From the NCBI RefSeq assembly GCF_001648175.1, contig NZ_CP015243.1:1426001-1490000 (forward strand): DNA of 64,000 nucleotides. The letters run 5' to 3'. A model generated the notes under the pieces. It was not told where the DNA came from. It ran no database searches and saw nothing but the letters and a program-made list of their open reading frames with translations. Made by a program: the position numbers and the translations under genes. The DNA comes from Halotalea alkalilenta (GTDB lineage Bacteria > Pseudomonadota > Gammaproteobacteria > Pseudomonadales > Halomonadaceae). This document shows positions 1 through 64,000 of this stretch, in pieces. The first letter of the stretch is position 1, and each line of letters starts with the position of its first letter.

Positions 1-492
1 CGCGCGGCTCGCCACCCGGCGGCCGATCTCACCCAGCCCGTAGATGCCCAAGCGCCGGCCGACCAGCCCCGGTGAGAGAGGCAGCGCGGAGAACCCATTG
101 CCTTGCCAGCGCTCACCGCGGACGTAGTCATGCGCGGCGACGATACCCCGTACCCCCGCGAGCATCAGTCCAGTCGCGTACTCGGCAACGCTCGAGGCGT
201 TGGCGTCGCCTGCATTGGTCACCCGCACTCTGCGCTCGGCGGCGGCGTCGAGATCGATACGATCGAAGCCGGTGCCGTAGCAGACGATCAGCTCGAGCGC
301 GGGCAGCGCATCGAGCAGCGTCGCATCGATCGGCAGCCCGCCCTTGGTGATCATCGCTCGCACCGCGTCGCTCCCCGGCGGCAGCGCCGACGGTTCCATG
401 CGCTCTAGCGGACCGAGCAGCCGATAGCGACTTTCGAGTTCGGCGATGAAGTCGGCGGGAAGCGAGAAGGTCATCAGCACGTTAAAGGGCAT
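1..492 (-). CDS. 2-hydroxyacid dehydrogenase, NAD(P)-dependent (partial, C-terminus outside window)
   Basis: The reading frame runs on the minus strand from an ATG at 490-492 off the left edge, giving 164 N-terminal residues. The start of the Rossmann domain is visible: IYGLGEIG at about residues 150-157 is the GxGxxG dinucleotide-binding loop, preceded by a catalytic-domain segment with VCYGTGFDRID near residue 70. This matches the D-2-hydroxyacid dehydrogenase family (glyoxylate/hydroxypyruvate reductase or gluconate 2-dehydrogenase type), soluble cytoplasmic enzymes that reduce 2-oxoacids. It diverges from the amidohydrolase gene at 771, and the shared 278-bp gap carries a GntR-type operator, so it probably belongs to the same regulon. 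The catalytic Arg/Glu/His lie outside the window, so the substrate cannot be guessed. Confidence 0.85.
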   Translation of the reverse strand, partial: MPFNVLMTFSLPADFIAELESRYRLLGPLERMEPSALPPGSDAVRAMITKGGLPIDATLLDALPALELIVCYGTGFDRIDLDAAAERRVRVTNAGDANASSVAEYATGLMLAGVRGIVAAHDYVRGERWQGNGFSALPLSPGLVGRRLGIYGLGEIGRRVASRA

Positions 493-564
493 GGTCGGCC
501 AAGGCTCCTGGTCAGGTGGGCTGCGTCGACGCTCGGCGCACGCGGGCAGGTGTGGATATTTCGA

Positions 565-586
565 TGGTATACCACTGGTATGGTAT
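565..586. promoter_or_regulatory. GntR/FadR-type operator in divergent promoter region
   Basis: The perfect palindrome TGGTATACCA sits at 565-574, followed one base later by a further TGGTATGGTAT half-site. FCD-class GntR regulators typically bind TGGTnnACCA. The same palindrome occurs at 7551-7560, next to the gntR gene of this window. The site lies between the divergent dehydrogenase (start 492) and amidohydrolase (start 771) genes. Binding itself is inferred. Confidence 0.7.
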
Positions 587-770
587 TTGCACCGCAGTGC
601 GCAAAGGGGAGCCGCAATGCCCGGCGTTGCGGGCTTTCACCGCGCTTTGCGGTGAGGTTGGCGGGCTGTGGCGGTGCAGTTTGATCGCAATCGGGCGCCA
701 TGTTGGTGCAACGACTGAGACCCATCCCCTCGCTCGGTTCTCCATCATCCAGCTGCATGAGGTCAGTGCA

Positions 771-2033
771 ATGTCGCAGGCCAGTTGTCCACCCGACCCG
801 CGAGCCCTCGCCGAGCGACTGTTCGGCGCGCTCGCCGAGATCGGCTGCGATCCGCCGGGCATCACCCGCGACGCCTACGGCGACGGTGAGCAGCGCGCCT
901 TCGAGACCATCGCCAGCACGGCGCAGTCGCTCGGCGGCTCGATCGAGCGAGACGCGGCGGCCAACCTCTACTGCCGCTTCGCTGGCGCTTCCCCCGAGCT
1001 GCCGATGTGGGTCAGCGGCTCCCATCTGGACTCGGTGCCCCACGGCGGCAATTTCGATGGTGCCGCCGGGGTGATCGCACCGCTGTGCGCGCTGGCCAAA
1101 TTGGCCGCCGAAGGCCGGCGTCCGCTGCGCGACGTGGTGGTCGCCGCTTTTCGTGCCGAAGAGAGCACCTGGTTCCCGCTCTCCTATCCTGGCAGCCGCG
1201 CCGCCTTCGGCATGCTCGATGCCGAGGCGCTGCGGCTGACCCGGGCCGATAGCGGCCGATCGCTGGCCGATCACCTTCGCGAGTGCGGTGGCGATCCCGA
1301 GCGTGTCGCCGCTGGCGAGGCCTGGCTCGAGCCCGCTCGCCTGCACGGTTTCATCGAGCTGCACATCGAACAGGGGCCGCTGCTCGAACATCGCGGCGCG
1401 CCGCTCGGTGTGGTCAGTGGGATCAGCGGCAGCTTTCGCTATCGCCGTGCGCGTCTGCTCGGGACCCATGGCCACTCCGGCGCGGTGCCGCGCGAGCTGC
1501 GCCAGGACACGGTGTTCGCCTTCGCCGCGCTGGTCGGCGAACTCGATGCGCTGTGGAGCGATCTCGAGCGCCGCGGCGAGCGGGCGACGATCACCTGCGG
1601 CCAGGTGCACACCGACCCGACGGTGGATGCCTTCAGCAAGATCCCCGGCGAGCTCGGGTTCTGTCTCGATGTGCGCAGCGAGCGGGAGGGGACGCTTTTG
1701 GAGATCGAGGATGCGCTGGGGGCGATGCTCGCCCGGATCGAGCGCGAGCGCGGCGTGAGGGCGGAGCTTGGCGAGCGCACCTCGAGCAGGCCGGCGCGGA
1801 TGGACCCGGGGCTGCGCCGGCTGCTGCGGGAGGCGGCCGAGCGAGCCGGGCTGGACCCGCCGACGCTGCCGAGCGGTGCCGGACACGACGCGGCGACCTT
1901 CTCTCATCAAGGGGTGCCGAGCGCGATGCTGTTCGTGCGCAACCAGCACGGCAGCCACAACCCCGAGGAGGCGATGGCGCTGGAAGACTTCTTCGATGCG
2001 AGCTCGGTGCTCGCCGAGGTTCTGGCGCAATGA
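771..2033 (+). CDS. M20-family Zn-dependent amidohydrolase (N-carbamoyl-L-amino acid hydrolase / allantoate amidohydrolase type)
   Basis: A 420-aa cytoplasmic enzyme of the hydantoinase/carbamoylase branch of peptidase family M20. SGSHLDSVPHGG at residues 82-93 supplies the first metal ligands (H85, with D87 and D96), EE at 130-131 is the catalytic/bridging glutamate pair, and GSHNPEE near the C-terminus supplies the last histidine. Family members cleave N-carbamoyl amino acids or allantoate to release ammonia and CO2. The ATG at 771 is chosen because GAGGT lies 7 bases upstream; the frame is open further upstream, across the operator, but without a good ribosome site. It heads a run of plus-strand genes with the TRAP transporter and pxpB/pxpC. 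The exact substrate is not predictable. Confidence 0.88.
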   Translation: MSQASCPPDPRALAERLFGALAEIGCDPPGITRDAYGDGEQRAFETIASTAQSLGGSIERDAAANLYCRFAGASPELPMWVSGSHLDSVPHGGNFDGAAGVIAPLCALAKLAAEGRRPLRDVVVAAFRAEESTWFPLSYPGSRAAFGMLDAEALRLTRADSGRSLADHLRECGGDPERVAAGEAWLEPARLHGFIELHIEQGPLLEHRGAPLGVVSGISGSFRYRRARLLGTHGHSGAVPRELRQDTVFAFAALVGELDALWSDLERRGERATITCGQVHTDPTVDAFSKIPGELGFCLDVRSEREGTLLEIEDALGAMLARIERERGVRAELGERTSSRPARMDPGLRRLLREAAERAGLDPPTLPSGAGHDAATFSHQGVPSAMLFVRNQHGSHNPEEAMALEDFFDASSVLAEVLAQ

Positions 2034-2086
2034 GCGCCGCGACGACAGCCGCTGGCGCCAGTGCGCGCCGCCGGCAGGGCAATGTA

Positions 2087-2104
2087 GACAACCACAACGA
2101 CGAT
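2087..2104 (+). promoter_or_regulatory. ACAAC-rich 5' leader element (copy A)
   Basis: GACAACCACAACGACGAT lies just upstream of the CCTGGAG ribosome site of the TRAP binding-protein gene. The first 15 bases recur exactly, in the same position relative to the start codon, before the family 5 binding-protein gene (minus strand, 11378-11395). Looser versions precede several other genes here. The function is unknown; an unstructured CA-rich translation enhancer or a regulator site are both possible. Confidence 0.5.
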
Positions 2105-2116
2105 CCTGGAGTTTTC

Positions 2117-3112
2117 ATGCGAACGATCTTTGCCAACCGCCTGATCGGCGGCGCGCTGCTTGGCGCGAGTCTCGTCACCACCGTCCAGGCGGCCACCACC
2201 TGGACGGTGGTCACCCCTTGGCCGGAGAGCAATTTCCACGTCAAGAACCTGCGTGACTTCGCCGAGCGGGTGGAGGAGGTCACCGATGGCGAGGTAATGA
2301 TCGAGGTTCACGCCGGGGGAGATCTCGGCCTCAGGGGGCCTGAGCTGCTCACCTCGGTGCGCGACGGGATCATCCAGGGCGCCGACATGCTGCTCACCCA
2401 GCAGGTCGGCGATGCGCCGCTGCTCGGCGTCGAGTCGGTGCCCTATCTCACCCGCAACCACGAGGACGCCGCGCTGCTGCGGTCGATGGCCTGGCCGTAC
2501 TACGAAGGCGTCGCCGCCCAGTTCAACCAGAAGTTCCTCTATACCGTGCCGTGGCCGGGGCAGGGGGTGTTCAGCAAGCGCCCGGTGGAGAAGGTCGACG
2601 ATCTTCGCGGGCTGCGGCTGCGCACGGTGGACAAGAACGGCACCGACTTCTTCAACGCACTGGGCGCTTCGCCGATCCAGATGCCGTGGGGCGAGGTGAT
2701 CCCCGCCTTCGCCTCCGGGGCGATCGACGGCGTCGCCACTTCGAGCCCCTCGGGCGTCGACGGCAGCTTCTGGGACTTCGCCAAGCACTTCAACAAGCTC
2801 GATTGGCAGCTGGCGCCCGATGTGCTGAGTATCAATCTGGACGCGTGGAACGCGCTCAGTGAAACCCAGCGTGCGGCGATCGAGTCGCTGGCGGCCGAGC
2901 GCCAGCCCGTCTACCAGCAGTCGTCCAAGGACGAGGATGACAGCGCCACGGCGCTCTTGGTCGAGCGCGGCATCGAGGTCAGTGCCCCGGACGAGGCCTT
3001 CTCCGCGGCGCTGTCCGAGGCGGCGCAGCCGCAGTGGCAGGCATTTCGTCAGAGCGCCGGGAGCGACGCCGATGCGCTGGTCAAAGCCTATCTCGAGGCG
3101 CGTGATCAATGA
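2117..3112 (+). CDS. TRAP transporter solute-binding protein (DctP family)
   Basis: A 331-aa periplasmic binding protein. The N-terminus is a classic signal peptide (basic start, hydrophobic core, probable cleavage after VQA at about residue 25). The body is a DctP/TakP-type domain, with WPGQGVFSKRP and the LRGLRLRT stretch, in which the family uses an arginine to bind the carboxylate of its ligand. The start at 2117 follows a TGGAG ribosome site. It is followed at once by the small and large TRAP permeases. Next to pxpBC and a carbamoylase-like enzyme, a carboxylated cyclic amide such as 5-oxoproline or a related compound is a reasonable ligand, but this is inference. Confidence 0.9.
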   Translation: MRTIFANRLIGGALLGASLVTTVQAATTWTVVTPWPESNFHVKNLRDFAERVEEVTDGEVMIEVHAGGDLGLRGPELLTSVRDGIIQGADMLLTQQVGDAPLLGVESVPYLTRNHEDAALLRSMAWPYYEGVAAQFNQKFLYTVPWPGQGVFSKRPVEKVDDLRGLRLRTVDKNGTDFFNALGASPIQMPWGEVIPAFASGAIDGVATSSPSGVDGSFWDFAKHFNKLDWQLAPDVLSINLDAWNALSETQRAAIESLAAERQPVYQQSSKDEDDSATALLVERGIEVSAPDEAFSAALSEAAQPQWQAFRQSAGSDADALVKAYLEARDQ

Positions 3113-3684
3113 GCGAGCAGCCTGTCGCCACCGTCGCGCCCACCGGTCTCGACGCGCTGGTTCGACGGCTGGTGCGGGGCGGCAACCGGCTGAGCCAGGC
3201 CGCCGCGGCGCTCGCCGCGGTGGCGATGGCCTCGCTGTTCATGCTGATGCTGGCCGAGATCGTCGCCCGCAACCTCTACTCCCGCAGCCTGGGATTCAGC
3301 TGGGAGATCAGCGGCTACCTGCTTGGCGCGGTGATTTTCCTCGGCAGCGGCTGGACCCTGCGTAACGGTCGCCATATTCGCATCATGCTGCTGCTCGAAC
3401 ACGCCGGCCCCCGGATGCGACGGGGGCTGGACCTGATCGCCACGCTGATCGCAGTGCTGGTGGTCGGCCAGCTGATCCATGCGTTCTCGATCATGACCTG
3501 GCAGAGCTGGGCCAACGGGGTGGTGTCGAGTACTTCCGAGCAGTTCCCGCTGGTCTGGCCGCGGCTCGCGATCCTGCTCGGGCTGGTGGTGTGGGAGATC
3601 CAGCTGCTGCTGCGCGTGCTGGTGCTGTGCCTGGCGCCGCGGCTGCTGAACTTCGATGAACGGCAGTTGGAGACGATGTCATGA
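3109..3684 (+). CDS. TRAP transporter small permease (DctQ family)
   Basis: A 191-aa inner-membrane protein with four hydrophobic segments and the typical pattern FSWEISGYLLGAVIFLGSG, followed by RNGRHIRI. DctQ proteins pair with the large DctM subunit in sodium-driven uptake. The ATG overlaps the stop of the binding-protein gene (ATGA), and its own stop overlaps the start of the DctM gene, so the three subunits are translationally coupled. The N-terminal 25 or so residues are polar, longer than in many relatives. Confidence 0.92.
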   Translation: MSEQPVATVAPTGLDALVRRLVRGGNRLSQAAAALAAVAMASLFMLMLAEIVARNLYSRSLGFSWEISGYLLGAVIFLGSGWTLRNGRHIRIMLLLEHAGPRMRRGLDLIATLIAVLVVGQLIHAFSIMTWQSWANGVVSSTSEQFPLVWPRLAILLGLVVWEIQLLLRVLVLCLAPRLLNFDERQLETMS

Positions 3685-4979
3685 GCGCGATTCTGCTGAC
3701 GCTTCTGGGCTGCATCCTGCTGCTGCTCTCGGCGGGAGTGTGGGTGGGGGCGGGCCTTGCCGGGGTCGGTGTGGTGCTGCTCGAGGTCTTCCGGCCGATG
3801 ATGCCGGTCGAGCGGCTGCTGTCGCAGACGGTATGGAACACGGTCACCGGGCCCGAGCTGGTGGCGCTGCCGCTGTTCATCCTGATGGGGGAGATCCTCT
3901 TCCGCACCCGGCTGACCAAGCTGCTGTTCGACGGTCTCGCCCCCTGGGTCGATCGCATCCCCGGGCGGCTTCTGCACACCAACATCCTGGGCTGCACGCT
4001 GTTCGCGGCGATCTCCGGATCGTCTGCGGCGACTACCGCGACGGTCGGGCGGATCACCTCGAGCGAACTCATCGCCCGCGGTTACGATGCGCGGACCGCC
4101 GCAGGTGGTTTGGCCGGCGCCGGTACCCTCGGTTTTTTGATTCCGCCGAGCACGATCATGATCATCTACGGAGTGCTGGCCCAGGTCTCGATCCTCAAGA
4201 TGTTCATCGCCGGGATCATTCCAGGGCTGCTGCTGGCGCTCTGCTTCATGCTCTATACCGGCGCGAACGCGATGATCTACCCGCAGCGGCTGCCGCCGCG
4301 CGAGGGGCCGCGGCCAGCCTTCAAGGACTACGTGCGCGCCCTGGGCCAGCTCGCACCGGTGGTGCTGCTGATCGGTTTCGTCGTCGGCAGCATGCTCGGC
4401 GGCTTCGCCACGCCCACCGAGGCGGGGGCGATAGGTGTGTTCGGGGCGCTGGTCGTCGGCGCCCTGCAGCGCTGCCTGAGCCCGCGGACGCTGTGGGATG
4501 CGCTGCTCGGCGCGGCGCAGGTGACCAGCATGATCGGTCTGATCATCGTCGGCGCGGTGTTCCTGTCGGTGGCGATGGGCTTTCTCTCGATCCCGCGCAC
4601 CATCTCCGGGGCGATCAGCGATCTGGGGCTTTCGCCATTCATGCTGATCCTGCTGCTGCTGGTGTTCTACATCCTGCTCGGCACCGTGCTCGAGGGCATG
4701 TCGATCATCGTCATGACCCTGCCGATCACCCTGCCTTTGGTGATCCAGGCCGGATTCGACCCGATCTGGTTCGGGGTATTCCTGATCCTGGTGGTCGAGA
4801 TGGCCCAGATCACTCCACCGGTGGGTTTCAACTTGTTCGTGATCAACGGCATCACCGGCTTGAGCATCGCCACCCTGGTGCGTGCGGTACTGCCGTTTTT
4901 CGTGATCATGGTGCTATTCACCTTAGGCCTTGCGCTGGTGCCGGAGATCGTCACGTGGCTGCCGAATCGGCTGGGTTGA
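3681..4979 (+). CDS. TRAP transporter large permease (DctM family)
   Basis: A 432-aa polytopic inner-membrane protein with about a dozen hydrophobic segments, the full DctM length. Family signatures include ISGSSAATTATVGRI at about residues 112-126, the IPPSTIMIIYGV stretch, and PPVGFNLFVI near the C-terminus. It forms the sodium-coupled translocation channel and receives substrate from the binding protein encoded at 2117. Its 3' end overlaps the probable start of pxpB by 25 bases, which ties transport to 5-oxoprolinase expression. Confidence 0.93.
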   Translation: MSAILLTLLGCILLLLSAGVWVGAGLAGVGVVLLEVFRPMMPVERLLSQTVWNTVTGPELVALPLFILMGEILFRTRLTKLLFDGLAPWVDRIPGRLLHTNILGCTLFAAISGSSAATTATVGRITSSELIARGYDARTAAGGLAGAGTLGFLIPPSTIMIIYGVLAQVSILKMFIAGIIPGLLLALCFMLYTGANAMIYPQRLPPREGPRPAFKDYVRALGQLAPVVLLIGFVVGSMLGGFATPTEAGAIGVFGALVVGALQRCLSPRTLWDALLGAAQVTSMIGLIIVGAVFLSVAMGFLSIPRTISGAISDLGLSPFMLILLLLVFYILLGTVLEGMSIIVMTLPITLPLVIQAGFDPIWFGVFLILVVEMAQITPPVGFNLFVINGITGLSIATLVRAVLPFFVIMVLFTLGLALVPEIVTWLPNRLG

Positions 4980-5701
4980 AGGTGGCGGCGATCGACTACC
5001 GGCTGGTGCCGATCGGTGACAGCGGGGTGCTGGTCGACTGCGGCGAGCGCATCGAGTCCGAGGTCAACGCCTGGGTTCGCGCCGCCGCGCGGGCGATCGA
5101 GGCGGCGAAGCTGGCAGGCGTACTAGAGCTGGTGCCGACCTATCGGTCGCTGGCGGTGTTCTACGACAGCTGCGTGGTGCGCCAGGCTGAGCTGTTGGCG
5201 CGTTTGCCGCTCTTGCTCGATCGGATCTCCGTCGTGCCGGGTGCCGCCCGGCGTTGGCGGATCCCGGTCTGCTACGGCGGCGAATATGGCATCGATCTCG
5301 AGCCGCTGGCCGAGCGCCATGAGCTCTCTCCGGCGCAGCTGGTCGAGCGCCACGCAGCGAGGATCTACCGGATCTACATGATCGGCTTCATGCCCGGCTT
5401 CGCCTATCTCGGCGGGCTCGACCCGAGTCTGCATACGCCGCGGCGCGACTCGCCGCGATCGCTCACGCCGGCGGGGAGCATCAGCATCGGCGGCGCCCAG
5501 ACCGCGGTCGCCTCGGTGGCGGCGCCCAGCGGCTGGCACCTGATCGGACGTACGCCGGTGCGTACCTTCGAGCCCGAGCGCGAGCGTCCGTTCCTGCTCG
5601 ACGCCGGCGACGAGGTGCGCTTCGTGCCGATCGAGCATGCGCGTTTCGCGGCCTTCGAAGCCTGCGCCGAGGAGGACTGGCAATGGAGCGAGGCGATATG
5701 A
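4955..5701 (+). CDS. pxpB: 5-oxoprolinase subunit B (PxpB / KipI family)
   Basis: About 248 aa. The family signature YMIGFMPGFAYLGGLDPSL is present in the middle of the protein, followed by SIGGAQTAVAS and SGWHLIGRTP. PxpB works with PxpA and PxpC in ATP-dependent hydrolysis of 5-oxo-L-proline (pyroglutamate) to glutamate. No ATG is available: the GTG at 4955 has GGAG eight bases upstream and overlaps dctM by 25 bases, while the GTG at 4982 is an alternative without a clear ribosome site. The chosen start makes the protein slightly longer than E. coli PxpB. Confidence 0.88.
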   Translation: MAAESAGLKVAAIDYRLVPIGDSGVLVDCGERIESEVNAWVRAAARAIEAAKLAGVLELVPTYRSLAVFYDSCVVRQAELLARLPLLLDRISVVPGAARRWRIPVCYGGEYGIDLEPLAERHELSPAQLVERHAARIYRIYMIGFMPGFAYLGGLDPSLHTPRRDSPRSLTPAGSISIGGAQTAVASVAAPSGWHLIGRTPVRTFEPERERPFLLDAGDEVRFVPIEHARFAAFEACAEEDWQWSEAI

Positions 5702-6648
5702 GCGTCAACGGTCGCTGCCGGTTGAGAGTGCTTTCGCCCGGGCTGGCTGCGAGCCTCCAGGATACCGGCCGTCTCGGGCTGGGCGCGTTCGGCGTGCCGC
5801 CCTCGGGCCCGCTCGACGAACTGAGCTTCACCCTCGCCAACGCCCTGGTGGGTAACCCGATCGGCGCCACTGCGCTCGAGTTCAGCCTGGTCGGCCCACG
5901 CCTGCTGGTCGAGGGCGCGCCCTGCGTGATCGCGGTGTGTGGCGATGCGCGAGTCGAGATCAATGGCGAGGAGTCCGATGCCTACCGCAGCCACTGGCTC
6001 GAGCCGGGGGATCGATTGAGCCTGCCCCGGCTGCGCAGCGGTGCGCGCGGCTATCTGGCGATCGCCGGGGGCTTCACCGCCCGCAGCAGCCTCGGCAGCC
6101 GGGCGACCCTGCTGCGTGCTGGGCTGGGAGGACTGGATGGCCGTTGTCTCGCCGCCGGCGACCTGCTCAAGGCGCAGGAGACGGCGGCGCGTCATCGGAT
6201 GCGTCGCTGCGACCGGCTGCTGCCCCAGCGCGACCGGCGGCCGATCCGGGTGGTGCCCGGGCCCCAGCATGACTATTTCGCCCCCGAGCAGCGTGAGCGG
6301 TGGCTTGCAAGCGAGTATCGAATCGGTGCCGCCTCGGATCGCATGGGCTATCGCCTGGAAGGACCGCCGATCCAATGCGTCGCGGGTCACAACATCGTCT
6401 CGGATGCGATCGCGACCGGCAGCATCCAGGTGCCGGGCAGCGGAGAGCCGATCATCGCGATGCATGATCGCCAGAGCACCGGCGGCTATCCGAAGATCGC
6501 CACCGTGATCCGCGCCGATCTGATCCGCTTAGGCCAGCTCGCCCCCGGGGACCGGCTCGGTTTCGAGGCGGTCTCGGTGGAGCAGGGGGAGGATATCTGG
6601 CGCGGGCGCTCGCGCGAGCTGGCGCGACTGCTCGAGAGACTGGCCTGA
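5683..6648 (+). CDS. pxpC: 5-oxoprolinase subunit C (PxpC / KipA family)
   Basis: A 321-aa biotin-dependent-carboxyltransferase-like domain protein, second component of the Pxp 5-oxoprolinase. Signatures are GLAASLQDTGRLGLGAFGVPPSG near the N-terminus (positions about 23-45), YLAIAGGF, the RVVPGPQHDYF stretch, and SDRMGYRLEG with the later Q-STGGYPKIA. The ATG at 5683 has GGAGG seven bases upstream; the ATG at 5698 overlaps the pxpB stop as ATGA and is the alternative. It is last in the plus-strand run and convergent with pxpA, instead of sharing one operon with it. Confidence 0.9.
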   Translation: MERGDMSVNGRCRLRVLSPGLAASLQDTGRLGLGAFGVPPSGPLDELSFTLANALVGNPIGATALEFSLVGPRLLVEGAPCVIAVCGDARVEINGEESDAYRSHWLEPGDRLSLPRLRSGARGYLAIAGGFTARSSLGSRATLLRAGLGGLDGRCLAAGDLLKAQETAARHRMRRCDRLLPQRDRRPIRVVPGPQHDYFAPEQRERWLASEYRIGAASDRMGYRLEGPPIQCVAGHNIVSDAIATGSIQVPGSGEPIIAMHDRQSTGGYPKIATVIRADLIRLGQLAPGDRLGFEAVSVEQGEDIWRGRSRELARLLERLA

Positions 6649-6676
6649 GGCGCGATGTGAGTACGCTCAGACCCCG

Positions 6677-6717
6677 CGAGCGCCTGCCGAGTGGATCAGG
6701 CTGATTGCAGGCGCTCG
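6677..6717. terminator. Inverted repeat between convergent pxpC and pxpA
   Basis: CGAGCGCCTGC at 6677-6687 is exactly complementary to GCAGGCGCTCG at 6707-6717, with a 19-base loop containing the pxpA stop codon. Its position between two convergent genes suggests bidirectional termination or transcript-end protection. There is no T-run, so it is not a textbook intrinsic terminator. Confidence 0.5.
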
Positions 6718-7478
6718 ATCCGGCTGAGTGGGAGGATCTGGTGGCCGGCGGCTTCGAGCCGCTCGCGCAGGACGCTTGCCATCGGCACCGCCGAGGGACC
6801 ATCGCCGTGGACGCAGATGCTGTCGATCGGGCAGGGCAGGCGACTGCCCTGGGCGGTGATGATCGCGCCTTCCTCGAGCATGGCGAGCATCCGCTCGGCG
6901 GCTTGGTGCGGATCCTCGATCATTGCGCCAGGCTGGCCGCGGGGCAGCAGCAGGCCGCGTTCATCGTAGCCGCGGTCGGCGAACACTTCGGCGGCGATCT
7001 TGAGTCCGCCACCGCGCGCTGCCCGTTCGATCGCGGTCAGCGGCGCGGTGAGCAGCATGAGCGTCGGGTCGACCTTGAGGATCGCCGCGACCACCGCCTC
7101 GGCCAGTTCGACATCGACGAAGGCCATGTTGCCGAGCGCGCCGTGGGTCTTGACGTGGGTCATGCGGTGGCCGGCGGCCTCGGCGATCGCTCGCATCGCA
7201 CCGAGCTGGTAGATCACCATACGTTCGATCTCGGCACCGCTCTGGCCCTCGATCCGCCGCCGGCCAAAGCCCCAGAGGTCGAGAAAGCCCGGATGGGCAC
7301 CGACATCCACACCCTGGGCGAGCGCTGCCCGTACGGTGCGATCCATCACCAGCGGGTCGCCGGCATGGAAGCCGCAAGCGACATTGGCTGAGCTCACAAG
7401 CGCCAGCATCGCCCGGTCGTCGCCCATCTTCCAGGCGCCGAAGCTTTCGCCCATGTCCGCATTGATGTCGATCTGCAT
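6696..7478 (-). CDS. pxpA: 5-oxoprolinase subunit A (PxpA / LamB-YcsF family)
   Basis: 260 aa. Motifs are INADMGESFGAW at the N-terminus, SANVACGFHAGDP, VGAHPGF, HVKTHGALGN and FADRGYDERGLLLPRGQPGA, which together define the LamB/YcsF family. PxpA acts on the lactam ring of 5-oxoproline together with PxpBC, in the cytoplasm. The ATG at 7476-7478 has a CGGAG ribosome site and an ACAAC-type leader upstream (7491-7506). It is divergent from the gntR gene, and the tandem TGGTATACCA operators between them suggest direct control. Confidence 0.92.
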   Translation of the reverse strand: MQIDINADMGESFGAWKMGDDRAMLALVSSANVACGFHAGDPLVMDRTVRAALAQGVDVGAHPGFLDLWGFGRRRIEGQSGAEIERMVIYQLGAMRAIAEAAGHRMTHVKTHGALGNMAFVDVELAEAVVAAILKVDPTLMLLTAPLTAIERAARGGGLKIAAEVFADRGYDERGLLLPRGQPGAMIEDPHQAAERMLAMLEEGAIITAQGSRLPCPIDSICVHGDGPSAVPMASVLRERLEAAGHQILPLSRIERLQSA

Positions 7479-7490
7479 GCCATTCTCCGG

Positions 7491-7506
7491 GGTTGTCGTT
7501 GTTCGT
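7491..7506 (-). promoter_or_regulatory. ACAAC-rich 5' leader element (copy B)
   Basis: On the minus strand this reads ACGAACAACGACAACC directly upstream of the CCGGAG ribosome site of pxpA. It is a looser copy of the element at 2087-2104 and 11378-11395. Confidence 0.4.
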
Positions 7507-7550
7507 AGTCTTATGCGTGCGAAGAAGAAATCCGAAGCTCGGGAAAGCTT

Positions 7551-7572
7551 TGGTATACCATGGATATACCAT
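7551..7572. promoter_or_regulatory. Tandem GntR/FadR-type operators between pxpA and gntR
   Basis: TGGTATACCA at 7551-7560 is followed directly by TGGATATACCA at 7561-7571, giving two adjacent palindromes. The first is identical to the site at 565-574. The position, 60-80 bases upstream of the regulator's start and about 75 bases from the pxpA start, fits autoregulation and control of pxpA. Confidence 0.75.
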
Positions 7573-7631
7573 CCGCTCCGGGCGCGCTCAAGGCGCAATG
7601 CACGGGTTTCTCGATCCGCCAGGGAGAGCAT

Positions 7632-8303
7632 ATGAAACAGATCGACCTCGCCGAGCTGAACCGTCAGGTACAGCCGAGGAGCTTGGCCGACGAGGCCTAT
7701 TTCCAGCTGTTGAAGATGATCCAGTGCGGTGACTTGAGCGGCGGCACCCTGCTGCAGGAGCGTCCGCTGGCCGAGGCGCTGGGAATCTCGCGCACGCCGG
7801 TGCGCGAGGCGTTGAACAAGCTCGAGATCGAAGGCTTCGCGGTGCGTGGCGGGCGCGGGCTGCTGACGGTCAAGGAGCCGAGCGTGCGCGAGTATCTGGA
7901 GATCCTGCAGCTGCGCCGGCTGCTCGAGGGTGAGGCGGCGGCGTTCGCCGCCGAGCGCCTGGAGATCGAGACGATCGACCGCCTGATGGCGGATGTCGAA
8001 GCCTTGATCGACGACCCCCATCCCACTCCCGAGCGCCACCATAGCGTCGATGATGCGGTGCACGGCACGATCGCCGGCGCGGCGAACAACGCCTTTCTCA
8101 CCCGGCTGATCATGGACCTGCGGCTCAAGACCTACGTATTCGACTTGAACCGCGTGCCCGAGCGCTTCAAACCCGGCTGCCGCGAACATCTCGGCATCCT
8201 CAGCGCGCTGCGCGAGCGCGATGTCGAGCTTGCGCGGCAGCGGATGAGCGAGCATATCGACAACGTCAGGCTCAGCATCATCAAGCGGCTGACCGCGCTC
8301 TGA
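7632..8303 (+). CDS. GntR-family transcriptional regulator, FCD (FadR) subgroup
   Basis: 223 aa. The N-terminal winged helix-turn-helix is plain: LQERPLAEALGISRTPVREALNKLEIEG, at roughly residues 40-67. The C-terminal FCD effector domain follows, with LRRLLEGEAAAFAAERL and two histidines (HHSVDDAVHG; CREHLGIL) in the positions that commonly bind metal. The ATG at 7632 has GGGAG upstream; the earlier ATG at 7560 would sit inside the operator. It probably represses the divergent pxpA, itself and the 492/771 divergent pair, since all share TGGTATACCA. The effector is probably a small carboxylate such as 5-oxoproline or a carbamoyl amino acid (inference). Confidence 0.92.
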   Translation: MKQIDLAELNRQVQPRSLADEAYFQLLKMIQCGDLSGGTLLQERPLAEALGISRTPVREALNKLEIEGFAVRGGRGLLTVKEPSVREYLEILQLRRLLEGEAAAFAAERLEIETIDRLMADVEALIDDPHPTPERHHSVDDAVHGTIAGAANNAFLTRLIMDLRLKTYVFDLNRVPERFKPGCREHLGILSALRERDVELARQRMSEHIDNVRLSIIKRLTAL

Positions 8304-8319
8304 ATCCCCGCGCCCGAGC

Positions 8320-9771
8320 TCAGCCGGTGGCGCGGCGCAGCAGCCGTCCGCTGCGTCCCACCGAGCGCCCCTGCTCGAAGCCGACCTGGCCGTTGACCAC
8401 CACCAGCTCGATCCCTGGTGACTGGCGACGCGGATCGGTGAAGGTCGCGACGTCCTCGACGCGCTCGAAGTCGAACAGCACCAGGTCTGCGTAGGCGCCT
8501 TCGCGCAGCACGCCCCGTCCCTCCAGCTGGAAGCGGCCGGCGGACAGACCGGTCATCTTGCGTATCGCCTCGCTGAGTGGGAACAGCTCAAGCTCGCGGC
8601 AGTAGTGGGCGAGCACGCGAGGAAAGGTACCCCACAGCCGCGGATGGGGGTTGGGGTCGGATGGCAATCCGTCCGAGCCGACCATCGACAGCGGATGGGC
8701 GAGCACCCGGCGCACGTCGGCCTCCTCCATGCTGTGGTAGATCGCGCCAGCCGGACGCAGCCGCTCGGCGGCCTCGAGCAGCGATACTCCCCACTGCGTG
8801 GCGATGTCGGCAAGCGTGCGCTTGGCCATCTCCGGATGCGGGTCTGACCAGGTGACCATGATCTCGAACTCGTCGGTGACCCGCCAGGTATCCAGCGTGG
8901 TCGAACTCGCCGCATAGGGGTAGCAGTCGCAGTTGCACGGCTGGGCGCTCGCACCCTCTTCTAGTCGCTTCAATGCCTCGGCCGAGCGGCCCCAGTTGGC
9001 CGCGCCCATGCACTTGAGATGCGAGATCACCAGCGCGGCGTTGCCCGCGCCCGCGGTCGCCAGCGACTCCTCGATCGAGTCGAGCAAGCCCGCGCCCTCG
9101 TCGCGCATGTGGGTGGTGTAGATCCCGCCTTCCTCGCCGACCACCTTGACCAGCGCTTTGACCTCGCTCGACGGAGCCTGGCGGGCATTGGTGTAGGCGA
9201 GGCCGGTGCTGAGCCCGATCGCCCCCTCGCGCAGCGCCTCGCGCAGGCGCTCGGCCATGACCTCGATCTCCGCCTCGGTGGCCGGGCGGTCGAAGGCATC
9301 CATCACCCCGGCGCGCAGGGTGGTGTGGCCGATCAGCGCCGCGAGATTGAGGCTCGGGCGGGCCTGCTCGACGGCTTCGGCGTAGTCGGAGAAGCGCGGA
9401 TAGCGGAACGCTTCGCGCCGACCGAGCAGGTTCATCGGATCGGGCGGGTCCGCTTCGAGCACGATCGGCGAGGCGCTGATCCCGCAGTTGCCGACGATCA
9501 CCGTGGTGACCCCCTGTGAGATCTTCTCGAGCATCTCGGGCGCGGCGATCGCGCGGTTGTCGTCGTGGGTATGGACATCGATGAAGCCGGGGGCGAGGCA
9601 GAGCCCGCGAGCATCGATCTCCCGCTCGGCGGTCGCGTCGTCGAGTTCGCCGATCGCCATGATCCGATCGCCGCGCACGGCGAGATCGGCGACATAGGGA
9701 GTACCCCCCTGGCCGTCGACCAGGGTGGCGCCGCGAAACAGCAGGTCGTAGGAATTCAAGGCGTCAGTCAT
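8320..9771 (-). CDS. N-acyl-D-amino-acid deacylase (D-aminoacylase), amidohydrolase superfamily
   Basis: A 483-aa cytoplasmic metalloenzyme. HTHDD at residues 67-71 gives the HxH ligands and C96 in VGNCGIS is the characteristic metal-binding cysteine of D-aminoacylases; VISHLKCMG and GSDGLPSDPNPHPR supply later ligands and the catalytic Asp. The enzyme releases D-amino acids from N-acyl-D-amino acids. Its ATG overlaps the 3' end of the upstream binding-protein gene by 8 bases. It is the last gene of the 16.9-8.3 kb minus-strand run with hydantoinase and N-carbamoyl-D-amino acid hydrolase, a context that favours D-amino acid release as the theme. Confidence 0.9.
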   Translation of the reverse strand: MTDALNSYDLLFRGATLVDGQGGTPYVADLAVRGDRIMAIGELDDATAEREIDARGLCLAPGFIDVHTHDDNRAIAAPEMLEKISQGVTTVIVGNCGISASPIVLEADPPDPMNLLGRREAFRYPRFSDYAEAVEQARPSLNLAALIGHTTLRAGVMDAFDRPATEAEIEVMAERLREALREGAIGLSTGLAYTNARQAPSSEVKALVKVVGEEGGIYTTHMRDEGAGLLDSIEESLATAGAGNAALVISHLKCMGAANWGRSAEALKRLEEGASAQPCNCDCYPYAASSTTLDTWRVTDEFEIMVTWSDPHPEMAKRTLADIATQWGVSLLEAAERLRPAGAIYHSMEEADVRRVLAHPLSMVGSDGLPSDPNPHPRLWGTFPRVLAHYCRELELFPLSEAIRKMTGLSAGRFQLEGRGVLREGAYADLVLFDFERVEDVATFTDPRRQSPGIELVVVNGQVGFEQGRSVGRSGRLLRRATG

Positions 9772-11359
9772 TCTTTTCGATCCCCCAGAACACGGGTGAC
9801 GGGCCTTCGAGCGGTGCGCTCATCTCCTTGCGCCAGGCCGAGACGTCGCGGTACTGGCCGAGGGGGATGTAGCTTACGTTGTCGTAGGCGTGGGCTTGGA
9901 TGCGGTTGGCGATCTCGTGGCGCTGGTCGTCATCGGTCGCCTCGGCGAACTCGACCCGCATCTGGTCTATTTCCGGGTCGGTCGGCCAGCCGAACCAAGC
10001 GCCCTCGCGGCCGCTGCCGTTGAGCATCGGGTTGACCACCGGGTTCCACACCGTCTGGATGTTCCAGTAGGTGAAGAACATGTTCCAGCCGCCTTGGTTC
10101 GGTGCGCCCTGGTTGGCGCGCCGGCTGACCAGGGTCTGCCAGTCCATCGGGGTCAGCTGGACGTTGAAGCCTACGCTGCGCAAGGCGCTGGCCGCGACCA
10201 TCGGCGGCGGCGCCTGGGTGGCGACATCGGTGGCCTGCAGGATCACCACTGGGGTGCCGTCGTAGCCGGCCTCCTCGAGCAGTGCGCGAGCCTCGTCGGG
10301 TCTACCGCCCTCGAGCAGCGATTCGGCACCGACATCGGTTTCGAGCGGAGTGTCGCAGCCGAAGATCGCTCCGCAGGTCCGGTAGTACTCGGGATTGCCG
10401 ATCAGCGCGTCGAGTACGTCCTGCTGGTTGAGCGCGAGCAGCGCGGCGCGGCGGATACGCACATCGTCGAACGGAGGATAAAGGAAGTTCATCCGCCCGC
10501 CGGTCTGGTAGCCGAGCGGATTGAATACCCCGACCTCGAGCGAGTCGTCGTTCTCGACCAAGGGCAGCAGGTCGATCGGTACCTGCTCGATGAAGTCGAC
10601 GTCGCCCGAGTTCAGCGCGTTGATCGCGGTCTGGTGATCCGGCATGGTCAGCCACTCGACCCGGTCGACCATCACCCGCTTGCCGCCGGCGGTACCGTCC
10701 GCCGGCTCCTCGCGCGGCACGTAGTCTTCGAACTTCTCGTACACCACCTTGCTGCCGGGCACGAACTCGTCGGCGACGAACTTGAACGGGCCGGAGCCTA
10801 CGAATTCGCTGAGCTGCTGGCCGTAGGGCGTATTGGCCACCCGTTCCGGCATCATGAAGGCGGCGACCGACGAGGGCTTGGCGAGAAGATCGAGCACGTA
10901 GCCGAAGGGCCTCGATAGCTTGAGCACCAGGGTCCGGTCGTCCTCGGCGCTGAGGCTCTCGACGTAGTCCATCATCATCTGGCCGCCGATGTCGTACTGC
11001 GCCCAGCGCTCGAGCGAGGCCACGCAGTCCCGCGCGGTGACCGGCGTGCCGTCGTGCCACTCGAGCCCGTCGCGCAGACGGAAGGTATAGGTCAGGCCGT
11101 CGTCGGAGATGGTCCAGTCGGCCATCTGCGGACGCGGCTGGAACTCATTGTCCATTCCCACCAGGGTGTCGTAGATCATGAACCCGTGGTTACGGGTGAT
11201 CTGCGCGGTGGTGGCGATCGGGTCCATCACCCTGAGCGCCGAGGACATCACCGCATGGATCGTCGAGGCGTGGGCAAAGGCAGAGGGGGTCGCAAGCGCA
11301 GCAGCGACCGCCAATGAGGTGAGGCTGCGGCGCAGCACGGGAGGAAGAAAAGATGGCAT
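9764..11359 (-). CDS. ABC transporter periplasmic binding protein, family 5 (peptide/nickel type), orphan
   Basis: 531 aa with a signal peptide ending near SAFAHA. Family 5 hallmarks are IYDTLVG, YTFRLRDGLEWHDGTPVTARDCVASLERW (residues about 89-117), GSGPFKF and a C-terminal PLGQYRDVSAWR. These proteins bind oligopeptides, opines or other amides for Dpp/Opp-type permeases. No dppBCDF-like permease or ATPase genes occur in the window, so its membrane partners must be elsewhere or it must dock onto another system. It is clearly paralogous to the protein encoded at 17110-18702. The start at 11359 has TGGAG upstream and an exact copy of the ACAAC leader. Confidence 0.9.
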   Translation of the reverse strand: MPSFLPPVLRRSLTSLAVAAALATPSAFAHASTIHAVMSSALRVMDPIATTAQITRNHGFMIYDTLVGMDNEFQPRPQMADWTISDDGLTYTFRLRDGLEWHDGTPVTARDCVASLERWAQYDIGGQMMMDYVESLSAEDDRTLVLKLSRPFGYVLDLLAKPSSVAAFMMPERVANTPYGQQLSEFVGSGPFKFVADEFVPGSKVVYEKFEDYVPREEPADGTAGGKRVMVDRVEWLTMPDHQTAINALNSGDVDFIEQVPIDLLPLVENDDSLEVGVFNPLGYQTGGRMNFLYPPFDDVRIRRAALLALNQQDVLDALIGNPEYYRTCGAIFGCDTPLETDVGAESLLEGGRPDEARALLEEAGYDGTPVVILQATDVATQAPPPMVAASALRSVGFNVQLTPMDWQTLVSRRANQGAPNQGGWNMFFTYWNIQTVWNPVVNPMLNGSGREGAWFGWPTDPEIDQMRVEFAEATDDDQRHEIANRIQAHAYDNVSYIPLGQYRDVSAWRKEMSAPLEGPSPVFWGIEKND

Positions 11360-11377
11360 CAGCCGAGGCTCCAGGAA

Positions 11378-11395
11378 ATTGTCGTTGTGGTTGTC
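11378..11395 (-). promoter_or_regulatory. ACAAC-rich 5' leader element (copy C)
   Basis: Read on the minus strand this is GACAACCACAACGACAAT, identical over 15 bases to copy A at 2087-2104 and followed in both cases by a CCTGGAG ribosome site. Both copies precede genes for periplasmic binding proteins of unrelated families, so common descent of the genes does not explain the match. Confidence 0.55.
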
Positions 11396-11432
11396 TTGTC
11401 TAGGTCTGTCGCTTTGCAATCCAACGCCGGGA

Positions 11433-12374
11433 TCAGGCGTCGTCGTGTTCCGGCGGCGCCTCGGCGCCGGTGCGCGAGGTGATCAGGCCGTAGTGCTCGA
11501 TCCGCCGATGGCGGGCGAAATCGAAGATGGTGCGCTTGCCGAACTGGCAGGCGTCGAGGTCGCAGCGATGGCTGATCAGCTCGTCGCCGTTGGTCTCGGC
11601 CCGGGCGACCACGAAGCCGTTGGGATCGACGATGATGCTGCCGGCCATCAGCGGGAAGCCGTCTTCCACGCCGGCCTTGGCCACCGCCACCGCCCAGGTC
11701 GCATTCTGGTAGGCCCCGGCCTGGATCGAGAGCTCGGAGTGGAACAGGCGCTCGCGTTCGCCCTCGGTGCGATTTTGCGAATTCACCGACGGCGTGTTGT
11801 AGCCCAGCGCCACCAGCTCCACCCCCTGCAGGCCCATCATCCGCCAGGTTTCGGGCCAGCGCCGGTCGTTGCAGATGCACATGCCCATCACCGCGCCGAG
11901 GTTGCGCCATACGCCGAAACCAAGATCGCCCGGCTCGAAGTAGCGCTTCTCGAGGTGCTGGAAATCGCGCTCGGTATCGAACTCGACATGCCCCGGCAGG
12001 TGGATCTTGCGGTATTTGCCGACGATCCGGCCGGTCTTGTCGGTGAGGATCGAGGTATTGAAGTGGTGCCCTTCGGGGGTCAGTTCGGCATAGCCGAAGG
12101 AGATGGCGATGCCATGCTCGCGGCAGAAGTCGAACAGCGGCTGAGTCGCCGGCCCCGGCATCTCACGCTCGAACCAGGTGTCGACCTCGGCCTGGTCCTC
12201 CATGTACCAGCGCGGAAAGAAGGTAGTCAGCGCAAGCTCCGGGAACACCACCAGGTCGCAGCCGCGCAGCGCCGCTTGGTCGAGCAGCGCAAGCATCCGC
12301 GTCACCACCGACTCCCGGCTGTCGTCTTTGTTGATCGCGCCAAGCTGTGCAGCGCCGATGACCAGTTCTCGCAT
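11433..12374 (-). CDS. N-carbamoyl-D-amino acid hydrolase (nitrilase/C-N hydrolase superfamily)
   Basis: 313 aa. The catalytic triad is visible: E46 in VFPELALTTFFPRW, K123 in KYRKIHLPGH and C168 in MCICNDRRWPETWR. FPRW, FQHLEKRYFEPGDLGF and the CNDRRWPE loop match the well-studied Agrobacterium N-carbamoyl-D-amino acid amidohydrolase rather than general nitrilases. The enzyme converts N-carbamoyl-D-amino acids to D-amino acids plus CO2 and ammonia, the step after D-hydantoinase. It lies between the two amino acid permease genes and the family 5 binding protein, in the same minus-strand run as the hydantoinase. Confidence 0.92.
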   Translation of the reverse strand: MRELVIGAAQLGAINKDDSRESVVTRMLALLDQAALRGCDLVVFPELALTTFFPRWYMEDQAEVDTWFEREMPGPATQPLFDFCREHGIAISFGYAELTPEGHHFNTSILTDKTGRIVGKYRKIHLPGHVEFDTERDFQHLEKRYFEPGDLGFGVWRNLGAVMGMCICNDRRWPETWRMMGLQGVELVALGYNTPSVNSQNRTEGERERLFHSELSIQAGAYQNATWAVAVAKAGVEDGFPLMAGSIIVDPNGFVVARAETNGDELISHRCDLDACQFGKRTIFDFARHRRIEHYGLITSRTGAEAPPEHDDA

Positions 12375-12400
12375 GTGGTTCTCCTTGGATCGGATCGGGT

Positions 12401-13078
12401 TTAGTGGCGCGGGACTTGTGAGTCACCGCGCTCGAACAGGCTGATCAATCGCACCAGCGGCCATAGCATCAGCAGGTAGATCACTCCCGCCGCCACGATA
12501 GGCGAGGAGTTGTAGGTCAGAGAGCGCGCCATTTCGGCGCGATAGAGCAGGTCGGCGAGTGAGACCACGCTCGCCAGGGAAGTGAGCTTGATGACCTCCA
12601 CGGTGTTCGAGAGCAGATCGGGCGATACCTTGCGCACCGCTTGGGGGAGCACCACCCAGAGCAGCGTCTGCCATGCGCTCATGCCGCTCGCCCGCGCGCT
12701 TTCGCTCTGGCCCGGGGGGACGGCCAAAAGCCCCGCGCGGTAGACCTCGCCGTAATAGGCTGCGTTGTTGAGCGCGAAGGCGAGCACCACGGCTAGAAAA
12801 GGCGAGAGCTGAAGACCGGCGAAGGGCAGCCCGGCGTAGACGAAGATCAGCAGCACCAGCGGTGGGAGGGCACGGAACAGATCGACCAGGACCAGGGTCG
12901 GCCAGCGCAGCCAGCGTCGCTCGCTCAGGCTCGCCAGCGCTACCAGAAGCCCGAGGACGAGCCCGAGCGTGACTACCACGACGCTGAGCGTGAGGGTGAT
13001 CCAGAGCCCCTGCAGCAGCAGTGGCCATGCCTGGACGATGATCTCCAGATCGAAGAACTGGGTTCGCAAGGCTTCCAT
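12401..13078 (-). CDS. Polar amino acid ABC transporter permease (HisM/GlnP family), second subunit
   Basis: 225 aa with about five membrane-spanning segments. The EAA-type loop that contacts the ATPase is visible as SARASGMSAWQTLLWVVLPQA (about residues 127-147). It pairs with the adjacent permease at 13082-13762, only 3 bases upstream. With the binding protein (13767) and ATPase (14689) it forms a complete uptake system in the hydantoinase operon, probably for a hydantoin-derived or carbamoylated amino acid. Confidence 0.92.
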   Translation of the reverse strand: MEALRTQFFDLEIIVQAWPLLLQGLWITLTLSVVVVTLGLVLGLLVALASLSERRWLRWPTLVLVDLFRALPPLVLLIFVYAGLPFAGLQLSPFLAVVLAFALNNAAYYGEVYRAGLLAVPPGQSESARASGMSAWQTLLWVVLPQAVRKVSPDLLSNTVEVIKLTSLASVVSLADLLYRAEMARSLTYNSSPIVAAGVIYLLMLWPLVRLISLFERGDSQVPRH

Positions 13079-13081
13079 CGC

Positions 13082-13762
13082 TCAGCCCCTCTTCCATGCC
13101 AGGCGCGACTCAGCCCAGCGGGAGAGCACCACCAGCGGCAGGAAAATCGCCAGATAGGCCAGCGCGCCGAGGGTCAAGGGGGTGGCGCTGCCGGAGAATG
13201 CCTGAGCACTGCTCGCTTGGTTGAGGATTTCCGGCACCCCGATCACGGTGCCGAGCGCGGTCATCTTGGTGATCGCGATCGCCCGGTTGGTCAGCGAGGG
13301 CAGCGCGATGCGCAGCGCCTGGGGCAGGATCACCCAACAAAGCGTCTGCACGAATCCCATGCCGCTTGAGCGAGCGGCTTCCCACTGGCCCGGGCGGATG
13401 GCGCGGATACCGGCCCAGCACGCCTCCTCGACGAAGGCGGCGAGCACCAGCGAGAGCGTCAGCCAGAGCACGGTGAAGGCCGAAAGCTCGAGACCCGCGT
13501 TGGGCAGCCCGAAGTAGAGCAGCAGGATGGGCACCAGGGGCGGCAGGGCCCGCCAGAAATCGGCGAACAGCACGATGAAGAAGTTGATCGCCGGCCACCT
13601 CCGGCTGCGCAGGCAGGCGAGCAGCAGGCCCAGCACGCCGCCGCAGACGACGATGGCGGCGGCGAGCAGCGCGGTGAGCGCCATGCCTTCGATGATCATC
13701 GGCCAGTAGCGAGTGATCATCGCGGGGTCGAAAAAGGTGGCGAGGAAGCGATCGATCGACAT
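13082..13762 (-). CDS. Polar amino acid ABC transporter permease, first subunit
   Basis: 226 aa, HisQ/GlnP family, with hydrophobic segments throughout and the coupling loop EAARSSGMGFVQTLCWVILPQ, matching that of the partner permease gene downstream. The ATG begins 4 bases after the stop of the binding-protein gene, which implies translational coupling. It forms the heterodimeric membrane channel with the 12401-13078 product. Confidence 0.92.
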   Translation of the reverse strand: MSIDRFLATFFDPAMITRYWPMIIEGMALTALLAAAIVVCGGVLGLLLACLRSRRWPAINFFIVLFADFWRALPPLVPILLLYFGLPNAGLELSAFTVLWLTLSLVLAAFVEEACWAGIRAIRPGQWEAARSSGMGFVQTLCWVILPQALRIALPSLTNRAIAITKMTALGTVIGVPEILNQASSAQAFSGSATPLTLGALAYLAIFLPLVVLSRWAESRLAWKRG

Positions 13763-13766
13763 CGGC

Positions 13767-14621
13767 TCAGGCCTGAACGTCGCAAGAGAAGGGGTGGTCG
13801 TCCTCGACGAAGCCCGCGTAGCCAGGCTGGCCGTACCCTGGTTGCGCAGTCACCGCCGCGCTGCCGGGTTCCGGTTCGGCGTCGAACCACTTCTGCGCAA
13901 GCTCGGCGATGGTGCCGTCGATCTTCAGGCACTCGACCACCCGCTCGATCCGGGCACGCAGCTCCTCATCGCCCTTGCGGAAGGGAAAGGCCCATACCCG
14001 CCCGGTGGGAACCAGCAGCGAGAGCTCCACCATCGGGTTGCGTTTCACCGCGTAGGCGGCGACGGTGTTGCCGGCGAGGTTGGCGAAAGCGCGGTTGCTG
14101 GTGACCGCCTGCACCGCATCGCTGTTCGATCCATAGCTTTCCACCCTCCAGCCGTATTCGCCAGCATGCTCACGCGCCCAAGCGTCGTAGGAGGAGCCCT
14201 TGTTGACCGCGATGGTGCGGCCCTCGAGGTCTTCGAGCCGGGTGATCGCAGCGGCCCCTTTCTTGACCACGAACTGGTAGTCGGTATCGAGATAGCCTTC
14301 GGTGAACAGCAGGTTCTCGGACAGCTCAGGGGTGATCGTCGTCGGGGCGGCGAGAAAGTCGTAGGTACCAGCCTGCAGACCCGGGATCAGGCCCGAGAAC
14401 TGCGCCGCGGTGATGTCGATCTCGGCGCCCAGCCGCTCGCCGATCGCATTGATCAGATCGACGTTGAAGCCTTCGATCCCGCCGCTCATCGTCGGCATCG
14501 CGTGCGGTGCGAAAGTGCCGTCGAGGGCGACGTGGTAGCGTTCTCCGGCCGCGTGGGCCGTGAGCGAGGCCAGGCAAAGCAGAGCGGCGCACGAGAGTGG
14601 GGCAAGGTAGGGCTTTGGCAC
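13767..14621 (-). CDS. ABC transporter periplasmic binding protein, family 3 (polar amino acid type)
   Basis: 284 aa, with a signal peptide ending around AHA at residue 24. The family 3 fold is shown by GGIEGFNVDLINAIGERLG, then ISGLIPGLQ-type and LEGRTIAVNKGSSYDAWAREH segments. The start is a GTG (14619-14621) with GGAG upstream and an ACAAC-type leader at 14631-14650. It supplies ligand to the two permeases immediately downstream. The likely ligands are amino-acid-like compounds fed to the hydantoinase pathway. Confidence 0.9.
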   Translation of the reverse strand: MPKPYLAPLSCAALLCLASLTAHAAGERYHVALDGTFAPHAMPTMSGGIEGFNVDLINAIGERLGAEIDITAAQFSGLIPGLQAGTYDFLAAPTTITPELSENLLFTEGYLDTDYQFVVKKGAAAITRLEDLEGRTIAVNKGSSYDAWAREHAGEYGWRVESYGSNSDAVQAVTSNRAFANLAGNTVAAYAVKRNPMVELSLLVPTGRVWAFPFRKGDEELRARIERVVECLKIDGTIAELAQKWFDAEPEPGSAAVTAQPGYGQPGYAGFVEDDHPFSCDVQA

Positions 14622-14630
14622 GTGATGTCT

Positions 14631-14650
14631 CCGTTGTTGTCGTTATCGTC
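14631..14650 (-). promoter_or_regulatory. ACAAC-rich 5' leader element (copy D)
   Basis: The minus strand reads GACGATAACGACAACAACGG just before the GGAG of the family 3 binding-protein gene. It is a degenerate copy of the exact pair at 2087 and 11378. Confidence 0.4.
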
Positions 14651-14671
14651 GGTGGCGTGGCACCGCGGCTT

Positions 14672-14689
14672 GGGCGTGTCGACACGCCC
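14672..14689. repeat. Perfect 18-bp palindrome between ATPase and binding-protein genes
   Basis: GGGCGTGTCGACACGCCC is a perfect inverted repeat with no spacer, starting at the last base of the ATPase stop codon. It could form a processing or stabilising hairpin that raises binding-protein expression over the upstream genes, as occurs in other amino acid ABC operons, or it could be an operator. There is no T-run, so full termination is unlikely. Confidence 0.6.
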
Positions 14690-15477
14690 TAGTTCGATTC
14701 CCCTTTGATGAAAGCGGCGGTGCGGGGGTCCCGGGGGGTGGTGAAGAGCTGCTCCGGGGGACCTTGTTCGATCACTTTGCCATCGGCCATGAACACCACC
14801 CGGTCGGCGACCGCGCGGGCGAACTGCATCTCATGGGTCACCACCAGCATGGTCATGCCCTCCTCGCGCAGGCGGCGCATCACTGCGAGCACGCTGCCGA
14901 CCAGGGTCGGATCGAGGGCGCTGGTGGGTTCGTCGAACAGCACGATCTTGGGCGACATCGCGATCGCCCGGGCGATCGCCACCCGCTGCTGCTGTCCGCC
15001 GGAAAGCGTGCTCGGCCAAGCGTTGGCATGCTCGCGCATGCCGACCCGCGCCAGCGCGTCGAGCGCGATGGCCTGCGCTTCCCGCCGCGGTAGGCGGGCG
15101 ACGCGCTTCAAGGCCAGGCTTACGTTGCCGAGCGCACGCAGGTGGGGGTAGAGATTGAACTGCTGGAATACCATGCCGATCTGACGGCGTACCCGATCGA
15201 TCGAGACCAGTGGCGAGGTGAGGTCCTGTCCGTCGAATATCACCTGCCCGCCGCAGGCCCGCTCGAGCTGATTGCACAGCCGCAGCATGGTGCTTTTGCC
15301 GGAGCCCGAGGGGCCTATCACGCACACCAGTTCGCCGGGTTCGATGCGCAAGTCGACCGCTTCGAGCACGACGTGGTCGCCGAAGCGCTTATGCAGCTTG
15401 ATCAGCTCGAGGATGGGATAGGGCGCGGGCGCCTGCGGCGAGGCAGCCGCGCGGTGCGCCGGGTTCGCGGTGCTCAT
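14689..15477 (-). CDS. Polar amino acid ABC transporter ATP-binding protein
   Basis: 262 aa. Walker A GPSGSGKST, the Q-loop at MVFQQFNLYPH, the ABC signature LSGGQQQRVAIARA, Walker B IVLFDEPTSALDP and the H-loop VVTHEM are all intact, in the GlnQ/HisP pattern. The ATG overlaps the hydantoinase stop (ATGA), coupling enzyme and transporter. It energises the permeases encoded at 12401-13762. Confidence 0.94.
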   Translation of the reverse strand: MSTANPAHRAAASPQAPAPYPILELIKLHKRFGDHVVLEAVDLRIEPGELVCVIGPSGSGKSTMLRLCNQLERACGGQVIFDGQDLTSPLVSIDRVRRQIGMVFQQFNLYPHLRALGNVSLALKRVARLPRREAQAIALDALARVGMREHANAWPSTLSGGQQQRVAIARAIAMSPKIVLFDEPTSALDPTLVGSVLAVMRRLREEGMTMLVVTHEMQFARAVADRVVFMADGKVIEQGPPEQLFTTPRDPRTAAFIKGESN

Positions 15478-16940
15478 CGTGCCTCGACCAGGCGTCGTAT
15501 CAGGGTGTCTGCGGGCCGGCTCTGGCGCGCCTCGATCACTGGCTCGGGGGTGGCGCAGGGCAGGAACTCGCCGCTACCGCGCTCGACCAGCAGCTCGCCT
15601 TTGTCGATCACTATCCGGCCACGGTTGATCACCGTCTCCGGCCAGCCGACGATCTTCATGCCCTCGTAAGGGGTGTAGTCGACCGCATCGTGAAGCTTGT
15701 CGACGCTGATCGTCACCTCTCGATCGGCATCCCAGATCGCAAGGTCTGCGTCAGAGCCTACGGCTATCGTGCCTTTGCGCGGATAGAGCCCGTAGGTGCG
15801 AGCGTGGCGAGTCGCGGTGAGCTCCACGAACTGGTTGATCGAGATCCGGCCTCGACGAACGCCCTCGCTGAACAGCAGCGGCATACGCACCTCGAGCCCT
15901 GGCAGGCCGTTGGCCATTTCGCGAAATCCCGTCTTCTCGCCTTTCGGCAGTTTGCCGCTCTCATCCCAGCGGTAGGGCGCATGGTCCGAGGAGTAGAGCG
16001 TGAGGGTGCCGTCCTCGAGCCCGCTCCAGACCGCCTGCTGGCTCGCCTCGTCCCGGGGGGGCGGGCTGCAGCAGTATTTCGCGCCTTCCACGCCTGGACG
16101 GTCGATATCCTCGGCGGTGAGGAACAGGTACTGGGGGCAGCTCTCGGCGATGATCCGCGCGCCCTGCACCTGGGCGCGGCGCACGCACTCCACGGTCTCG
16201 CGTTCGGAAACGTGGACGATCACTAGTGGCGTATCGAGCAAGCGGGACAGGCAGATGGCTCTGTGCGCGGCTTCGTTCTCGGCAAGCCCGGCATGGGCGA
16301 CGGCGTGGTACTTGGGCGCTTGATGGCCGAGCCCGGTGAGGCGATCGGCGAGCCAGCGGATTACATCGTCGTTCTCGGCGTGGACCATCATCAGCGCGCC
16401 TTCTCGATCGGCCACCGACATCAGTTCGAGGATCGAGTAATCGTCGAGCTTCATTCGCGCATAGGTCATGAACACCTTGATCGAGGTGATGCCGTCGCGA
16501 ATGGCCTGAGGAATATCGTGCTTGAGCGCCTGCTCATCCACCCGGGTGACGATCAGGTGGAAGGCATAGTCGATCACCGCCTTCTCCCGGGCCCGACGCG
16601 CGTAGTCGTCGAGTACCTCGGGGATGTCGTCCTGGCGGTGCTGGGCGGCGAAGGGGATGATCGTGGTGTTGCCACCGAAGGCGGCGGAGACCGTGGCCGA
16701 GTGGAAATCATCGGCGCATATCAGCCCCATGCCGGAGAGCTGCTCGACATGGCAGTGGCTGTCCACGCCCCCTGGCAGCACCCAGCGCCCGGCTGCATCT
16801 ATCTCGCGCTCGCCGGCGGCCAGACCTTGCTCGAGGGCGACGATCACGCCGTCCCGAATGCCGATGTCGGCATCGAAGCTGCGCTCCGCGGTGGCGATTC
16901 GGGCATTGCGCACCACCAGATCATAGTGCTGCTCGGCCAT
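15474..16940 (-). CDS. D-hydantoinase / dihydropyrimidinase
   Basis: A 488-aa cyclic-amidohydrolase. Metal ligands read H62 and H64 (SHCHVEQ), carboxylated K155 (ITSIKVFMTY), H187 (MMVHAEN), H243 (IVHVSE) and D319 (SSDHAPY), and CCSPPPRD near residue 290 is the substrate-loop motif of dihydropyrimidinases. It opens 5-substituted hydantoins or dihydropyrimidines to N-carbamoyl amino acids. It heads the operon that runs to 8320. An upstream 65-bp element with a TTAAC-N5-GTTAg box (17050-17064) probably controls it. With N-carbamoyl-D-amino acid hydrolase (11433) and racemase (21636), the full D-amino acid hydantoinase route is present. Confidence 0.93.
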   Translation of the reverse strand: MAEQHYDLVVRNARIATAERSFDADIGIRDGVIVALEQGLAAGEREIDAAGRWVLPGGVDSHCHVEQLSGMGLICADDFHSATVSAAFGGNTTIIPFAAQHRQDDIPEVLDDYARRAREKAVIDYAFHLIVTRVDEQALKHDIPQAIRDGITSIKVFMTYARMKLDDYSILELMSVADREGALMMVHAENDDVIRWLADRLTGLGHQAPKYHAVAHAGLAENEAAHRAICLSRLLDTPLVIVHVSERETVECVRRAQVQGARIIAESCPQYLFLTAEDIDRPGVEGAKYCCSPPPRDEASQQAVWSGLEDGTLTLYSSDHAPYRWDESGKLPKGEKTGFREMANGLPGLEVRMPLLFSEGVRRGRISINQFVELTATRHARTYGLYPRKGTIAVGSDADLAIWDADREVTISVDKLHDAVDYTPYEGMKIVGWPETVINRGRIVIDKGELLVERGSGEFLPCATPEPVIEARQSRPADTLIRRLVEAR

Positions 16941-16998
16941 GATCGTGCTCCTGTTGCGATGGTTGGCCGCTGAAGCGGCGATGGAGATCGATGAATCG

Positions 16999-17064
16999 AG
17001 TGTGCGAGATGCCTGCCGCGGGTGTCTTATGCTTATTCGTCGACCGCCCTTAACGCCCGGTTAG
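16999..17064 (-). promoter_or_regulatory. Conserved 65-bp promoter element with LysR-type box, upstream of hydantoinase
   Basis: This stretch matches 20500-20564 at 48 of 65 positions by my count, although both lie outside homologous genes. It contains TTAACGCCCGGTTAG at 17050-17064 (TTAAC-N5-GTTA) and a fully conserved GTGTGCGAGATGCC-type end at the gene-proximal side. On the minus strand the box is distal and the conserved end proximal to the hydantoinase start, the layout expected of a LysR-activated promoter. Confidence 0.6.
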
Positions 17065-17109
17065 CACCAAGGTCTGGATGGCATCTCGTCGGGGCCAGCG
17101 CAGCTCGGC

Positions 17110-18702
17110 CTACTCGCTTTTGCGCATGTTCCAGAACGACGGTACCGGTGCCTCGAGAACGCCTGTGATCGTGTTGCGATAGGCGGCGGCGGTGGTGATC
17201 TCGCCCAAGGGCACGGTGACCCCCTCGTCGAGCATCACCCGCTGCAACTGCTGCGCGTAGGAGACGCGCGCCTCTTGCGTGTCGGCGAGCAGGAACTGCG
17301 TGCGCAATGACTCCACCTCGGGCACGTCGGGCCAGCCGAACCAGCCCTGGTCTCCGCTGGCGGATACCCCGTAGTTGCGCAGCGGATCCATGATCTCGCT
17401 GACGTGCCAGGTGGTCGCGAAGATGCTCCATCCGCCGCGGGCCGGAATGTCGCGATTGGACCGCCTCGACAGCATGGTCATGAAATCCATCGACTCCACC
17501 GAGACGTTGAAACCCGCCTGGCGCAGCTGGTCGGCCATCACCACCGGCAATGCCGACGACATGGCTACGTCCGTCGCCTGGAGGATCAGTACCGGCTGAT
17601 TGTCGTAGCCGGCCTGTTCGAGAAGCTGCCTGGCCTTCTCGGGATTCGCTTCGACGATCATCTCGCTCAGCGCGTCGCTTTCGTAGGGCAGGTCGCAGCC
17701 GAACAGCGCCGGGCAGGTGCGGTAGTAGTCGGGGTCACCGACCTGGGCCCGCAGAGCCTCCTCTTGGCCGATGGCGTACATGGCCGCTTGGCGGATCAGC
17801 TTGTTGTCGAAGGGAGGCTGCGACTGGTTGAAGCGGTACATCGCATGGTTGCCCATCTTGTCGAGCACACGGGTGGTGATCTGATCGTCCCTCTCGAGCA
17901 GCGGCACCAGGTCGAACGGGACCGATTCGAGGTAGTCCACGTCGGCGCTGAGCAAGGCGTTCACCGCGGTCAGCCGGTCCGGCATGACCAGCCATTCCAC
18001 CCGATCCACATTGACCACCTTGCCTCCCGCCATGCCGCTGGGTGGCTCGTCTCGCGGGACGTAGTCCTCGTTTTTGACGTAGACCGCCCTGACGCCCGGC
18101 TGGAATTCCGCGGCAACGAACTTGAAAGGCCCCGAGCCGACCTGCTCGGTGATCGCTTGTGAAGCCGGTGTCGCGGCAATCCGCTCGGGCATCATGAACG
18201 CGGGCAGGCCGCTGGGCTTGGCCAGCGCCACGAGGAGCGCCTCGGTGGGCGTGTTGAGCACGATCTGGAAGGTGCGCTCGTCGATCGCATCGATCGAGTC
18301 GACCAGCGGCATGAGCTTGCGTGCCATCTGGTCCTGCTGCCCCCAACGCTTTATCGAGGCGACGCAGTCCCGCGCCAGCACCGGGAGACCATCGTGCCAG
18401 TTGAGGCCGTCGCGAAGGGTGAATGTGTAGACCTTGCCGTCTTCGGACACTTCCCACCGCTCGGCCATTTGTGGACGGATGTCGTTCTGTGCGTCGGTGG
18501 CCAGCAGCGTGTCGTAGACCATGTAGGCGTGGTTGCGGGTTTGGTGGGACGCGGTCAGCACCGGGTCCAGCACGGTCACTTGGCTCGCCATCACCGCGGT
18601 GATGGTCTGCGCCGATACGGGGGTCGCCGCGACCAGGGTCAAAGCGGCGGCGATGCACCCGTGACGCAGTCGGCGGGTCATCGTTTTGCATGCGACAGCC
18701 AT
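17110..18702 (-). CDS. ABC transporter periplasmic binding protein, family 5, second orphan copy
   Basis: 530 aa with a signal peptide cleaved near VSAQ. It carries the same family 5 landmarks as the 9764-11359 product: YTFTLRDGLNWHDGLPVLARDCVASIKRW, GSGPFKF, VNVDRVEWLVMPD and YYRTCPALFGCDLPYE, so the two are close paralogues. The ATG at 18702 has GGGAG six bases upstream. It follows the amidohydrolase gene (18767-20209) with a 64-base gap, probably in one operon. No matching permease genes are present in the window. Confidence 0.9.
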   Translation of the reverse strand: MAVACKTMTRRLRHGCIAAALTLVAATPVSAQTITAVMASQVTVLDPVLTASHQTRNHAYMVYDTLLATDAQNDIRPQMAERWEVSEDGKVYTFTLRDGLNWHDGLPVLARDCVASIKRWGQQDQMARKLMPLVDSIDAIDERTFQIVLNTPTEALLVALAKPSGLPAFMMPERIAATPASQAITEQVGSGPFKFVAAEFQPGVRAVYVKNEDYVPRDEPPSGMAGGKVVNVDRVEWLVMPDRLTAVNALLSADVDYLESVPFDLVPLLERDDQITTRVLDKMGNHAMYRFNQSQPPFDNKLIRQAAMYAIGQEEALRAQVGDPDYYRTCPALFGCDLPYESDALSEMIVEANPEKARQLLEQAGYDNQPVLILQATDVAMSSALPVVMADQLRQAGFNVSVESMDFMTMLSRRSNRDIPARGGWSIFATTWHVSEIMDPLRNYGVSASGDQGWFGWPDVPEVESLRTQFLLADTQEARVSYAQQLQRVMLDEGVTVPLGEITTAAAYRNTITGVLEAPVPSFWNMRKSE

Positions 18703-18766
18703 TGTGTTCTCCCTTGTTTTTGTTGGCACCACGAGCAGTCGTTGTGTTGATTCAGGCCTTCGACGT

Positions 18767-20209
18767 TCAGACGACATCGAAGGAAAGAGGCGACATTTCG
18801 GTCCCGTGGCGGTGCGCCACCAGATCGCGTTGTGGAACCTTCTGCTCCGCGCGCCGCTGTGCTTCATCCACTTCTTCAGCGGCCTTGCGGTAGTCCAGCG
18901 AGGTGACCTCCCCCTTGTGCACGACCCGGTGGCCATCGATGTACACCGTGTGCACCGCCCGGTCGGCTGCGGCGTAGACCAGGCTGCGCAGCGGGTCGCG
19001 CGAGGGACGCATGAGGTGGTGGGTCATATCCACCATCACCAGATCGGCCTTCGCGCCCACCGCCAGCCGGCCTATGTCCTGGCGGCCGAGGGCGTTCGCC
19101 CCGCCGAGGGTGGCCGCGTTGAACACCTCGCTGGTGGTCACCGCGTGAGGTGTTTCAGCCACCAGGCGTGCCAGGTAGCCTACGTTGCGCATCTCTTCGA
19201 TCATGTTGTGCGGGTAGGTATCGGTGCCGATGCCGATGTTGATCCCGGCGCGGCGATAGCGGCCGAAGTCGCGCAGCGCCATGCCGCGGCGGATGAACAC
19301 CGTGGGGCAGTGGGCCACGCTCGCGCCGGTTTCGGTGAGGATCGAAAGATCGGTGCTGGTGCTCCAGTGGGTGTTGGGATGATCGTCGAGGAAGATCGCA
19401 TGGCCGACGATGCTGCCTGGATCCAGCACACCCAGGCTGTGCAGCCATTGGATCGGGGTGAGGCCGTGACGACGGGTGATTTCGTGGAATTCGGGCAGCG
19501 ACTGGGCGGCGTGGGTCTGCCAGCCGATACCGCGCCGGCGGGCCTCGGCATGGCTGGCCCGCAGCAGCTCTGGCGTGCAGGTGTCGATCTGGGCGGGTAC
19601 CAGCATGCCGGCGATCCGGCCACAGCGGTGGGCCTCGGCCTGGTCGATCAGCGCTAGCGCGCGCTCCATGCCGGCGATGCCGGCGTCTTCGTCCCAGGCA
19701 TATTCGACCACGTGCCCATTACGGGTGAACCACTGAGCGGAGCGGAACATCGGCGCGATGTAACCACGTAGCCCGCTGGCGGCGATGATATCTATCCAGT
19801 GCTCGTGGGCGTTGGACATGTCCACCACCGTGGTGACACCGGACATCAGCAGCTCCGCCGCGGCCAGGGTCAACTGCGCCGGCGCCGATGCCTCGTCTTT
19901 CATGGTCGGCATGTACTCGTACAGATTGGAGCTGTAAAGCCCGACCGACCCGGTCTCGTCGGTGTATCCCTTGTTGATCGGCTCATGGCCGAGGTGGCTG
20001 TGGATGTCCACCAATCCCGGCATCACCATCATCCCGCGTCCATCGACCGTCTCGACGACGTCGGCACCCGCCGGATCGAAGTGCCGTCCGATGTAGCTGA
20101 TCCGGTCGCCGGTGAAGGCGATGTCGGCCCCCGTCAGGTACACATGGCTCTGTCGGCTATCGTCCCAGGCGACTATGCAGTCGACTTGCTTGATCAGCGT
20201 GGTCTTCAT
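18767..20209 (-). CDS. Amidohydrolase, cytosine/guanine deaminase-like (AtzA/TrzN/SsnA branch)
   Basis: 480 aa. H70 and H72 (VDIHSHLGHEP) give the HxH metal site, QTHAAQ the third His, IVGHAIFLDDH the catalytic His region and IGIGTDTYPHNM the metal Asp. This single-metal pattern is that of hydrolytic deaminases and chlorohydrolases acting on purines, pyrimidines and triazines. The ATG at 20209 has AAGGAG seven bases upstream. The neighbouring orphan binding protein and LysR regulator suggest a ring compound taken up from outside, but the substrate cannot be named from sequence. Confidence 0.85.
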   Translation of the reverse strand: MKTTLIKQVDCIVAWDDSRQSHVYLTGADIAFTGDRISYIGRHFDPAGADVVETVDGRGMMVMPGLVDIHSHLGHEPINKGYTDETGSVGLYSSNLYEYMPTMKDEASAPAQLTLAAAELLMSGVTTVVDMSNAHEHWIDIIAASGLRGYIAPMFRSAQWFTRNGHVVEYAWDEDAGIAGMERALALIDQAEAHRCGRIAGMLVPAQIDTCTPELLRASHAEARRRGIGWQTHAAQSLPEFHEITRRHGLTPIQWLHSLGVLDPGSIVGHAIFLDDHPNTHWSTSTDLSILTETGASVAHCPTVFIRRGMALRDFGRYRRAGINIGIGTDTYPHNMIEEMRNVGYLARLVAETPHAVTTSEVFNAATLGGANALGRQDIGRLAVGAKADLVMVDMTHHLMRPSRDPLRSLVYAAADRAVHTVYIDGHRVVHKGEVTSLDYRKAAEEVDEAQRRAEQKVPQRDLVAHRHGTEMSPLSFDVV

Positions 20210-20527
20210 CCATCGGCTCCTTGCGATGTGGTTGTTCTGTCGAGGCCTGCAAGCGATGTGGTCTGGCACTGGCCAGGCATGGCGCCGCGTGGCCGAAACC
20301 GCTTCAGTGCCCTGCTGCGGGGCGGGAACGATGTGCGCCGAGCCCGGCAAGTTCGATACCCACGGGTGGAACTCGGGGCAGCGGGGAGGCCGAGGTGGAG
20401 AGGGCCTGGGTGACGCGCTGTCAGAGCGCGGAGCTGCTCGCCGATTGTGGTTGTTGTCTCGGCATCGAAGCGCAGAGGTTGCGTTACCCCATGGCTTGGA
20501 GTGTGCGAGATGCCCTTCGAGGCTGTC
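20210..20527 (-). promoter_or_regulatory. 318-bp intergenic control region of the amidohydrolase gene
   Basis: No gene is seen here. The region holds an ACAAC-type leader at 20221-20240 (minus strand ACAGAACAACCACATCGCAA) just ahead of AAGGAG, a second such element at 20444-20458 (GACAACAACCACAAT), and most of the 65-bp element 20500-20564 shared with the hydantoinase promoter. Confidence 0.55.
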
Positions 20528-20565
20528 TCATGCCTTTTTGTCGGCGATCTTTAACGTTGGGTTAA
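20500..20565 (-). promoter_or_regulatory. Conserved 65-bp promoter element with perfect TTAAC-N5-GTTAA box
   Basis: This is the partner of the element at 16999-17064. The box TTAACGTTGGGTTAA at 20551-20565 is a perfect inverted repeat that overlaps the last codons of the upstream lysR gene. On the minus strand it precedes the amidohydrolase gene, so the lysR product probably activates the amidohydrolase and binding-protein pair from here. Confidence 0.62.
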
Positions 20566-21475
20566 TCGATTGGCCGGCGGCGTCGGCCAGTATCTCCCTG
20601 AGCTCGGTGGTCAGGCCGAGCGCCAGCCGCGACAGCGGTTCGCGGCTGAAGTGCACCAGGCTGATGGTGAGGCGCTCGGGCGGTGTCAGCGGCAGCATGG
20701 CGAGTGTCGATCTCGGCCACAGGCGCGGCGACAGCTCATCGACCAGCGCATAACCGGCGCCGTTGCTGACCAGCGCGCAGGCGTGCTGTGGGGAGTCGAC
20801 CTCGATCATCGGCTGATACGGCAGGTCGGCGCGCTCGAAGATGCGCTTGACCAGATTGCCGAAGGGCGTCTCCGTGCCGTAGCCGACCAGAGGGAAGTCG
20901 GCCATGCGCTCGAGGGTCGGCGCCCGGCTCCCGGCTTGGGCCAGCGGATGGTCGGCCGGGCAGATCACCGTCATGTGCATATCGTGAAGCGGTAGCGTGC
21001 TGATGTTGGGATGGTCGATTGGAAACAGCGAAATGCCCAGATCGGCCTGCTGGTCGAGGATGCGCTCGCGCAGCAGGGTGTGGCGCAGGCACTCGAAGCT
21101 GACGCGAACGCGCGCATGGCGCTGTCGAAAGGCGGCGATCGCGCTGGGCACCAGTCCGTGCCCGAGGCTTGGGCTGCAGACCACCCGCACTACGCCCTGG
21201 CGCTGCTGGGCCAGGTCCTGGAGCGTGTTGTTGACCCGCTGCACGTTGCGGTAGACGTTCTCGACGTCATGGAACAGCCGGCGGGCCTCGGGGGAGGGAT
21301 AGAGCCGCCCTTTGATCCGCTCGAAAAGCTGGAAGCCGATGCGCTGCTCGGTGTGGGAGAGCATGCGGCTGACCGCCGGCTGGGAGACCAGCAGTAGCTG
21401 CGAGGCGCCGCTGATCGAACCGGTGATCATCACCGCACGAAAGACTTCGATCTGTCTGAGGTTGAGCGACTGCAT
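20528..21475 (-). CDS. LysR-family transcriptional regulator (paralogue 1)
   Basis: 315 aa. The N-terminal helix-turn-helix reads FRAVMITGSISGASQLLLVSQPAVSRMLSHTEQ (about residues 12-44), followed by an LTTR effector domain containing VCSPSLGHGLVPSAI. It is a close paralogue of the 22378-23310 product, including ASQLLLVSQPAVSRMLSH and FERIKGRLYPSPEARRLFHDVE. Such proteins resemble the NocR/OccR and DsdC-type activators of amino acid catabolism. A perfect TTAAC-N5-GTTAA box lies 20 bases upstream of its start and another overlaps its 3' end, so autoregulation and control of the next operon are likely. Confidence 0.93.
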   Translation of the reverse strand: MQSLNLRQIEVFRAVMITGSISGASQLLLVSQPAVSRMLSHTEQRIGFQLFERIKGRLYPSPEARRLFHDVENVYRNVQRVNNTLQDLAQQRQGVVRVVCSPSLGHGLVPSAIAAFRQRHARVRVSFECLRHTLLRERILDQQADLGISLFPIDHPNISTLPLHDMHMTVICPADHPLAQAGSRAPTLERMADFPLVGYGTETPFGNLVKRIFERADLPYQPMIEVDSPQHACALVSNGAGYALVDELSPRLWPRSTLAMLPLTPPERLTISLVHFSREPLSRLALGLTTELREILADAAGQSINPTLKIADKKA

Positions 21476-21494
21476 GGCGACCCTCGCGCATCGA

Positions 21495-21509
21495 TTAACT
21501 CGTTGTTAA
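21495..21509. promoter_or_regulatory. TTAAC-N5-GTTAA LysR box between lysR 1 and hydantoin racemase
   Basis: TTAACTCGTTGTTAA is a perfect inverted repeat, in the divergent gap between the regulator (start 21475) and the racemase gene (start 21636). It is one of five such boxes in 6.3 kb. Confidence 0.7.
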
Positions 21510-21635
21510 GCACTGGGAATGAAAGCGCAATATCCGTGCCACTCGTTCGCCGCTAGGCTGGACCGACCTGGGCGGTGTCCGGCCTTGCGAACGTGGGCGT
21601 CGCCATTGTCGAATCGAAAGCAAGAGGAGACTCGC

Positions 21636-22289
21636 ATGTCCTCGGGTGTCATCCATGTCATCAATCCCAATTCGACGACGGCCGTGACCGCAGGCGTCGA
21701 CGCCTCGCTCGGTGCGTTGCGCTTTTCTGGCGGGCCGGCGATCGTATGCCACACCCTCGAGCAGGGCCCCGCCGGCATCCAGAGCGAGGCCGACATCGCC
21801 GCAGTGACGGCGCTTCTGATCGCGCGGGCGCGTAGCTTCGGCGACGAGGCGATCGCGATCGTGATCGCCTGCTACAGCGATCCGGGGCTTGCGGTGCTTC
21901 GCGAGCAGTCGAGCTGTGCCGTGTTCGGCATCGGCGAGGCCGCGGTGTTGCGAGCGCTGGCCGCGGGCCAGCGGTTCGGCGTGATCGCCATTCAGCCCGG
22001 CTCGATTTCGCGCCACTTGCGCAGCTACGGTGCAATGGGGGTGATGGACCGCTTCGCCGGGGAGCGGGCGCTGGGGCTCGATGTGGTCGAGCTCAATGAT
22101 CAGTCCAGAACCTGGGCGCGACTGCTGGAGGTTGGCGAGCGGCTGCGCGATGAAGATGGCGCCGAGGTGCTGATCCTTGGTTGCGCAGGCCTTGGCAGCT
22201 ATCGTCTTGCGTTGGCGCAGGCGCTCGGGGTGCCGGTGATCGACCCCTGCATCGCGGCGGTGACGATGGCCCTGGGCGAAGCCCGGTAG
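21636..22289 (+). CDS. Hydantoin racemase (Asp/Glu/hydantoin racemase family)
   Basis: 217 aa. The two catalytic cysteines of the family are present: C79 in VIACYSDPG and C183 in LILGCAGL, in positions matching Cys76 and Cys181 of characterised hydantoin racemases. VINPNST at the N-terminus is the phosphate-like binding signature of this branch. The enzyme interconverts L- and D-5-substituted hydantoins so that a stereospecific hydantoinase can use both. The ATG at 21636 has AGAGGAG upstream. It stands alone on the plus strand between two lysR paralogues, divergent from the first and convergent with the second. Confidence 0.92.
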   Translation: MSSGVIHVINPNSTTAVTAGVDASLGALRFSGGPAIVCHTLEQGPAGIQSEADIAAVTALLIARARSFGDEAIAIVIACYSDPGLAVLREQSSCAVFGIGEAAVLRALAAGQRFGVIAIQPGSISRHLRSYGAMGVMDRFAGERALGLDVVELNDQSRTWARLLEVGERLRDEDGAEVLILGCAGLGSYRLALAQALGVPVIDPCIAAVTMALGEAR

Positions 22290-22290
22290 C

Positions 22291-22320
22291 GCTCGAAGCG
22301 GGCGTCGCCCGCGCTTGAGC
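22291..22320. terminator. Hairpin between convergent racemase and lysR 2 genes
   Basis: A stem centred on GCGGGC / GCCCGC with partial extension by GCTC / GAGC lies directly after the racemase stop. It has no T-run, so it is at best a weak bidirectional terminator. Confidence 0.35.
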
Positions 22321-22377
22321 GAGAACCTGAGAGAACCGGAGAAAGAGCCTCGAAGAGCGCCCTGCGTTCGGCTATCG

Positions 22378-23310
22378 CTATTCGCCGCCGTCGCTTAACC
22401 CCGAGTTATGCGTGTGGAGGCGCGCGAAGGCCTCGCGCAGGCGCTCGACCAGTGATTGGGCCTGCTGGGAGAGCGGCTCGCGGCGCAGGTGGACGAGATT
22501 GACCGTGAGGTGCTCATCGAGCGGGCGCACCCGCACCGGGGAGAAGGCGGTGGCGAGTGCGAGCGAGAACTCATCGACCAGCGCCCAGCCCGCCCCCTCG
22601 CGCACCAGGGCGCAGGCGTGATGGGGCGAATCCACCTCGATCGCCGGGCGATAGTCGATGCCCGCTCGTTCGCTCAGCCGCTGGGCGAGGGTAGCGAACG
22701 GCGTGCCGGCGGGATAGCCGACCAGTGGGCGATCGGCGAAGGGAGCGAGCGCTGCCTGGGCGCTCGGGGCTTGCTCTGAAACCGGCCACTGCTGTGGATA
22801 GACCAGCGCCATGCGCAGGGTATAGAGCGGGATCGCTTCGATGTTGGGGTGGGTGATCGGAAACAGCGAAACGCCGAAATCCGCCTGCTGGTCGAGCAGG
22901 CGGTCGCGCAGCAGCACGTGGCGCAGGCACTCGAGGCTGACCCGGGTGTCGGGGTGGTCGCGGCGAAAGGCGCAGATCGCCCCCGGCAGCAGGTGATGGC
23001 CGAGGCTCGGGCTGCAGACCACCCTCACTACCCCGTGGCGCTGCTGGACCAGATCGAGCAGCGTGGCGTTGACCCGCTGCAGATCGCGGTAGACGTGCTC
23101 GACGTCATGGAACAGCCGCCGCGCCTCGGGAGTCGGATAGAGCCGCCCCTTGATGCGTTCGAAGAGCAAGAAGCCGACGCGCTGCTCGGTGTGGGAGAGC
23201 ATGCGGCTGACCGCCGGCTGGGAAATCAGCAGCAGCTGCGAAGCGCCGCTGACCGAGCCGGCGGTCATCACCGCGCGGAATACTTCCAGCTGGCGAAGGT
23301 TGAGCGACAT
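22378..23310 (-). CDS. LysR-family transcriptional regulator (paralogue 2)
   Basis: 310 aa, with the same architecture and much of the same sequence as the 20528-21475 product: FRAVMTAGSVSGASQLLLISQPAVSRMLSHTEQ in the helix-turn-helix, then FERIKGRLYPTPEARRLFHDVE and VCSPSLGHHLLPGAI in the effector domain. The pair probably arose by local duplication around the racemase gene. It has an ATAAC-N5-GTTAA box 8 bases upstream of its start and a TTAAC-N5-GTTAT box in its last codons. Its target and effector may be related to, but distinct from, those of paralogue 1. Confidence 0.93.
   Translation of the reverse strand: MSLNLRQLEVFRAVMTAGSVSGASQLLLISQPAVSRMLSHTEQRVGFLLFERIKGRLYPTPEARRLFHDVEHVYRDLQRVNATLLDLVQQRHGVVRVVCSPSLGHHLLPGAICAFRRDHPDTRVSLECLRHVLLRDRLLDQQADFGVSLFPITHPNIEAIPLYTLRMALVYPQQWPVSEQAPSAQAALAPFADRPLVGYPAGTPFATLAQRLSERAGIDYRPAIEVDSPHHACALVREGAGWALVDEFSLALATAFSPVRVRPLDEHLTVNLVHLRREPLSQQAQSLVERLREAFARLHTHNSGLSDGGE
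22395..22409. promoter_or_regulatory. TTAAC-N5-GTTAT LysR box in the 3' end of lysR 2
   Basis: TTAACCCCGAGTTAT lies in the C-terminal codons of the regulator, the same relative place as the 20551-20565 box in paralogue 1. The next minus-strand gene is distant, so this copy may be a relic of the duplication. Confidence 0.5.
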
Positions 23311-23317
23311 CGTTCGT

Positions 23318-23332
23318 ATAACCTTGAGTTAA
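23318..23332. promoter_or_regulatory. ATAAC-N5-GTTAA LysR box upstream of lysR 2
   Basis: ATAACCTTGAGTTAA, one base from the perfect inverted repeat, sits 8 bases before the start codon of the regulator. This position would suit negative autoregulation. Confidence 0.6.
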
Positions 23333-23465
23333 TCAATGCGCATTCATTAGCAATTTCCATACCGCGGACGGATCGTCGATCCGACGCAGCCTTTGCTTCT
23401 CTGAGGTGCATTGGCTGCCCTTGACTAGTGCACGGGACGAGGCCCGTGCGCCAGAGTCGGGCGCC

Positions 23466-23508
23466 GGAGAGGGCGACGGAGAGGGCGACGCCCGAGGTCT
23501 CGGGCGTC
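23466..23508. repeat. 12-bp tandem repeat and perfect 10-bp-arm inverted repeat downstream of codA
   Basis: GGAGAGGGCGAC occurs twice in tandem (23466-23477, 23478-23489), running into an inverted repeat with arms GACGCCCGAG (23487-23496) and CTCGGGCGTC (23499-23508). It lies 23 bases beyond the stop of the codA-like gene, so it could end that operon's transcript, though no T-run follows on the minus strand. Confidence 0.5.
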
Positions 23509-23530
23509 GTCGCTGGTTACTAGAGGTTGG

Positions 23531-24817
23531 TCAGGGAGTTGGAGTGACCGGGCGGGAAAAATCGATCTCACGTTCGTCTTCGAGCCAGATGCTGGTCGTC
23601 GCCGGCTCGGTCCGGACGATGAGCCTGCCGGCGCGAAAGCCGAAGCGTACCGGCACCATCCGGGTCAGCGCATCGATCACGCTGCTGGCGGGCAGCACGT
23701 TGAAGCTGGCGGGATGGCCCTCGGCGAGCGCGTAGCGTTCTCCCAGCCCGAGCACCCGTGCGCCCTGGGTAGTGACGAAGTCGAGGCTTCGGATGATGTC
23801 GTCATGGCCGGTCAGATGGGTGACGTGGATGCCCATCTGCACGATCTGCAGGACGTTGGTGTGCAGCAAGGGATAGAAGGGATCGGCCAGGTTGTCGTGT
23901 CCGAAGGCCACCGCCAGCCCGGCATTCCTGAGCTCCCTGACCCGGGTCAGGCCGCGGCGTACGGGATAGCTGTCCTCGCGCCCTTGGAGATGGGTGTTGA
24001 CGAAGGGGTTGGCGACGAAGTTGATCCGGGCCTTGCGCAAAAGGCCGATCAGCTTGCTCGCGTAGGCGCCGTTGTAGCTGCCCAGCGCGCAGGTGTGGCT
24101 GGCGGTGGTGCGTGGGCCGAGCCCGCGGCGATAGGCTTGCGCTGCGACCACCTCGAGCCCGCGGGATTGGTCGTCGTCGATCTCGTCGCAGTGGATGTCG
24201 ATGAACTTGTCGTACTTCTGTGCCAGATCGAAAGCGGCCGCGATCGAAGCGGTGGCGTCCTCGCGGGTGAATTCGACGTGGGGGATCGCGCCGACGCCGT
24301 CCGCGCCGCGTTTGAGCGCCTCCTCCAGCTGAACGAGGCCACTGGGATGGGTGAAGATGCCATCCTGGGGAAAGGCGACGATCTGCAGCTCGACCCACTC
24401 GGCCATTTCGGCGCGCAGTTCGAGCAGCGCGGTCAGCGAGCGCAGTTCGGGGTCGCCGATGTCGACGTGGGTGCGCACGTACTGGATGCCCTGGGCGATC
24501 TGCCATTCGAGCGCCTGTCGGGCGCGGCGCTTGACGTCGGCGTGGTCGAGGTCGCGCTTGCGTTCTGCCCAGATATCGATCGCCTCGAACAGGGTCCCGC
24601 TTGCGTTCCAGCGGGGCTCTCCGGCGGTCATCGCATAGTCGAGATGGCAGTGGGGCTCGACGAAGGGGGGCAGCGCGAGGCCGCCCTCGGCATCGAACGT
24701 TTGCGCATGCCCGCGGGCGAGGTTTCCCGCCGCGGCGATGGCCTCGATCACGCCGTCGCGAATCGAGATGTCGACGAGGCCTTCGCGGTCGAGCAAGCGA
24801 GCATTGGTGATCAGCAT
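23531..24817 (-). CDS. codA: Cytosine deaminase-like amidohydrolase (CodA)
   Basis: 428 aa, collinear with E. coli CodA. Metal and catalytic residues fall at a constant offset of five: H56 and H58 (EPHCHLD), H209 and E212 (HCDEIDD), H241 (ASHTCA) and D308 (FGHDN); Q151 in FPQDGI corresponds to the cytosine-binding Gln. One difference stands out: the residue after the metal Asp is Asn309, where E. coli has Asp314, a position known to affect substrate choice. CodA deaminates cytosine to uracil and ammonia; relatives act on creatinine or isocytosine. It is last in the operon after codB, so nitrogen release from an imported ring compound is the likely role. Confidence 0.9.
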   Translation of the reverse strand: MLITNARLLDREGLVDISIRDGVIEAIAAAGNLARGHAQTFDAEGGLALPPFVEPHCHLDYAMTAGEPRWNASGTLFEAIDIWAERKRDLDHADVKRRARQALEWQIAQGIQYVRTHVDIGDPELRSLTALLELRAEMAEWVELQIVAFPQDGIFTHPSGLVQLEEALKRGADGVGAIPHVEFTREDATASIAAAFDLAQKYDKFIDIHCDEIDDDQSRGLEVVAAQAYRRGLGPRTTASHTCALGSYNGAYASKLIGLLRKARINFVANPFVNTHLQGREDSYPVRRGLTRVRELRNAGLAVAFGHDNLADPFYPLLHTNVLQIVQMGIHVTHLTGHDDIIRSLDFVTTQGARVLGLGERYALAEGHPASFNVLPASSVIDALTRMVPVRFGFRAGRLIVRTEPATTSIWLEDEREIDFSRPVTPTP

Positions 24818-24848
24818 TGCAACACCTCGTGGCTTTTCGATGATGGCG

Positions 24849-26102
24849 CTACGCCGAGGAGGAACGACGCTCGAGTATCCGGTTCAGCGCCAGGCCGCCG
24901 GCGGTGTGAGCGGCCAGCGCGAAGATGATCGCGTTGAGCGGCGGGATGCCGGGCAGCAGGTTGGCCGCCGCGCAGCCTATCGCCCAGGAGACGATCGCCA
25001 TCCAGTGGACGTCTTTGAGCTTTGCGTGCTCCAGCGCCGGGTAGCGTCCGCGCGCGAGGATGAAGTAGTCGCTGATCAGCACCGCGCCGATCGGCGGCAG
25101 CGCCGAGCTCAGGAAGGTCAGCCAGCCGACGAAGTTGTCATATAGCCACACGGACAAGAGGGTGCCGACGGTGCCGTTGAACAGCACCAGGTAGCGTTTC
25201 GGGTAGCGGGTGATGTTGGCAAAGCCCAGCGACGCCGCATAGAGCGCATTGTCGTTGGTGGTCCAGATGTTCAGGCCGAGCACCAGGATGGCGAGCACGA
25301 TCAGCCCCTGCGCGAACAGGACCTGCGAAACGTCGGCTTCGCCGTAGACCAGCGCGCCCACCGCGCCGATGCTGAACATCAGCGAGTTGCCGAGGAAGAA
25401 GGCGATCACTGTGGCGATGACCCCGATACGGGTGGTGCGCGCGAAGCGCACGAAGTCGGGGGTCAGCGTGGCGCCGCTGATGAACGAGCCGATGCAGACG
25501 GTCAGCGCAGTGGCCATCGACAGGCGCTCGACCGGTTCGATCTCCATCAGCGCGCCCAGGCCGCCCGCGGTATCCACAGCGACCCCCATCGACCAGACGC
25601 CGAGCACGACGATCGACGGCACCGCGAAGAACCCCAGTATCGCCAGCGCCTTGAAGCCCAGGTAGGCGGTCGAGGTCATCAGGACTCCGCCGATCACGAT
25701 CAGCAGATAGTTGTTGATCCCAGTGGCGGCATGGATCGGCAGCGCGAACATCGCGATGCCGACGCCGAACCAGCCGACCTGGGTGCCGCCGAGCAGCAAC
25801 GACGGCAGCCAGGAGCCGCGCACTCCGAATGCGTAGCGGCTGATCAGGTGGGTCGAGAGGCCGGTGCGGCTTGACATGATCGCGAGCGCGCTGGCATAGG
25901 CGGCGAGCAAGGCGTTGCCCAACAGCACGGCGATGATGAACTGCGTCATGCTGAGGCCTTGGCCGAGCGTCCCGCCCGCCCACATGCTGGCGGAGAACAG
26001 GGTGAAGCTGACCATCACCGAGAACATCACGAAGAAGCCTCTTCGCGCGTGCGCCGGGACCGTCGAGAGCTCGTAGTCGTGGGATGCCGAGGGTTCTTTC
26101 AT
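24849..26102 (-). CDS. codB: Cytosine permease (NCS1 family, CodB)
   Basis: 417 aa, about 12 membrane segments. It matches CodB in length and in features such as the N-terminal VPAHARRGFFVMFSVMVSFT stretch, GGTLGQGLSM, STHLISRYAFGVRGSWLPS, TQVGWFGVG and DYFILARGRYP near the C-terminus. It imports cytosine or a similar base by proton or sodium symport across the inner membrane. It starts 64 bases after the amidase gene and ends 31 bases before codA, consistent with one transcript. The operon therefore carries both a symporter and a Liv-type ABC system. Confidence 0.9.
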   Translation of the reverse strand: MKEPSASHDYELSTVPAHARRGFFVMFSVMVSFTLFSASMWAGGTLGQGLSMTQFIIAVLLGNALLAAYASALAIMSSRTGLSTHLISRYAFGVRGSWLPSLLLGGTQVGWFGVGIAMFALPIHAATGINNYLLIVIGGVLMTSTAYLGFKALAILGFFAVPSIVVLGVWSMGVAVDTAGGLGALMEIEPVERLSMATALTVCIGSFISGATLTPDFVRFARTTRIGVIATVIAFFLGNSLMFSIGAVGALVYGEADVSQVLFAQGLIVLAILVLGLNIWTTNDNALYAASLGFANITRYPKRYLVLFNGTVGTLLSVWLYDNFVGWLTFLSSALPPIGAVLISDYFILARGRYPALEHAKLKDVHWMAIVSWAIGCAAANLLPGIPPLNAIIFALAAHTAGGLALNRILERRSSSA

Positions 26103-26166
26103 GGGGGCGAGCTCCTGTGGTTGTAGTGGGTCGTTGATCCGTGCCGGGAGGCCGTGCCTGGACAGG

Positions 26167-27567
26167 TCACGGCATGCGCAGGTTGTAGCCCGGCGGGTGG
26201 ATGCGTTCGAGCGCCGCGGCGACGCTCAGTACCGCGTGCTCTCCGAGCGCCTTGCCCACGACCTGGATGCCGACCGGCATGCCTGCCTGGGTCAGCCCGG
26301 CGCAGACGGACGCGGCCGGCTGTCCGGTCAAGTTGAACGGATAGGTATAGGCGGCCCAGGTCACCAGCTCTTCGTCGTCGTGCCCCGGCGGCAGGTCTCG
26401 TCCCGCATCCAGTGCGGAGATCGGCAGGGTGGGGGAGAGCAGCAGGTCATAGCGAGAGAAGAACCGGCGCATCCGTTCGCGTACCTCGTAGCGTTCGAAC
26501 ACCGCGGCGTAGTAGTCATGCAGCTTCTGTGCCAGGGCGTTATCGAGCATCTTCGCCACCGCGGGGTCGAGCAGCTCGCGCCGCGTCTCCAGCACCGCTT
26601 TCAGCCGCGTTCCGACCCCGGCGTAGAACTCGGCGCGCCAGAGTCCGGCCGGGTCCTGTTCGAACACCGTTTCGACCTCTTCCACATGAGCGCCCTGGTC
26701 GCTCAGCGCTCGGGCTGCCCGGGCGGTGATCTCGACCACCTCCTTTTCCGGATGGGCATAGCCCAGGCTCGGGCTCCATGCGATACGCAAGCCCTTCACC
26801 GGCGCCTCGGTGGCGGCGACGAAGTCGGGCGCCGGCCCCACCAACGAGAAGGGGTCCCGTGCGTCGTAGCCCGCGATCGCCCGGGTCAGCAGCGCCGCGT
26901 CACCTACGTTGCGGGCGAGCGCGCCGACGTGGGCCAGCGTCGGCGTGGCCGAGGTCGGCCATACCGGGACCCGGCCGAAGCTGGCCTTGAATCCGACAAG
27001 TCCGGTGAAGGCGGCCGGAATCCGCAGCGAACCTCCGCCGTCGGTGCCGAGTGCGAAGGGTGTGATTCCCGCCGCCACCGACGCCGCCGCGCCCGCGCTC
27101 GAGCCGCCAGGCGTCTTGTCCAGGTCCCAGGGATGGCGGGTAACGCCGGTCAATGGAGAGTCGCCCACCGGTTTGCAGCCGAACTCGCTGGTGGTGGTCT
27201 TTCCGATGATGATCGCCCCCTCGGCCCTCACCCGCTCCACCGCCGGCGCATTGTACTTGCCGAGGTTGCCGCTCATGGCGCGCGAGCCGGAGGCGTAGGG
27301 CAGGCCTGCGATGCTGATCAGGTCCTTGACCGAGATCGGCAAGCCGTGCAGCGATCCGAGCGGTTCGCCACGGATCACCGCGCTTTCGGCACGCCGGGCG
27401 GCCGAAAGCGCCTGCTCGGGCAGCAGCAGGCAGAAGGCGTTGAGCGAGGCCTGGGTGGTCTCGGCCCGCGCCAGCGCCCGTTGGGTCAGTTCCACCGGCG
27501 AGACCTGTCGCGCAGCGACGAGCCCCGCCAGCTCCCGAGCGCTCATGAAGTCGAGGGAGTCGGTCAT
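26167..27567 (-). CDS. Amidase (amidase-signature family)
   Basis: 466 aa with the Ser-cisSer-Lys triad region: SVKDLISIAG holds the Lys, GGSSAGAAASVAAG the cis-Ser and GTDGGGSLRIPA the nucleophile-proximal loop. Family members hydrolyse a wide range of amides to acids and ammonia; GatA of the transamidosome is a relative, but gatB and gatC are not adjacent and the context is catabolic. The ATG at 27567 has GGAG six bases upstream and follows the cyclase stop by 25 bases. It would act on a ring-opened amide made by the neighbouring cyclase-family enzyme (inference). Confidence 0.88.
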   Translation of the reverse strand: MTDSLDFMSARELAGLVAARQVSPVELTQRALARAETTQASLNAFCLLLPEQALSAARRAESAVIRGEPLGSLHGLPISVKDLISIAGLPYASGSRAMSGNLGKYNAPAVERVRAEGAIIIGKTTTSEFGCKPVGDSPLTGVTRHPWDLDKTPGGSSAGAAASVAAGITPFALGTDGGGSLRIPAAFTGLVGFKASFGRVPVWPTSATPTLAHVGALARNVGDAALLTRAIAGYDARDPFSLVGPAPDFVAATEAPVKGLRIAWSPSLGYAHPEKEVVEITARAARALSDQGAHVEEVETVFEQDPAGLWRAEFYAGVGTRLKAVLETRRELLDPAVAKMLDNALAQKLHDYYAAVFERYEVRERMRRFFSRYDLLLSPTLPISALDAGRDLPPGHDDEELVTWAAYTYPFNLTGQPAASVCAGLTQAGMPVGIQVVGKALGEHAVLSVAAALERIHPPGYNLRMP

Positions 27568-27592
27568 CTGTTGCTCCGAAGCCTGGGGCGGG

Positions 27593-28294
27593 TCACTGCT
27601 CGATGATGGCGAAGGCGCGCACCGGAGAGCCGGAGCCGCCCTTGAACTTGAGCGGTGCGCCGAAGAACTGGAACTCACCCTGGCCGATCAGCATCTCCAG
27701 ATTCACCAGCCACTCCCAATGGCTCATGCCGAGTTCGCGGCAGAGCCGATGCTGGGCGAAGTCGTCATCGGTCGGCTTGTCGGTGGAGGGGCCTTCCACT
27801 CCTTGCATCATCGAGCCGCGCTCATAGAGCCAGCGCGTCGCCTCGACCGTCAGCAGGGGGTTTTTCCATACCGAGTCGAGGCGTGGATAGTTGCGCTGAT
27901 GGAAGCCGGTGCACAGCAGTACGATATGCCCGTCGATCACCACCCCGGCCTCGGCCTGGGCCACCTCCAGGTCTTCCACCCCGATCTCGCCGAGGTCGGG
28001 GATGTGTCTTAGGTCCAGGCACACCGCCTTGCCCATGAACATCTCCAGGGGCATCTCGTCGATCGGCGCGCCGTCGGGCTTCACGTGGCGGAACGCGTCG
28101 ACGTGGGTGCCGACGTGGTCGAGCATGGCGATGAAGTTGGTCTGGAAGGTCATCGCATCACCCGGCACGCCCAGCCCCAGCGCCTTGGAGCTCTCGTGGC
28201 TCAGGTGGGTGGTGAGCACCGGGCGCTGGAACAGCTTGTGCGCCGGCATGTTGTCTTCGATCAAAAGGCTCAAGTCGATGATTCGCTGGGACAT
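27593..28294 (-). CDS. Cyclase-family metal-dependent hydrolase (kynurenine formamidase / isatin hydrolase fold)
   Basis: 233 aa. The family motif appears as HVGTHVDAFRH at residues 60-70, with metal ligands H60, H64 and D66; most members have Pro where this one has Phe-68 or its neighbour. The fold covers formamidases and hydrolases that open cyclic amides such as isatin. It starts 49 bases after livF and precedes the amidase, so a plausible order is ring opening by this enzyme followed by amide cleavage. Its real substrate is not predictable. Confidence 0.82.
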   Translation of the reverse strand: MSQRIIDLSLLIEDNMPAHKLFQRPVLTTHLSHESSKALGLGVPGDAMTFQTNFIAMLDHVGTHVDAFRHVKPDGAPIDEMPLEMFMGKAVCLDLRHIPDLGEIGVEDLEVAQAEAGVVIDGHIVLLCTGFHQRNYPRLDSVWKNPLLTVEATRWLYERGSMMQGVEGPSTDKPTDDDFAQHRLCRELGMSHWEWLVNLEMLIGQGEFQFFGAPLKFKGGSGSPVRAFAIIEQ

Positions 28295-28343
28295 GGTTTT
28301 TCCTCGATCAGGGGAGATGAGTGTCGGTGGTAACGACGTGCCG

Positions 28344-29087
28344 TCACGGTGCGACGGCTTTCTTGCCTAGGAAGGCGTCCATCACTTGCGGGTTGGCCGC
28401 GATCTCCGCGCTTGGTCCCGAAAGGCCGATGGCGCCGTTGTCGACCACGTAGGCGTGGTCGGCGATGGAGAGCGCATGGGCGGCGAGCTGCTCGACCAGC
28501 ACGATGGTGAGCCCTTCGCGGTTGAGCTGTGCGAGCACCTCGATCAGCTGGGTGACGATCCTCGGTGCGAGGCCGAGCGAGAGCTCGTCGATGATCAATA
28601 GCTCCGGTCCGGCCATCAGTCCCCGGGCGATGGCCAGCATCTGCTGCTCGCCGCCGGACATCGATCCCGCCTGCTGACGCAGCCGCTCCTTGAGCCGCGG
28701 GAACAGCGCCAGGACCCGATCGAAGCTGGCGCGGGCCTTTTCGTGCTTGAGCCCACCGTGCACGTAGGCGCCGAGGATCAGGTTGTCCTCCACCGTCTGG
28801 TCGGGAAACAGCCGCCGGCCCTCGGGCACCATGACCAGGCCGCGCTTGGCTTTGCTGTGCGCGGGCAGGGCGGTGGTGTCCTCGCCGCGAAACAACACCT
28901 TGCCGGCCGATGGCCGCACCAGCCCGGTGGCGCCTTTGACCATCGAGGACTTGCCCGCGCCGTTGTTGCCGATGACGGCGACGAGCTGGCCGCGGGCGAC
29001 ACGCAGACTGATGTCGCGCACCGCGATCGCCGCGCCATAGCGCAGCTCCATGCCACGAATCTCGAGCAGCGTTTCGCAAGCGCTCAT
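28344..29087 (-). CDS. livF: Branched-chain-type ABC transporter ATP-binding protein (LivF)
   Basis: 247 aa. Walker A GNNGAGKSS, signature MSGGEQQMLAIARGL, Walker B LLIIDELSLGLAP and the H-loop region IVLVEQ are present; the VEQ ending instead of VTH is typical of LivF. The ATG overlaps the stop of the upstream fused LivM-LivG gene (ATGA). HAAT-family Liv systems often carry amides, urea or short amino acids rather than branched-chain amino acids, so the ligand is left open. Confidence 0.92.
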   Translation of the reverse strand: MSACETLLEIRGMELRYGAAIAVRDISLRVARGQLVAVIGNNGAGKSSMVKGATGLVRPSAGKVLFRGEDTTALPAHSKAKRGLVMVPEGRRLFPDQTVEDNLILGAYVHGGLKHEKARASFDRVLALFPRLKERLRQQAGSMSGGEQQMLAIARGLMAGPELLIIDELSLGLAPRIVTQLIEVLAQLNREGLTIVLVEQLAAHALSIADHAYVVDNGAIGLSGPSAEIAANPQVMDAFLGKKAVAP

Positions 29088-30883
29088 GGGTTTGCCTTGG
29101 CGGTGGGTTGGAGATCGCCCTGGCCACCGAAATAGGCCTCGATCACCCTAGGATCGCGCTGGACGACGGAGGGCGGGGCGCTGGCGATGACCTGGCCGTA
29201 GTCGAGCACGGTCACGGTGTCGGCGACCGCCATGATCAGTTCGACGTGGTGCTCGATCAGCAGCACCGTGATACCCAGCGCCGCGATCTGGCGGATCATC
29301 GTTGCGAGCTCGTCGATCTCCTGGGTGGTCAACCCTGCCGCTGGTTCGTCCAGCAGCAGGATGCGCGGGCGGGTGGCGAGCGCCCGGGCGATCTCGAGCC
29401 GGCGCTGAAGGCCGAACGGTAGGAACCGCGCCTCGTCGTCGGCATGCATCGCGAGACCGACGAAGTCGAGCAGGGCGATGGCGACCCGCTGGGCCTCGCG
29501 CTCTTCTCGGCGCATGCGCGGGCTGCGCACCAGCGCCTGGGCCAGGCCGTAGCCGAAGTGCTGCTGGCAGCCGACGATGACGTTCTCCAGCACGCTCATG
29601 TCGCCGAACAGCTCGGTGTTCTGGAAGGTACGGGCCATGCCGAGCCGCGATATCTCATCGGAGCGCTTGCCGCTCAGCTGCTGGCCTGCGATCTCGAACT
29701 CGCCCGAGGTCGGACGATAGAAGCCCGAGATCGTATTGACGAAAGTCGATTTACCCGCGCCGTTAGGGCCGATCAGCGCGTGTATCTCGCCTGGCTTTAC
29801 GCGTATCGAAGCCTCGGCCAGCGCCGTCAGGCCGCCGAACTTGACGGTCAGCGCCCGCGTCACCAGCTCCGCCCTGGAGGTGTCCTGTGCCGATGGCCTA
29901 AGCGTATCGGTGACGGTCCGGGCATCGACCGGCTCGGACCTGCGTGGATGGGGACGCCAGCGTTTCAGCGCGCTATTGAGCGTGCCGAGGATGCCCTGGG
30001 GGAGGGCGAACATGACGATCAGCAGCAGCGCGCCGTAGGCGAAGGTCTGCCAGGCGGCGAGCTGCTGCAGGTATTCCGGCAGGTAGGTGAGGAGGTAGGC
30101 GCCCACCACCGGGCCGAAGGTAGATCCCGCGCCGCCCAGGATCACCATCAGCAGGAAGCGGATGCTGTCCGAGAAAGTGAAGATGTCGGGAGATATGTAG
30201 GCGTTGAGAAAGCTGTAGAAGGCGCCTGCGACGCCGGCGGACATCGAGGCGATCACGAATGCGAGCGTACGCAGCGTGGGCACGTTGATGCCGAGCGCGC
30301 GCGCGGCGATCTCGCTCTGCGACGAGGCGCGCATGGCGCGTCCGTAGCGTGAAGCCTTGAGGTTGTGGGTGAGCAAGGTCGCGGCGAAGAGTGTGATGGC
30401 CAGCACCGCGTAGAAGGCGTAGCCCGAAAGTTCGACCCCGAGCAGGTTGGGGGAGGGAATCGAGCTCAGTCCGGTGGTGCCGCCGGTCAGCGACTGCCAT
30501 TCGATCGCCACGTTTTCGATGATCAGCCCGAAGGCGATGGTGATCACCGCGAGGTAGACGCCGCGCACGCGCACGGTGGGATAGGCCAGGATCGCGCCGA
30601 ACAGCGCCGAGACCAGCGCAGCGGCGAGGCTCGCCATGAGGATATCGAAGTCGAACCGCGTGGCGGTGATGCCGCCGGTATAGGCACCGAGGGCGAACAG
30701 GCCCGCCTGTCCGAGCGATACCAGCCCGGTCAGGCCGATCAGCACATTGAGCCCTACGGCGATGATGCCGTAGATCAGAAACAGCATGAAGATGCGCAGC
30801 TCGTACTCGTTCGAGGCAGTCAGGGGCACGATCAGAAGGCCCAGGGCGAAGAGCAGAAAACCGAGGGTGTGCAGGTGCTTCAT
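29084..30883 (-). CDS. Fused LivM permease - LivG ATPase of a Liv-type ABC transporter
   Basis: A 599-aa fusion. Residues 1 to about 305 are a LivM permease with the GLTGLVSLGQAGLFALGAYTG segment and several membrane spans; a charged linker of about 35 residues follows; residues about 340-599 are a LivG ATPase with Walker A GPNGAGKST (372-380), LARTFQNTELF-type Q-loop, LPFGLQRRLEIARAL signature and LLLDEPAAGL Walker B. There is no stop or frameshift between them. The ATG at 30883 overlaps the LivH stop (ATGA). The frame stays open far upstream, inside livH, but that part is not coding. Such fusions are known in HAAT transporters; they fix permease to ATPase stoichiometry. Confidence 0.92.
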   Translation of the reverse strand: MKHLHTLGFLLFALGLLIVPLTASNEYELRIFMLFLIYGIIAVGLNVLIGLTGLVSLGQAGLFALGAYTGGITATRFDFDILMASLAAALVSALFGAILAYPTVRVRGVYLAVITIAFGLIIENVAIEWQSLTGGTTGLSSIPSPNLLGVELSGYAFYAVLAITLFAATLLTHNLKASRYGRAMRASSQSEIAARALGINVPTLRTLAFVIASMSAGVAGAFYSFLNAYISPDIFTFSDSIRFLLMVILGGAGSTFGPVVGAYLLTYLPEYLQQLAAWQTFAYGALLLIVMFALPQGILGTLNSALKRWRPHPRRSEPVDARTVTDTLRPSAQDTSRAELVTRALTVKFGGLTALAEASIRVKPGEIHALIGPNGAGKSTFVNTISGFYRPTSGEFEIAGQQLSGKRSDEISRLGMARTFQNTELFGDMSVLENVIVGCQQHFGYGLAQALVRSPRMRREEREAQRVAIALLDFVGLAMHADDEARFLPFGLQRRLEIARALATRPRILLLDEPAAGLTTQEIDELATMIRQIAALGITVLLIEHHVELIMAVADTVTVLDYGQVIASAPPSVVQRDPRVIEAYFGGQGDLQPTAKANP

Positions 30884-31755
30884 ACCTTGACTACCTCGCG
30901 TTTGCCGAACAGCCCCTGGGGGGCGATCAGCAGCACCAGGATCATCAGGCTGAAGCCGACGATCTCCCTGGCTGCGGTCGAGATGTAGCCTTCGACGAAC
31001 TTCTCGATCACGCCGAAGAGCAGGCCCACCACCAGCACGCCAGGCGCGCTGGTGATCCCGGCGATGATCGCTACCGCGAACCCTTTGAGTCCGAGCAGCA
31101 CCCCCATGGTCGCCGACGCCTGGACCACCGGGGCGATCAGGATGCCGGCGGCGGCGCCGAGCAGGCTGGCGAGGCCGAACGACAAAGCGACGACGGCGTT
31201 GACGTTGATGCCCATCAGTGATGCGGCTTGCTTGTCGTGGGCGATCGCCTGCATCGCGCGCCCCACCAGGGTGTGGCGCTGGATCAGCTTCAAGCCCAGC
31301 ATGGCGAGAACCGCCACCAGCGGAATGAGCAGCTCCTGTGGGTAGACCCCGGCGCCGAGGATCCGTACCGCGCGCTCGACCCCAGGGGAGGGGAGCGGCA
31401 GCGAGTAGCCATTGGTCTCGATGGTGGCCAGGCTCTCGATCATGATGCCGATGGCGATGGTCGCCAGCATCCAGCCGATCGAGCCCGAATGGGCGGCGAA
31501 GGGGCGCACGGCGAAGCGCTCGACCAGGGTGCCGAACACCCCTCCCGCGGCGATGGCGAGCAGGCAGGCGAGCCACAGCGGCAGCCCGGCGGCCAGCAGC
31601 ATGATGGTCAGCAGTGCGCCGATCGTCAGCGTATCGCCGTGGGCGAAGTTCACCGCCTTCGCCGATGACCACATGATGTGGAAACCCAGCGCGACCAGGG
31701 CATAGATACCGCCGATCGCAAGGCCCGACAGGATGTACTGCATGATCGTGGACAT
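30880..31755 (-). CDS. livH: Branched-chain-type ABC transporter permease (LivH)
   Basis: 291 aa, with about eight hydrophobic segments and the LivH pattern near the N-terminus (LSGLAIGGIYALVALGFH, then AVNFAHGD). It pairs with the LivM part of the fused protein encoded downstream. It starts 66 bases after the binding-protein gene. All parts of one HAAT importer (binding protein, LivH, LivM-LivG, LivF) are therefore contiguous. Confidence 0.93.
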   Translation of the reverse strand: MSTIMQYILSGLAIGGIYALVALGFHIMWSSAKAVNFAHGDTLTIGALLTIMLLAAGLPLWLACLLAIAAGGVFGTLVERFAVRPFAAHSGSIGWMLATIAIGIMIESLATIETNGYSLPLPSPGVERAVRILGAGVYPQELLIPLVAVLAMLGLKLIQRHTLVGRAMQAIAHDKQAASLMGINVNAVVALSFGLASLLGAAAGILIAPVVQASATMGVLLGLKGFAVAIIAGITSAPGVLVVGLLFGVIEKFVEGYISTAAREIVGFSLMILVLLIAPQGLFGKREVVKV

Positions 31756-31821
31756 GACTTACCTCGCAGGCGCCGATGGGCCGAGCGGCTAATGGGATCC
31801 GTGTATGGCGGTGTCGCGGTA

Positions 31822-33036
31822 TCAGTCGCCGGTGTCGTAGGGGGAGCCCGCGAAGGGGATCAGCACGCCGTCGTGCCAAGCGGTGAGCAGGTAGTGTTCG
31901 GGCAGCAGCGCGTCCTGCCGCTCGGGGTCGCTGGCGTCGAAAGCCGGTCGGTAGGAGGTGATCAGGCCGTCGCGCTCGACGTCGTAGAGCGCCTGGCGCA
32001 CGGCCTCCCAGTCGTAGCTACCGGCGATTTCGATCGCATCGGCGAGGATGTGGACGGCGTCATAGGCATTGGCGATACCTGAACCGGCGCGAATCTCCCG
32101 GGGGTCGTCGATGCCATAGTCGGCCTTGAGCTTGGCGAGCACGGATTCACCCAGCTCGCTCTGCTGGCCCATGAAAGAGTAGGTCTGCATCACCCGCACG
32201 CCGTTGGCGAGCGGCCCCGCCAGCTCACCGAGGTTGCCGCTGATGCCCCAGGCGCCGATCATCGTCGGCATGTAGCCGACCCTGTCCATCGAGCGCAGCA
32301 GCTGGTTGCCCTCGCGATCGAGTGCCCAGACGATGACGACCTCCGCACCGGCGTCGCGCGCGCGCATCACCTGCGGGGTCATGTCCTGGTCGTTCCAGTT
32401 GAAGGTCTCGGCGGCGACGAGCGCCGCGCCCGCCTCGCTCATCGCGGCATTGACATCGGGCAGCGCGCCGTTGCCCCAGCCGGTGTTTTCGTAGAAGAAG
32501 GCGATCTTGCCCGTTGGCGAGACTTTCAGCGCTTCTTCGACCAGGAAGCGGGCGACCCACTTGTCCTTGGCCGAGACGCGGAACATGAAGTTGGGATCCC
32601 GGCCGTTCTCGACCACCGAGGTATTGGCCGCCCACACGCCGATATAGGGAATGCCGATCGCATGCACCGGCTCGACCTGGGCCACCGCCGCGGTCGAATG
32701 ATAGCCACCGAGGATCGCGATGCAGTTGTCCGCGAGCGCGATGCGGCGGGTATTGTCGACCGCACGCGGCGGCGCGCCGGCGTCGTCGTATTGGATCAGG
32801 CGCAACTCTTCGCCAAGTACACCGCCTCGTTGATTGATCTCCTCGATGGCGATTTCGGCACCGGTTCGGATCGCCTGACCGCTGAAGGCCGCGGGACCGG
32901 TGATCGCGGCCGAATTACCGATGCAGGGCTGCTGCGCGCCTGTGGCGGCGAGACTCGGCGAAGACAATAGGAAAGTGGCCACGGCAAATGAAGAGCCGTA
33001 TATCAGCTGCGATGTCTTGTTTGTAATATTATTCAT
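31822..33036 (-). CDS. Liv-type ABC transporter periplasmic binding protein (family 1/6)
   Basis: 404 aa. The signal peptide ends near SLAATG; the mature protein begins with a CIGNSAAITGPAAFSGQAI segment typical of LivJ/AmiC-like proteins, then GAEIAIEEINQRGG and LGGYHSTAAVAQVEP. Relatives bind amides, urea, short peptides or aromatic acids as well as branched-chain amino acids. It heads the probable eight-gene operon to 23531. Upstream is an AT-rich promoter region and an ATA-N9-TAT site next to a Nac-like LysR gene, suggesting induction under nitrogen limitation. Confidence 0.9.
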   Translation of the reverse strand: MNNITNKTSQLIYGSSFAVATFLLSSPSLAATGAQQPCIGNSAAITGPAAFSGQAIRTGAEIAIEEINQRGGVLGEELRLIQYDDAGAPPRAVDNTRRIALADNCIAILGGYHSTAAVAQVEPVHAIGIPYIGVWAANTSVVENGRDPNFMFRVSAKDKWVARFLVEEALKVSPTGKIAFFYENTGWGNGALPDVNAAMSEAGAALVAAETFNWNDQDMTPQVMRARDAGAEVVIVWALDREGNQLLRSMDRVGYMPTMIGAWGISGNLGELAGPLANGVRVMQTYSFMGQQSELGESVLAKLKADYGIDDPREIRAGSGIANAYDAVHILADAIEIAGSYDWEAVRQALYDVERDGLITSYRPAFDASDPERQDALLPEHYLLTAWHDGVLIPFAGSPYDTGD

Positions 33037-33271
33037 CGGGATTCTCTGGTGTTTTATTTATGATTATTGGGAATTGATGCTGGGCCAGATATATGTCCCA
33101 TCTAAACGGGATTAAATAAAAAGCGCAAAGACGAGTTTTGGATATTATCTATAGGTTAATCCTATGCCTTTGCTTTATGGTGATGATTCAAGGGCTTGCC
33201 GGGGCATGCGAGGCTTGGCGCGCAACCGCGCACCGGTCGCTGCGCAGCGCTCTGGGCGGGTGGTGAATGGC
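33037..33271 (-). promoter_or_regulatory. AT-rich promoter region with ATA-N9-TAT site (Nac-like box)
   Basis: ATAGGTTAATCCTAT at 33151-33165 is an inverted repeat (arms ATAGG / CCTAT) and fits the ATA-N9-TAT consensus of Nac-type LysR regulators exactly. It lies 115 bases upstream of the binding-protein start and just beyond the 3' end of the lysR gene. The DNA between is conspicuously AT-rich compared with the flanks, as expected for a promoter. Confidence 0.6.
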
Positions 33272-34216
33272 TCAGCTGCGCTTGGTGTTTTCCGGGTTGC
33301 TCAGGCGCGCCTGCCATTTTCCCGCTTCGACCAGGCTCGCCATCACGTCGGCCATGGTCTCGGCCACGGCCTGGCTGCCGCGTACGTTGAGGGTGAGTTT
33401 CGACACCACGACCGACAGGCGCCAGGAGGGCGTCGGATCGACGATCGGAATCGCGATCATCACCCCGCGCTCGATCTCTTCTGAAAAAGCGAACGACGGC
33501 ATGATCGCCATGTATCGCGATTCGCAGACCATCTTCACGGTAGCGGGAAGGCTGTCGCAATCCAGGGCCTTGAACGAGACATCGTGCCGGGCGGCGAACT
33601 GCTTCATCACCGTGTTCATCATGTTGGGGCGCCCGGGCAGAACGATCGGGAGTTCGAAAACGTCCTGGAAGGGAATCGATGCGAGATGGCTCAATGGCGC
33701 ATCGGGACGCATGAACAGCATGAAATCCTCGGTCAGCATTTCGGTCCAGCTGACATGCTCATAGGCTTTGTGATTGTAGAGCAACGCGACGTCGAGACGG
33801 CCGACTTGAATGAGATCGTCGAGATAGGCCGTCATCGCTTCGACGATATGTAGTTTTATATTTGGAAAGCGCTTGTTCAGTGCCTCGAAGAGTGGAAACG
33901 AGAGCCCCCGGCACGCCGATGTGGGCAGCCCCACCGAGACACGTCCGGCGGGATTGGCCGACTTCTCCCAGATCACGTCCTTGGTGTGTTCGACCTCCTG
34001 GACGATGCGCTGGGCGCGGGTATAGAACTCCTTGCCGAGCTCGGTGAGGGTAACGCCTCGCGCATGCCGTGCAAGCAGCGCCACGCCGAGCTCCTCTTCG
34101 AGGTTCTTGATCTGCTGGCTGAGAGAAGGCTGGGCGACATGCAGGATCTCCGACGCGCGGGAAAAGTTGCCGCTGTCGGCGATCTGGATGAAGTATTTCA
34201 TCTGCTTGATATCCAT
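33272..34216 (-). CDS. LysR-family regulator, Nac/Cbl-like
   Basis: 314 aa. The start MDIKQMKYFIQIADSGNFSRASE, then LHVAQPSLSQQIKNLEEELGVALL, closely follows the Nac/CysB-Cbl subgroup pattern, as does ARGVTLTELGKEFYTRAQRIV and the effector-domain segment VSVGLPTSACRGLSFPLFEAL. Nac regulates nitrogen-source genes under nitrogen limitation. The ATG at 34216 is preferred over upstream in-frame codons because the family begins there. It is located next to, and in the same orientation as, the Liv-amidase-codBA operon, with a matching ATA-N9-TAT site between. Confidence 0.9.
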   Translation of the reverse strand: MDIKQMKYFIQIADSGNFSRASEILHVAQPSLSQQIKNLEEELGVALLARHARGVTLTELGKEFYTRAQRIVQEVEHTKDVIWEKSANPAGRVSVGLPTSACRGLSFPLFEALNKRFPNIKLHIVEAMTAYLDDLIQVGRLDVALLYNHKAYEHVSWTEMLTEDFMLFMRPDAPLSHLASIPFQDVFELPIVLPGRPNMMNTVMKQFAARHDVSFKALDCDSLPATVKMVCESRYMAIMPSFAFSEEIERGVMIAIPIVDPTPSWRLSVVVSKLTLNVRGSQAVAETMADVMASLVEAGKWQARLSNPENTKRS

Positions 34217-34447
34217 CGACTCGACCTCTTGCGCTATGTCTCGTTGTGGAACTTGAAGACGATGCGCGGCGGCACGCAACGGATGGATGCCGCCAGCGAC
34301 TTTGGGTGCCGAGTGGCGCGATGGCCGACAGTATCGTTTGCAACCAGGTTTGGCGCAGAAGTGGTAGCCCCCGGAAAGAGCGCCCAAGGATATCAGCTTT
34401 CTCTGCGCGGCCCGGTGAGGAAGCGATGCCCTCCGGGCCGCGGTGCG

Positions 34448-35368
34448 TCAGTAGCCGGCGCCGGCGTCGACGCTGGGCGGGGCCTCGCCGCGCTCGAAGG
34501 CGTGGATGGTGTCGATCAGCTGTCGGGCTGCCTCCTCGACCGGCGTCGGTGCGGCGGCATGGGGCGTGATCAAGAGCTTCGGGTGATGCCAGAGCGGTGA
34601 CTCGGGCGGCAACGGTTCGACCGGGAATACGTCGAGCGCGGCGCCGCGCAGGTGGCCAGCATCGAGCAGCTCGACCAGTTCATCCAGCACCACCGCGGTG
34701 CCGCGCCCGGGGTTGATCAGCACCGCGCCCTGGGGCAGGCGGGAGAGGGTGTCTCGGTTCAAAAGGCCCTGGGTGGCGGGGGTCGAGGGTAGGATGTTGA
34801 CCAGTACGCGACTGCGCGCGAGCAGCTGATCGAAGCCTTCGTCGCCATGCAGGCACTCGACGCCCTCCAGGCGCTTCGGGCTGCGGCTGTGGGCGCACAC
34901 CGTGAAGCCATGCCGGGCGAGCCCCTGGGCGACCTGGGCACCGATCGCACCGAGCCCGAGCACGCCGACCGGCCAGGCGGCGCGGGACTGGGGCAGGTGG
35001 AGCTGCCAGCGCGCCTCGCGGCTTTGCCGCGCATAGAGATCGAAGTCGCGGGAGAAGTGCAGCAGCGCATAGAGCACGTAGTCGAGCATCAAGGGCGCCA
35101 TGCCGGCATCGCGCAGCTTGACCACGGGCACGGCCTTGGGCAAGGCGGGGCTATCGAGCAGTGCGTCGACCCCGGCACCGAGGTTGAGGATCGCCTTGAG
35201 CGATGGGCCTTGGGCCGCGAGCAGCGCTTCGGGTGGTCGGAATACCGCCAGGTAGTCGGCGGGCACCGCGCCTGCGCGTTCGTAGGTCAGTACCTCTGCG
35301 TCGGGAAAGGCCGCTTGGAGCAGGCGTTGGTAGGCTTGTGCGTCGGCGTCGTGGATCACTATCCGCAT
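34448..35368 (-). CDS. ghrA: Glyoxylate/hydroxypyruvate reductase A-like 2-hydroxyacid dehydrogenase
   Basis: 306 aa. NAD(P)-binding GVLGLGAIGAQVA lies near residue 140; the catalytic Arg is in INPGRGTAV, the Glu in LDVFPVEPLP and the His in LITPHAAAPT. The short N-terminal domain with FRPPEALLAA and LNLGAGVDALL is typical of GhrA, which reduces glyoxylate and hydroxypyruvate. It diverges from the ectoine-degradation gene doeA with a 198-bp gap; whether they share control is unknown. It is only distantly similar to the other dehydrogenase at the window start. Confidence 0.88.
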   Translation of the reverse strand: MRIVIHDADAQAYQRLLQAAFPDAEVLTYERAGAVPADYLAVFRPPEALLAAQGPSLKAILNLGAGVDALLDSPALPKAVPVVKLRDAGMAPLMLDYVLYALLHFSRDFDLYARQSREARWQLHLPQSRAAWPVGVLGLGAIGAQVAQGLARHGFTVCAHSRSPKRLEGVECLHGDEGFDQLLARSRVLVNILPSTPATQGLLNRDTLSRLPQGAVLINPGRGTAVVLDELVELLDAGHLRGAALDVFPVEPLPPESPLWHHPKLLITPHAAAPTPVEEAARQLIDTIHAFERGEAPPSVDAGAGY

Positions 35369-35566
35369 CGGTTGTTCTTCTAGGCTATGCAAGGGGGACA
35401 CGGGCCTGGGGCGCCGCGGGAGCCCCAAAGATGGCCGGCGCGCGATGCGTGCGTCAAGTATGGCGAAGGCTTTGACCTCATCGAGAGGCTGGGTGCAGAC
35501 TCGAGTGTAGGGCGCTTCGCGAGGCGCTCCACACAACGATAATTCTTCGGTCGAGCGAGTAGCGCG

Positions 35567-36760
35567 TTGAACACGACTTTTTCCTCTCTGCCTTTTGAGC
35601 GCCGGGAATACCAGGGCCGACTGGCTAAGGTGCGCGCCTCGATGGCGCAGGCGGGGCTCGATCTGCTGATCGTATCCGACCCTTCGAACATGGCCTGGCT
35701 GACCGGCTACGACGGCTGGTCGTTTTACGTTCATCAATGCGTGCTGGTCGGGCTCTCGGGTGAGCCGGTGTGGTACGGGCGGCGGATGGATGCCAACGGT
35801 GCCCTGCGCACCTGCTGGATGGACCCGGCGCAGAGCATCACCTGGTACCCGGACCATTACGTGCAAAATCCCGACATGCATCCGATGGAGTACCTGGCCC
35901 AGTCGATCCTTCCCGAGTATGGCTGGCACCAGGGCTCCGTCGGTGTGGAGATGGACAACTACTACTTCTCCGCCAAGGCGTTTTTGAGCCTGACCCGCGA
36001 ACTGCCCAAGGCGCGTATCGAGGACGCCAACGGGCTGGTCAACTGGTGCCGGGCGATCAAGTCCGAGACCGAGATCCAGTACATGCGCCGCGCCGCCGCT
36101 CTGGTCCAGCACATGCACTCGGTGATCCTCGATATGATCGAGCCGGGGCTACCCAAGAGCCGGCTTGTGGGCGAGATCTACAAAGCAGGCATCGGCGGCG
36201 CGGGCGAGCACGGTGGCGACTATCCGGCGATCGTGCCGCTGCTGCCGACCGGCCGTGACGCGGCGGCGCCGCACCTGACCTGGAATGACGCCCCGTTCGT
36301 CAAGGGCGAGGGGACGTTTTTCGAGATTGCCGGCTGCTACAAGCGCTATCACACGCCGATGTCGCGTACCGTGTTCCTCGGCCGCCCGCCGGAGGCGTTC
36401 ATTCGCGCCGAGGCGGCACTGGTCGAGGGCATCGAGCGCGGGCTCGAGGCGGCCAAGCCGGGCAACCGCTGTTGCGACATCGCCATGGCGCTTGGCGCGG
36501 CGATGGACAAGTATGGGTTCGACCGCGGCGGCTCGCGCTGCGGCTATCCGATCGGGATCAGCTATCCGCCCGACTGGGGCGAGCGGACCATGAGCCTGCG
36601 GCCCTCGGACGAGACCGTGCTCGAACCGGGCATGACCTTCCACTTCATGCCCGGGATGTGGATGGACGACTGGGGGCTCGAGATCACCGAGCCGATCCTG
36701 ATCACCGAGCACGGCGCCGAGCCGTTCGGTAGCTTTCCGCGCCAGCTGTTCGTCAAGTGA
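35567..36760 (+). CDS. doeA: Ectoine hydrolase (DoeA / EutD, M24 creatinase-like family)
   Basis: 397 aa, the usual DoeA length. The creatinase-like N-terminal domain contains VSDPSNMAWLTGYDGWSFY (about residues 37-55) and the pita-bread C-terminal domain contains EIAGCYKRYHTPMSRTVFLG and the end motif GMWMDDWGLEITEP, as in ectoine hydrolases rather than in metal-dependent Xaa-Pro peptidases. DoeA opens the pyrimidine ring of ectoine to N-alpha-acetyl-2,4-diaminobutyrate. No ATG precedes the conserved PFERREYQGRLAKV segment, so the TTG at 35567 is used. It is followed by doeB and doeX in the classical order; doeC and doeD are not in the window. Confidence 0.87.
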   Translation: MNTTFSSLPFERREYQGRLAKVRASMAQAGLDLLIVSDPSNMAWLTGYDGWSFYVHQCVLVGLSGEPVWYGRRMDANGALRTCWMDPAQSITWYPDHYVQNPDMHPMEYLAQSILPEYGWHQGSVGVEMDNYYFSAKAFLSLTRELPKARIEDANGLVNWCRAIKSETEIQYMRRAAALVQHMHSVILDMIEPGLPKSRLVGEIYKAGIGGAGEHGGDYPAIVPLLPTGRDAAAPHLTWNDAPFVKGEGTFFEIAGCYKRYHTPMSRTVFLGRPPEAFIRAEAALVEGIERGLEAAKPGNRCCDIAMALGAAMDKYGFDRGGSRCGYPIGISYPPDWGERTMSLRPSDETVLEPGMTFHFMPGMWMDDWGLEITEPILITEHGAEPFGSFPRQLFVK

Positions 36761-36798
36761 ACGGCCAGGCGTTTTCGATCAACGACCAAGGAGATGGC

Positions 36799-37809
36799 AT
36801 GCGAGCCAGTCCGATCTCTGCCAGCGTCGATTTCGATGCCGATGGCGTCCAGCATGGCTTTCTCAATCTGCCGATATCGGTCGATGAGTCCGCCTGGGGG
36901 GCGGTGATGGTGCCGATCACCGTGGTCAAGAACGGTGAAGGGCCGACCGCGCTGCTCACCGGTGGCAACCATGGTGACGAGTACGAGGGAATCCTCGCGC
37001 TGACCAAGCTGGCGCAGCGCCTCGATGCCGCCCAGGTGCGCGGCCGGGTGATCATCGCGCCGATGATGAACACTCCCGCGGTGTCGGTGGGGCGGCGCAC
37101 CTCGCCGCTGGACCGCGGCAACATGAATCGCAGCTTCCCGGGTGATCCCAGCGGGGGCCCGACCGCGCAGATCGCCGATTACTTCAACCGCGTGCTGGTG
37201 CCGATGTGCGACTACGCCCTCGACCTGCACTCCGGTGGACGCACGCTGGACATCATTCCCTTCGCCGCGGCGCACCGGCTCGATGACCATGGGCAGGAGG
37301 CGCGCTGCCTGGCGGGGGCGCTTTCGTTCGGCGCGCCTTACGTGGTGATGATGCATGAGCTCGATGCCGTCTCGCTCTACGACACCGCGGTGGAGCGCCA
37401 GGGCAAGACCTTCGTCACCACCGAGCTCGGCGGCGGCGGCACCGCGACCCCGGCGAGCCTCGAGCTCACCGAGCGCGGGGTGCGCAACTTCCTGATCCAC
37501 AGCGGCAATCTCGAAGGCGAGTATCGCCATCCCGGCCGCCAGACCTATCTCGAAATGCCCGATGCTTCCTGCTACGTGCAAAGCGAGCACAGCGGCATCC
37601 TCGAGCTCACCTGCGCCCTCGGTGGCGAGGTGCGCAAAGGGGAGCTCGTCGCACGGGTGTACGACCCGAGCCGTACCGGGGCAGAGCCTGCCTGCTACCA
37701 CGCAGGCCGCGATGGCGTGGTGCTGGCGCGTCGCTTTCCCGCGCTGACCGCGATGGGCGACACCATCGTGGTGATCGCCGAGCGGGTCGATCGTCTCGAG
37801 CGTGGCTGA
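36799..37809 (+). CDS. doeB: N-alpha-acetyl-L-2,4-diaminobutyrate deacetylase (DoeB)
   Basis: 336 aa of the succinylglutamate desuccinylase/aspartoacylase (M14-like) family. Zinc ligands are H58 and E61 in GGNHGDEYEG and H144 in DLHSGG; ELGGGGTA further on fits the catalytic-Glu region. It removes the acetyl group from the DoeA product to give 2,4-diaminobutyrate. The ATG at 36799 has AAGGAG five bases upstream; an upstream in-frame GTG at 36757 overlaps the doeA stop but has a poorer ribosome site. It abuts doeX. Confidence 0.9.
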   Translation: MRASPISASVDFDADGVQHGFLNLPISVDESAWGAVMVPITVVKNGEGPTALLTGGNHGDEYEGILALTKLAQRLDAAQVRGRVIIAPMMNTPAVSVGRRTSPLDRGNMNRSFPGDPSGGPTAQIADYFNRVLVPMCDYALDLHSGGRTLDIIPFAAAHRLDDHGQEARCLAGALSFGAPYVVMMHELDAVSLYDTAVERQGKTFVTTELGGGGTATPASLELTERGVRNFLIHSGNLEGEYRHPGRQTYLEMPDASCYVQSEHSGILELTCALGGEVRKGELVARVYDPSRTGAEPACYHAGRDGVVLARRFPALTAMGDTIVVIAERVDRLERG

Positions 37810-38283
37810 ATGCGCCTCGATCGCTTCGACCTGCGCATCCTCGAGATCCTCTCCCGCGAGGGGAGGATCACCAAATCGAAACTGGCCGAGCGGATAAACC
37901 TCTCGGTCAGCCCCTGCTGGGAGCGGGTCAAGCGCCTCGAACGGGCGGGAGTGATCGAAGGCTATGGCGCACGGATCGCCGGCAGCGTATTGGTACGGCG
38001 CACCCCGGTCTGGATGCAGGTCGAGCTCGGCTCACACGCGCTAGAGGCATTCGAGCGCTTCGAACGAGCGATGCGCGACTGCCCGGAGGTTACCGAATGC
38101 GTCGCGGTGGGCGGCGGCGTCGACTATCTGGTCAAGGTCGAAGCCCGCGACATCGACCAGTACCAGCGCTTGATCGATAGCTGGCTGACCAGTGGACTGG
38201 GCATCAGCCGCTACTACACCTACATCGTCACCAAGACGGTCAAGCGCGAATCGCTGCCGCTGGTGTTCGAAGAAGATGAGTGA
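37810..38283 (+). CDS. doeX: Lrp/AsnC-family regulator of ectoine degradation (DoeX)
   Basis: 157 aa. The N-terminal helix-turn-helix is RFDLRILEILSREGRITKSKLAERINLSVSPCWERVKRLERAG; the C-terminal RAM domain includes VTECVAVGGGVDYLVKVEA. It begins at the base after the doeB stop, as expected for doeABX. In Halomonas the DoeX product binds DNA of the doe genes and responds to diaminobutyrate derivatives; the same role is inferred here. Confidence 0.9.
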   Translation: MRLDRFDLRILEILSREGRITKSKLAERINLSVSPCWERVKRLERAGVIEGYGARIAGSVLVRRTPVWMQVELGSHALEAFERFERAMRDCPEVTECVAVGGGVDYLVKVEARDIDQYQRLIDSWLTSGLGISRYYTYIVTKTVKRESLPLVFEEDE

Positions 38284-38489
38284 CTCGGCGCCATCCCCCC
38301 ACCCGTTCGTCCCGAGCGGCGCCTGTACGCGTCAAGTTCGAACACTGGCGCGGCAATGGGGGCGCCAGTCGAGGGATCGAGCGGCGGCGACGGGGGCGTG
38401 GTTCGACTCGACTCGTCCCCGCCGGCTTTCCATGAACCGGCCTTTGGCTTCAAGGTCCATGCGCAGTATCGCAAGGAAGATGGGTCTCG
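38284..38489. other. Intergenic region between convergent doeX and deoR-like genes
   Basis: 206 bases separate the convergent genes. I see no open frame with coding character, no T-run terminator and no repeat worth naming. Confidence 0.5.
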
Positions 38490-39137
38490 CTACGAACGCA
38501 GTCGCGTAGGAGCCTCGGGGTCGAGCACCTCCACCTCGACGTTGGTGTCGGCAACGAACGGTGTCAGCAGTTCTGGCTCCCGAGCGGTGGTGATCAGCGT
38601 CCAGCTTCCATTCAGCAGCGACCAGTATTGCTGCCGGTCGCGTCCGAGCTTGCTGGCATCGGCGAGCACGAACACCCGGGCAGCCTGACGAATCATCAGT
38701 TCCTTCAAGTAGGCTTGTTCCGCACTCGCCTCGCAGAGCCCACGCCCGGCGACCACGCCGTCGGCGCTGACGAATGCCTTGTCCGCGCTGAGCCGCTCGA
38801 GCATGGTGAACGCAGCGGGCCCCACCGTGGACATGCTGCCCACCCGCAAATCGCCGCCGAGCACGCTGACTCGCCCTTCGGGAAGCTCGCGCAGCAGCGG
38901 CAGGGCGAGGAGATTGTTGGTGATCACATGCAATCCGCGCCGTTCGGGCAGCAGCTTGGCCAGCGCGGCGGTGGAGGTGCCGCCGTCCAGTAGCAGGGTG
39001 TCATGGTCATCGATACGCGCCAGTGCGGCACGTGCAATGCGCGCCTTCTCCGAGGAGAACTGCTGGCTGCGCTGCTCCAATGACTGTTCCGGCTCACGGG
39101 TGCCTATATATCCATTGGTATTGATCTGATCGATCAT
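38490..39137 (-). pseudogene. DeoR-family sensor domain lacking the N-terminal helix-turn-helix (probable truncated gene)
   Basis: The frame encodes a 215-aa protein that starts right at the junction where DeoR proteins pass from DNA-binding domain to sugar-phosphate sensor: SLEQRSQQFSSEKARIARAAL, then TLLLDGGTSTAALAKLLPE, VITNNLLALPLL, VSVLGGDLR and FVLADASKLGR. Normal DeoR regulators are about 250-260 aa. I looked at the upstream 160 bases in all three minus frames and found no helix-turn-helix, so this is not a simple frameshift near the junction. It could be a degenerate regulator or a stand-alone sensor. The ATG at 39137 is the first usable start. Confidence 0.7.
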
Positions 39138-43383
<4,246 letters not shown>

Positions 43384-43413
43384 ACGGGGCCGGTAGAACA
43401 GGCTCAGGTTCAC

Positions 43414-43447
43414 CGCAACGGCCACCTTCGGGTGGCCGTTGCGTTTT
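43414..43447 (+). terminator. Intrinsic terminator after eno
   Basis: A 13-bp perfect stem, CGCAACGGCCACC (43414-43426) with GGTGGCCGTTGCG (43431-43443), closed by a stable TTCG tetraloop and followed by TTTT. It lies 30 bases after the eno stop. Confidence 0.92.
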
Positions 43448-43457
43448 CGTCCTCCGC

Positions 43458-43499
43458 TGGCTCAGCTCGAATCGCGCTTGGCTCAGTTCGAATCGCGCC
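43458..43499. repeat. 21-bp tandem direct repeat downstream of eno
   Basis: Two adjacent 21-base units, 43458-43478 and 43479-43499, begin TGGCTCAG and end TCGAATCGCGC; they differ at two positions. The role is unknown. Confidence 0.7.
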
Positions 43500-43806
43500 T
43501 TCGCCTCGCGCGCCCATCTCACGATACTCGTGCGCTCCAATCGCGATCATGGGTTAGCCCAAGGTCTCGTTGACCCTCGGTTCGCAGGGCGCGGAGGATG
43601 AAATTCATATCCTCGCTCTCAGGCTTTCTTCACTTCATGACTCGCGCAGTGGGAGGAGAGCGCAACGAGTGTTCTGGCGCATTCAGGCCAAAGGCGCGTG
43701 CGGTACGACAGGATCGTCGTCTCCGTACAGGGAAGGTGCCTAGGGATGTCGGATCAAGGATGAGGCCCTGGGGACGCTTGGACGCCGAGGTGGTCTCTGG
43801 GCCACC

Positions 43807-43834
43807 TCTTCATGACCAATTCTTCATGACCAAT
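43807..43834. repeat. Perfect 14-bp tandem direct repeat inside the candidate RNA
   Basis: TCTTCATGACCAAT is present twice in direct succession (43807-43820 and 43821-43834). It lies in the linker between a hairpin with arms GAGGTGG / CCACCTC (43787-43808) and the first GGA-loop hairpin. Confidence 0.75.
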
Positions 43835-43984
43835 CGGCTGGCGACTGACATGGAGATGTCACCTCGCCAGGCTAGCCTGGTGAGGCTGCGACCTAGAACA
43901 CGAGGAGGCCACGATGGGTCTCCCGGACGGCAAGGAGGCCGAGGCGTGGCCGTTCCAGGGAGGGTGTGGAACTAGTGGCAAGCG

Positions 43985-44017
43985 CGACACCGATGAGCGA
44001 TCGGTGTCGTTTTTTTT
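43985..44017 (+). terminator. Intrinsic terminator of the candidate small RNA
   Basis: Stem CGACACCGAT (43985-43994), loop GAGCG, stem ATCGGTGTCG (44000-44009) and eight T residues. The orientation is plus, so it cannot serve the minus-strand lysR gene that ends at 44023. Confidence 0.92.
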
Positions 44018-44022
44018 GCGTT

Positions 44023-44994
44023 TCAACGTTCGCCTTTTGGGTGTGGCGGGACGGCCGGCGTCGATTTGCGCAGAGGCTTCGACGGCGCCAGCTCTTCGAC
44101 CTGGCTGCGCAGCGCCTGGATCGTGTCGATGAACGCCCGCAGGCCCGCCGGCATATGGCGATTGCCGGGAAAATACAGCGACAGCCCCGGTATGCGGGGA
44201 CACCAGTCTTCCAGCACGCTCACCAGACGCCCGTCATCCAGCGCGGCATGGGCGTAGGGTTCGGGCACGTAGGCCACGCCGAGACCACCGATGGCCGCCT
44301 CCACCATCAACGAGTTGCTGTCGAGCGTCAGCGTGCCGGGCACGTCGATCTCGACGGTTTGCCCGCGCTTGCTGAATTCCCAGCGGTAGCGTTTGCCGCT
44401 GGGCAGGCGCTGGCGGATGCACTGGTGCTGGGTGAGCGCGTCGGGCACTTCCGGTGCCGGTCGTTGCGCCAGGTAGCGTGGTGAGGCCACCGCCAGAAAG
44501 CGGATGTCCGGCCCCAGCGGTATCGCCACCATGTCCTTGGGCACGGCCTCACCCAAACGAATGCCGGCATCGAAGCCCTGCTCGACGATATCCACCAGGC
44601 GTCCTTCCGCGACGAGATCCAGGTCGACGCCGGGATAGCGTGCCAGAAACTCGGGTACCACCGTGCGCAGCAGCAAGCGGATCGCGACGTCATTGCCGTT
44701 GATGCGCAGCTGGCCTTGCAGATGCCCCTGTTCGCCGGTGACGTCCTCGAGTGCCGCATCGAGATCGTGCATCAACGGATCGAGCCGGCCGAGCAGGCGC
44801 GTTCCCGCTTCGGTCAGCGCCACGCTGCGCGTCGTGCGGTGAAACAGGCGCACGCCCAGGCTGTCTTCCAGGCCACGAATGGCATGGCTCAGCGAGGGGC
44901 GGGCGATGCCCAGAAAATCGGCCGCGCGACGAAAGCTGCGGTGCTCGGCGACCGCGATGAAGGCCCTGAGGTCGGACAGCGTCGGTTTGCTCAT
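44023..44994 (-). CDS. LysR-family regulator (CrgA/DsdC-like), divergent from SDR cluster
   Basis: 323 aa. The helix-turn-helix is AFIAVAEHRSFRRAADFLGIARPSLSHAIRGLEDSLGVRLFHRTTRSVALTEAG, with GQLRINGNDVAIRLLLRTVVPEF and VDLDLVAEGRLVDIVEQGFDAGIR in the effector domain, the pattern of the large subgroup that controls divergent dehydrogenase genes. It ends only six bases from the terminator of the proposed RNA. The divergent gap to 45107 contains its probable operators, so it most likely controls the adjacent SDR-esterase operon. Confidence 0.92.
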   Translation of the reverse strand: MSKPTLSDLRAFIAVAEHRSFRRAADFLGIARPSLSHAIRGLEDSLGVRLFHRTTRSVALTEAGTRLLGRLDPLMHDLDAALEDVTGEQGHLQGQLRINGNDVAIRLLLRTVVPEFLARYPGVDLDLVAEGRLVDIVEQGFDAGIRLGEAVPKDMVAIPLGPDIRFLAVASPRYLAQRPAPEVPDALTQHQCIRQRLPSGKRYRWEFSKRGQTVEIDVPGTLTLDSNSLMVEAAIGGLGVAYVPEPYAHAALDDGRLVSVLEDWCPRIPGLSLYFPGNRHMPAGLRAFIDTIQALRSQVEELAPSKPLRKSTPAVPPHPKGER

Positions 44995-45009
44995 TGGTAG
45001 ATTTTATGC

Positions 45010-45051
45010 ACCAACCCATGTGGTTAATTGGTTCTTATCATAACAATGATA
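45010..45051. promoter_or_regulatory. Divergent lysR/SDR promoter region with two inverted repeats
   Basis: AACC-CATGT-GGTT (45013-45025) and TATCAT-AACA-ATGATA (45036-45051) are perfect inverted repeats in an AT-rich gap. The first resembles a LysR recognition site; the second may overlap the promoter -10 regions. Confidence 0.5.
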
Positions 45052-45106
45052 TGGCCGTAGCATCCAAACCTAGCGCTTTCCTTCTCTCCTATCTTGGATG
45101 CCCGTC

Positions 45107-45937
45107 ATGAACAAAACCTGGTTTATCACCGGAACATCGGCCGGCCTCGGCCGCCTTCTCACCGAACGTCTGCTCGCCCGTGGCGATCGAGTGGCCGCCA
45201 CCGTGCGCCGTCTCGAGGCACTCGACGATCTCGTCGATACCTACGGCGACAGGCTCTGGGTCGCCAAGCTCGATGTGACCGATGCGGCCGCGGTGCACAG
45301 CGTGGTCGATCGCGCCTTTGCCGAACTCGGACGCATCGACGTGATCGTATCCAATGCCGGTTACGGCGTGCTCGGCGCGGCGGAAGAAGCCTCCGACGAG
45401 CAGATCCGCCACGTCATCAATACCAACCTGGTCGGCTCCATCTCGCTGATCCGCGCAGCGATCCCGCGTCTGCGTGAGCAGGGCGGCGGTCGCGTACTGC
45501 AAATCTCCTCGGAAGGCGGGCAGATCGCCTATCCGGGATTCAGCCTCTACCACGCCTCCAAGTGGGGGATCGAGGGCTTCGTCGAGTCGATGGCCAAGGA
45601 GCTCGTACCGTTCGGCATCGCCTTGACCCTGGTGGAGCCGGGGCCCACTGCGACCAATTTCGTCTCCGGCGTGGTCCGACCGCCGACGATGGCGGTCTAC
45701 GACGCCACCCCCGCCGACGACGTGCGGCGCGGCATCGATTCGGGTGCGTTCCCGGTCACCGGTGACGCGGGCAAGGTGGTGGACCGGATGATCGAAATGA
45801 TCGAGGAGGGCGCCACACCGCTGCGCCTGACGCTCGGAGCGTCCGCCTTCGACGGTGTCCATGCGGCGCTCCAGCAGAGGATCGAAGCGCTCGAAGCGCA
45901 AAAAGCCATCGCCTATTCGGTGGAACTGGATAAATGA
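45107..45937 (+). CDS. Short-chain dehydrogenase/reductase (SDR)
   Basis: 276 aa classical SDR. The cofactor loop is FITGTSAGLGR (TGxxxGxG), followed by NAG in VIVSNAGYGVLG, catalytic Ser in ISSEGGQIAY and YHASK as the YxxxK pair. Substrate unknown. The ATG at 45107 has GGA eight bases upstream and gives the usual N-terminus; an ATG at 45098 adds three residues. It is first in an operon with the esterase gene and another SDR, both joined by ATGA overlaps. Confidence 0.9.
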   Translation: MNKTWFITGTSAGLGRLLTERLLARGDRVAATVRRLEALDDLVDTYGDRLWVAKLDVTDAAAVHSVVDRAFAELGRIDVIVSNAGYGVLGAAEEASDEQIRHVINTNLVGSISLIRAAIPRLREQGGGRVLQISSEGGQIAYPGFSLYHASKWGIEGFVESMAKELVPFGIALTLVEPGPTATNFVSGVVRPPTMAVYDATPADDVRRGIDSGAFPVTGDAGKVVDRMIEMIEEGATPLRLTLGASAFDGVHAALQQRIEALEAQKAIAYSVELDK

Positions 45938-46902
45938 ACGAGGACAGGGCCAGGGCCACGACCACTCTCGCGCTCGTCGCGCCGGAAGCGCGCGAAATCG
46001 CGGCGACCTTCCCGCGTTTCGTGCCCGACCCGCTGGCCCCCGATGAATTTCGCGCGCTGGTGTCGTCGCTCTATCCTGAGGAACGGGTCGATCGGACCGA
46101 GCGCTGGGTGCCTGGCCCGCCTGAAGCACCTGATGTGCGGGTGCTGATCTATCGCCCGCAGGGCAAGGTCGGCGCCTTGCCGGCCATCCTCTATGCGCAT
46201 GGCGGCGGCTTCGTCGCGGGCCGGCCCGAGATGATGGACGGGGCGAGCTTTCGGCTCGCCCAGCGTCTTGGGGCGGTGGTGGTATCGGTCCAGTACCGCC
46301 TGGCGCCGGAAACACCCTTCCCCGGACCGCTGGAGGATTGCTACGCCGCGCTCGACTGGCTGTTCAGCGAAGCCGAGGCGCTGGGCGTCGATCCGGCGCG
46401 CATCGCGCTCTATGGCCAGAGTGCCGGCGGTGGGCTTGCAGCCGCGACCGCGCTGCTCGCACGCGAGCGCGGCCAGCATCGACTCGCGGCGCAGTTCCTG
46501 CTCTATCCGATGATCGACCCGCGCACCGGCACCGCGGACGCGCCCGTCGACAACGCCTCGACCGGTGAATTCCTCTGGACGCGCGAAGCCAATCGCAACG
46601 GTTGGGCGGCGATGCGAGGCACCGATGACTTCGAGCCCGCGCGGCTCGGCCACTTTGGGCCTGCGCTAGCGGTAGACGTCGCCGGCCTGCCGCCGACCTT
46701 CATCGCGGTCGGGTCGCTCGATCTCTTCCTCGAAGAGAACGTCGCCTACGCCCTGCGCCTGTCTCGCGCCGGCGTACCGATCGATCTGCACGTCTATCCC
46801 GGCGGCGTGCATGGATTCGAAATCGTGCCGGGCACGGTCGCCGATGCGTATTGGCGCGCTTTCGACGAGGCTTCACAACGCTGGCTAGGAGTTACCTCAT
46901 GA
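45934..46902 (+). CDS. Alpha/beta hydrolase, hormone-sensitive-lipase-like esterase
   Basis: 322 aa, no signal peptide. The oxyanion motif HGGG is at residues 89-92, the nucleophile S163 is in GQSAGG, and the Asp and His are in GSLDLF and GGVHGFE. This is the bacterial family IV (HSL) esterase pattern, acting on small acyl esters. The start overlaps the stop of the preceding SDR gene and its stop overlaps the next SDR start. Confidence 0.92.
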   Translation: MNEDRARATTTLALVAPEAREIAATFPRFVPDPLAPDEFRALVSSLYPEERVDRTERWVPGPPEAPDVRVLIYRPQGKVGALPAILYAHGGGFVAGRPEMMDGASFRLAQRLGAVVVSVQYRLAPETPFPGPLEDCYAALDWLFSEAEALGVDPARIALYGQSAGGGLAAATALLARERGQHRLAAQFLLYPMIDPRTGTADAPVDNASTGEFLWTREANRNGWAAMRGTDDFEPARLGHFGPALAVDVAGLPPTFIAVGSLDLFLEENVAYALRLSRAGVPIDLHVYPGGVHGFEIVPGTVADAYWRAFDEASQRWLGVTS

Positions 46903-47861
46903 CTACTTTACAGACACCCATTGGCTCCGGTTTCGGAGCTACCTCCACCGCGCAAGAAGTGCTGGAAGGACGCGATCTTTCCAACCTCACCGTCATTGTC
47001 ACCGGCGGACATTCCGGCCTGGGACTTGAAACCACACGAGCGCTTGCCAGCGCCGGCGCGCGCGTCATCGTCGCCGCGCGCGATGAACAAGCCGCGCGTG
47101 CGAAGACCCGCGATATCGCCAACATCGAAGTCGAACGCTTGGATCTGTCCGAGCTGGCAAGCGTGCGTGACTTCGCACGGCGTTTTCTAAAAAGCGGCCG
47201 ACACATCGATATCCTGATTGGCAGCGCGGGCATCATGGCCTCTCCCGAAACCCGTCTCGGGCCCGGCTGGGAGGCGCAGTTCGCCACCAATCATCTGGGC
47301 CACTATGCACTGGTCAATCTGCTCTGGCCGGCGCTCAAGGGCGGTGCCCGGGTCGTGGCCGTCTCGTCGGCGGGGCATCACCTGTCGGGAATCCGCTGGG
47401 ACGACGTGCAATTCGAGCGTGGCTACGACAAATGGCTGGCCTATGGGCAGTCGAAGACCGCCAATGCGCTGTTCGCCATCCATCTGGATCGACTGGGCCA
47501 GAGTGAGGATGTGCGGGCGTTCTCCCTGCATCCCGGCTCGATTCTCACCCCGCTCCAGCGTCACCTGACGAAGGACGAGATGGTCGACGCCGGCTGGATC
47601 GATGCCGATGGAAATCTCGCCGATCCGACCTTCAAGACGCCGCAGCAAGGCGCGGCGACCCAGGTATGGGCCGCGACATCCACGCAGCTGGCGGGCATCG
47701 GCGGCGTGTATTGCGAGGACTGCGAGATCGCTTTGCTGAATGAAAGCGAATCGCCCGCCCTGGTCGGTGTCCGGCCCCATGCGGCCGACCCCGAGCAAGC
47801 CGAACGCCTCTGGGCGCTGTCCGCCGAGCTGACCGGAATCGACGCCTTCGCCACGAAGTGA
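46899..47861 (+). CDS. Short-chain dehydrogenase/reductase (retinol-dehydrogenase-like SDR)
   Basis: 320 aa. The cofactor loop is VTGGHSGLGLE, GSAGIM stands in place of NAG, VSSAG carries the Ser and YGQSK the Tyr-Lys pair. The longer C-terminal part, with a PQQGAATQVWAAT segment, is typical of the RDH-like SDRs. The ATG at 46899 overlaps the esterase stop. Substrate unknown; the neighbours suggest oxidation or reduction of an alcohol freed by the esterase. Confidence 0.9.
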   Translation: MTTLQTPIGSGFGATSTAQEVLEGRDLSNLTVIVTGGHSGLGLETTRALASAGARVIVAARDEQAARAKTRDIANIEVERLDLSELASVRDFARRFLKSGRHIDILIGSAGIMASPETRLGPGWEAQFATNHLGHYALVNLLWPALKGGARVVAVSSAGHHLSGIRWDDVQFERGYDKWLAYGQSKTANALFAIHLDRLGQSEDVRAFSLHPGSILTPLQRHLTKDEMVDAGWIDADGNLADPTFKTPQQGAATQVWAATSTQLAGIGGVYCEDCEIALLNESESPALVGVRPHAADPEQAERLWALSAELTGIDAFATK

Positions 47862-48038
47862 GACGCCGATATGGCGCCACGGCACGTGCGCTGTTTCCTC
47901 GCGGCCCCGAGGGGTACGCAACCAGATATTCATCGCCATGACCTTGGCGACCCGCGATCGCGGCGCGTTGTCTGAAGCGCCGATCGAACCCGCCCGGCAC
48001 GACCGGCGGGTTCCACCCTCGATTAACCTGGAAAGACA
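47862..48038. other. Intergenic region with hairpin before third SDR
   Basis: 177 bases with no gene-like frame. A short GC-rich hairpin (CCCGCC ... GGCGGG) lies near 47990-48012, about 25 bases before the next start; it may separate two transcription units. Confidence 0.4.
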
Positions 48039-48848
48039 ATGACCAAGACGATTCTGATTACCGGTGCCTCCAGCGGTATCGGCAAGGTAACCGCGAAGCT
48101 TTTCGCCGAGCGTGGCTGGAACGTCGTCGCCACGATGCGCAAACCTGAAAACGAAGTGGAACTGCGCGCGTTCGACAACATCTTCGTGACCCACCTCGAC
48201 GTGACCGACGCCGTGTCCATCCGCTCGGCCGTGGACGCCGCCATTGGCCGCTTCGGCCGCATCGACGCATTGTTGAACAACGCCGGATACGCGATCTGGG
48301 GGCCGCTCGAAGCGGTGTCGACGGACGCCATCCGCAAGCAGTACGAGACCAACGTCATCGGCTTCATCGAGACGATCAAGGTCCTGCTGGGCCATTTTCG
48401 CGCCAATCGCGCAGGCCTGATCCTCAACGTGTCGTCGATCGGCGGGATCCTTACCTTTCCGCTCGGGACGCTGTATCACAGCACCAAATTCGCGATCGAA
48501 GGGCTTTCGGAAGCCCTGAGCTACGAGATGCGCGAGATCGGCGTCACCGTCAAGATCATCGAACCGGGCGACACGCTGACCGATTTCAAGGTCGATTTCG
48601 TCACCGACGATGCGATGCCTGAGTATCAGCCGGTGATCGAGAAATTCACCCAAGGCTACAAGCCGATCAAAGCGGCAGGCTCCGAGCCCATCGTCATCGC
48701 CGAGGTCATTTTCAAAGCGGCGACCGATGGTACGGACCAGCTGCGTTATCCGGCGGGCGACGATTCGGTGGCCAAGGTCGCCAAGCGGAAAGCCGAGGAT
48801 GAGGCGACTTTTCTCGCCGATATACGCCGCCAGTTCGCTATCAACTGA
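48039..48848 (+). CDS. Short-chain dehydrogenase/reductase
   Basis: 269 aa classical SDR with LITGASSGIGK, LNNAGYAIWG, NVSSIGG and YHSTK, all expected catalytic features. It resembles the 45107 product in overall layout but belongs to a different subgroup. It is followed 14 bases later by another SDR gene. Confidence 0.9.
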   Translation: MTKTILITGASSGIGKVTAKLFAERGWNVVATMRKPENEVELRAFDNIFVTHLDVTDAVSIRSAVDAAIGRFGRIDALLNNAGYAIWGPLEAVSTDAIRKQYETNVIGFIETIKVLLGHFRANRAGLILNVSSIGGILTFPLGTLYHSTKFAIEGLSEALSYEMREIGVTVKIIEPGDTLTDFKVDFVTDDAMPEYQPVIEKFTQGYKPIKAAGSEPIVIAEVIFKAATDGTDQLRYPAGDDSVAKVAKRKAEDEATFLADIRRQFAIN

Positions 48849-48862
48849 AATAGGAAGCCGCG

Positions 48863-49624
48863 ATGAAGTCTCGATTCGAAAACAAAGTCGTGCTGATCAC
48901 CGGTGCGGCCGGCGCGCTTGGCGAGGCGATGGCCCGGGCCTTCGCCGCTGAAGGTGCAAGCGTTGCGTTGGCCGCGCGACGCCACCATGAGGAGAATGCC
49001 TCCAGGATTGCGGCCGAGATCGGCAACGATTCCCTGTACGTTGCGCTCGATGTAGCGAACGAGGCGAGTTGGACGGAGGCGGTCGCCCACATCGAGGATC
49101 GTCTTGGCCTGATATCGGTGCTCGTCCTCAACGCGGCCTATGCGGCCAACGGCGGTGTCGAGACGGTCGAGACCATGGAGTGGCAGAAGTCGATCGAGAC
49201 CAACCTGACCGGAAGCTTCCTCGGCATCCGCGCGGTCGTACCCTCCATGCGCAGAGCCGGCGCCGGTTCGATCGTCATCGTCTCGTCCGTCGCCGCCCTC
49301 GACAAGGCGCCGGGTCTCGTCGCCTACGGGGCGAGCAAATGGGGCCTGCGCGGGCTGATGCGAACGGCGGCCTGGGAGCTGGCGCGCGACAACATCCGCG
49401 TGAACGCACTGCACCCCGGGATTATCGAAACGCCGCTGGCCTACAACCCCGACACCGGCGAGCAGTGGGCGCCGACCGACAAGCTCGCCATTCCCCGCAA
49501 TGCCGAATCCGCGGAGGTCGCCAAGTACGTGCTGTTCATGGCGTCCGACGATGCCGCCTACACCACCGGCGCGGAATGGCTGGCGGACGGCGGCTTCATG
49601 CTCGGTCCGGTGGATCCGGCATAG
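48863..49624 (+). CDS. Short-chain dehydrogenase/reductase (FabG-like)
   Basis: 253 aa. ITGAAGALGEAMA is the cofactor loop (an atypical AAGALG in place of xSGIG), LVLNAAYA replaces the usual NNAG, VSSVAA carries the Ser and YGASK the Tyr-Lys pair; the C-terminus ITTGAEW-type segment reads YTTGAEWLADGGFM, as in FabG-like enzymes. Fourth SDR in 4.5 kb. Confidence 0.9.
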   Translation: MKSRFENKVVLITGAAGALGEAMARAFAAEGASVALAARRHHEENASRIAAEIGNDSLYVALDVANEASWTEAVAHIEDRLGLISVLVLNAAYAANGGVETVETMEWQKSIETNLTGSFLGIRAVVPSMRRAGAGSIVIVSSVAALDKAPGLVAYGASKWGLRGLMRTAAWELARDNIRVNALHPGIIETPLAYNPDTGEQWAPTDKLAIPRNAESAEVAKYVLFMASDDAAYTTGAEWLADGGFMLGPVDPA

Positions 49625-49667
49625 CGGCCACTCGCCGCGAAAGCGGTGAGGATATCGCGCCTGCGGG

Positions 49668-50309
49668 CTATGTCGTCGGGGGTTGCTCGAGATCTTGCCG
49701 GGTCGAATGCATGTCCCAGATACCCATGACCTGGGAGATGGACGCCTCCATGGCCCGTAGTCCGACACCGTCCCTGGCGAGGGTGGAAAGTCCGATCAGG
49801 AAGCTGTCGAACACGGTACTCAGCGCACGCGGATCAGTACCACTCTTGAGCTCACCATCGGTGATGGCCCTTTCGATGCAGGCCTTGATGCCGGCGCGAG
49901 TGCGTGCGCGTGAGCGGGTCAGCGGCGCGGTGACGGCGGCGAGCTCGGGGGACGGCGCACTCATCACGCCCAGGCCGACCATGCAGCCTTTGGGATGCCC
50001 GCGTTCGCACTGCATTCGAGCCGAACGCCTAAGCGCCAGCGCCAGTGCCTCCCTGGGCGCGAGCGCCGTATCCCACAGGCACTCGGTGACCTGTGCGTAG
50101 GTGGCCAGGTAGCGCGCCGTGCACTCGTGATAGAGCGCTTGCTTGGATCCGAAGGCTGCATAGAAGCTGGGCGCCGAGATGCCGCCGCCGATGGTGGCCT
50201 TCAGTTGGCTGAGAGAGGTGGATTCGTAGCCCTGTTCCCAGAACAGGTGCAGCGCCTGTTCGATCGCCGCGTCTCGATCGAAGGTGCGTGGTCTGCCCAT
50301 TTGCGCCAT
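49668..50309 (-). CDS. TetR-family transcriptional repressor
   Basis: 213 aa. The helix-turn-helix region reads AIEQALHLFWEQGYESTSLSQL ... ISAPSFYAAFGSKQALY, the AcrR/TetR pattern of the YxAFG-SK type. The ATG at 50309 has AAGGAG six bases upstream. It is divergent from the MFS gene, and three matching operator-like sites lie between them (50330-50474). Confidence 0.92.
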   Translation of the reverse strand: MAQMGRPRTFDRDAAIEQALHLFWEQGYESTSLSQLKATIGGGISAPSFYAAFGSKQALYHECTARYLATYAQVTECLWDTALAPREALALALRRSARMQCERGHPKGCMVGLGVMSAPSPELAAVTAPLTRSRARTRAGIKACIERAITDGELKSGTDPRALSTVFDSFLIGLSTLARDGVGLRAMEASISQVMGIWDMHSTRQDLEQPPTT

Positions 50310-50329
50310 GGTGTACTCCTTTCTTGCAA

Positions 50330-50474
50330 CATAAATACTAATCGATACATAAGTCGTTGACAACCGCTGGCCCGCTCCCTATATTTGTACCGTTCGATAC
50401 GTATATTGGTCGCTTTCTCTCCGCCTGTAGAGGCGGATATTTTTCGCCTATATATGTACCGATTGGTATTTATG
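50330..50474. promoter_or_regulatory. Three TetR-type operators around a consensus promoter for the MFS gene
   Basis: Site 1 (50330-50353, minus orientation) contains TGTATCGATTAGTATTTATG; site 3 (50451-50474, plus) contains TGTACCGATTGGTATTTATG, 18 of 20 the same; site 2 (50384-50405) is a weaker GTACCGTTCGATAC copy. TTGACA (50357-50362), a 17-base spacer and TATATT (50380-50385) form a near-consensus plus-strand promoter, with site 2 covering the transcription start. Confidence 0.78.
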
Positions 50475-50524
50475 TTGGGGTTTTCGCATCGCCCTGAAAC
50501 GCTAGATCACCTCAAGGAAAAAGC

Positions 50525-51736
50525 GTGAGTTCTCCAACCTCTTCGACCGCTGAAGCGACGACTGAAAGGCTGCCACTTGCCGCCTTGCTGGCGTTGGCGA
50601 TGACCGGCTTCATCTGCATCGTCACCGAAACACTCCCCGCGGGCCTGCTGCCGCAGATATCCCAAGGATTGGAGGTGAGCGCTGCGCTGGCCGGACAGAC
50701 CGTGACCGCCTATGCGCTCGGCTCGGTCCTGGCGGCCATTCCGCTGACCATCGCCACCCGCGGCTGGCGGCGGCGCAACGTGCTGCTGCTGACGATCGTC
50801 GGCTTCCTGGTGTTCAACTCGGTCACCGCGCTGTCGTCGAACTACTGGCTGACGCTGGCGGCGCGCTTCTTCGCAGGCGTTGCGGCGGGGCTGGCCTGGA
50901 GCCTGCTGGCCGGCTACGCAAGGCGCATGGTGCAGCCGCATCAGCAGGGTCGGGCGATGGCGGTCGCGATGATCGGCACGCCCATCGCGCTTTCGCTCGG
51001 CGTGCCGCTGGGGACCTGGCTGGGCGGCGCCGTGGGTTGGCGAAGCGCTTTCGGCCTGATGTCCGCGCTGACCCTGGTGCTCATCGTCTGGGTGTTGGCC
51101 AAGGTGCCCGATTACCCCGGCCAGTCCGGGCGCGAGCGCATGGCCTTGCGCAAGGTGTTCACCACGCCCGGCGTGCGTCCTGTACTCGCCACGGTCATGG
51201 CCTGGATGCTGGCCCATAACATTCTCTACACCTATGTCGCGCCGTTCGTGGCGCAGGCCGGGCTGCTCGATCGCGTCGATGTCATTCTGCTGGTGTTCGG
51301 TGCCGCCGCGCTGCTGGGAATCGGGCTGACCGGTCGTCTCGTCGAGCGCCACCTGCGCAGCGCCGTGCTCGCCTGCCTGGCGACATTTTTCATCGTCTCG
51401 TTGCTGTTCGTCTGGCTGGCGACCGTCCCGGCCGCGGTCTACATCGGCGTGGCGGTATGGGGATTGACCTTCGGCGGTGCTGCGACCCTTTTGCAGACCG
51501 CGCTGGCCGACACCGCCGGCGACGGTGCCGACGTGGCGCTATCGATGAACGTGGTGGCCTGGAACAGCGTGATTGCTGGTGGCGGCATCCTGGGCGGGGT
51601 GCTGCTCGACCGCTGGGGCGCCCACACCTTTCCCTGGGCGCTGATCGTGCTGCTGGCGATCGGCTTGCTCATCGCATGGTCGGCGAAGGCGCACGGGTTC
51701 CGTCCCGGCCCGCGGACCCACTCCGCCGGGCACTGA
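50525..51736 (+). CDS. MFS transporter, DHA1 drug/sugar exporter family
   Basis: 403 aa with 12 predicted membrane segments. Features of the AraJ/NepI-like exporters include FICIVTETLPAGLLPQIS in the first span and GVAAGLAWSLLAGYARRM in the fourth. The start is a GTG at 50525 with AAGGA upstream. It probably exports a small toxic compound and is repressed by the divergent TetR. Confidence 0.92.
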   Translation: MSSPTSSTAEATTERLPLAALLALAMTGFICIVTETLPAGLLPQISQGLEVSAALAGQTVTAYALGSVLAAIPLTIATRGWRRRNVLLLTIVGFLVFNSVTALSSNYWLTLAARFFAGVAAGLAWSLLAGYARRMVQPHQQGRAMAVAMIGTPIALSLGVPLGTWLGGAVGWRSAFGLMSALTLVLIVWVLAKVPDYPGQSGRERMALRKVFTTPGVRPVLATVMAWMLAHNILYTYVAPFVAQAGLLDRVDVILLVFGAAALLGIGLTGRLVERHLRSAVLACLATFFIVSLLFVWLATVPAAVYIGVAVWGLTFGGAATLLQTALADTAGDGADVALSMNVVAWNSVIAGGGILGGVLLDRWGAHTFPWALIVLLAIGLLIAWSAKAHGFRPGPRTHSAGH

Positions 51737-51807
51737 GCCGGCGGCCCACCTGAGCGAATTTTCATATCACTTGCGCTCTTCCCCCCACCTCACAGGATTT
51801 CACTCCC

Positions 51808-52758
51808 ATGTTTCGACGTCTTCTCAACACGCTGCTGCTGGGCACCACACTGGCGCTGGCCGCACCCGCGTTCGCCGCCGATGAGTTCCCGCTGCCCGAG
51901 GGTTTCACCAGCGGCTACCAGACCATCGATGGCGTCAAGCTCCACTACGTCAAGGGTGGTTCAGGGCCGCTGGTCTACCTGGTCCACGGCTTCGGCCAGA
52001 CCTGGTACGAGTGGCACCAACTGATGCCGGAGCTTGCCAAGCGGTTCACCGTGGTCGCGCCGGACCTGCCTGGGCTGGGCCAGTCCGCCGTGCCGCCGTC
52101 CTACCGCGCCACCGACGTCTCTGCGCTGCTCTACGAACTGGCCATGCGGTTCAGCGGCGGTGAGAAGTTCGACCTGGTGGCGCACGACATCGGGATCTGG
52201 AACACCTACCCGATGCTGGTCCAGCACCAGGACGACATCCGCCGCGCGATCTACATGGAGGCGCCGATCCCGGACGACAGCATCTATTCGTTCCCGGCCT
52301 TTACCCCGCAGGGCGAATCGCTGGTGTGGCACTTCAGCTTCTTCGCCGCCGGTGAGCGGCTGGCCGAGACGCTGATTGCCGGCAATGAGCGTGTGTTCTT
52401 CGAGCACTTCATCAAGGAGCATGCGACCAACAGGGATGTCTTCACCCCCGAACTGCTCGACCTTTACGCCGCATCCTACGCCAAGCCGCACAGCCTCAAT
52501 GCTGCGTTCGAGTACTACCGTGTGCTCAACCAGGGCGTGCAGGACAACGCGGAGCTCGCCCAGACCAGGATCACCATTCCGGTGCTGGCCATCGGCGGCG
52601 GCGGCCACGGCGGCATGGGGCAGTTCCAGGTCGACCAGATGCAGCGCTACGCCACCGACGTGACCGGCCTGGTGATGCCCGGCTGCGGTCATTGGCTGCC
52701 GGAGGAGTGCACCGCGCAGCTGAACTCGGCGGTGAGCGACTTCCTGCAGGCTCGCTGA
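51808..52758 (+). CDS. Secreted alpha/beta hydrolase (epoxide hydrolase / haloalkane dehalogenase-like)
   Basis: 316 aa with a signal peptide cleaved after AFA (residue 23). [11 protein letters not shown] (60-70) is the oxyanion region, D127 in AHDIG is the nucleophile and the His lies in GCGHWLPEE near the C-terminus. An Asp nucleophile indicates epoxide hydrolase or dehalogenase chemistry rather than an esterase. A periplasmic location is unusual for this family and is shared with Cif-like epoxide hydrolases. It may be co-transcribed with the MFS gene 71 bases upstream. Confidence 0.87.
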
Positions 52759-52766
52759 GTCGCTGA

Positions 52767-53399
52767 CTATCCGTTATCGAGACTGTTCAGATAGGCGCAA
52801 AACATGTCGGCCATCGCATCGGCATAGGTGTCGATCTCCGCTCGCGTCCGGGGCGTTCCCGAAAAGCTCTTGCCCACCACGCTGAAGGTGGTGGTGATCA
52901 GCCCTCCCGCCAGTGAACGGGTGGCGGCGGATACGTTGGGAAGCAGCTCCTCCATGAACCGTTCGAGGGTCCGATCCACCGAGGCGCGCGCTTGCCGCGC
53001 CTCGGGGGCATCGCGATAGAGCGGGGCTGCGTCATTGAGGGCCACACGTATCTTCGCCTCGTCGCACTCCGAGTGGATGAAGGCGTGGACCAGTGCGCGC
53101 AGGCGATCGAGCGCCGGTGTCCCGGCGTCTTCGAGGATGTCGCGCAGCATATCGGACGTCCGTTTCCACTCGTCGGCCTGGAGCTGAAAGAGAATCGCCG
53201 CCTTGTTCGGGAAGTATTGATAGACCGAGCCGACGCTGACCCCGGCCTTCTCGGCGACCCGGGCGGTAGTGAAACGGGTGGCGCCTTCCTCGGCCAGGAC
53301 TTGAATCGCCGCTTGCTGGATCGCCGCGACCAGCTCGGTCGAGCGGGCCTGTTTGGGTTGTTTTCGAGAAGAAATCTGGGGGCGACGTTGGTTGGTCAT
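52767..53399 (-). CDS. TetR-family transcriptional repressor
   Basis: 210 aa. The helix-turn-helix is AAIQVLAEEGATRFTTARVAEKAGVSVGSVYQYFPNKAAIL, a textbook TetR sequence. The ATG at 53399 is preferred to upstream codons because the family begins with a basic arm (SSRKQPKQARS) right after it. Two strong inverted repeats upstream (53482-53503 and 53783-53808) are its likely operators. It is convergent with the secreted hydrolase gene. Confidence 0.92.
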   Translation of the reverse strand: MTNQRRPQISSRKQPKQARSTELVAAIQQAAIQVLAEEGATRFTTARVAEKAGVSVGSVYQYFPNKAAILFQLQADEWKRTSDMLRDILEDAGTPALDRLRALVHAFIHSECDEAKIRVALNDAAPLYRDAPEARQARASVDRTLERFMEELLPNVSAATRSLAGGLITTTFSVVGKSFSGTPRTRAEIDTYADAMADMFCAYLNSLDNG

Positions 53400-53853
53400 G
53401 GGGGCATCGGGACGCGAAGGCCACGGCAAGTAGAAAACCACGGCAGGTAGAAAGAAGAAGCAGCGGATCGATCGCGCGCTCAATGCGATTGATTGATCGC
53501 ATTTTAGGTCGGGGTGATCGATACCTCAACTGGGCCACTCGCATGAGCGTTGCCATCCCACCTGCAGCCTGGCTTTGGTCCGGCGCAGCCGTTGCGCTGC
53601 GCTATCGCGGGCCCGCTTTTGTTGAATGAAAACCTGAATCATGCCGCCGAAACGACCCCAAAAGTTCGTCTTTTTTAGAATAAAATATTTATAAATCAAA
53701 ATCTTAATTGGATGTCGCGAGGCGGTAAAACGCGACCTCCAATGCGAATATTAAAGCCGGATGTCTGGTCGTATCATTCTTTAAAATGCGATGAATTGAT
53801 CACATTTTAGCCTGGCCCCAAGCGGGGCGATCGATCTCGGACCGGACACCGCC
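53400..53853. promoter_or_regulatory. 454-bp AT-rich divergent control region with two TetR operators
   Basis: No gene is seen here. Operator 1 (53482-53503) has perfect 8-bp arms AATGCGAT / ATCGCATT with a 6-base spacer. Operator 2 (53783-53808) has 10-bp arms AAAATGCGAT / ATCACATTTT with one mismatch and the same spacer length. A notably AT-rich tract (about 53660-53720) and a hairpin with arms GTCGCG / CGCGAC near 53715-53737 lie between them. Confidence 0.78.
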
Positions 53854-54513
53854 ATGATCACCACACTGACCACCTCACCACTGGCACCCTTGCTGGATCG
53901 TCTGTTCGCCCAGGCCGATGCGGCGACCAGCCCGGCACTGGCCGGAATCTCACGTGAAGAGCGCGAGCGCCTGATCCACAGCAAGACCGAGTACCTCGAC
54001 TTCTACGGGCGGCTGAAGGACCTCTGGCTTCCCGTATCGCGCGAAACCGGCACGCTGCTCTATCTGCTGGCGCGCAGCACCGGTGCGCGCAGCGTCGTCG
54101 AATTCGGCACCTCGTTCGGCATCTCCACTTTGCATCTGGCCGCAGCGTTACGCGACAACGGCGGCGGTCTCTTGATCGGCAGCGAGTTCGAGCCCTCGAA
54201 AGTGGCGCGGGCGCGCGAGCACGTTGCCGAAGGCGGCTTTGCGGATCTAGTGGAGATTCGTGAAGGAGACGCGTTGAAGACGCTGGCGACCGATCTTCCC
54301 GACACCATCGACCTGCTATTGCTCGACGGCGCCAAGGCGCTTTACGGCGACATCCTCTCGCTGATGGAGAGCCGCCTGCGACCGGGCGCGCTGATCGTCG
54401 CCGACAACGCCGACGACAGCCCCGACTATCTGGCGCGAGTGCGTTCGCCGGCCAGCGGCTACCTGTCCGTGCCGTTTTCGCAGGACGTCGAACTCTCCAT
54501 GCGGGTGGGCTGA
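53854..54513 (+). CDS. Class I SAM-dependent O-methyltransferase (COMT-like)
   Basis: 219 aa. The SAM-binding loop is VVEFGTSFGISTLHLA (about residues 85-100), the acidic residue follows in IGSEFEPSK, and LLLLDGAKALY plus VADNADDS form the metal-binding Asp/Asn set of the caffeoyl-CoA/catechol O-methyltransferase family. It lies 46 bases after TetR operator 2, so it is probably repressed by the 52767 product. Substrate unknown. Confidence 0.88.
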   Translation: MITTLTTSPLAPLLDRLFAQADAATSPALAGISREERERLIHSKTEYLDFYGRLKDLWLPVSRETGTLLYLLARSTGARSVVEFGTSFGISTLHLAAALRDNGGGLLIGSEFEPSKVARAREHVAEGGFADLVEIREGDALKTLATDLPDTIDLLLLDGAKALYGDILSLMESRLRPGALIVADNADDSPDYLARVRSPASGYLSVPFSQDVELSMRVG

Positions 54514-54634
54514 ACGACGGCCCGCCTCGAACACGGTGACCGGACGGCCGGGCGAGGGTAAGGAAATGCAAGTCTCGCCTTGGCCACGACAAGCTCCGTA
54601 TTCGCTATCAACGCTGAATTTCCGGGAGAAAGCC

Positions 54635-55543
54635 ATGCACGTATTCGTAACAGGAGCCACCGGCTGGGTCGGTTCGGCGGTTATTGACGACCTGCTGATG
54701 GCAGGCCACCGGGTCACCGGCCTGGCGCGCTCCGACGACAAGGCCGCGGCGCTCGCCGCCACCGGCGCAAAGGTCGTTCGTGCCACGCTCGATGATCTCG
54801 ACGCCTTGCGCGACGCCGCGGCGGCGGCGGACGCGGTGATCCACACCGCGTTCGATCATGATTTTTCCAAGTTCGCCGAGAGCGCGGAGCAGGATCGCCG
54901 CGTGATCGAGGCTCTCGGAAGTGCGCTGCGGGGATCCGGTCGCCCGCTGCTCGTCACCTCGGGCCTCTCGGGGTTGGCCCGCGGTGCCATCGAGTCCGAT
55001 CCGCCCGCTGCGACCGGCCTGCGAAAGTCGGACGCGACCGCACAGGCCTTGACACGACGCGGTGTACGCGCGGCGACCGTTCGCCTCGCTCCGTCGGTGC
55101 ATGGGCTTGGCGATCACGGGTTCGTCTTGACCCTGATCCGGCTGGCGCAGGAGACGGGGGTATCGGCCTACATCGGCGAAGGTAAGAATTGCTGGTCCGG
55201 CGTGTATCGACAGGATGCCGCACGCGCTTATCGCCTTGCGCTGGAGCAGGGTGTGACCGAGCTGGCCTACCACGTGGTGGCCGACGAGTCGGTGCCGTTC
55301 AAGGCGATTGCCGAAGTGATCGGCCGCCGCCTCGGCTTGCCGGTCGAATCGCGGGGGCGCGAGCATTTCGGCGGGTTCGCCAACATGGCGGGCGCGGATA
55401 TGTCGGTATCCAGCGCACGCACCCGTGAGCTGCTGGGCTGGATGCCGCAAGGCCCCGACCTGCTCGCCGACCTCGACCAGCCCGGCTACTACGCAAAGGC
55501 CCGGCCGATGCAGGTGCTTTCCACGTCAGGAGGTCTGCGATGA
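54635..55543 (+). CDS. NAD-dependent epimerase/dehydratase family protein (extended/atypical SDR)
   Basis: 302 aa. The N-terminal VFVTGATGWVGSAV is the GxxGxxG cofactor loop of extended and atypical SDRs, but no clear YxxxK pair is seen, so it may be a regulatory or atypical reductase. The ATG at 54635 has GGGAG upstream. It overlaps the start of the DUF3500 gene by four bases. Confidence 0.87.
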   Translation: MHVFVTGATGWVGSAVIDDLLMAGHRVTGLARSDDKAAALAATGAKVVRATLDDLDALRDAAAAADAVIHTAFDHDFSKFAESAEQDRRVIEALGSALRGSGRPLLVTSGLSGLARGAIESDPPAATGLRKSDATAQALTRRGVRAATVRLAPSVHGLGDHGFVLTLIRLAQETGVSAYIGEGKNCWSGVYRQDAARAYRLALEQGVTELAYHVVADESVPFKAIAEVIGRRLGLPVESRGREHFGGFANMAGADMSVSSARTRELLGWMPQGPDLLADLDQPGYYAKARPMQVLSTSGGLR

Positions 55544-56724
55544 ACCTGGAATACATCCTGACACGTACGATCCCCGCGTCGATTGGACATGCGCGCAGGG
55601 CCTCCAGCGCCTTGGTACCCCGCAAGCTATTGGCGGGCGCGGCCATCTCGCTGCTGGGTTCAGGCATGTACGCCGCCGCCGACGGCTCCGTTCAGGCGGT
55701 CGCGTCGCAAGCCGGCGGCGCTGACGGCAGCTTGGCTTTCGGTGCTCCAAGTGGCTCCGGCGCCGAGGTCCTCGATCGGGCGAATGCCTTCATGGCGATG
55801 CTCGACGATGAACAGCGCGCCGCCCTGCTCCAGGAGTACACCTTCGCCAACGCCGCAAGGTGGCACACCTTTCCCCAGTGGGGGATGCGCCAACGGCAAG
55901 CGCGGATTGGCCTGGCCTTGGGGACGCTTTCCGATGCGCAATGGAGTGCCCTGAACGCTCTGCTTGCGGCGGCTACCGGCAGCGGCAGCAACGAAGGCTT
56001 CGATGAAATCCAGCAGCATCTCGCGATGGACGATTGGATTCGTCGAAACGGTGGTCGAGAGGGCTACGGCAGGGGCAATTTCTATATCGCGTTCTTGGGT
56101 GCGCCGTCGGACAGCGGCATTTGGCAGCTTCAGTTCGGCGGACACCACCTCGCGCTGACCAATACTTACCGCGATGGGGTTCTGGTCGGGGCAACGCCGT
56201 CGTTCCGAGCGATCGAACCCCACACCGTCGTCGAACTCGACGGGGTCACCATTCGGCCCCAGCGCGACGAGTGGGAGGCGTTCGTCTCGCTGCTTGCCTC
56301 GCTCGACCGGGGCCAGACCGACGCCGCCGAGCTTGGCAGGAGACAAAGAGTGCTCCTGTTAGGGCCCGAGGTAAGGAACAAGGACTGGAACTTCCCGGCC
56401 AGGGTAGAGGGCATCGCAGCGGCGTCGCTGACCGAGACGCAGCGCGCGCTGCTGCTGAAAGCGATCAGCCTGTACGTGAATGACATCGCCGACGCGGACG
56501 CTGAGTTGATTCTTGCCCGCTACGAGCGTGAACTCGACACCACGTATCTCAGCTTTTCCGGTTCGCCCTCGCTCACTCGCACCGGGGACTACGTCCGCAT
56601 CGACGGGCCTTCGGTATGGATCGAACTGGCCATGGACCCGGCTTACTCCACCGACCAGCCCCACGTCCACGCCGTTTGGCGCGACAAGCGTACGGACTAT
56701 GGCGGCACCCGCCCCGGGATGTAG
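55540..56724 (+). CDS. DUF3500 domain-containing protein
   Basis: 394 aa. An N-terminal hydrophobic segment (LLAGAAISLLGSGMYAAA) suggests export or anchoring. The body matches the DUF3500 pattern: AARWHTFPQWG, the MLD-EQRAAL repeat, FGGHHLALTNTY and a C-terminal HVHAVWRDKRTDYGG. No function is established for the family. It overlaps the epimerase gene by four bases and closes the accessory block. Confidence 0.85.
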   Translation: MNLEYILTRTIPASIGHARRASSALVPRKLLAGAAISLLGSGMYAAADGSVQAVASQAGGADGSLAFGAPSGSGAEVLDRANAFMAMLDDEQRAALLQEYTFANAARWHTFPQWGMRQRQARIGLALGTLSDAQWSALNALLAAATGSGSNEGFDEIQQHLAMDDWIRRNGGREGYGRGNFYIAFLGAPSDSGIWQLQFGGHHLALTNTYRDGVLVGATPSFRAIEPHTVVELDGVTIRPQRDEWEAFVSLLASLDRGQTDAAELGRRQRVLLLGPEVRNKDWNFPARVEGIAAASLTETQRALLLKAISLYVNDIADADAELILARYERELDTTYLSFSGSPSLTRTGDYVRIDGPSVWIELAMDPAYSTDQPHVHAVWRDKRTDYGGTRPGM

Positions 56725-56848
56725 TCATTCCACTGGTTCTACGTAATGGCAGGGCAGTAGGGTTTCCTGACCCTTGGCGCGGCGTTTGGCATGGAGGCCG
56801 GCGAACTCCCGGGTATCAGGGGCTGGTTGGTTGAGCAGCATCCCTGGC

Positions 56849-57553
56849 TCAGCTTTCGGCCTGATCAACATCAGGTGGCGTCAGGATATAGCCTCGGCCA
56901 TGCAGGGTCTTTATCAGCGAGTGCCCATAAGCGTCCTGTAATTGCTTGCGCAGCATATAGATATGGGTTCGCAGGGTGTTGGCATCGACATCGCGCTCGG
57001 GCCACAGCCTCGAGCTGAGTGAGTCATAGGAAACGAAATCGGGATAGCTTCGGATCAAGGCTTCGAATATATGCGCGGCGAGCCCCGACAGGGCGAGCGC
57101 TTGGCCGCCATTCAGCCGAACTTCGAGATTGCCTGGGTTGAACGTCAGCGATTTTGCGCATAATCGCTGTGTATCATGATGTCTGCGTCGATGAAGCGCA
57201 TTGATACGCAAGGCCAATTCACGCAGGGGAAAGGGCTTGACCAGGTAGTCGTCACCGCCGCTCAGGTAGCCTTCTTCCTTGTCCTCGATGGCCCCTTTGG
57301 CAGTCATGAATATGATCGGGGTCTGGTTGTTCATGTCCTTGCGCAGCTTGCGGCAAATATCGAAGCCCGACAAACCCGGTATCATTACATCGAGTACGAC
57401 GACATCGTAGACCTGGGTATCCAGCAGATGCAGCGCCGTCATGCCGCCCTGTGCGAGGTCTAGTTCATACTGCTCTTCCCCCAGGAATTCATACAGATTC
57501 TCCGCCAGTTCGGTGTTGTCCTCGACGATGAGCACCTTGGTTTTATTGATCAT
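56849..57553 (-). CDS. Two-component response regulator, OmpR family
   Basis: 234 aa. Receiver domain: E11-D12, phospho-acceptor D55 (VVVLDVMIPG) and K106 (LVKPF). The C-terminal winged helix includes SRLWPERDVDANTLRTHIYMLRKQL and GRGYIL. The ATG at 57553 has GGAGG upstream. It follows its kinase gene by 45 bases. Because envelope glycan genes lie just beyond, it may control surface modification, like PmrA-type regulators (inference). Confidence 0.94.
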   Translation of the reverse strand: MINKTKVLIVEDNTELAENLYEFLGEEQYELDLAQGGMTALHLLDTQVYDVVVLDVMIPGLSGFDICRKLRKDMNNQTPIIFMTAKGAIEDKEEGYLSGGDDYLVKPFPLRELALRINALHRRRHHDTQRLCAKSLTFNPGNLEVRLNGGQALALSGLAAHIFEALIRSYPDFVSYDSLSSRLWPERDVDANTLRTHIYMLRKQLQDAYGHSLIKTLHGRGYILTPPDVDQAES

Positions 57554-57598
57554 GAAAACCTCCACGCAAGGCAAAACGCTGGTAAGGAAGCAACCGGG

Positions 57599-58846
57599 TC
57601 AGCTCATGAACATCAGGCGTAGTTTTGTCCCTTCTACCATCGGATTATCCAGATCCAACAATCGCCACCTCAGTCGCTCGCAAATCAAAGTGGCGATGAA
57701 CAGCCCGAGGCCGGAGGCAGATAGCCCGCCTCGCTTGATGCCCGTGTTCAAAAAGGCTCGGGAGTCTTGGGGCAATCCGGTGCCTTCGTCGTTCACTTCT
57801 ATCCATTCTTTCTCGATACGAATATTGACTGACCCGGTGGTATGTTGCAGAGCGTTATTCAGCAAGTTACGCACCAACATCTTGAGCAGTACCGGATCCG
57901 CGGTGACAACGGGCTCGGCAGTGCCCATCAATCGGACTCGCTCCCTTGCGTTGTGGGCTTCCCCCGCATCTTCGAGAACCTCCATGACGATGTCGCGAAC
58001 AGGCACGGGGGTCATCGTCTGATCACCATATTTCGTCAGCTTCAAAATGGCCTCGACACTGGCGTCCATTTCATCCACCGCACGGCGAATACGCCGCATG
58101 GCCTTGATGTCGGTCAGCGATGTATTGCCTCTCGACTCAATGCCATCCATCGCGCCGGAGATAATCGAAATCGGTGTGCGTAACTCGTGGCTGGCCATGC
58201 CGAGCAAGGTTTTTTCACGCTTCACGTAGGACTCGATTTCATCGAGAAACCTATTGAACGATTTGGCAACCACCTGCAGTTCTTTATCCACATCTTGCTC
58301 GGAAAGCCTGGCCATCGCCGCCGCCGGCTCCATTTTTTCTATTTCTCGGGTCAAGAGCGTCAGTGGCGCGATCAATTGCCGGATCGTGAGCTGAACCAAA
58401 ATGATGGCAAGTATGACCATGACGAGACACATGGCGGCGATCGCTTGTTTGAAAAGTTTTTCGTTATTTTCATGCAAGCTATTGTCTTTAGCCAGATACA
58501 AACGCCCACCCGGAACTTCGATGTTGTTTACCACATAGTTGAGGCCGTCGACATTCATCTCGCCGTTGTAGGGAAATGGCATCAGACTGAAAAAATCAGG
58601 GATATCCGCCTCTGCCTGCTGCCCGGCAGGGACCCAGAATGCGTGGATGGTCGCGGTGCGCCAAGTAAAGGTGCTTTCAGGATCAACCTCGCTCAATAAA
58701 AACTCTCGCTCTTTCTGCATGTCCGAAACGAGCGCAGCGTCTTCCATGAAATTATTTACGATTAGCATGCTCGACAAAGCGGCGAAAAGTGTCAGCAGCA
58801 CGATGCCTATACCCGAATACCGTATCCGCTGTTCTATTGATTTCAT
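57599..58846 (-). CDS. Two-component sensor histidine kinase
   Basis: 415 aa. Two membrane segments (about residues 11-31 and 136-158) flank a periplasmic domain of about 105 residues; a HAMP-like linker follows, then phospho-acceptor H220 in MASHELRTPISIISG, the N box NLLNNALQHT, and the G boxes DEGTGLP and GLGLFIA. It starts at ATG 58846 and precedes the response regulator gene in one operon. The periplasmic domain has no recognised sensor family. Confidence 0.93.
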   Translation of the reverse strand: MKSIEQRIRYSGIGIVLLTLFAALSSMLIVNNFMEDAALVSDMQKEREFLLSEVDPESTFTWRTATIHAFWVPAGQQAEADIPDFFSLMPFPYNGEMNVDGLNYVVNNIEVPGGRLYLAKDNSLHENNEKLFKQAIAAMCLVMVILAIILVQLTIRQLIAPLTLLTREIEKMEPAAAMARLSEQDVDKELQVVAKSFNRFLDEIESYVKREKTLLGMASHELRTPISIISGAMDGIESRGNTSLTDIKAMRRIRRAVDEMDASVEAILKLTKYGDQTMTPVPVRDIVMEVLEDAGEAHNARERVRLMGTAEPVVTADPVLLKMLVRNLLNNALQHTTGSVNIRIEKEWIEVNDEGTGLPQDSRAFLNTGIKRGGLSASGLGLFIATLICERLRWRLLDLDNPMVEGTKLRLMFMS

Positions 58847-59175
58847 TCTCAAATTCCCTGGGGCGTTAGACAAATTGACCCAACATTCAAGCAGTGAAGT
58901 GCACATGGATGCTGCGGTGGAACCTGCAGGCCAGAGCGTCTGGTCTACAGCAAAAGCAGTGGCGATTCTAACCTAACCATACTGCGCTCGCTCGCCAAGT
59001 ATCCCAAGGTATGGCGCGTCACGCATCTACGCAGATGTCATGATTTTGACGTTTTTTTGTTGTTTGATTGATGCGGATTTGAGCGCGCCTCATCCATGGT
59101 ATCGAGCCATCCGCCAAGGGCAGCGCCAAGCAGTCCCGTTGTGACAAGCATACCTACTTGACGAAGGCCACTCAA
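58847..59175. promoter_or_regulatory. 329-bp divergent region between the two-component operon and SdiA-regulated gene
   Basis: AT-rich around 59030-59070, with a T-rich tract that includes TTGACG at about 59047. No gene and no strong inverted repeat were found. It must contain the promoters of both flanking units. Confidence 0.4.
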
Positions 59176-60099
59176 TTGTCCTCATCCACTGCGCCGCGTG
59201 GTCGGCCTACACGTTACCTGGTGTTTTTGGCCGCGATTATCTCACTCGGTGTGGTGGTGGCTACCGTCATCGCGTGGCCTTTTTTGTTCAGGTGGTGGAT
59301 AGAGCGCCCATTTCATGACTATGACGACCGGGTTGGCGTCTTGTCCGGTGACTATTATGTGGACATCGACGGCGTGAGAATCCCAGATGTCGATAACCTC
59401 TCGGGAATAACCTTCGATCCAGACAGAAATACGTTGATCGCGGTGACCAATCAATCACCCGAAATCTTGGAGTTATCGCTGGATGGCCGGTTGCTGAGAC
59501 GCATCCCCACCAATGGCCTACAGGACCCTGAAGCAATCGAGTATCTCGGCCGGGGTCGATACTTGGTGGCCGATGAGCAGATACAGGCACTCGTCGAGGT
59601 GCATATCGACGACGATACTTCGCTCGTCGATGCCGGTGGAAGCGCGAGACTGGCGATAGGAATCGAACTCAACGGTAACAAGGGCTTCGAAGGACTATCC
59701 TACGACCATGATGAGCGCCGTATTTTCGTAGCGAAAGAAAAAGATCCATTGAGGATTTATGAAGTCAGCGGTTTTCCGGTAGAGGACAACGAAACGCTCG
59801 ATATTCACATCCTGCGGGATGCCAGATATGATCAGAGACTGCCCATTGGCGATATCTCCGGCATTCATTTGGACGCCACGACCAAACATCTGCTGATCCT
59901 GTCCGATGAGTCTCGCCGCATAATCGAAATGGACAGGCACAAACGCGTGATAAGAAGTCTGCCGCTGCTGGCGGGGCGGCATGGATTGATGATGGATATC
60001 CCCCAGGCAGAAGGCATCACGATGGATGATCAGGGAAACATTTATCTGGTGAGTGAGCCGAATCTGTTTTATCGCTTCACGCTCAGCGCTGGAGATTGA
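59176..60099 (+). CDS. SdiA-regulated-domain (YjiK-like) membrane-anchored beta-propeller protein
   Basis: About 307 aa. One membrane span near the N-terminus (YLVFLAAIISLGVVVATVIAWPF) is followed by an outer domain with SdiA-regulated family features: LSGITFDPDRNTLIAVTNQSPEI, EAIEYLGRGRYLVADE, GFEGLSYDHDERRIFVAKE, DISGIHLDATTKHLLILSDES. No ATG is available; the TTG at 59176 has GAAGG upstream, and a TTG at 59158 is an alternative. Function unknown; beta-propeller proteins of this type may bind glycans or ligands at the envelope. Confidence 0.8.
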   Translation: MSSSTAPRGRPTRYLVFLAAIISLGVVVATVIAWPFLFRWWIERPFHDYDDRVGVLSGDYYVDIDGVRIPDVDNLSGITFDPDRNTLIAVTNQSPEILELSLDGRLLRRIPTNGLQDPEAIEYLGRGRYLVADEQIQALVEVHIDDDTSLVDAGGSARLAIGIELNGNKGFEGLSYDHDERRIFVAKEKDPLRIYEVSGFPVEDNETLDIHILRDARYDQRLPIGDISGIHLDATTKHLLILSDESRRIIEMDRHKRVIRSLPLLAGRHGLMMDIPQAEGITMDDQGNIYLVSEPNLFYRFTLSAGD

Positions 60100-60167
60100 C
60101 CCCCGACCGCTATCCAAATCTTCTCCGCCCGCATTCTCGATCGTCTATCCCACTTATCCTGCTTATC

Positions 60168-60194
60168 CCACTGGGCTGCATGGCAGCCCAGTGG
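60168..60194. repeat. Perfect 12-bp-arm inverted repeat between SdiA-regulated gene and gtrA-like gene
   Basis: CCACTGGGCTGC (60168-60179) and GCAGCCCAGTGG (60183-60194) are exactly complementary around ATG. It lacks a T-run. It may be a transcript-end hairpin or an operator. Confidence 0.65.
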
Positions 60195-60356
60195 CGATGG
60201 CACCGAGGAAGGGGAGCGGTCTCCCTCGCCTCGATCCTCCCTCACCCAAGTCCATCCTTGCGGGCGTCCAGGGCTCTTTCAACGCCATCTGGCTTGATGA
60301 ATTCTTGAGCTCGGCTCGATGTTTGTCTGTCAAGTGGTCAAGTAGATTTCTTGGCC

Positions 60357-60767
60357 ATGGATCAAGAAAATTTCTCATTCAAAGGCTTTGCCGCCCATCG
60401 TCATCCAGCCTGGTTGGCGAGATTAGCCAGGTTCCTGGCGGCCGGAGGAATGGCGACCCTCTTGCACTGGGGGGTGATGGCGCTGCTCGTCGCCTGCGGT
60501 GTTCAGCCTTGGGGTGCTACGGCCTTGGCAATGGCGGTCGGTGCGTCGGCTAATTATTTCTTGCAGCGCCGCTATGTATTTTCCGGTGCGCGCGGGTTTT
60601 CGCTTGGCGTCTATTTGCTTTCCGTAGGCATGGCTTGGTCGGTCAACCTGGTCGCATTTCAAGTCCTGCATACGAGCGGCATGGGGATCGTGCTGGCTCA
60701 GCTCTCGAGCACCGCGCTGGTTGCGCTGCTCAATTTCCTCTTCTTGCAAAAGTTTGCGTGCCGATGA
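60357..60767 (+). CDS. GtrA-family membrane protein
   Basis: 136 aa, four membrane spans. GtrA features: RFLAAGGMATLLHWGVMALLV and SANYFLQRRYVFSG. GtrA-like proteins are proposed to flip undecaprenyl-phosphate-linked sugars. The ATG at 60357 is used. The next gene (GT2) follows by 34 bases, giving the usual GtrA-GtrB pairing. Confidence 0.88.
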   Translation: MDQENFSFKGFAAHRHPAWLARLARFLAAGGMATLLHWGVMALLVACGVQPWGATALAMAVGASANYFLQRRYVFSGARGFSLGVYLLSVGMAWSVNLVAFQVLHTSGMGIVLAQLSSTALVALLNFLFLQKFACR

Positions 60768-60801
60768 ACGGCGTGGGTTCGTATTTCTTCTCGAGATTCC
60801 G

Positions 60802-61872
60802 ATGATGAGCGAACACTTTTCAGCCGCTGACGCGGCCCTCCGCGGTGAGTCACCAATGAATTTCCTGTTCAGTAACATGGAACGGGTAGTGGTGAGCGTG
60901 GTCGTGCCCGCCTACAACGAGATCGCTGTACTGGATATATGTCATCAGCGTTTGCGTGGCGTCATGGAGGGCATCGGGCTGGCGTATGAGCTGCTTTACG
61001 TGGACGACGGAAGCAGCGATGGCTGCGGCGAAGCGCTGGTGGCGCTGGCGTCGCAAGACAGCCACGTGCGGGTGATTCGGCTCAGCCGGAATTTCGGCAA
61101 GGAGGCGGCTATCACGGCAGGTCTGGATCACGCCAGGGGGGAGGCGGTGATTCTGATCGACGCGGACCTGCAGGATCCGCCCGAGCTGATCCCGGACATG
61201 CTCGCGGCATGGCGGAGCACTGGTGCGGATGTCATCGCGATGCGCCGACGCCACCGGTCGGGAGAAAGCTGGTTCAAGCGCAGCTGCGCGCATCTGTTCT
61301 ATCGCATTTTGAACCGTTTGAGCGAGTTTCCGATTCCCCAGGACACGGGTGATTTCAGACTGCTCAGCCGCAGGGTGGTTGATTCGATCAACCGCTTGCC
61401 GGAGCGCAGCCGCTACATGAAAGGCCTGTTCGCCTGGGTCGGCTTCCCCACGCATGAAATCCTCTACGACCGCGAGCCGCGTGCGGCTGGGCGCAGCAAG
61501 TGGGGCTTCTTCGGCCTTTTGCGTCTGGCGCTGGAGGGGGTGACCTCCTTCTCCGCGGCGCCTTTGCGCTGGGTCACTGGTTTGGGGCTGGTCACTGCGG
61601 TCTCAGGCGCCGTGTTCGGCCTCTGGATCGTGGTGAAGACCCTCCAGGGCTATCCGGCCCCATCCGGCTATCCATCCTCCATTGCGATGATGACGTTTCT
61701 GGGAGGCATCCAACTGTTCTCCGTCGGTTTGCTGGGGGAGTACGTCGGCCGGATCTATCTCGAGACCAAGCAGCGCCCTCGCTACCTGGTGCGTGACATC
61801 GACGAATCGACCGGCGAGCCTTCATCTCGCATGGAAAATAGCCCGGAGCATTTCAATAATGAGAAGGCTTGA
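60802..61872 (+). CDS. GT2 glycosyltransferase, polyprenyl-phosphate type (GtrB/ArnC/DPM1-like)
   Basis: About 356 aa. The GT-A fold starts at VVSVVVPAYNE; DXD-like DADLQDPPELI, the SRNFGKEAAITAGLDHA stretch and QDTGDFRLLSRRVV identify the polyprenyl-phosphate mannosyl/glucosyl/ArnC subgroup. Two C-terminal membrane spans anchor it. It loads a sugar onto undecaprenyl phosphate at the inner face. Starts at 60802 or 60856 are both possible; the first is used. Its 3' end overlaps the next gene by 14 bases. Confidence 0.9.
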   Translation: MMSEHFSAADAALRGESPMNFLFSNMERVVVSVVVPAYNEIAVLDICHQRLRGVMEGIGLAYELLYVDDGSSDGCGEALVALASQDSHVRVIRLSRNFGKEAAITAGLDHARGEAVILIDADLQDPPELIPDMLAAWRSTGADVIAMRRRHRSGESWFKRSCAHLFYRILNRLSEFPIPQDTGDFRLLSRRVVDSINRLPERSRYMKGLFAWVGFPTHEILYDREPRAAGRSKWGFFGLLRLALEGVTSFSAAPLRWVTGLGLVTAVSGAVFGLWIVVKTLQGYPAPSGYPSSIAMMTFLGGIQLFSVGLLGEYVGRIYLETKQRPRYLVRDIDESTGEPSSRMENSPEHFNNEKA

Positions 61873-63316
61873 TCTGCGCCGTCCCGCAGTCGCCATGCTG
61901 GCGATTGCGCTGGGGATGCTGGGATTGCGGTTCGTCAGCATGGTGTGGGTTCCCTACATCGATACGACAGAGCCGCGCTATGCGGAAATCGCAAGGCTCA
62001 TGGCGCTCAGCGGCGACTGGGTCACGCCGTGGTTCGAGCCAGGCGTTCCCTTCTGGGGTAAGCCGCCGCTCTCTTTCTGGTTGCAGGCGCTGTCGATCAA
62101 GTTGTTCGGATTGTCGGAATGGGTCGCCCGGCTCCCCGCCTGGGTGGTCACCGCGGTGACCCTGTGGCCCATCCATGCGCTCGCGCGGGCATGGGCGGGC
62201 TGGCGGGCCGCGGCGGCCGCCGTGATGATCTACGCGACCTGCGCGCTGCCTTACATGATGGCCGGAGCGGTTCTTACCGATCCCTTCCTGGCATTGGGTA
62301 CCACGTTGTTCATGGCCGGGCTGATACTGCCTCAATGGCACTGGCGCCTTTTGGCCGCCGTAGGGCTGGCGATCGGCCTGCTCGCCAAAGGACCGCTTGC
62401 GCTGGTCATCGTCGCGGGCCCGGCGGTCATGTGTCTGTTGGCATATCGTCGCCGGGTATGGCCTGCGATATCGGCTCGAGGATGGCTGGCCGGTTTCGTG
62501 GTGGTGGCATCCCTGGCGGTGCCTTGGTACGTCATTGCAGAGAGCAGGACGCCAGGGTTCTGGGACTACTTCCTGCTCGGCGAGCATGTGCAGCGATTCC
62601 TGCAATCCGGATGGTCTGGCGATTTGTATGGCACCGCCCATCGGCAGGCCATCGGGGTCATCTGGTTGGACTGGCTGGTCGCCACGCTGCCCTGGAGTCC
62701 TCTTGCCCTGGCGATGCTCGCCGCTGCGCTGCGCCATCGGCGTGGCCGCGTGGCCTTGCTGCGCCTGATCCGCAGACCGATGACCGGCTACCTGATCGCT
62801 TGGGCGCTGTTCGTTGTGCTGTTCTTCACGCTGTCCAGAAACATCCTCTGGACCTATGTGCTGCCGGCGTTGCCCGCGTTCGCCATCCTGACGGGGCGGG
62901 CGCTGGTTCTCGTCGGACGGCGCTTGAAGTCGAGACGATCACCCGCACTGCATGCGATTGGCACCGCGCCAGCCTTGTTCGTTCCGGCCTTGGCGCTGCT
63001 TGCGACGATTGCGATCTGCATCCACCCGGCAGCGGTCAAGAGCGAGAAGGTGCTCATCCGCCAGGTGATGTCCATGGCGCCACCGGGTGCCACGCTGTGG
63101 TTCGTCGACAGCAGGTCCTTTTCGGCCCGTTACTACTCGCGAGGGCAGGCAGCGCTGGTGTCGAGCGAAGCGCTGCCGGCGCTGGTCGCTAGCACCGAGG
63201 GCTCGATTTTCATCGCCGCCCGGCCTGATGTCATGGCTCGTTTGCAGACCGTCTTGCCATTGACCGCCTTGCCGCTGGCGAACAGCCGTCAGTACCGGGT
63301 AGGCAGGATTCGCTAG
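61859..63316 (+). CDS. GT39/ArnT-like integral membrane glycosyltransferase
   Basis: 485 aa with about 11-12 membrane spans. The first loop has the catalytic acidic residues as in ArnT (DTTEPRYAEIARLMALSGDWVTPWF, followed by FWGKPPLSFWLQAL). It uses a polyprenyl-phosphate sugar donor at the outer face of the inner membrane. The ATG at 61859 has GGAG ten bases upstream. It forms the transfer step of the GtrA / GT2 / GT39 set, so lipid A or another envelope glycan is a likely acceptor (inference). Confidence 0.88.
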   Translation: MRRLDLRRPAVAMLAIALGMLGLRFVSMVWVPYIDTTEPRYAEIARLMALSGDWVTPWFEPGVPFWGKPPLSFWLQALSIKLFGLSEWVARLPAWVVTAVTLWPIHALARAWAGWRAAAAAVMIYATCALPYMMAGAVLTDPFLALGTTLFMAGLILPQWHWRLLAAVGLAIGLLAKGPLALVIVAGPAVMCLLAYRRRVWPAISARGWLAGFVVVASLAVPWYVIAESRTPGFWDYFLLGEHVQRFLQSGWSGDLYGTAHRQAIGVIWLDWLVATLPWSPLALAMLAAALRHRRGRVALLRLIRRPMTGYLIAWALFVVLFFTLSRNILWTYVLPALPAFAILTGRALVLVGRRLKSRRSPALHAIGTAPALFVPALALLATIAICIHPAAVKSEKVLIRQVMSMAPPGATLWFVDSRSFSARYYSRGQAALVSSEALPALVASTEGSIFIAARPDVMARLQTVLPLTALPLANSRQYRVGRIR

Positions 63317-63361
63317 GCCCTGGCGCCATCGGCGCACCGCCCGTGCCATGGCGCGAGTCCA

Positions 63362-64000
63362 TCAATGCGTGGCGGCGACCTCGCCGAGCTGGGTCGCGGG
63401 CAAGAGCGAGAAGGCCGAGCGCATTTGTCGTGCTTCCTGACCAGGACTGCGGCCGAACAACCGCTTGAACTCCCGATTGAACTGGGATGGGCTCTCGTAG
63501 CCGACCTGGACCGCGGCGGCCGCCGCGGTGAGGTCGTCGCGGATCATCAGCAGGCGGGCCTGGTGCAGCCTGACGGACTTGATGTATTGGATCGGCGATG
63601 TTCTGGCAATGGATTTGAAGTGCGTATGGAAGGTCGGCACGCTCAAACCCGCCTCGCGCGCGAGCGAGCCGACATCCAGCGGCTGCGCGTAGTCATTGTG
63701 AATGCGCCGCAGCGCGCGCGAGATCCGGCCGAAGTTGCCGTGATTGGTAAGCGCTGCGCAAATCGCGCCACCCTGTTCGCCCAACAGCACGCGGTAGCAC
63801 AGCTCGCGCACGATGCCCGGCCCCAGTACCTTCGCCTCGACCGGCGAAGCCAGGGCACGCAGCAGGCGCAAGGCCGTCTCCGCCAGCGTCGCATCCAGCG
63901 GTGTCGACACGATGCCCTCGGGTGCCGTGATTGCGCGCGTCTCGAGATGTTCCAGTTCGATGACGAGATTGGCCACCGTGGTCATGTCCAGCCGGACCGA
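63362..64000 (-). CDS. AraC-family transcriptional regulator, AraC_N (YqhC-like) type (partial, N-terminus outside window)
   Basis: The two C-terminal helix-turn-helix units are complete: LDVGSLAREAGLSVPTFHTHFKSIARTSPIQYIKSVRLHQARLLM and VQVGYESPSQFNREFKRLFGRSP. The N-terminal AraC_N domain is cut: the frame stays open through SVRLD at the window edge, and PVEAKVLGPGIVRELCYRVLLGEQGG is its conserved second half. The ATG at 63985 is internal rather than the true start. These regulators often control adjacent aldo-keto reductase or SDR genes. Confidence 0.88.
   Translation of the reverse strand, partial: SVRLDMTTVANLVIELEHLETRAITAPEGIVSTPLDATLAETALRLLRALASPVEAKVLGPGIVRELCYRVLLGEQGGAICAALTNHGNFGRISRALRRIHNDYAQPLDVGSLAREAGLSVPTFHTHFKSIARTSPIQYIKSVRLHQARLLMIRDDLTAAAAAVQVGYESPSQFNREFKRLFGRSPGQEARQMRSAFSLLPATQLGEVAATH

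Follow-up and report, generated by a model that had tools for sequence, protein, structure and literature searches.

What is encoded in the ~580 nt between the enolase gene (eno) with its terminator and the convergent LysR-type gene of Halotalea alkalilenta, where no conserved protein gene is seen? A sequence-only reading of the window, that is, the whole 64,000-nt stretch of DNA analysed here, taken from a 4.39-Mb genome on a single contig, proposed a CsrB/RsmZ-like regulatory RNA downstream of eno. For CsrB and RsmZ it is established that hairpins with A(N)GGA bind CsrA dimers. We consider it very probable that ~43690-44017 holds a small RNA of the Rsm/CsrB type, a diverged ortholog that serves as a GacA-independent CsrA sponge. 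The homology of its core, its structure, the presence of csrA, a genome in which no GacA ortholog was found, the lack of a GacA box at the locus, an old terminator that has lost its T-tract and a new one ~200 nt downstream are computed results. Its sequence further suggests one RNA of ~320 nt that would run through the old terminator, bind CsrA and titrate it.

Layout, fold and GGA content of the region

The locus is framed by the following features:

42091..43383, plus strand: eno (enolase), an ORF used as the syntenic anchor
43414..43443, plus strand: intrinsic terminator of eno, between eno and the RNA, with a 13-bp stem, a 4-nt loop and a T-rich tail
43598-43975: 125-aa ORF overlapping the RNA region, from the ORF list
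43984..44017, plus strand: present-day intrinsic terminator with T8 (stem 43984-44010, T8 44010-44017)
44023..44994, minus strand: convergent LysR-type gene, sitting where many relatives have fdxA after the RNA

Enolase was matched at E ≤ 1e-100 in 34/34 genomes searched, and its comparison gives Halomonas, Billgrantia, Salinicola, Larsenimonas, Cobetia and Chromohalobacter among the closest named relatives. The names LysR and fdxA were assigned from the sequences themselves rather than from a domain-library scan.

The plus-strand terminator with a 10-bp stem and eight T residues, with which the sequence-only reading ended the RNA, is present as described: the stem consists of 10 bp, CGACACCGAT/ATCGGTGTCG, plus a G-T pair and is followed by T8, and 43984..44017 is identical in the sister genome, the one other genome of this genus in the comparison. 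The RNA region 43690-44012 is strongly folded (z -5.1, with 100 dinucleotide shuffles for each region), with z -6.0 for 43830-44012 and a weaker -2.8 for the core, 43690-43815.

The GGA content, put at 13 triplets in 260 nt and taken as a hallmark of RNAs that titrate CsrA, needs correction. We count 12 in 43723-43982 and 13 in 43690-44017, and the stated two- to threefold excess shrinks to 1.6-1.7-fold against base composition (mononucleotide shuffles: 7.0 expected, p 0.018, and 8.3 expected, p 0.05, respectively), while it stands against the rest of the window, where 13 GGA fall in the top 0.22% of all 328-nt stretches on both strands (mean 4.3). Dinucleotide shuffles give 10.1 (p 0.25) and 11.3 (p 0.30), neither of them significant, and the raw count, which fits these shuffles, is a weak hallmark on its own. 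A(N)GGA is nearer to the CsrA consensus than bare GGA, and this motif is enriched in the 328-nt RNA region (10 compared to 4.4 expected, p 0.0125). The claim that GGA triplets lie in loops holds for those at 43711, 43758 and 43852 of the predicted fold, the remaining ones being partly or wholly paired; several A(N)GGA motifs, some of them in hairpin loops, are a trait of the CsrB/RsmZ class that the window RNA shares.

For the start of the RNA, no sigma-70-like promoter was found at the locus, and a sigma-54-like candidate picked by eye had the wrong spacing; we claim no promoter. A palindrome, GCGGAGGATGAAATTCATATCCTCGC at 43592-43617, lies ~80-100 nt before the core of the RNA, is nearly identical in the sister genome and may be a hairpin or an operator.

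Homology of the core to a Halomonadaceae RNA

In many relatives eno is followed by a palindrome close to the GacA box, a GGA-rich RNA with a terminator behind it, and a convergent fdxA. From 14 such RNAs of other Halomonadaceae we built a covariance model, R1, excluding the window and the sister genome; the training set draws none from the window's genus and only G010 from the larger clade without GacA. The 14-RNA alignment folds with RNAalifold into 33 pairs, in 20 of which one sequence or more differs at both positions. The window RNA lies directly after eno and on the same strand, as in the family, and holds:

43693..43813, plus strand: Rsm/CsrB-type RNA core, homologous to the 3' two thirds of R1 (R1 match of 49.7 bits, model positions 67-185 of 185)
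43697..43728, plus strand: conserved hairpin of the predicted fold with AGGATC in its loop (43710-43715), a putative CsrA site

The match to 43693-43813 has an E value of 3.6e-14 when the window plus L002 is searched, and genome-wide it is the sole one at E ≤ 0.01 (E 2.4e-12, under strict filters with 9 candidates scored). The sister locus reaches 52 bits, and a bare eno terminator hairpin, which gives the scale for 49.7, only 18.2 bits. Local alignment of the core to the family RNAs averages 164, compared to 83 for shuffled sequences, none of which (0/200) scored as high. In an alignment of 11 rows fitted to the R1 structure, A4 (10 matches in relatives and that of the window), 95.5% of the cells pair and 22/33 pairs have changed on both sides, pairing and covariation scores that 0/500 shuffles reach; in family helix 2, the counterpart of the hairpin at 43697..43728, this holds for 9/10 pairs. 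The claim of a CsrB/RsmZ-like RNA downstream of eno is therefore supported by a model match that is independent of the window, together with the presence of csrA. It is the homology of the core that decides the identity of the RNA as the diverged counterpart, by orthology, of an Rsm/CsrB-type RNA for which Rfam has no model.

R1 matches of at least 49 bits follow eno in 15/23 family genomes examined, 10 of them in the training set and 5 outside it (L145, L146, L150, L155 and L159). In whole genomes, 247/275 of the family match at E ≤ 0.01, including weak matches near the limit that may be partial. At the DNA level the locus is far more restricted: searches of 58, 2 and 275 genomes gave full-length matches only in the window genome (G000) and the sister genome (G001), and four relatives matched the eno-terminator stretch alone. 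The other matches are short, with E from 6.7e-4 upward (275 genomes, two candidates scored per genome), except for one of 23 bp at another place in the genome of the window (L007; E 2e-4 to 4e-4), which was read by eye.

The same elements as in the Halomonadaceae RNA, a place after eno, a hairpin with GGA in its loop, the CAGGGAAG motif and an AAGGAT hairpin, occur in the window in the same order through the terminator hairpin. With PrrB/RsmZ (RF00166) and CsrB/CsrC (RF00018, RF00084) the window RNA shares repeated A(N)GGA in hairpins and an intrinsic terminator, but it reaches none of the three models. The covariance check that the sequence-only reading had called for thus turned out divided, with a match to our own model and Rfam CsrB and RsmZ models that stay under their cut-offs. 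At the gathering threshold Rfam has no match in the window, and relaxed searching yields four at the locus, with E 1.2-8.1; as the gathering cut-off is not reached, we do not file the RNA under RF00018 (CsrB) or RF00166 (PrrB_RsmZ).

Rfam is equally silent on the relatives. Neither CsrB nor PrrB_RsmZ gave anything over its cut-off in 38 genomes each; below it, 55 bits were scored by CsrB in G043, a genome of another family, and the PrrB_RsmZ test is uncalibrated because no control genome passes its cut-off. The eno-downstream RNAs scanned with Rfam had no match over a cut-off. Below it, related family RNAs resemble RF00166 (L015, E 1.6e-5; L016, 0.0025; L069, 0.043) and, in L161, RF00084 (E 7.8e-5). 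A sequence downstream of an rpoS-like gene in G022 (L016:1553-1699) passes the Rfam cut-off for PhrS, at 38.8 compared to 37 bits, as the sole sequence of that scan to pass any; it is also RsmZ-like and matches R1, and the PhrS call is possibly a cross-hit of that model.

GacS/GacA, the GacA box and CsrA

We searched 37 family genomes with UvrY of E. coli K-12 as the query and found a GacA ortholog in 27 (E ≤ 6.3e-56, at least 48% identity) and none in the other ten (G000, G001, G008, G010, G014, G016, G017, G018, G031 and G036), whose best UvrY matches have E 1.8e-26 to 9.5e-19 or are absent at E ≤ 1e-18. The window genome is among the ten, its best match reaching 3.8e-24 at 34% identity. BarA/GacS at E ≤ 1e-60 is likewise absent from 9/10 of these genomes, the window's included (15 candidates scored per genome), the match in the tenth, G016, covering the kinase core only (residues 257-522), and present in 25/27 genomes with GacA (E ≤ 6.4e-89). 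The two without it, G004 and G027, have GacA and no BarA match at E ≤ 1e-60. In E. coli uvrY sits before uvrC; the gene at that place in G000 and G017 is not gacA.

A tree of eno (30 rows, one protein) unites G000, G001, G008, G010, G016, G017 and G018 in a single clade (100/98) and places G014 elsewhere; G031 and G036 are not in the tree. Within these seven, 4/7 keep the RNA after eno. A full-length R1 match is missing there in G008 and in G017 and G018, the last two of which adjoin the window's genus in the tree, and the RNA would therefore not be indispensable in genomes without GacA.

The GacA box is TGTAAG-N6-CTTACA. We looked for it within 420 nt downstream of eno in the 15 genomes that carry the RNA there: a site with no more than 2 mismatches occurs in 11/11 that have GacA and in 0/4 of those that do not, where the best sites have 3 to 6 mismatches. 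In the window no box follows eno, the best site having 5 mismatches (p 0.98); since it is also absent in G010 and G016, we do not treat the box as defining for the family RNA. Genome-wide scans with at most 3 mismatches return 208 sites in G000 and 224 in G001, compared to 436 and 418 in the reversed control, and no exact box is listed for either genome. At the single G000 site with 1 mismatch (L176) no GGA-rich RNA is seen by eye.

Activation by GacA/UvrY is typical of the CsrB/RsmZ class, and the window genome does not show this trait. A review describes RsmW and RsmV of Pseudomonas aeruginosa as CsrA/RsmA-binding RNAs that do not depend on GacS/GacA, are confined to P. aeruginosa and probably arose independently (PMC7366521). 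Because RsmV and RsmW are described as lacking activation by GacA, we do not take such activation as class-defining; unlike them, the RNA studied here has orthologs that carry a GacA box, and it sits in a genome in which no GacA was found.

The presumptive target is kept. CsrA was found in 25/25 genomes searched, and the window genome encodes an intact CsrA of 63 aa (G000:C1:1511682), closely alike by eye to the Halomonas CsrA sequence printed in PMC12889724. As a separate observation, no Rsm-like RNA follows eno in L156 (G004), L067 and L068 (named Salinicola), L156 and L068 having the same sequence there.

Changes in the 3' part, competing readings and proposed role

The RNA differs from that of the family at both ends, and the features concerned are:

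43634..43692, plus strand: possible 5' part of the RNA or promoter, to whose start (43634) the R2 match extends
43787..43808, plus strand: remnant of the ancestral terminator hairpin, T-tract lost, by R1 alignment to the family terminator
43802..43829, plus strand: 14-nt tandem repeat just past the old terminator, with a 14-nt gap in the sister genome
43814..43983, plus strand: extension module, structured and GGA-bearing, present among the genomes searched only in this genus
43847..43860, plus strand: hairpin GACAT-GGAG-ATGTC, which is GACAC-GGGG-GTGTC in the sister genome

Whereas the family RNA usually has a GacA box upstream and, in many relatives, fdxA beyond it, this locus has no such box and a LysR-type gene next door; its 5' third is unrecognisable, the T-tract is lost, and an extension of ~200 nt leads to a new terminator. 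A counterpart of R1 positions 1-66 is not recognisable: the aligned part of the model begins at position 67, and shuffled sequences align locally with the 14 family RNAs just as well as 43586-43692 does (p 0.63); R2, which reaches further upstream, is a model trained on the window core among others. The old terminator hairpin is followed by TTCATG instead of a T-run, leaving the RNA without the terminator of its own that usually ends the ~185-nt family RNA, a trait that we do not treat as defining because inner copies in Larsenimonas also lack one.

From the old terminator the extension runs ~200 nt to the new one at 44017. Credible DNA matches to its module occur only in G000 and G001 of 275 genomes (two candidates scored per genome), and its GGA is not enriched (6 compared to 6.2 expected for 43814-43983). 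A second Rsm copy at 43874-44017 is not established, a match to the Rsm model having E 0.079 and that of R2 E 0.15; local alignment of the module to the Rsm core gives p 0.005 on the mean and 0.125 on the maximum, and a homology between the two is only suggested by these values.

Comparison with the sister genome, per 30 nt, gives identities of 0.5-0.93 over 43440-43679, 0.93-1.0 over 43680-43799, 0.53-0.67 over 43800-43859 and 0.97-1.0 from 43860 on. The LysR gene past the terminator is at 0.97-1.0 as well, so that high identity towards the 3' end is no sign of the RNA when taken alone. Of the 13 GGA, 11 are at the same positions in the sister. The hairpin at 43847..43860 has a compensatory change from T-A to C-G at 43851/43856 and loses its GGA there, and in the predicted core fold the pairs 43743/43768 and 43739/43772 are broken in the sister.

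A second remodelled form is found in Larsenimonas suaedae (L069), which an eno tree of 8 rows with named relatives puts in the same clade as the window genome (100/99). Downstream of its eno, R1 matches four times in tandem (L069:5637-6367); by eye the first three matches have no T-run and the last has one, and there is no GacA box (best site, 3 mismatches). Place, clade, the lack of a box and an early module without a T-run are common to both loci; the four copies are clear in Larsenimonas, whereas the window's second module is doubtfully a copy.

Three other readings of the locus have to be weighed. That it is no RNA gene at all, and that hairpins have arisen by chance in GC-rich DNA between genes or in a short protein gene missed by annotation, is scarcely credible: the raw GGA count fits dinucleotide composition and a 125-aa ORF overlaps the region, yet the covariance model finds it genome-wide at E 2.4e-12, and the 14-nt indel relative to the sister genome cuts across that ORF. 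We also regard as improbable that a remnant is decaying here, an Rsm RNA made useless by the loss of GacS/GacA, with the lost terminator and the missing 5' part as the marks of decay. The absent GacA box, the unrecognisable 5' third, the lost T-tract and the want of a full-length match after eno in the nearest genera, G017 and G018, and in G008 would suit it, but a core at 43680-43799 that is 93-100% identical to the sister between flanks at 50-93% upstream and 53-67% over 43800-43859 does not, nor does the retained A(N)GGA enrichment, and in Larsenimonas, a member of that clade that also has no box after eno, the RNA has multiplied.

The remaining reading accepts the core as ancestral Rsm and makes today's product another structured small RNA, acting for example by base-pairing, namely the module at 43830-44017 with the Rsm core as its 5' part. 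Folding is strongest in this module (z -6.0), which from 43860 on is conserved like the core, has the compensatory change and is not enriched in GGA. We nevertheless judge this unlikely, as the core keeps its GGA hairpins in the family register and the module is itself weakly similar to the Rsm model (E 0.079).

On the preferred reading of a CsrA sponge, several A(N)GGA motifs in or next to the hairpin loops of the window RNA would be presented to CsrA dimers, which would be drawn off mRNAs, relieving or activating the targets of CsrA. With GacS/GacA control apparently gone, expression may be constitutive or under another regulator, and the level of the RNA would follow growth or that regulator. 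For the lineage as a whole, we lean slightly towards a clade of Halomonadaceae that lost GacS/GacA together with its DNA site and kept and rebuilt the CsrA sponge, this genus by read-through into a new structured module and Larsenimonas, which is placed in the clade by eno, the GacA search covering other members, by tandem copies, into what would now be a constitutive or differently controlled buffer. To our knowledge, no orthologous RsmZ-type RNA has been reported as rewired into a GacA-independent CsrA buffer; if true, this would be the first rewiring of such an RNA from a signal-switched to a constitutive or differently controlled one. The window lineage would then be a natural experiment in how a CsrA sponge that has lost its dedicated two-component system behaves and is switched on.

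What is new is an Rsm-like RNA downstream of eno that has no Rfam match over a cut-off; GacA-independent sponges as such are known from RsmV and RsmW. Among the matches listed, no paper title concerned an Rsm/CsrB RNA in Halomonadaceae, and earlier predictions (CSRNA_FIND, 2006) are possible. For the Gac-Rsm system of Halomonas anticariensis, a review table gives the sponge RNA as 'Unknown' (PMC7366521). The eno-downstream RNA with a GacA box is likely the sponge RNA of the Halomonas Gac-Rsm system and becomes a strong candidate for that role in many Halomonadaceae, H. anticariensis lying outside those compared. R1 could seed a new Rfam entry.

More widely, in L065, L066, L072, L073, L075, L081, L152-L155, L157-L159 and L161-L164 eno is followed by a GGA-rich RNA that has a GacA box or a palindrome resembling one. 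Most of these RNAs are followed by fdxA, for which the search pattern found nothing in L065 and L066. Loci of the Cobetia type (L155, L070) have a very long GGA-rich stretch after eno, with 39 GGA in 1166 nt in L155, which is perhaps a giant or multi-copy sponge RNA.
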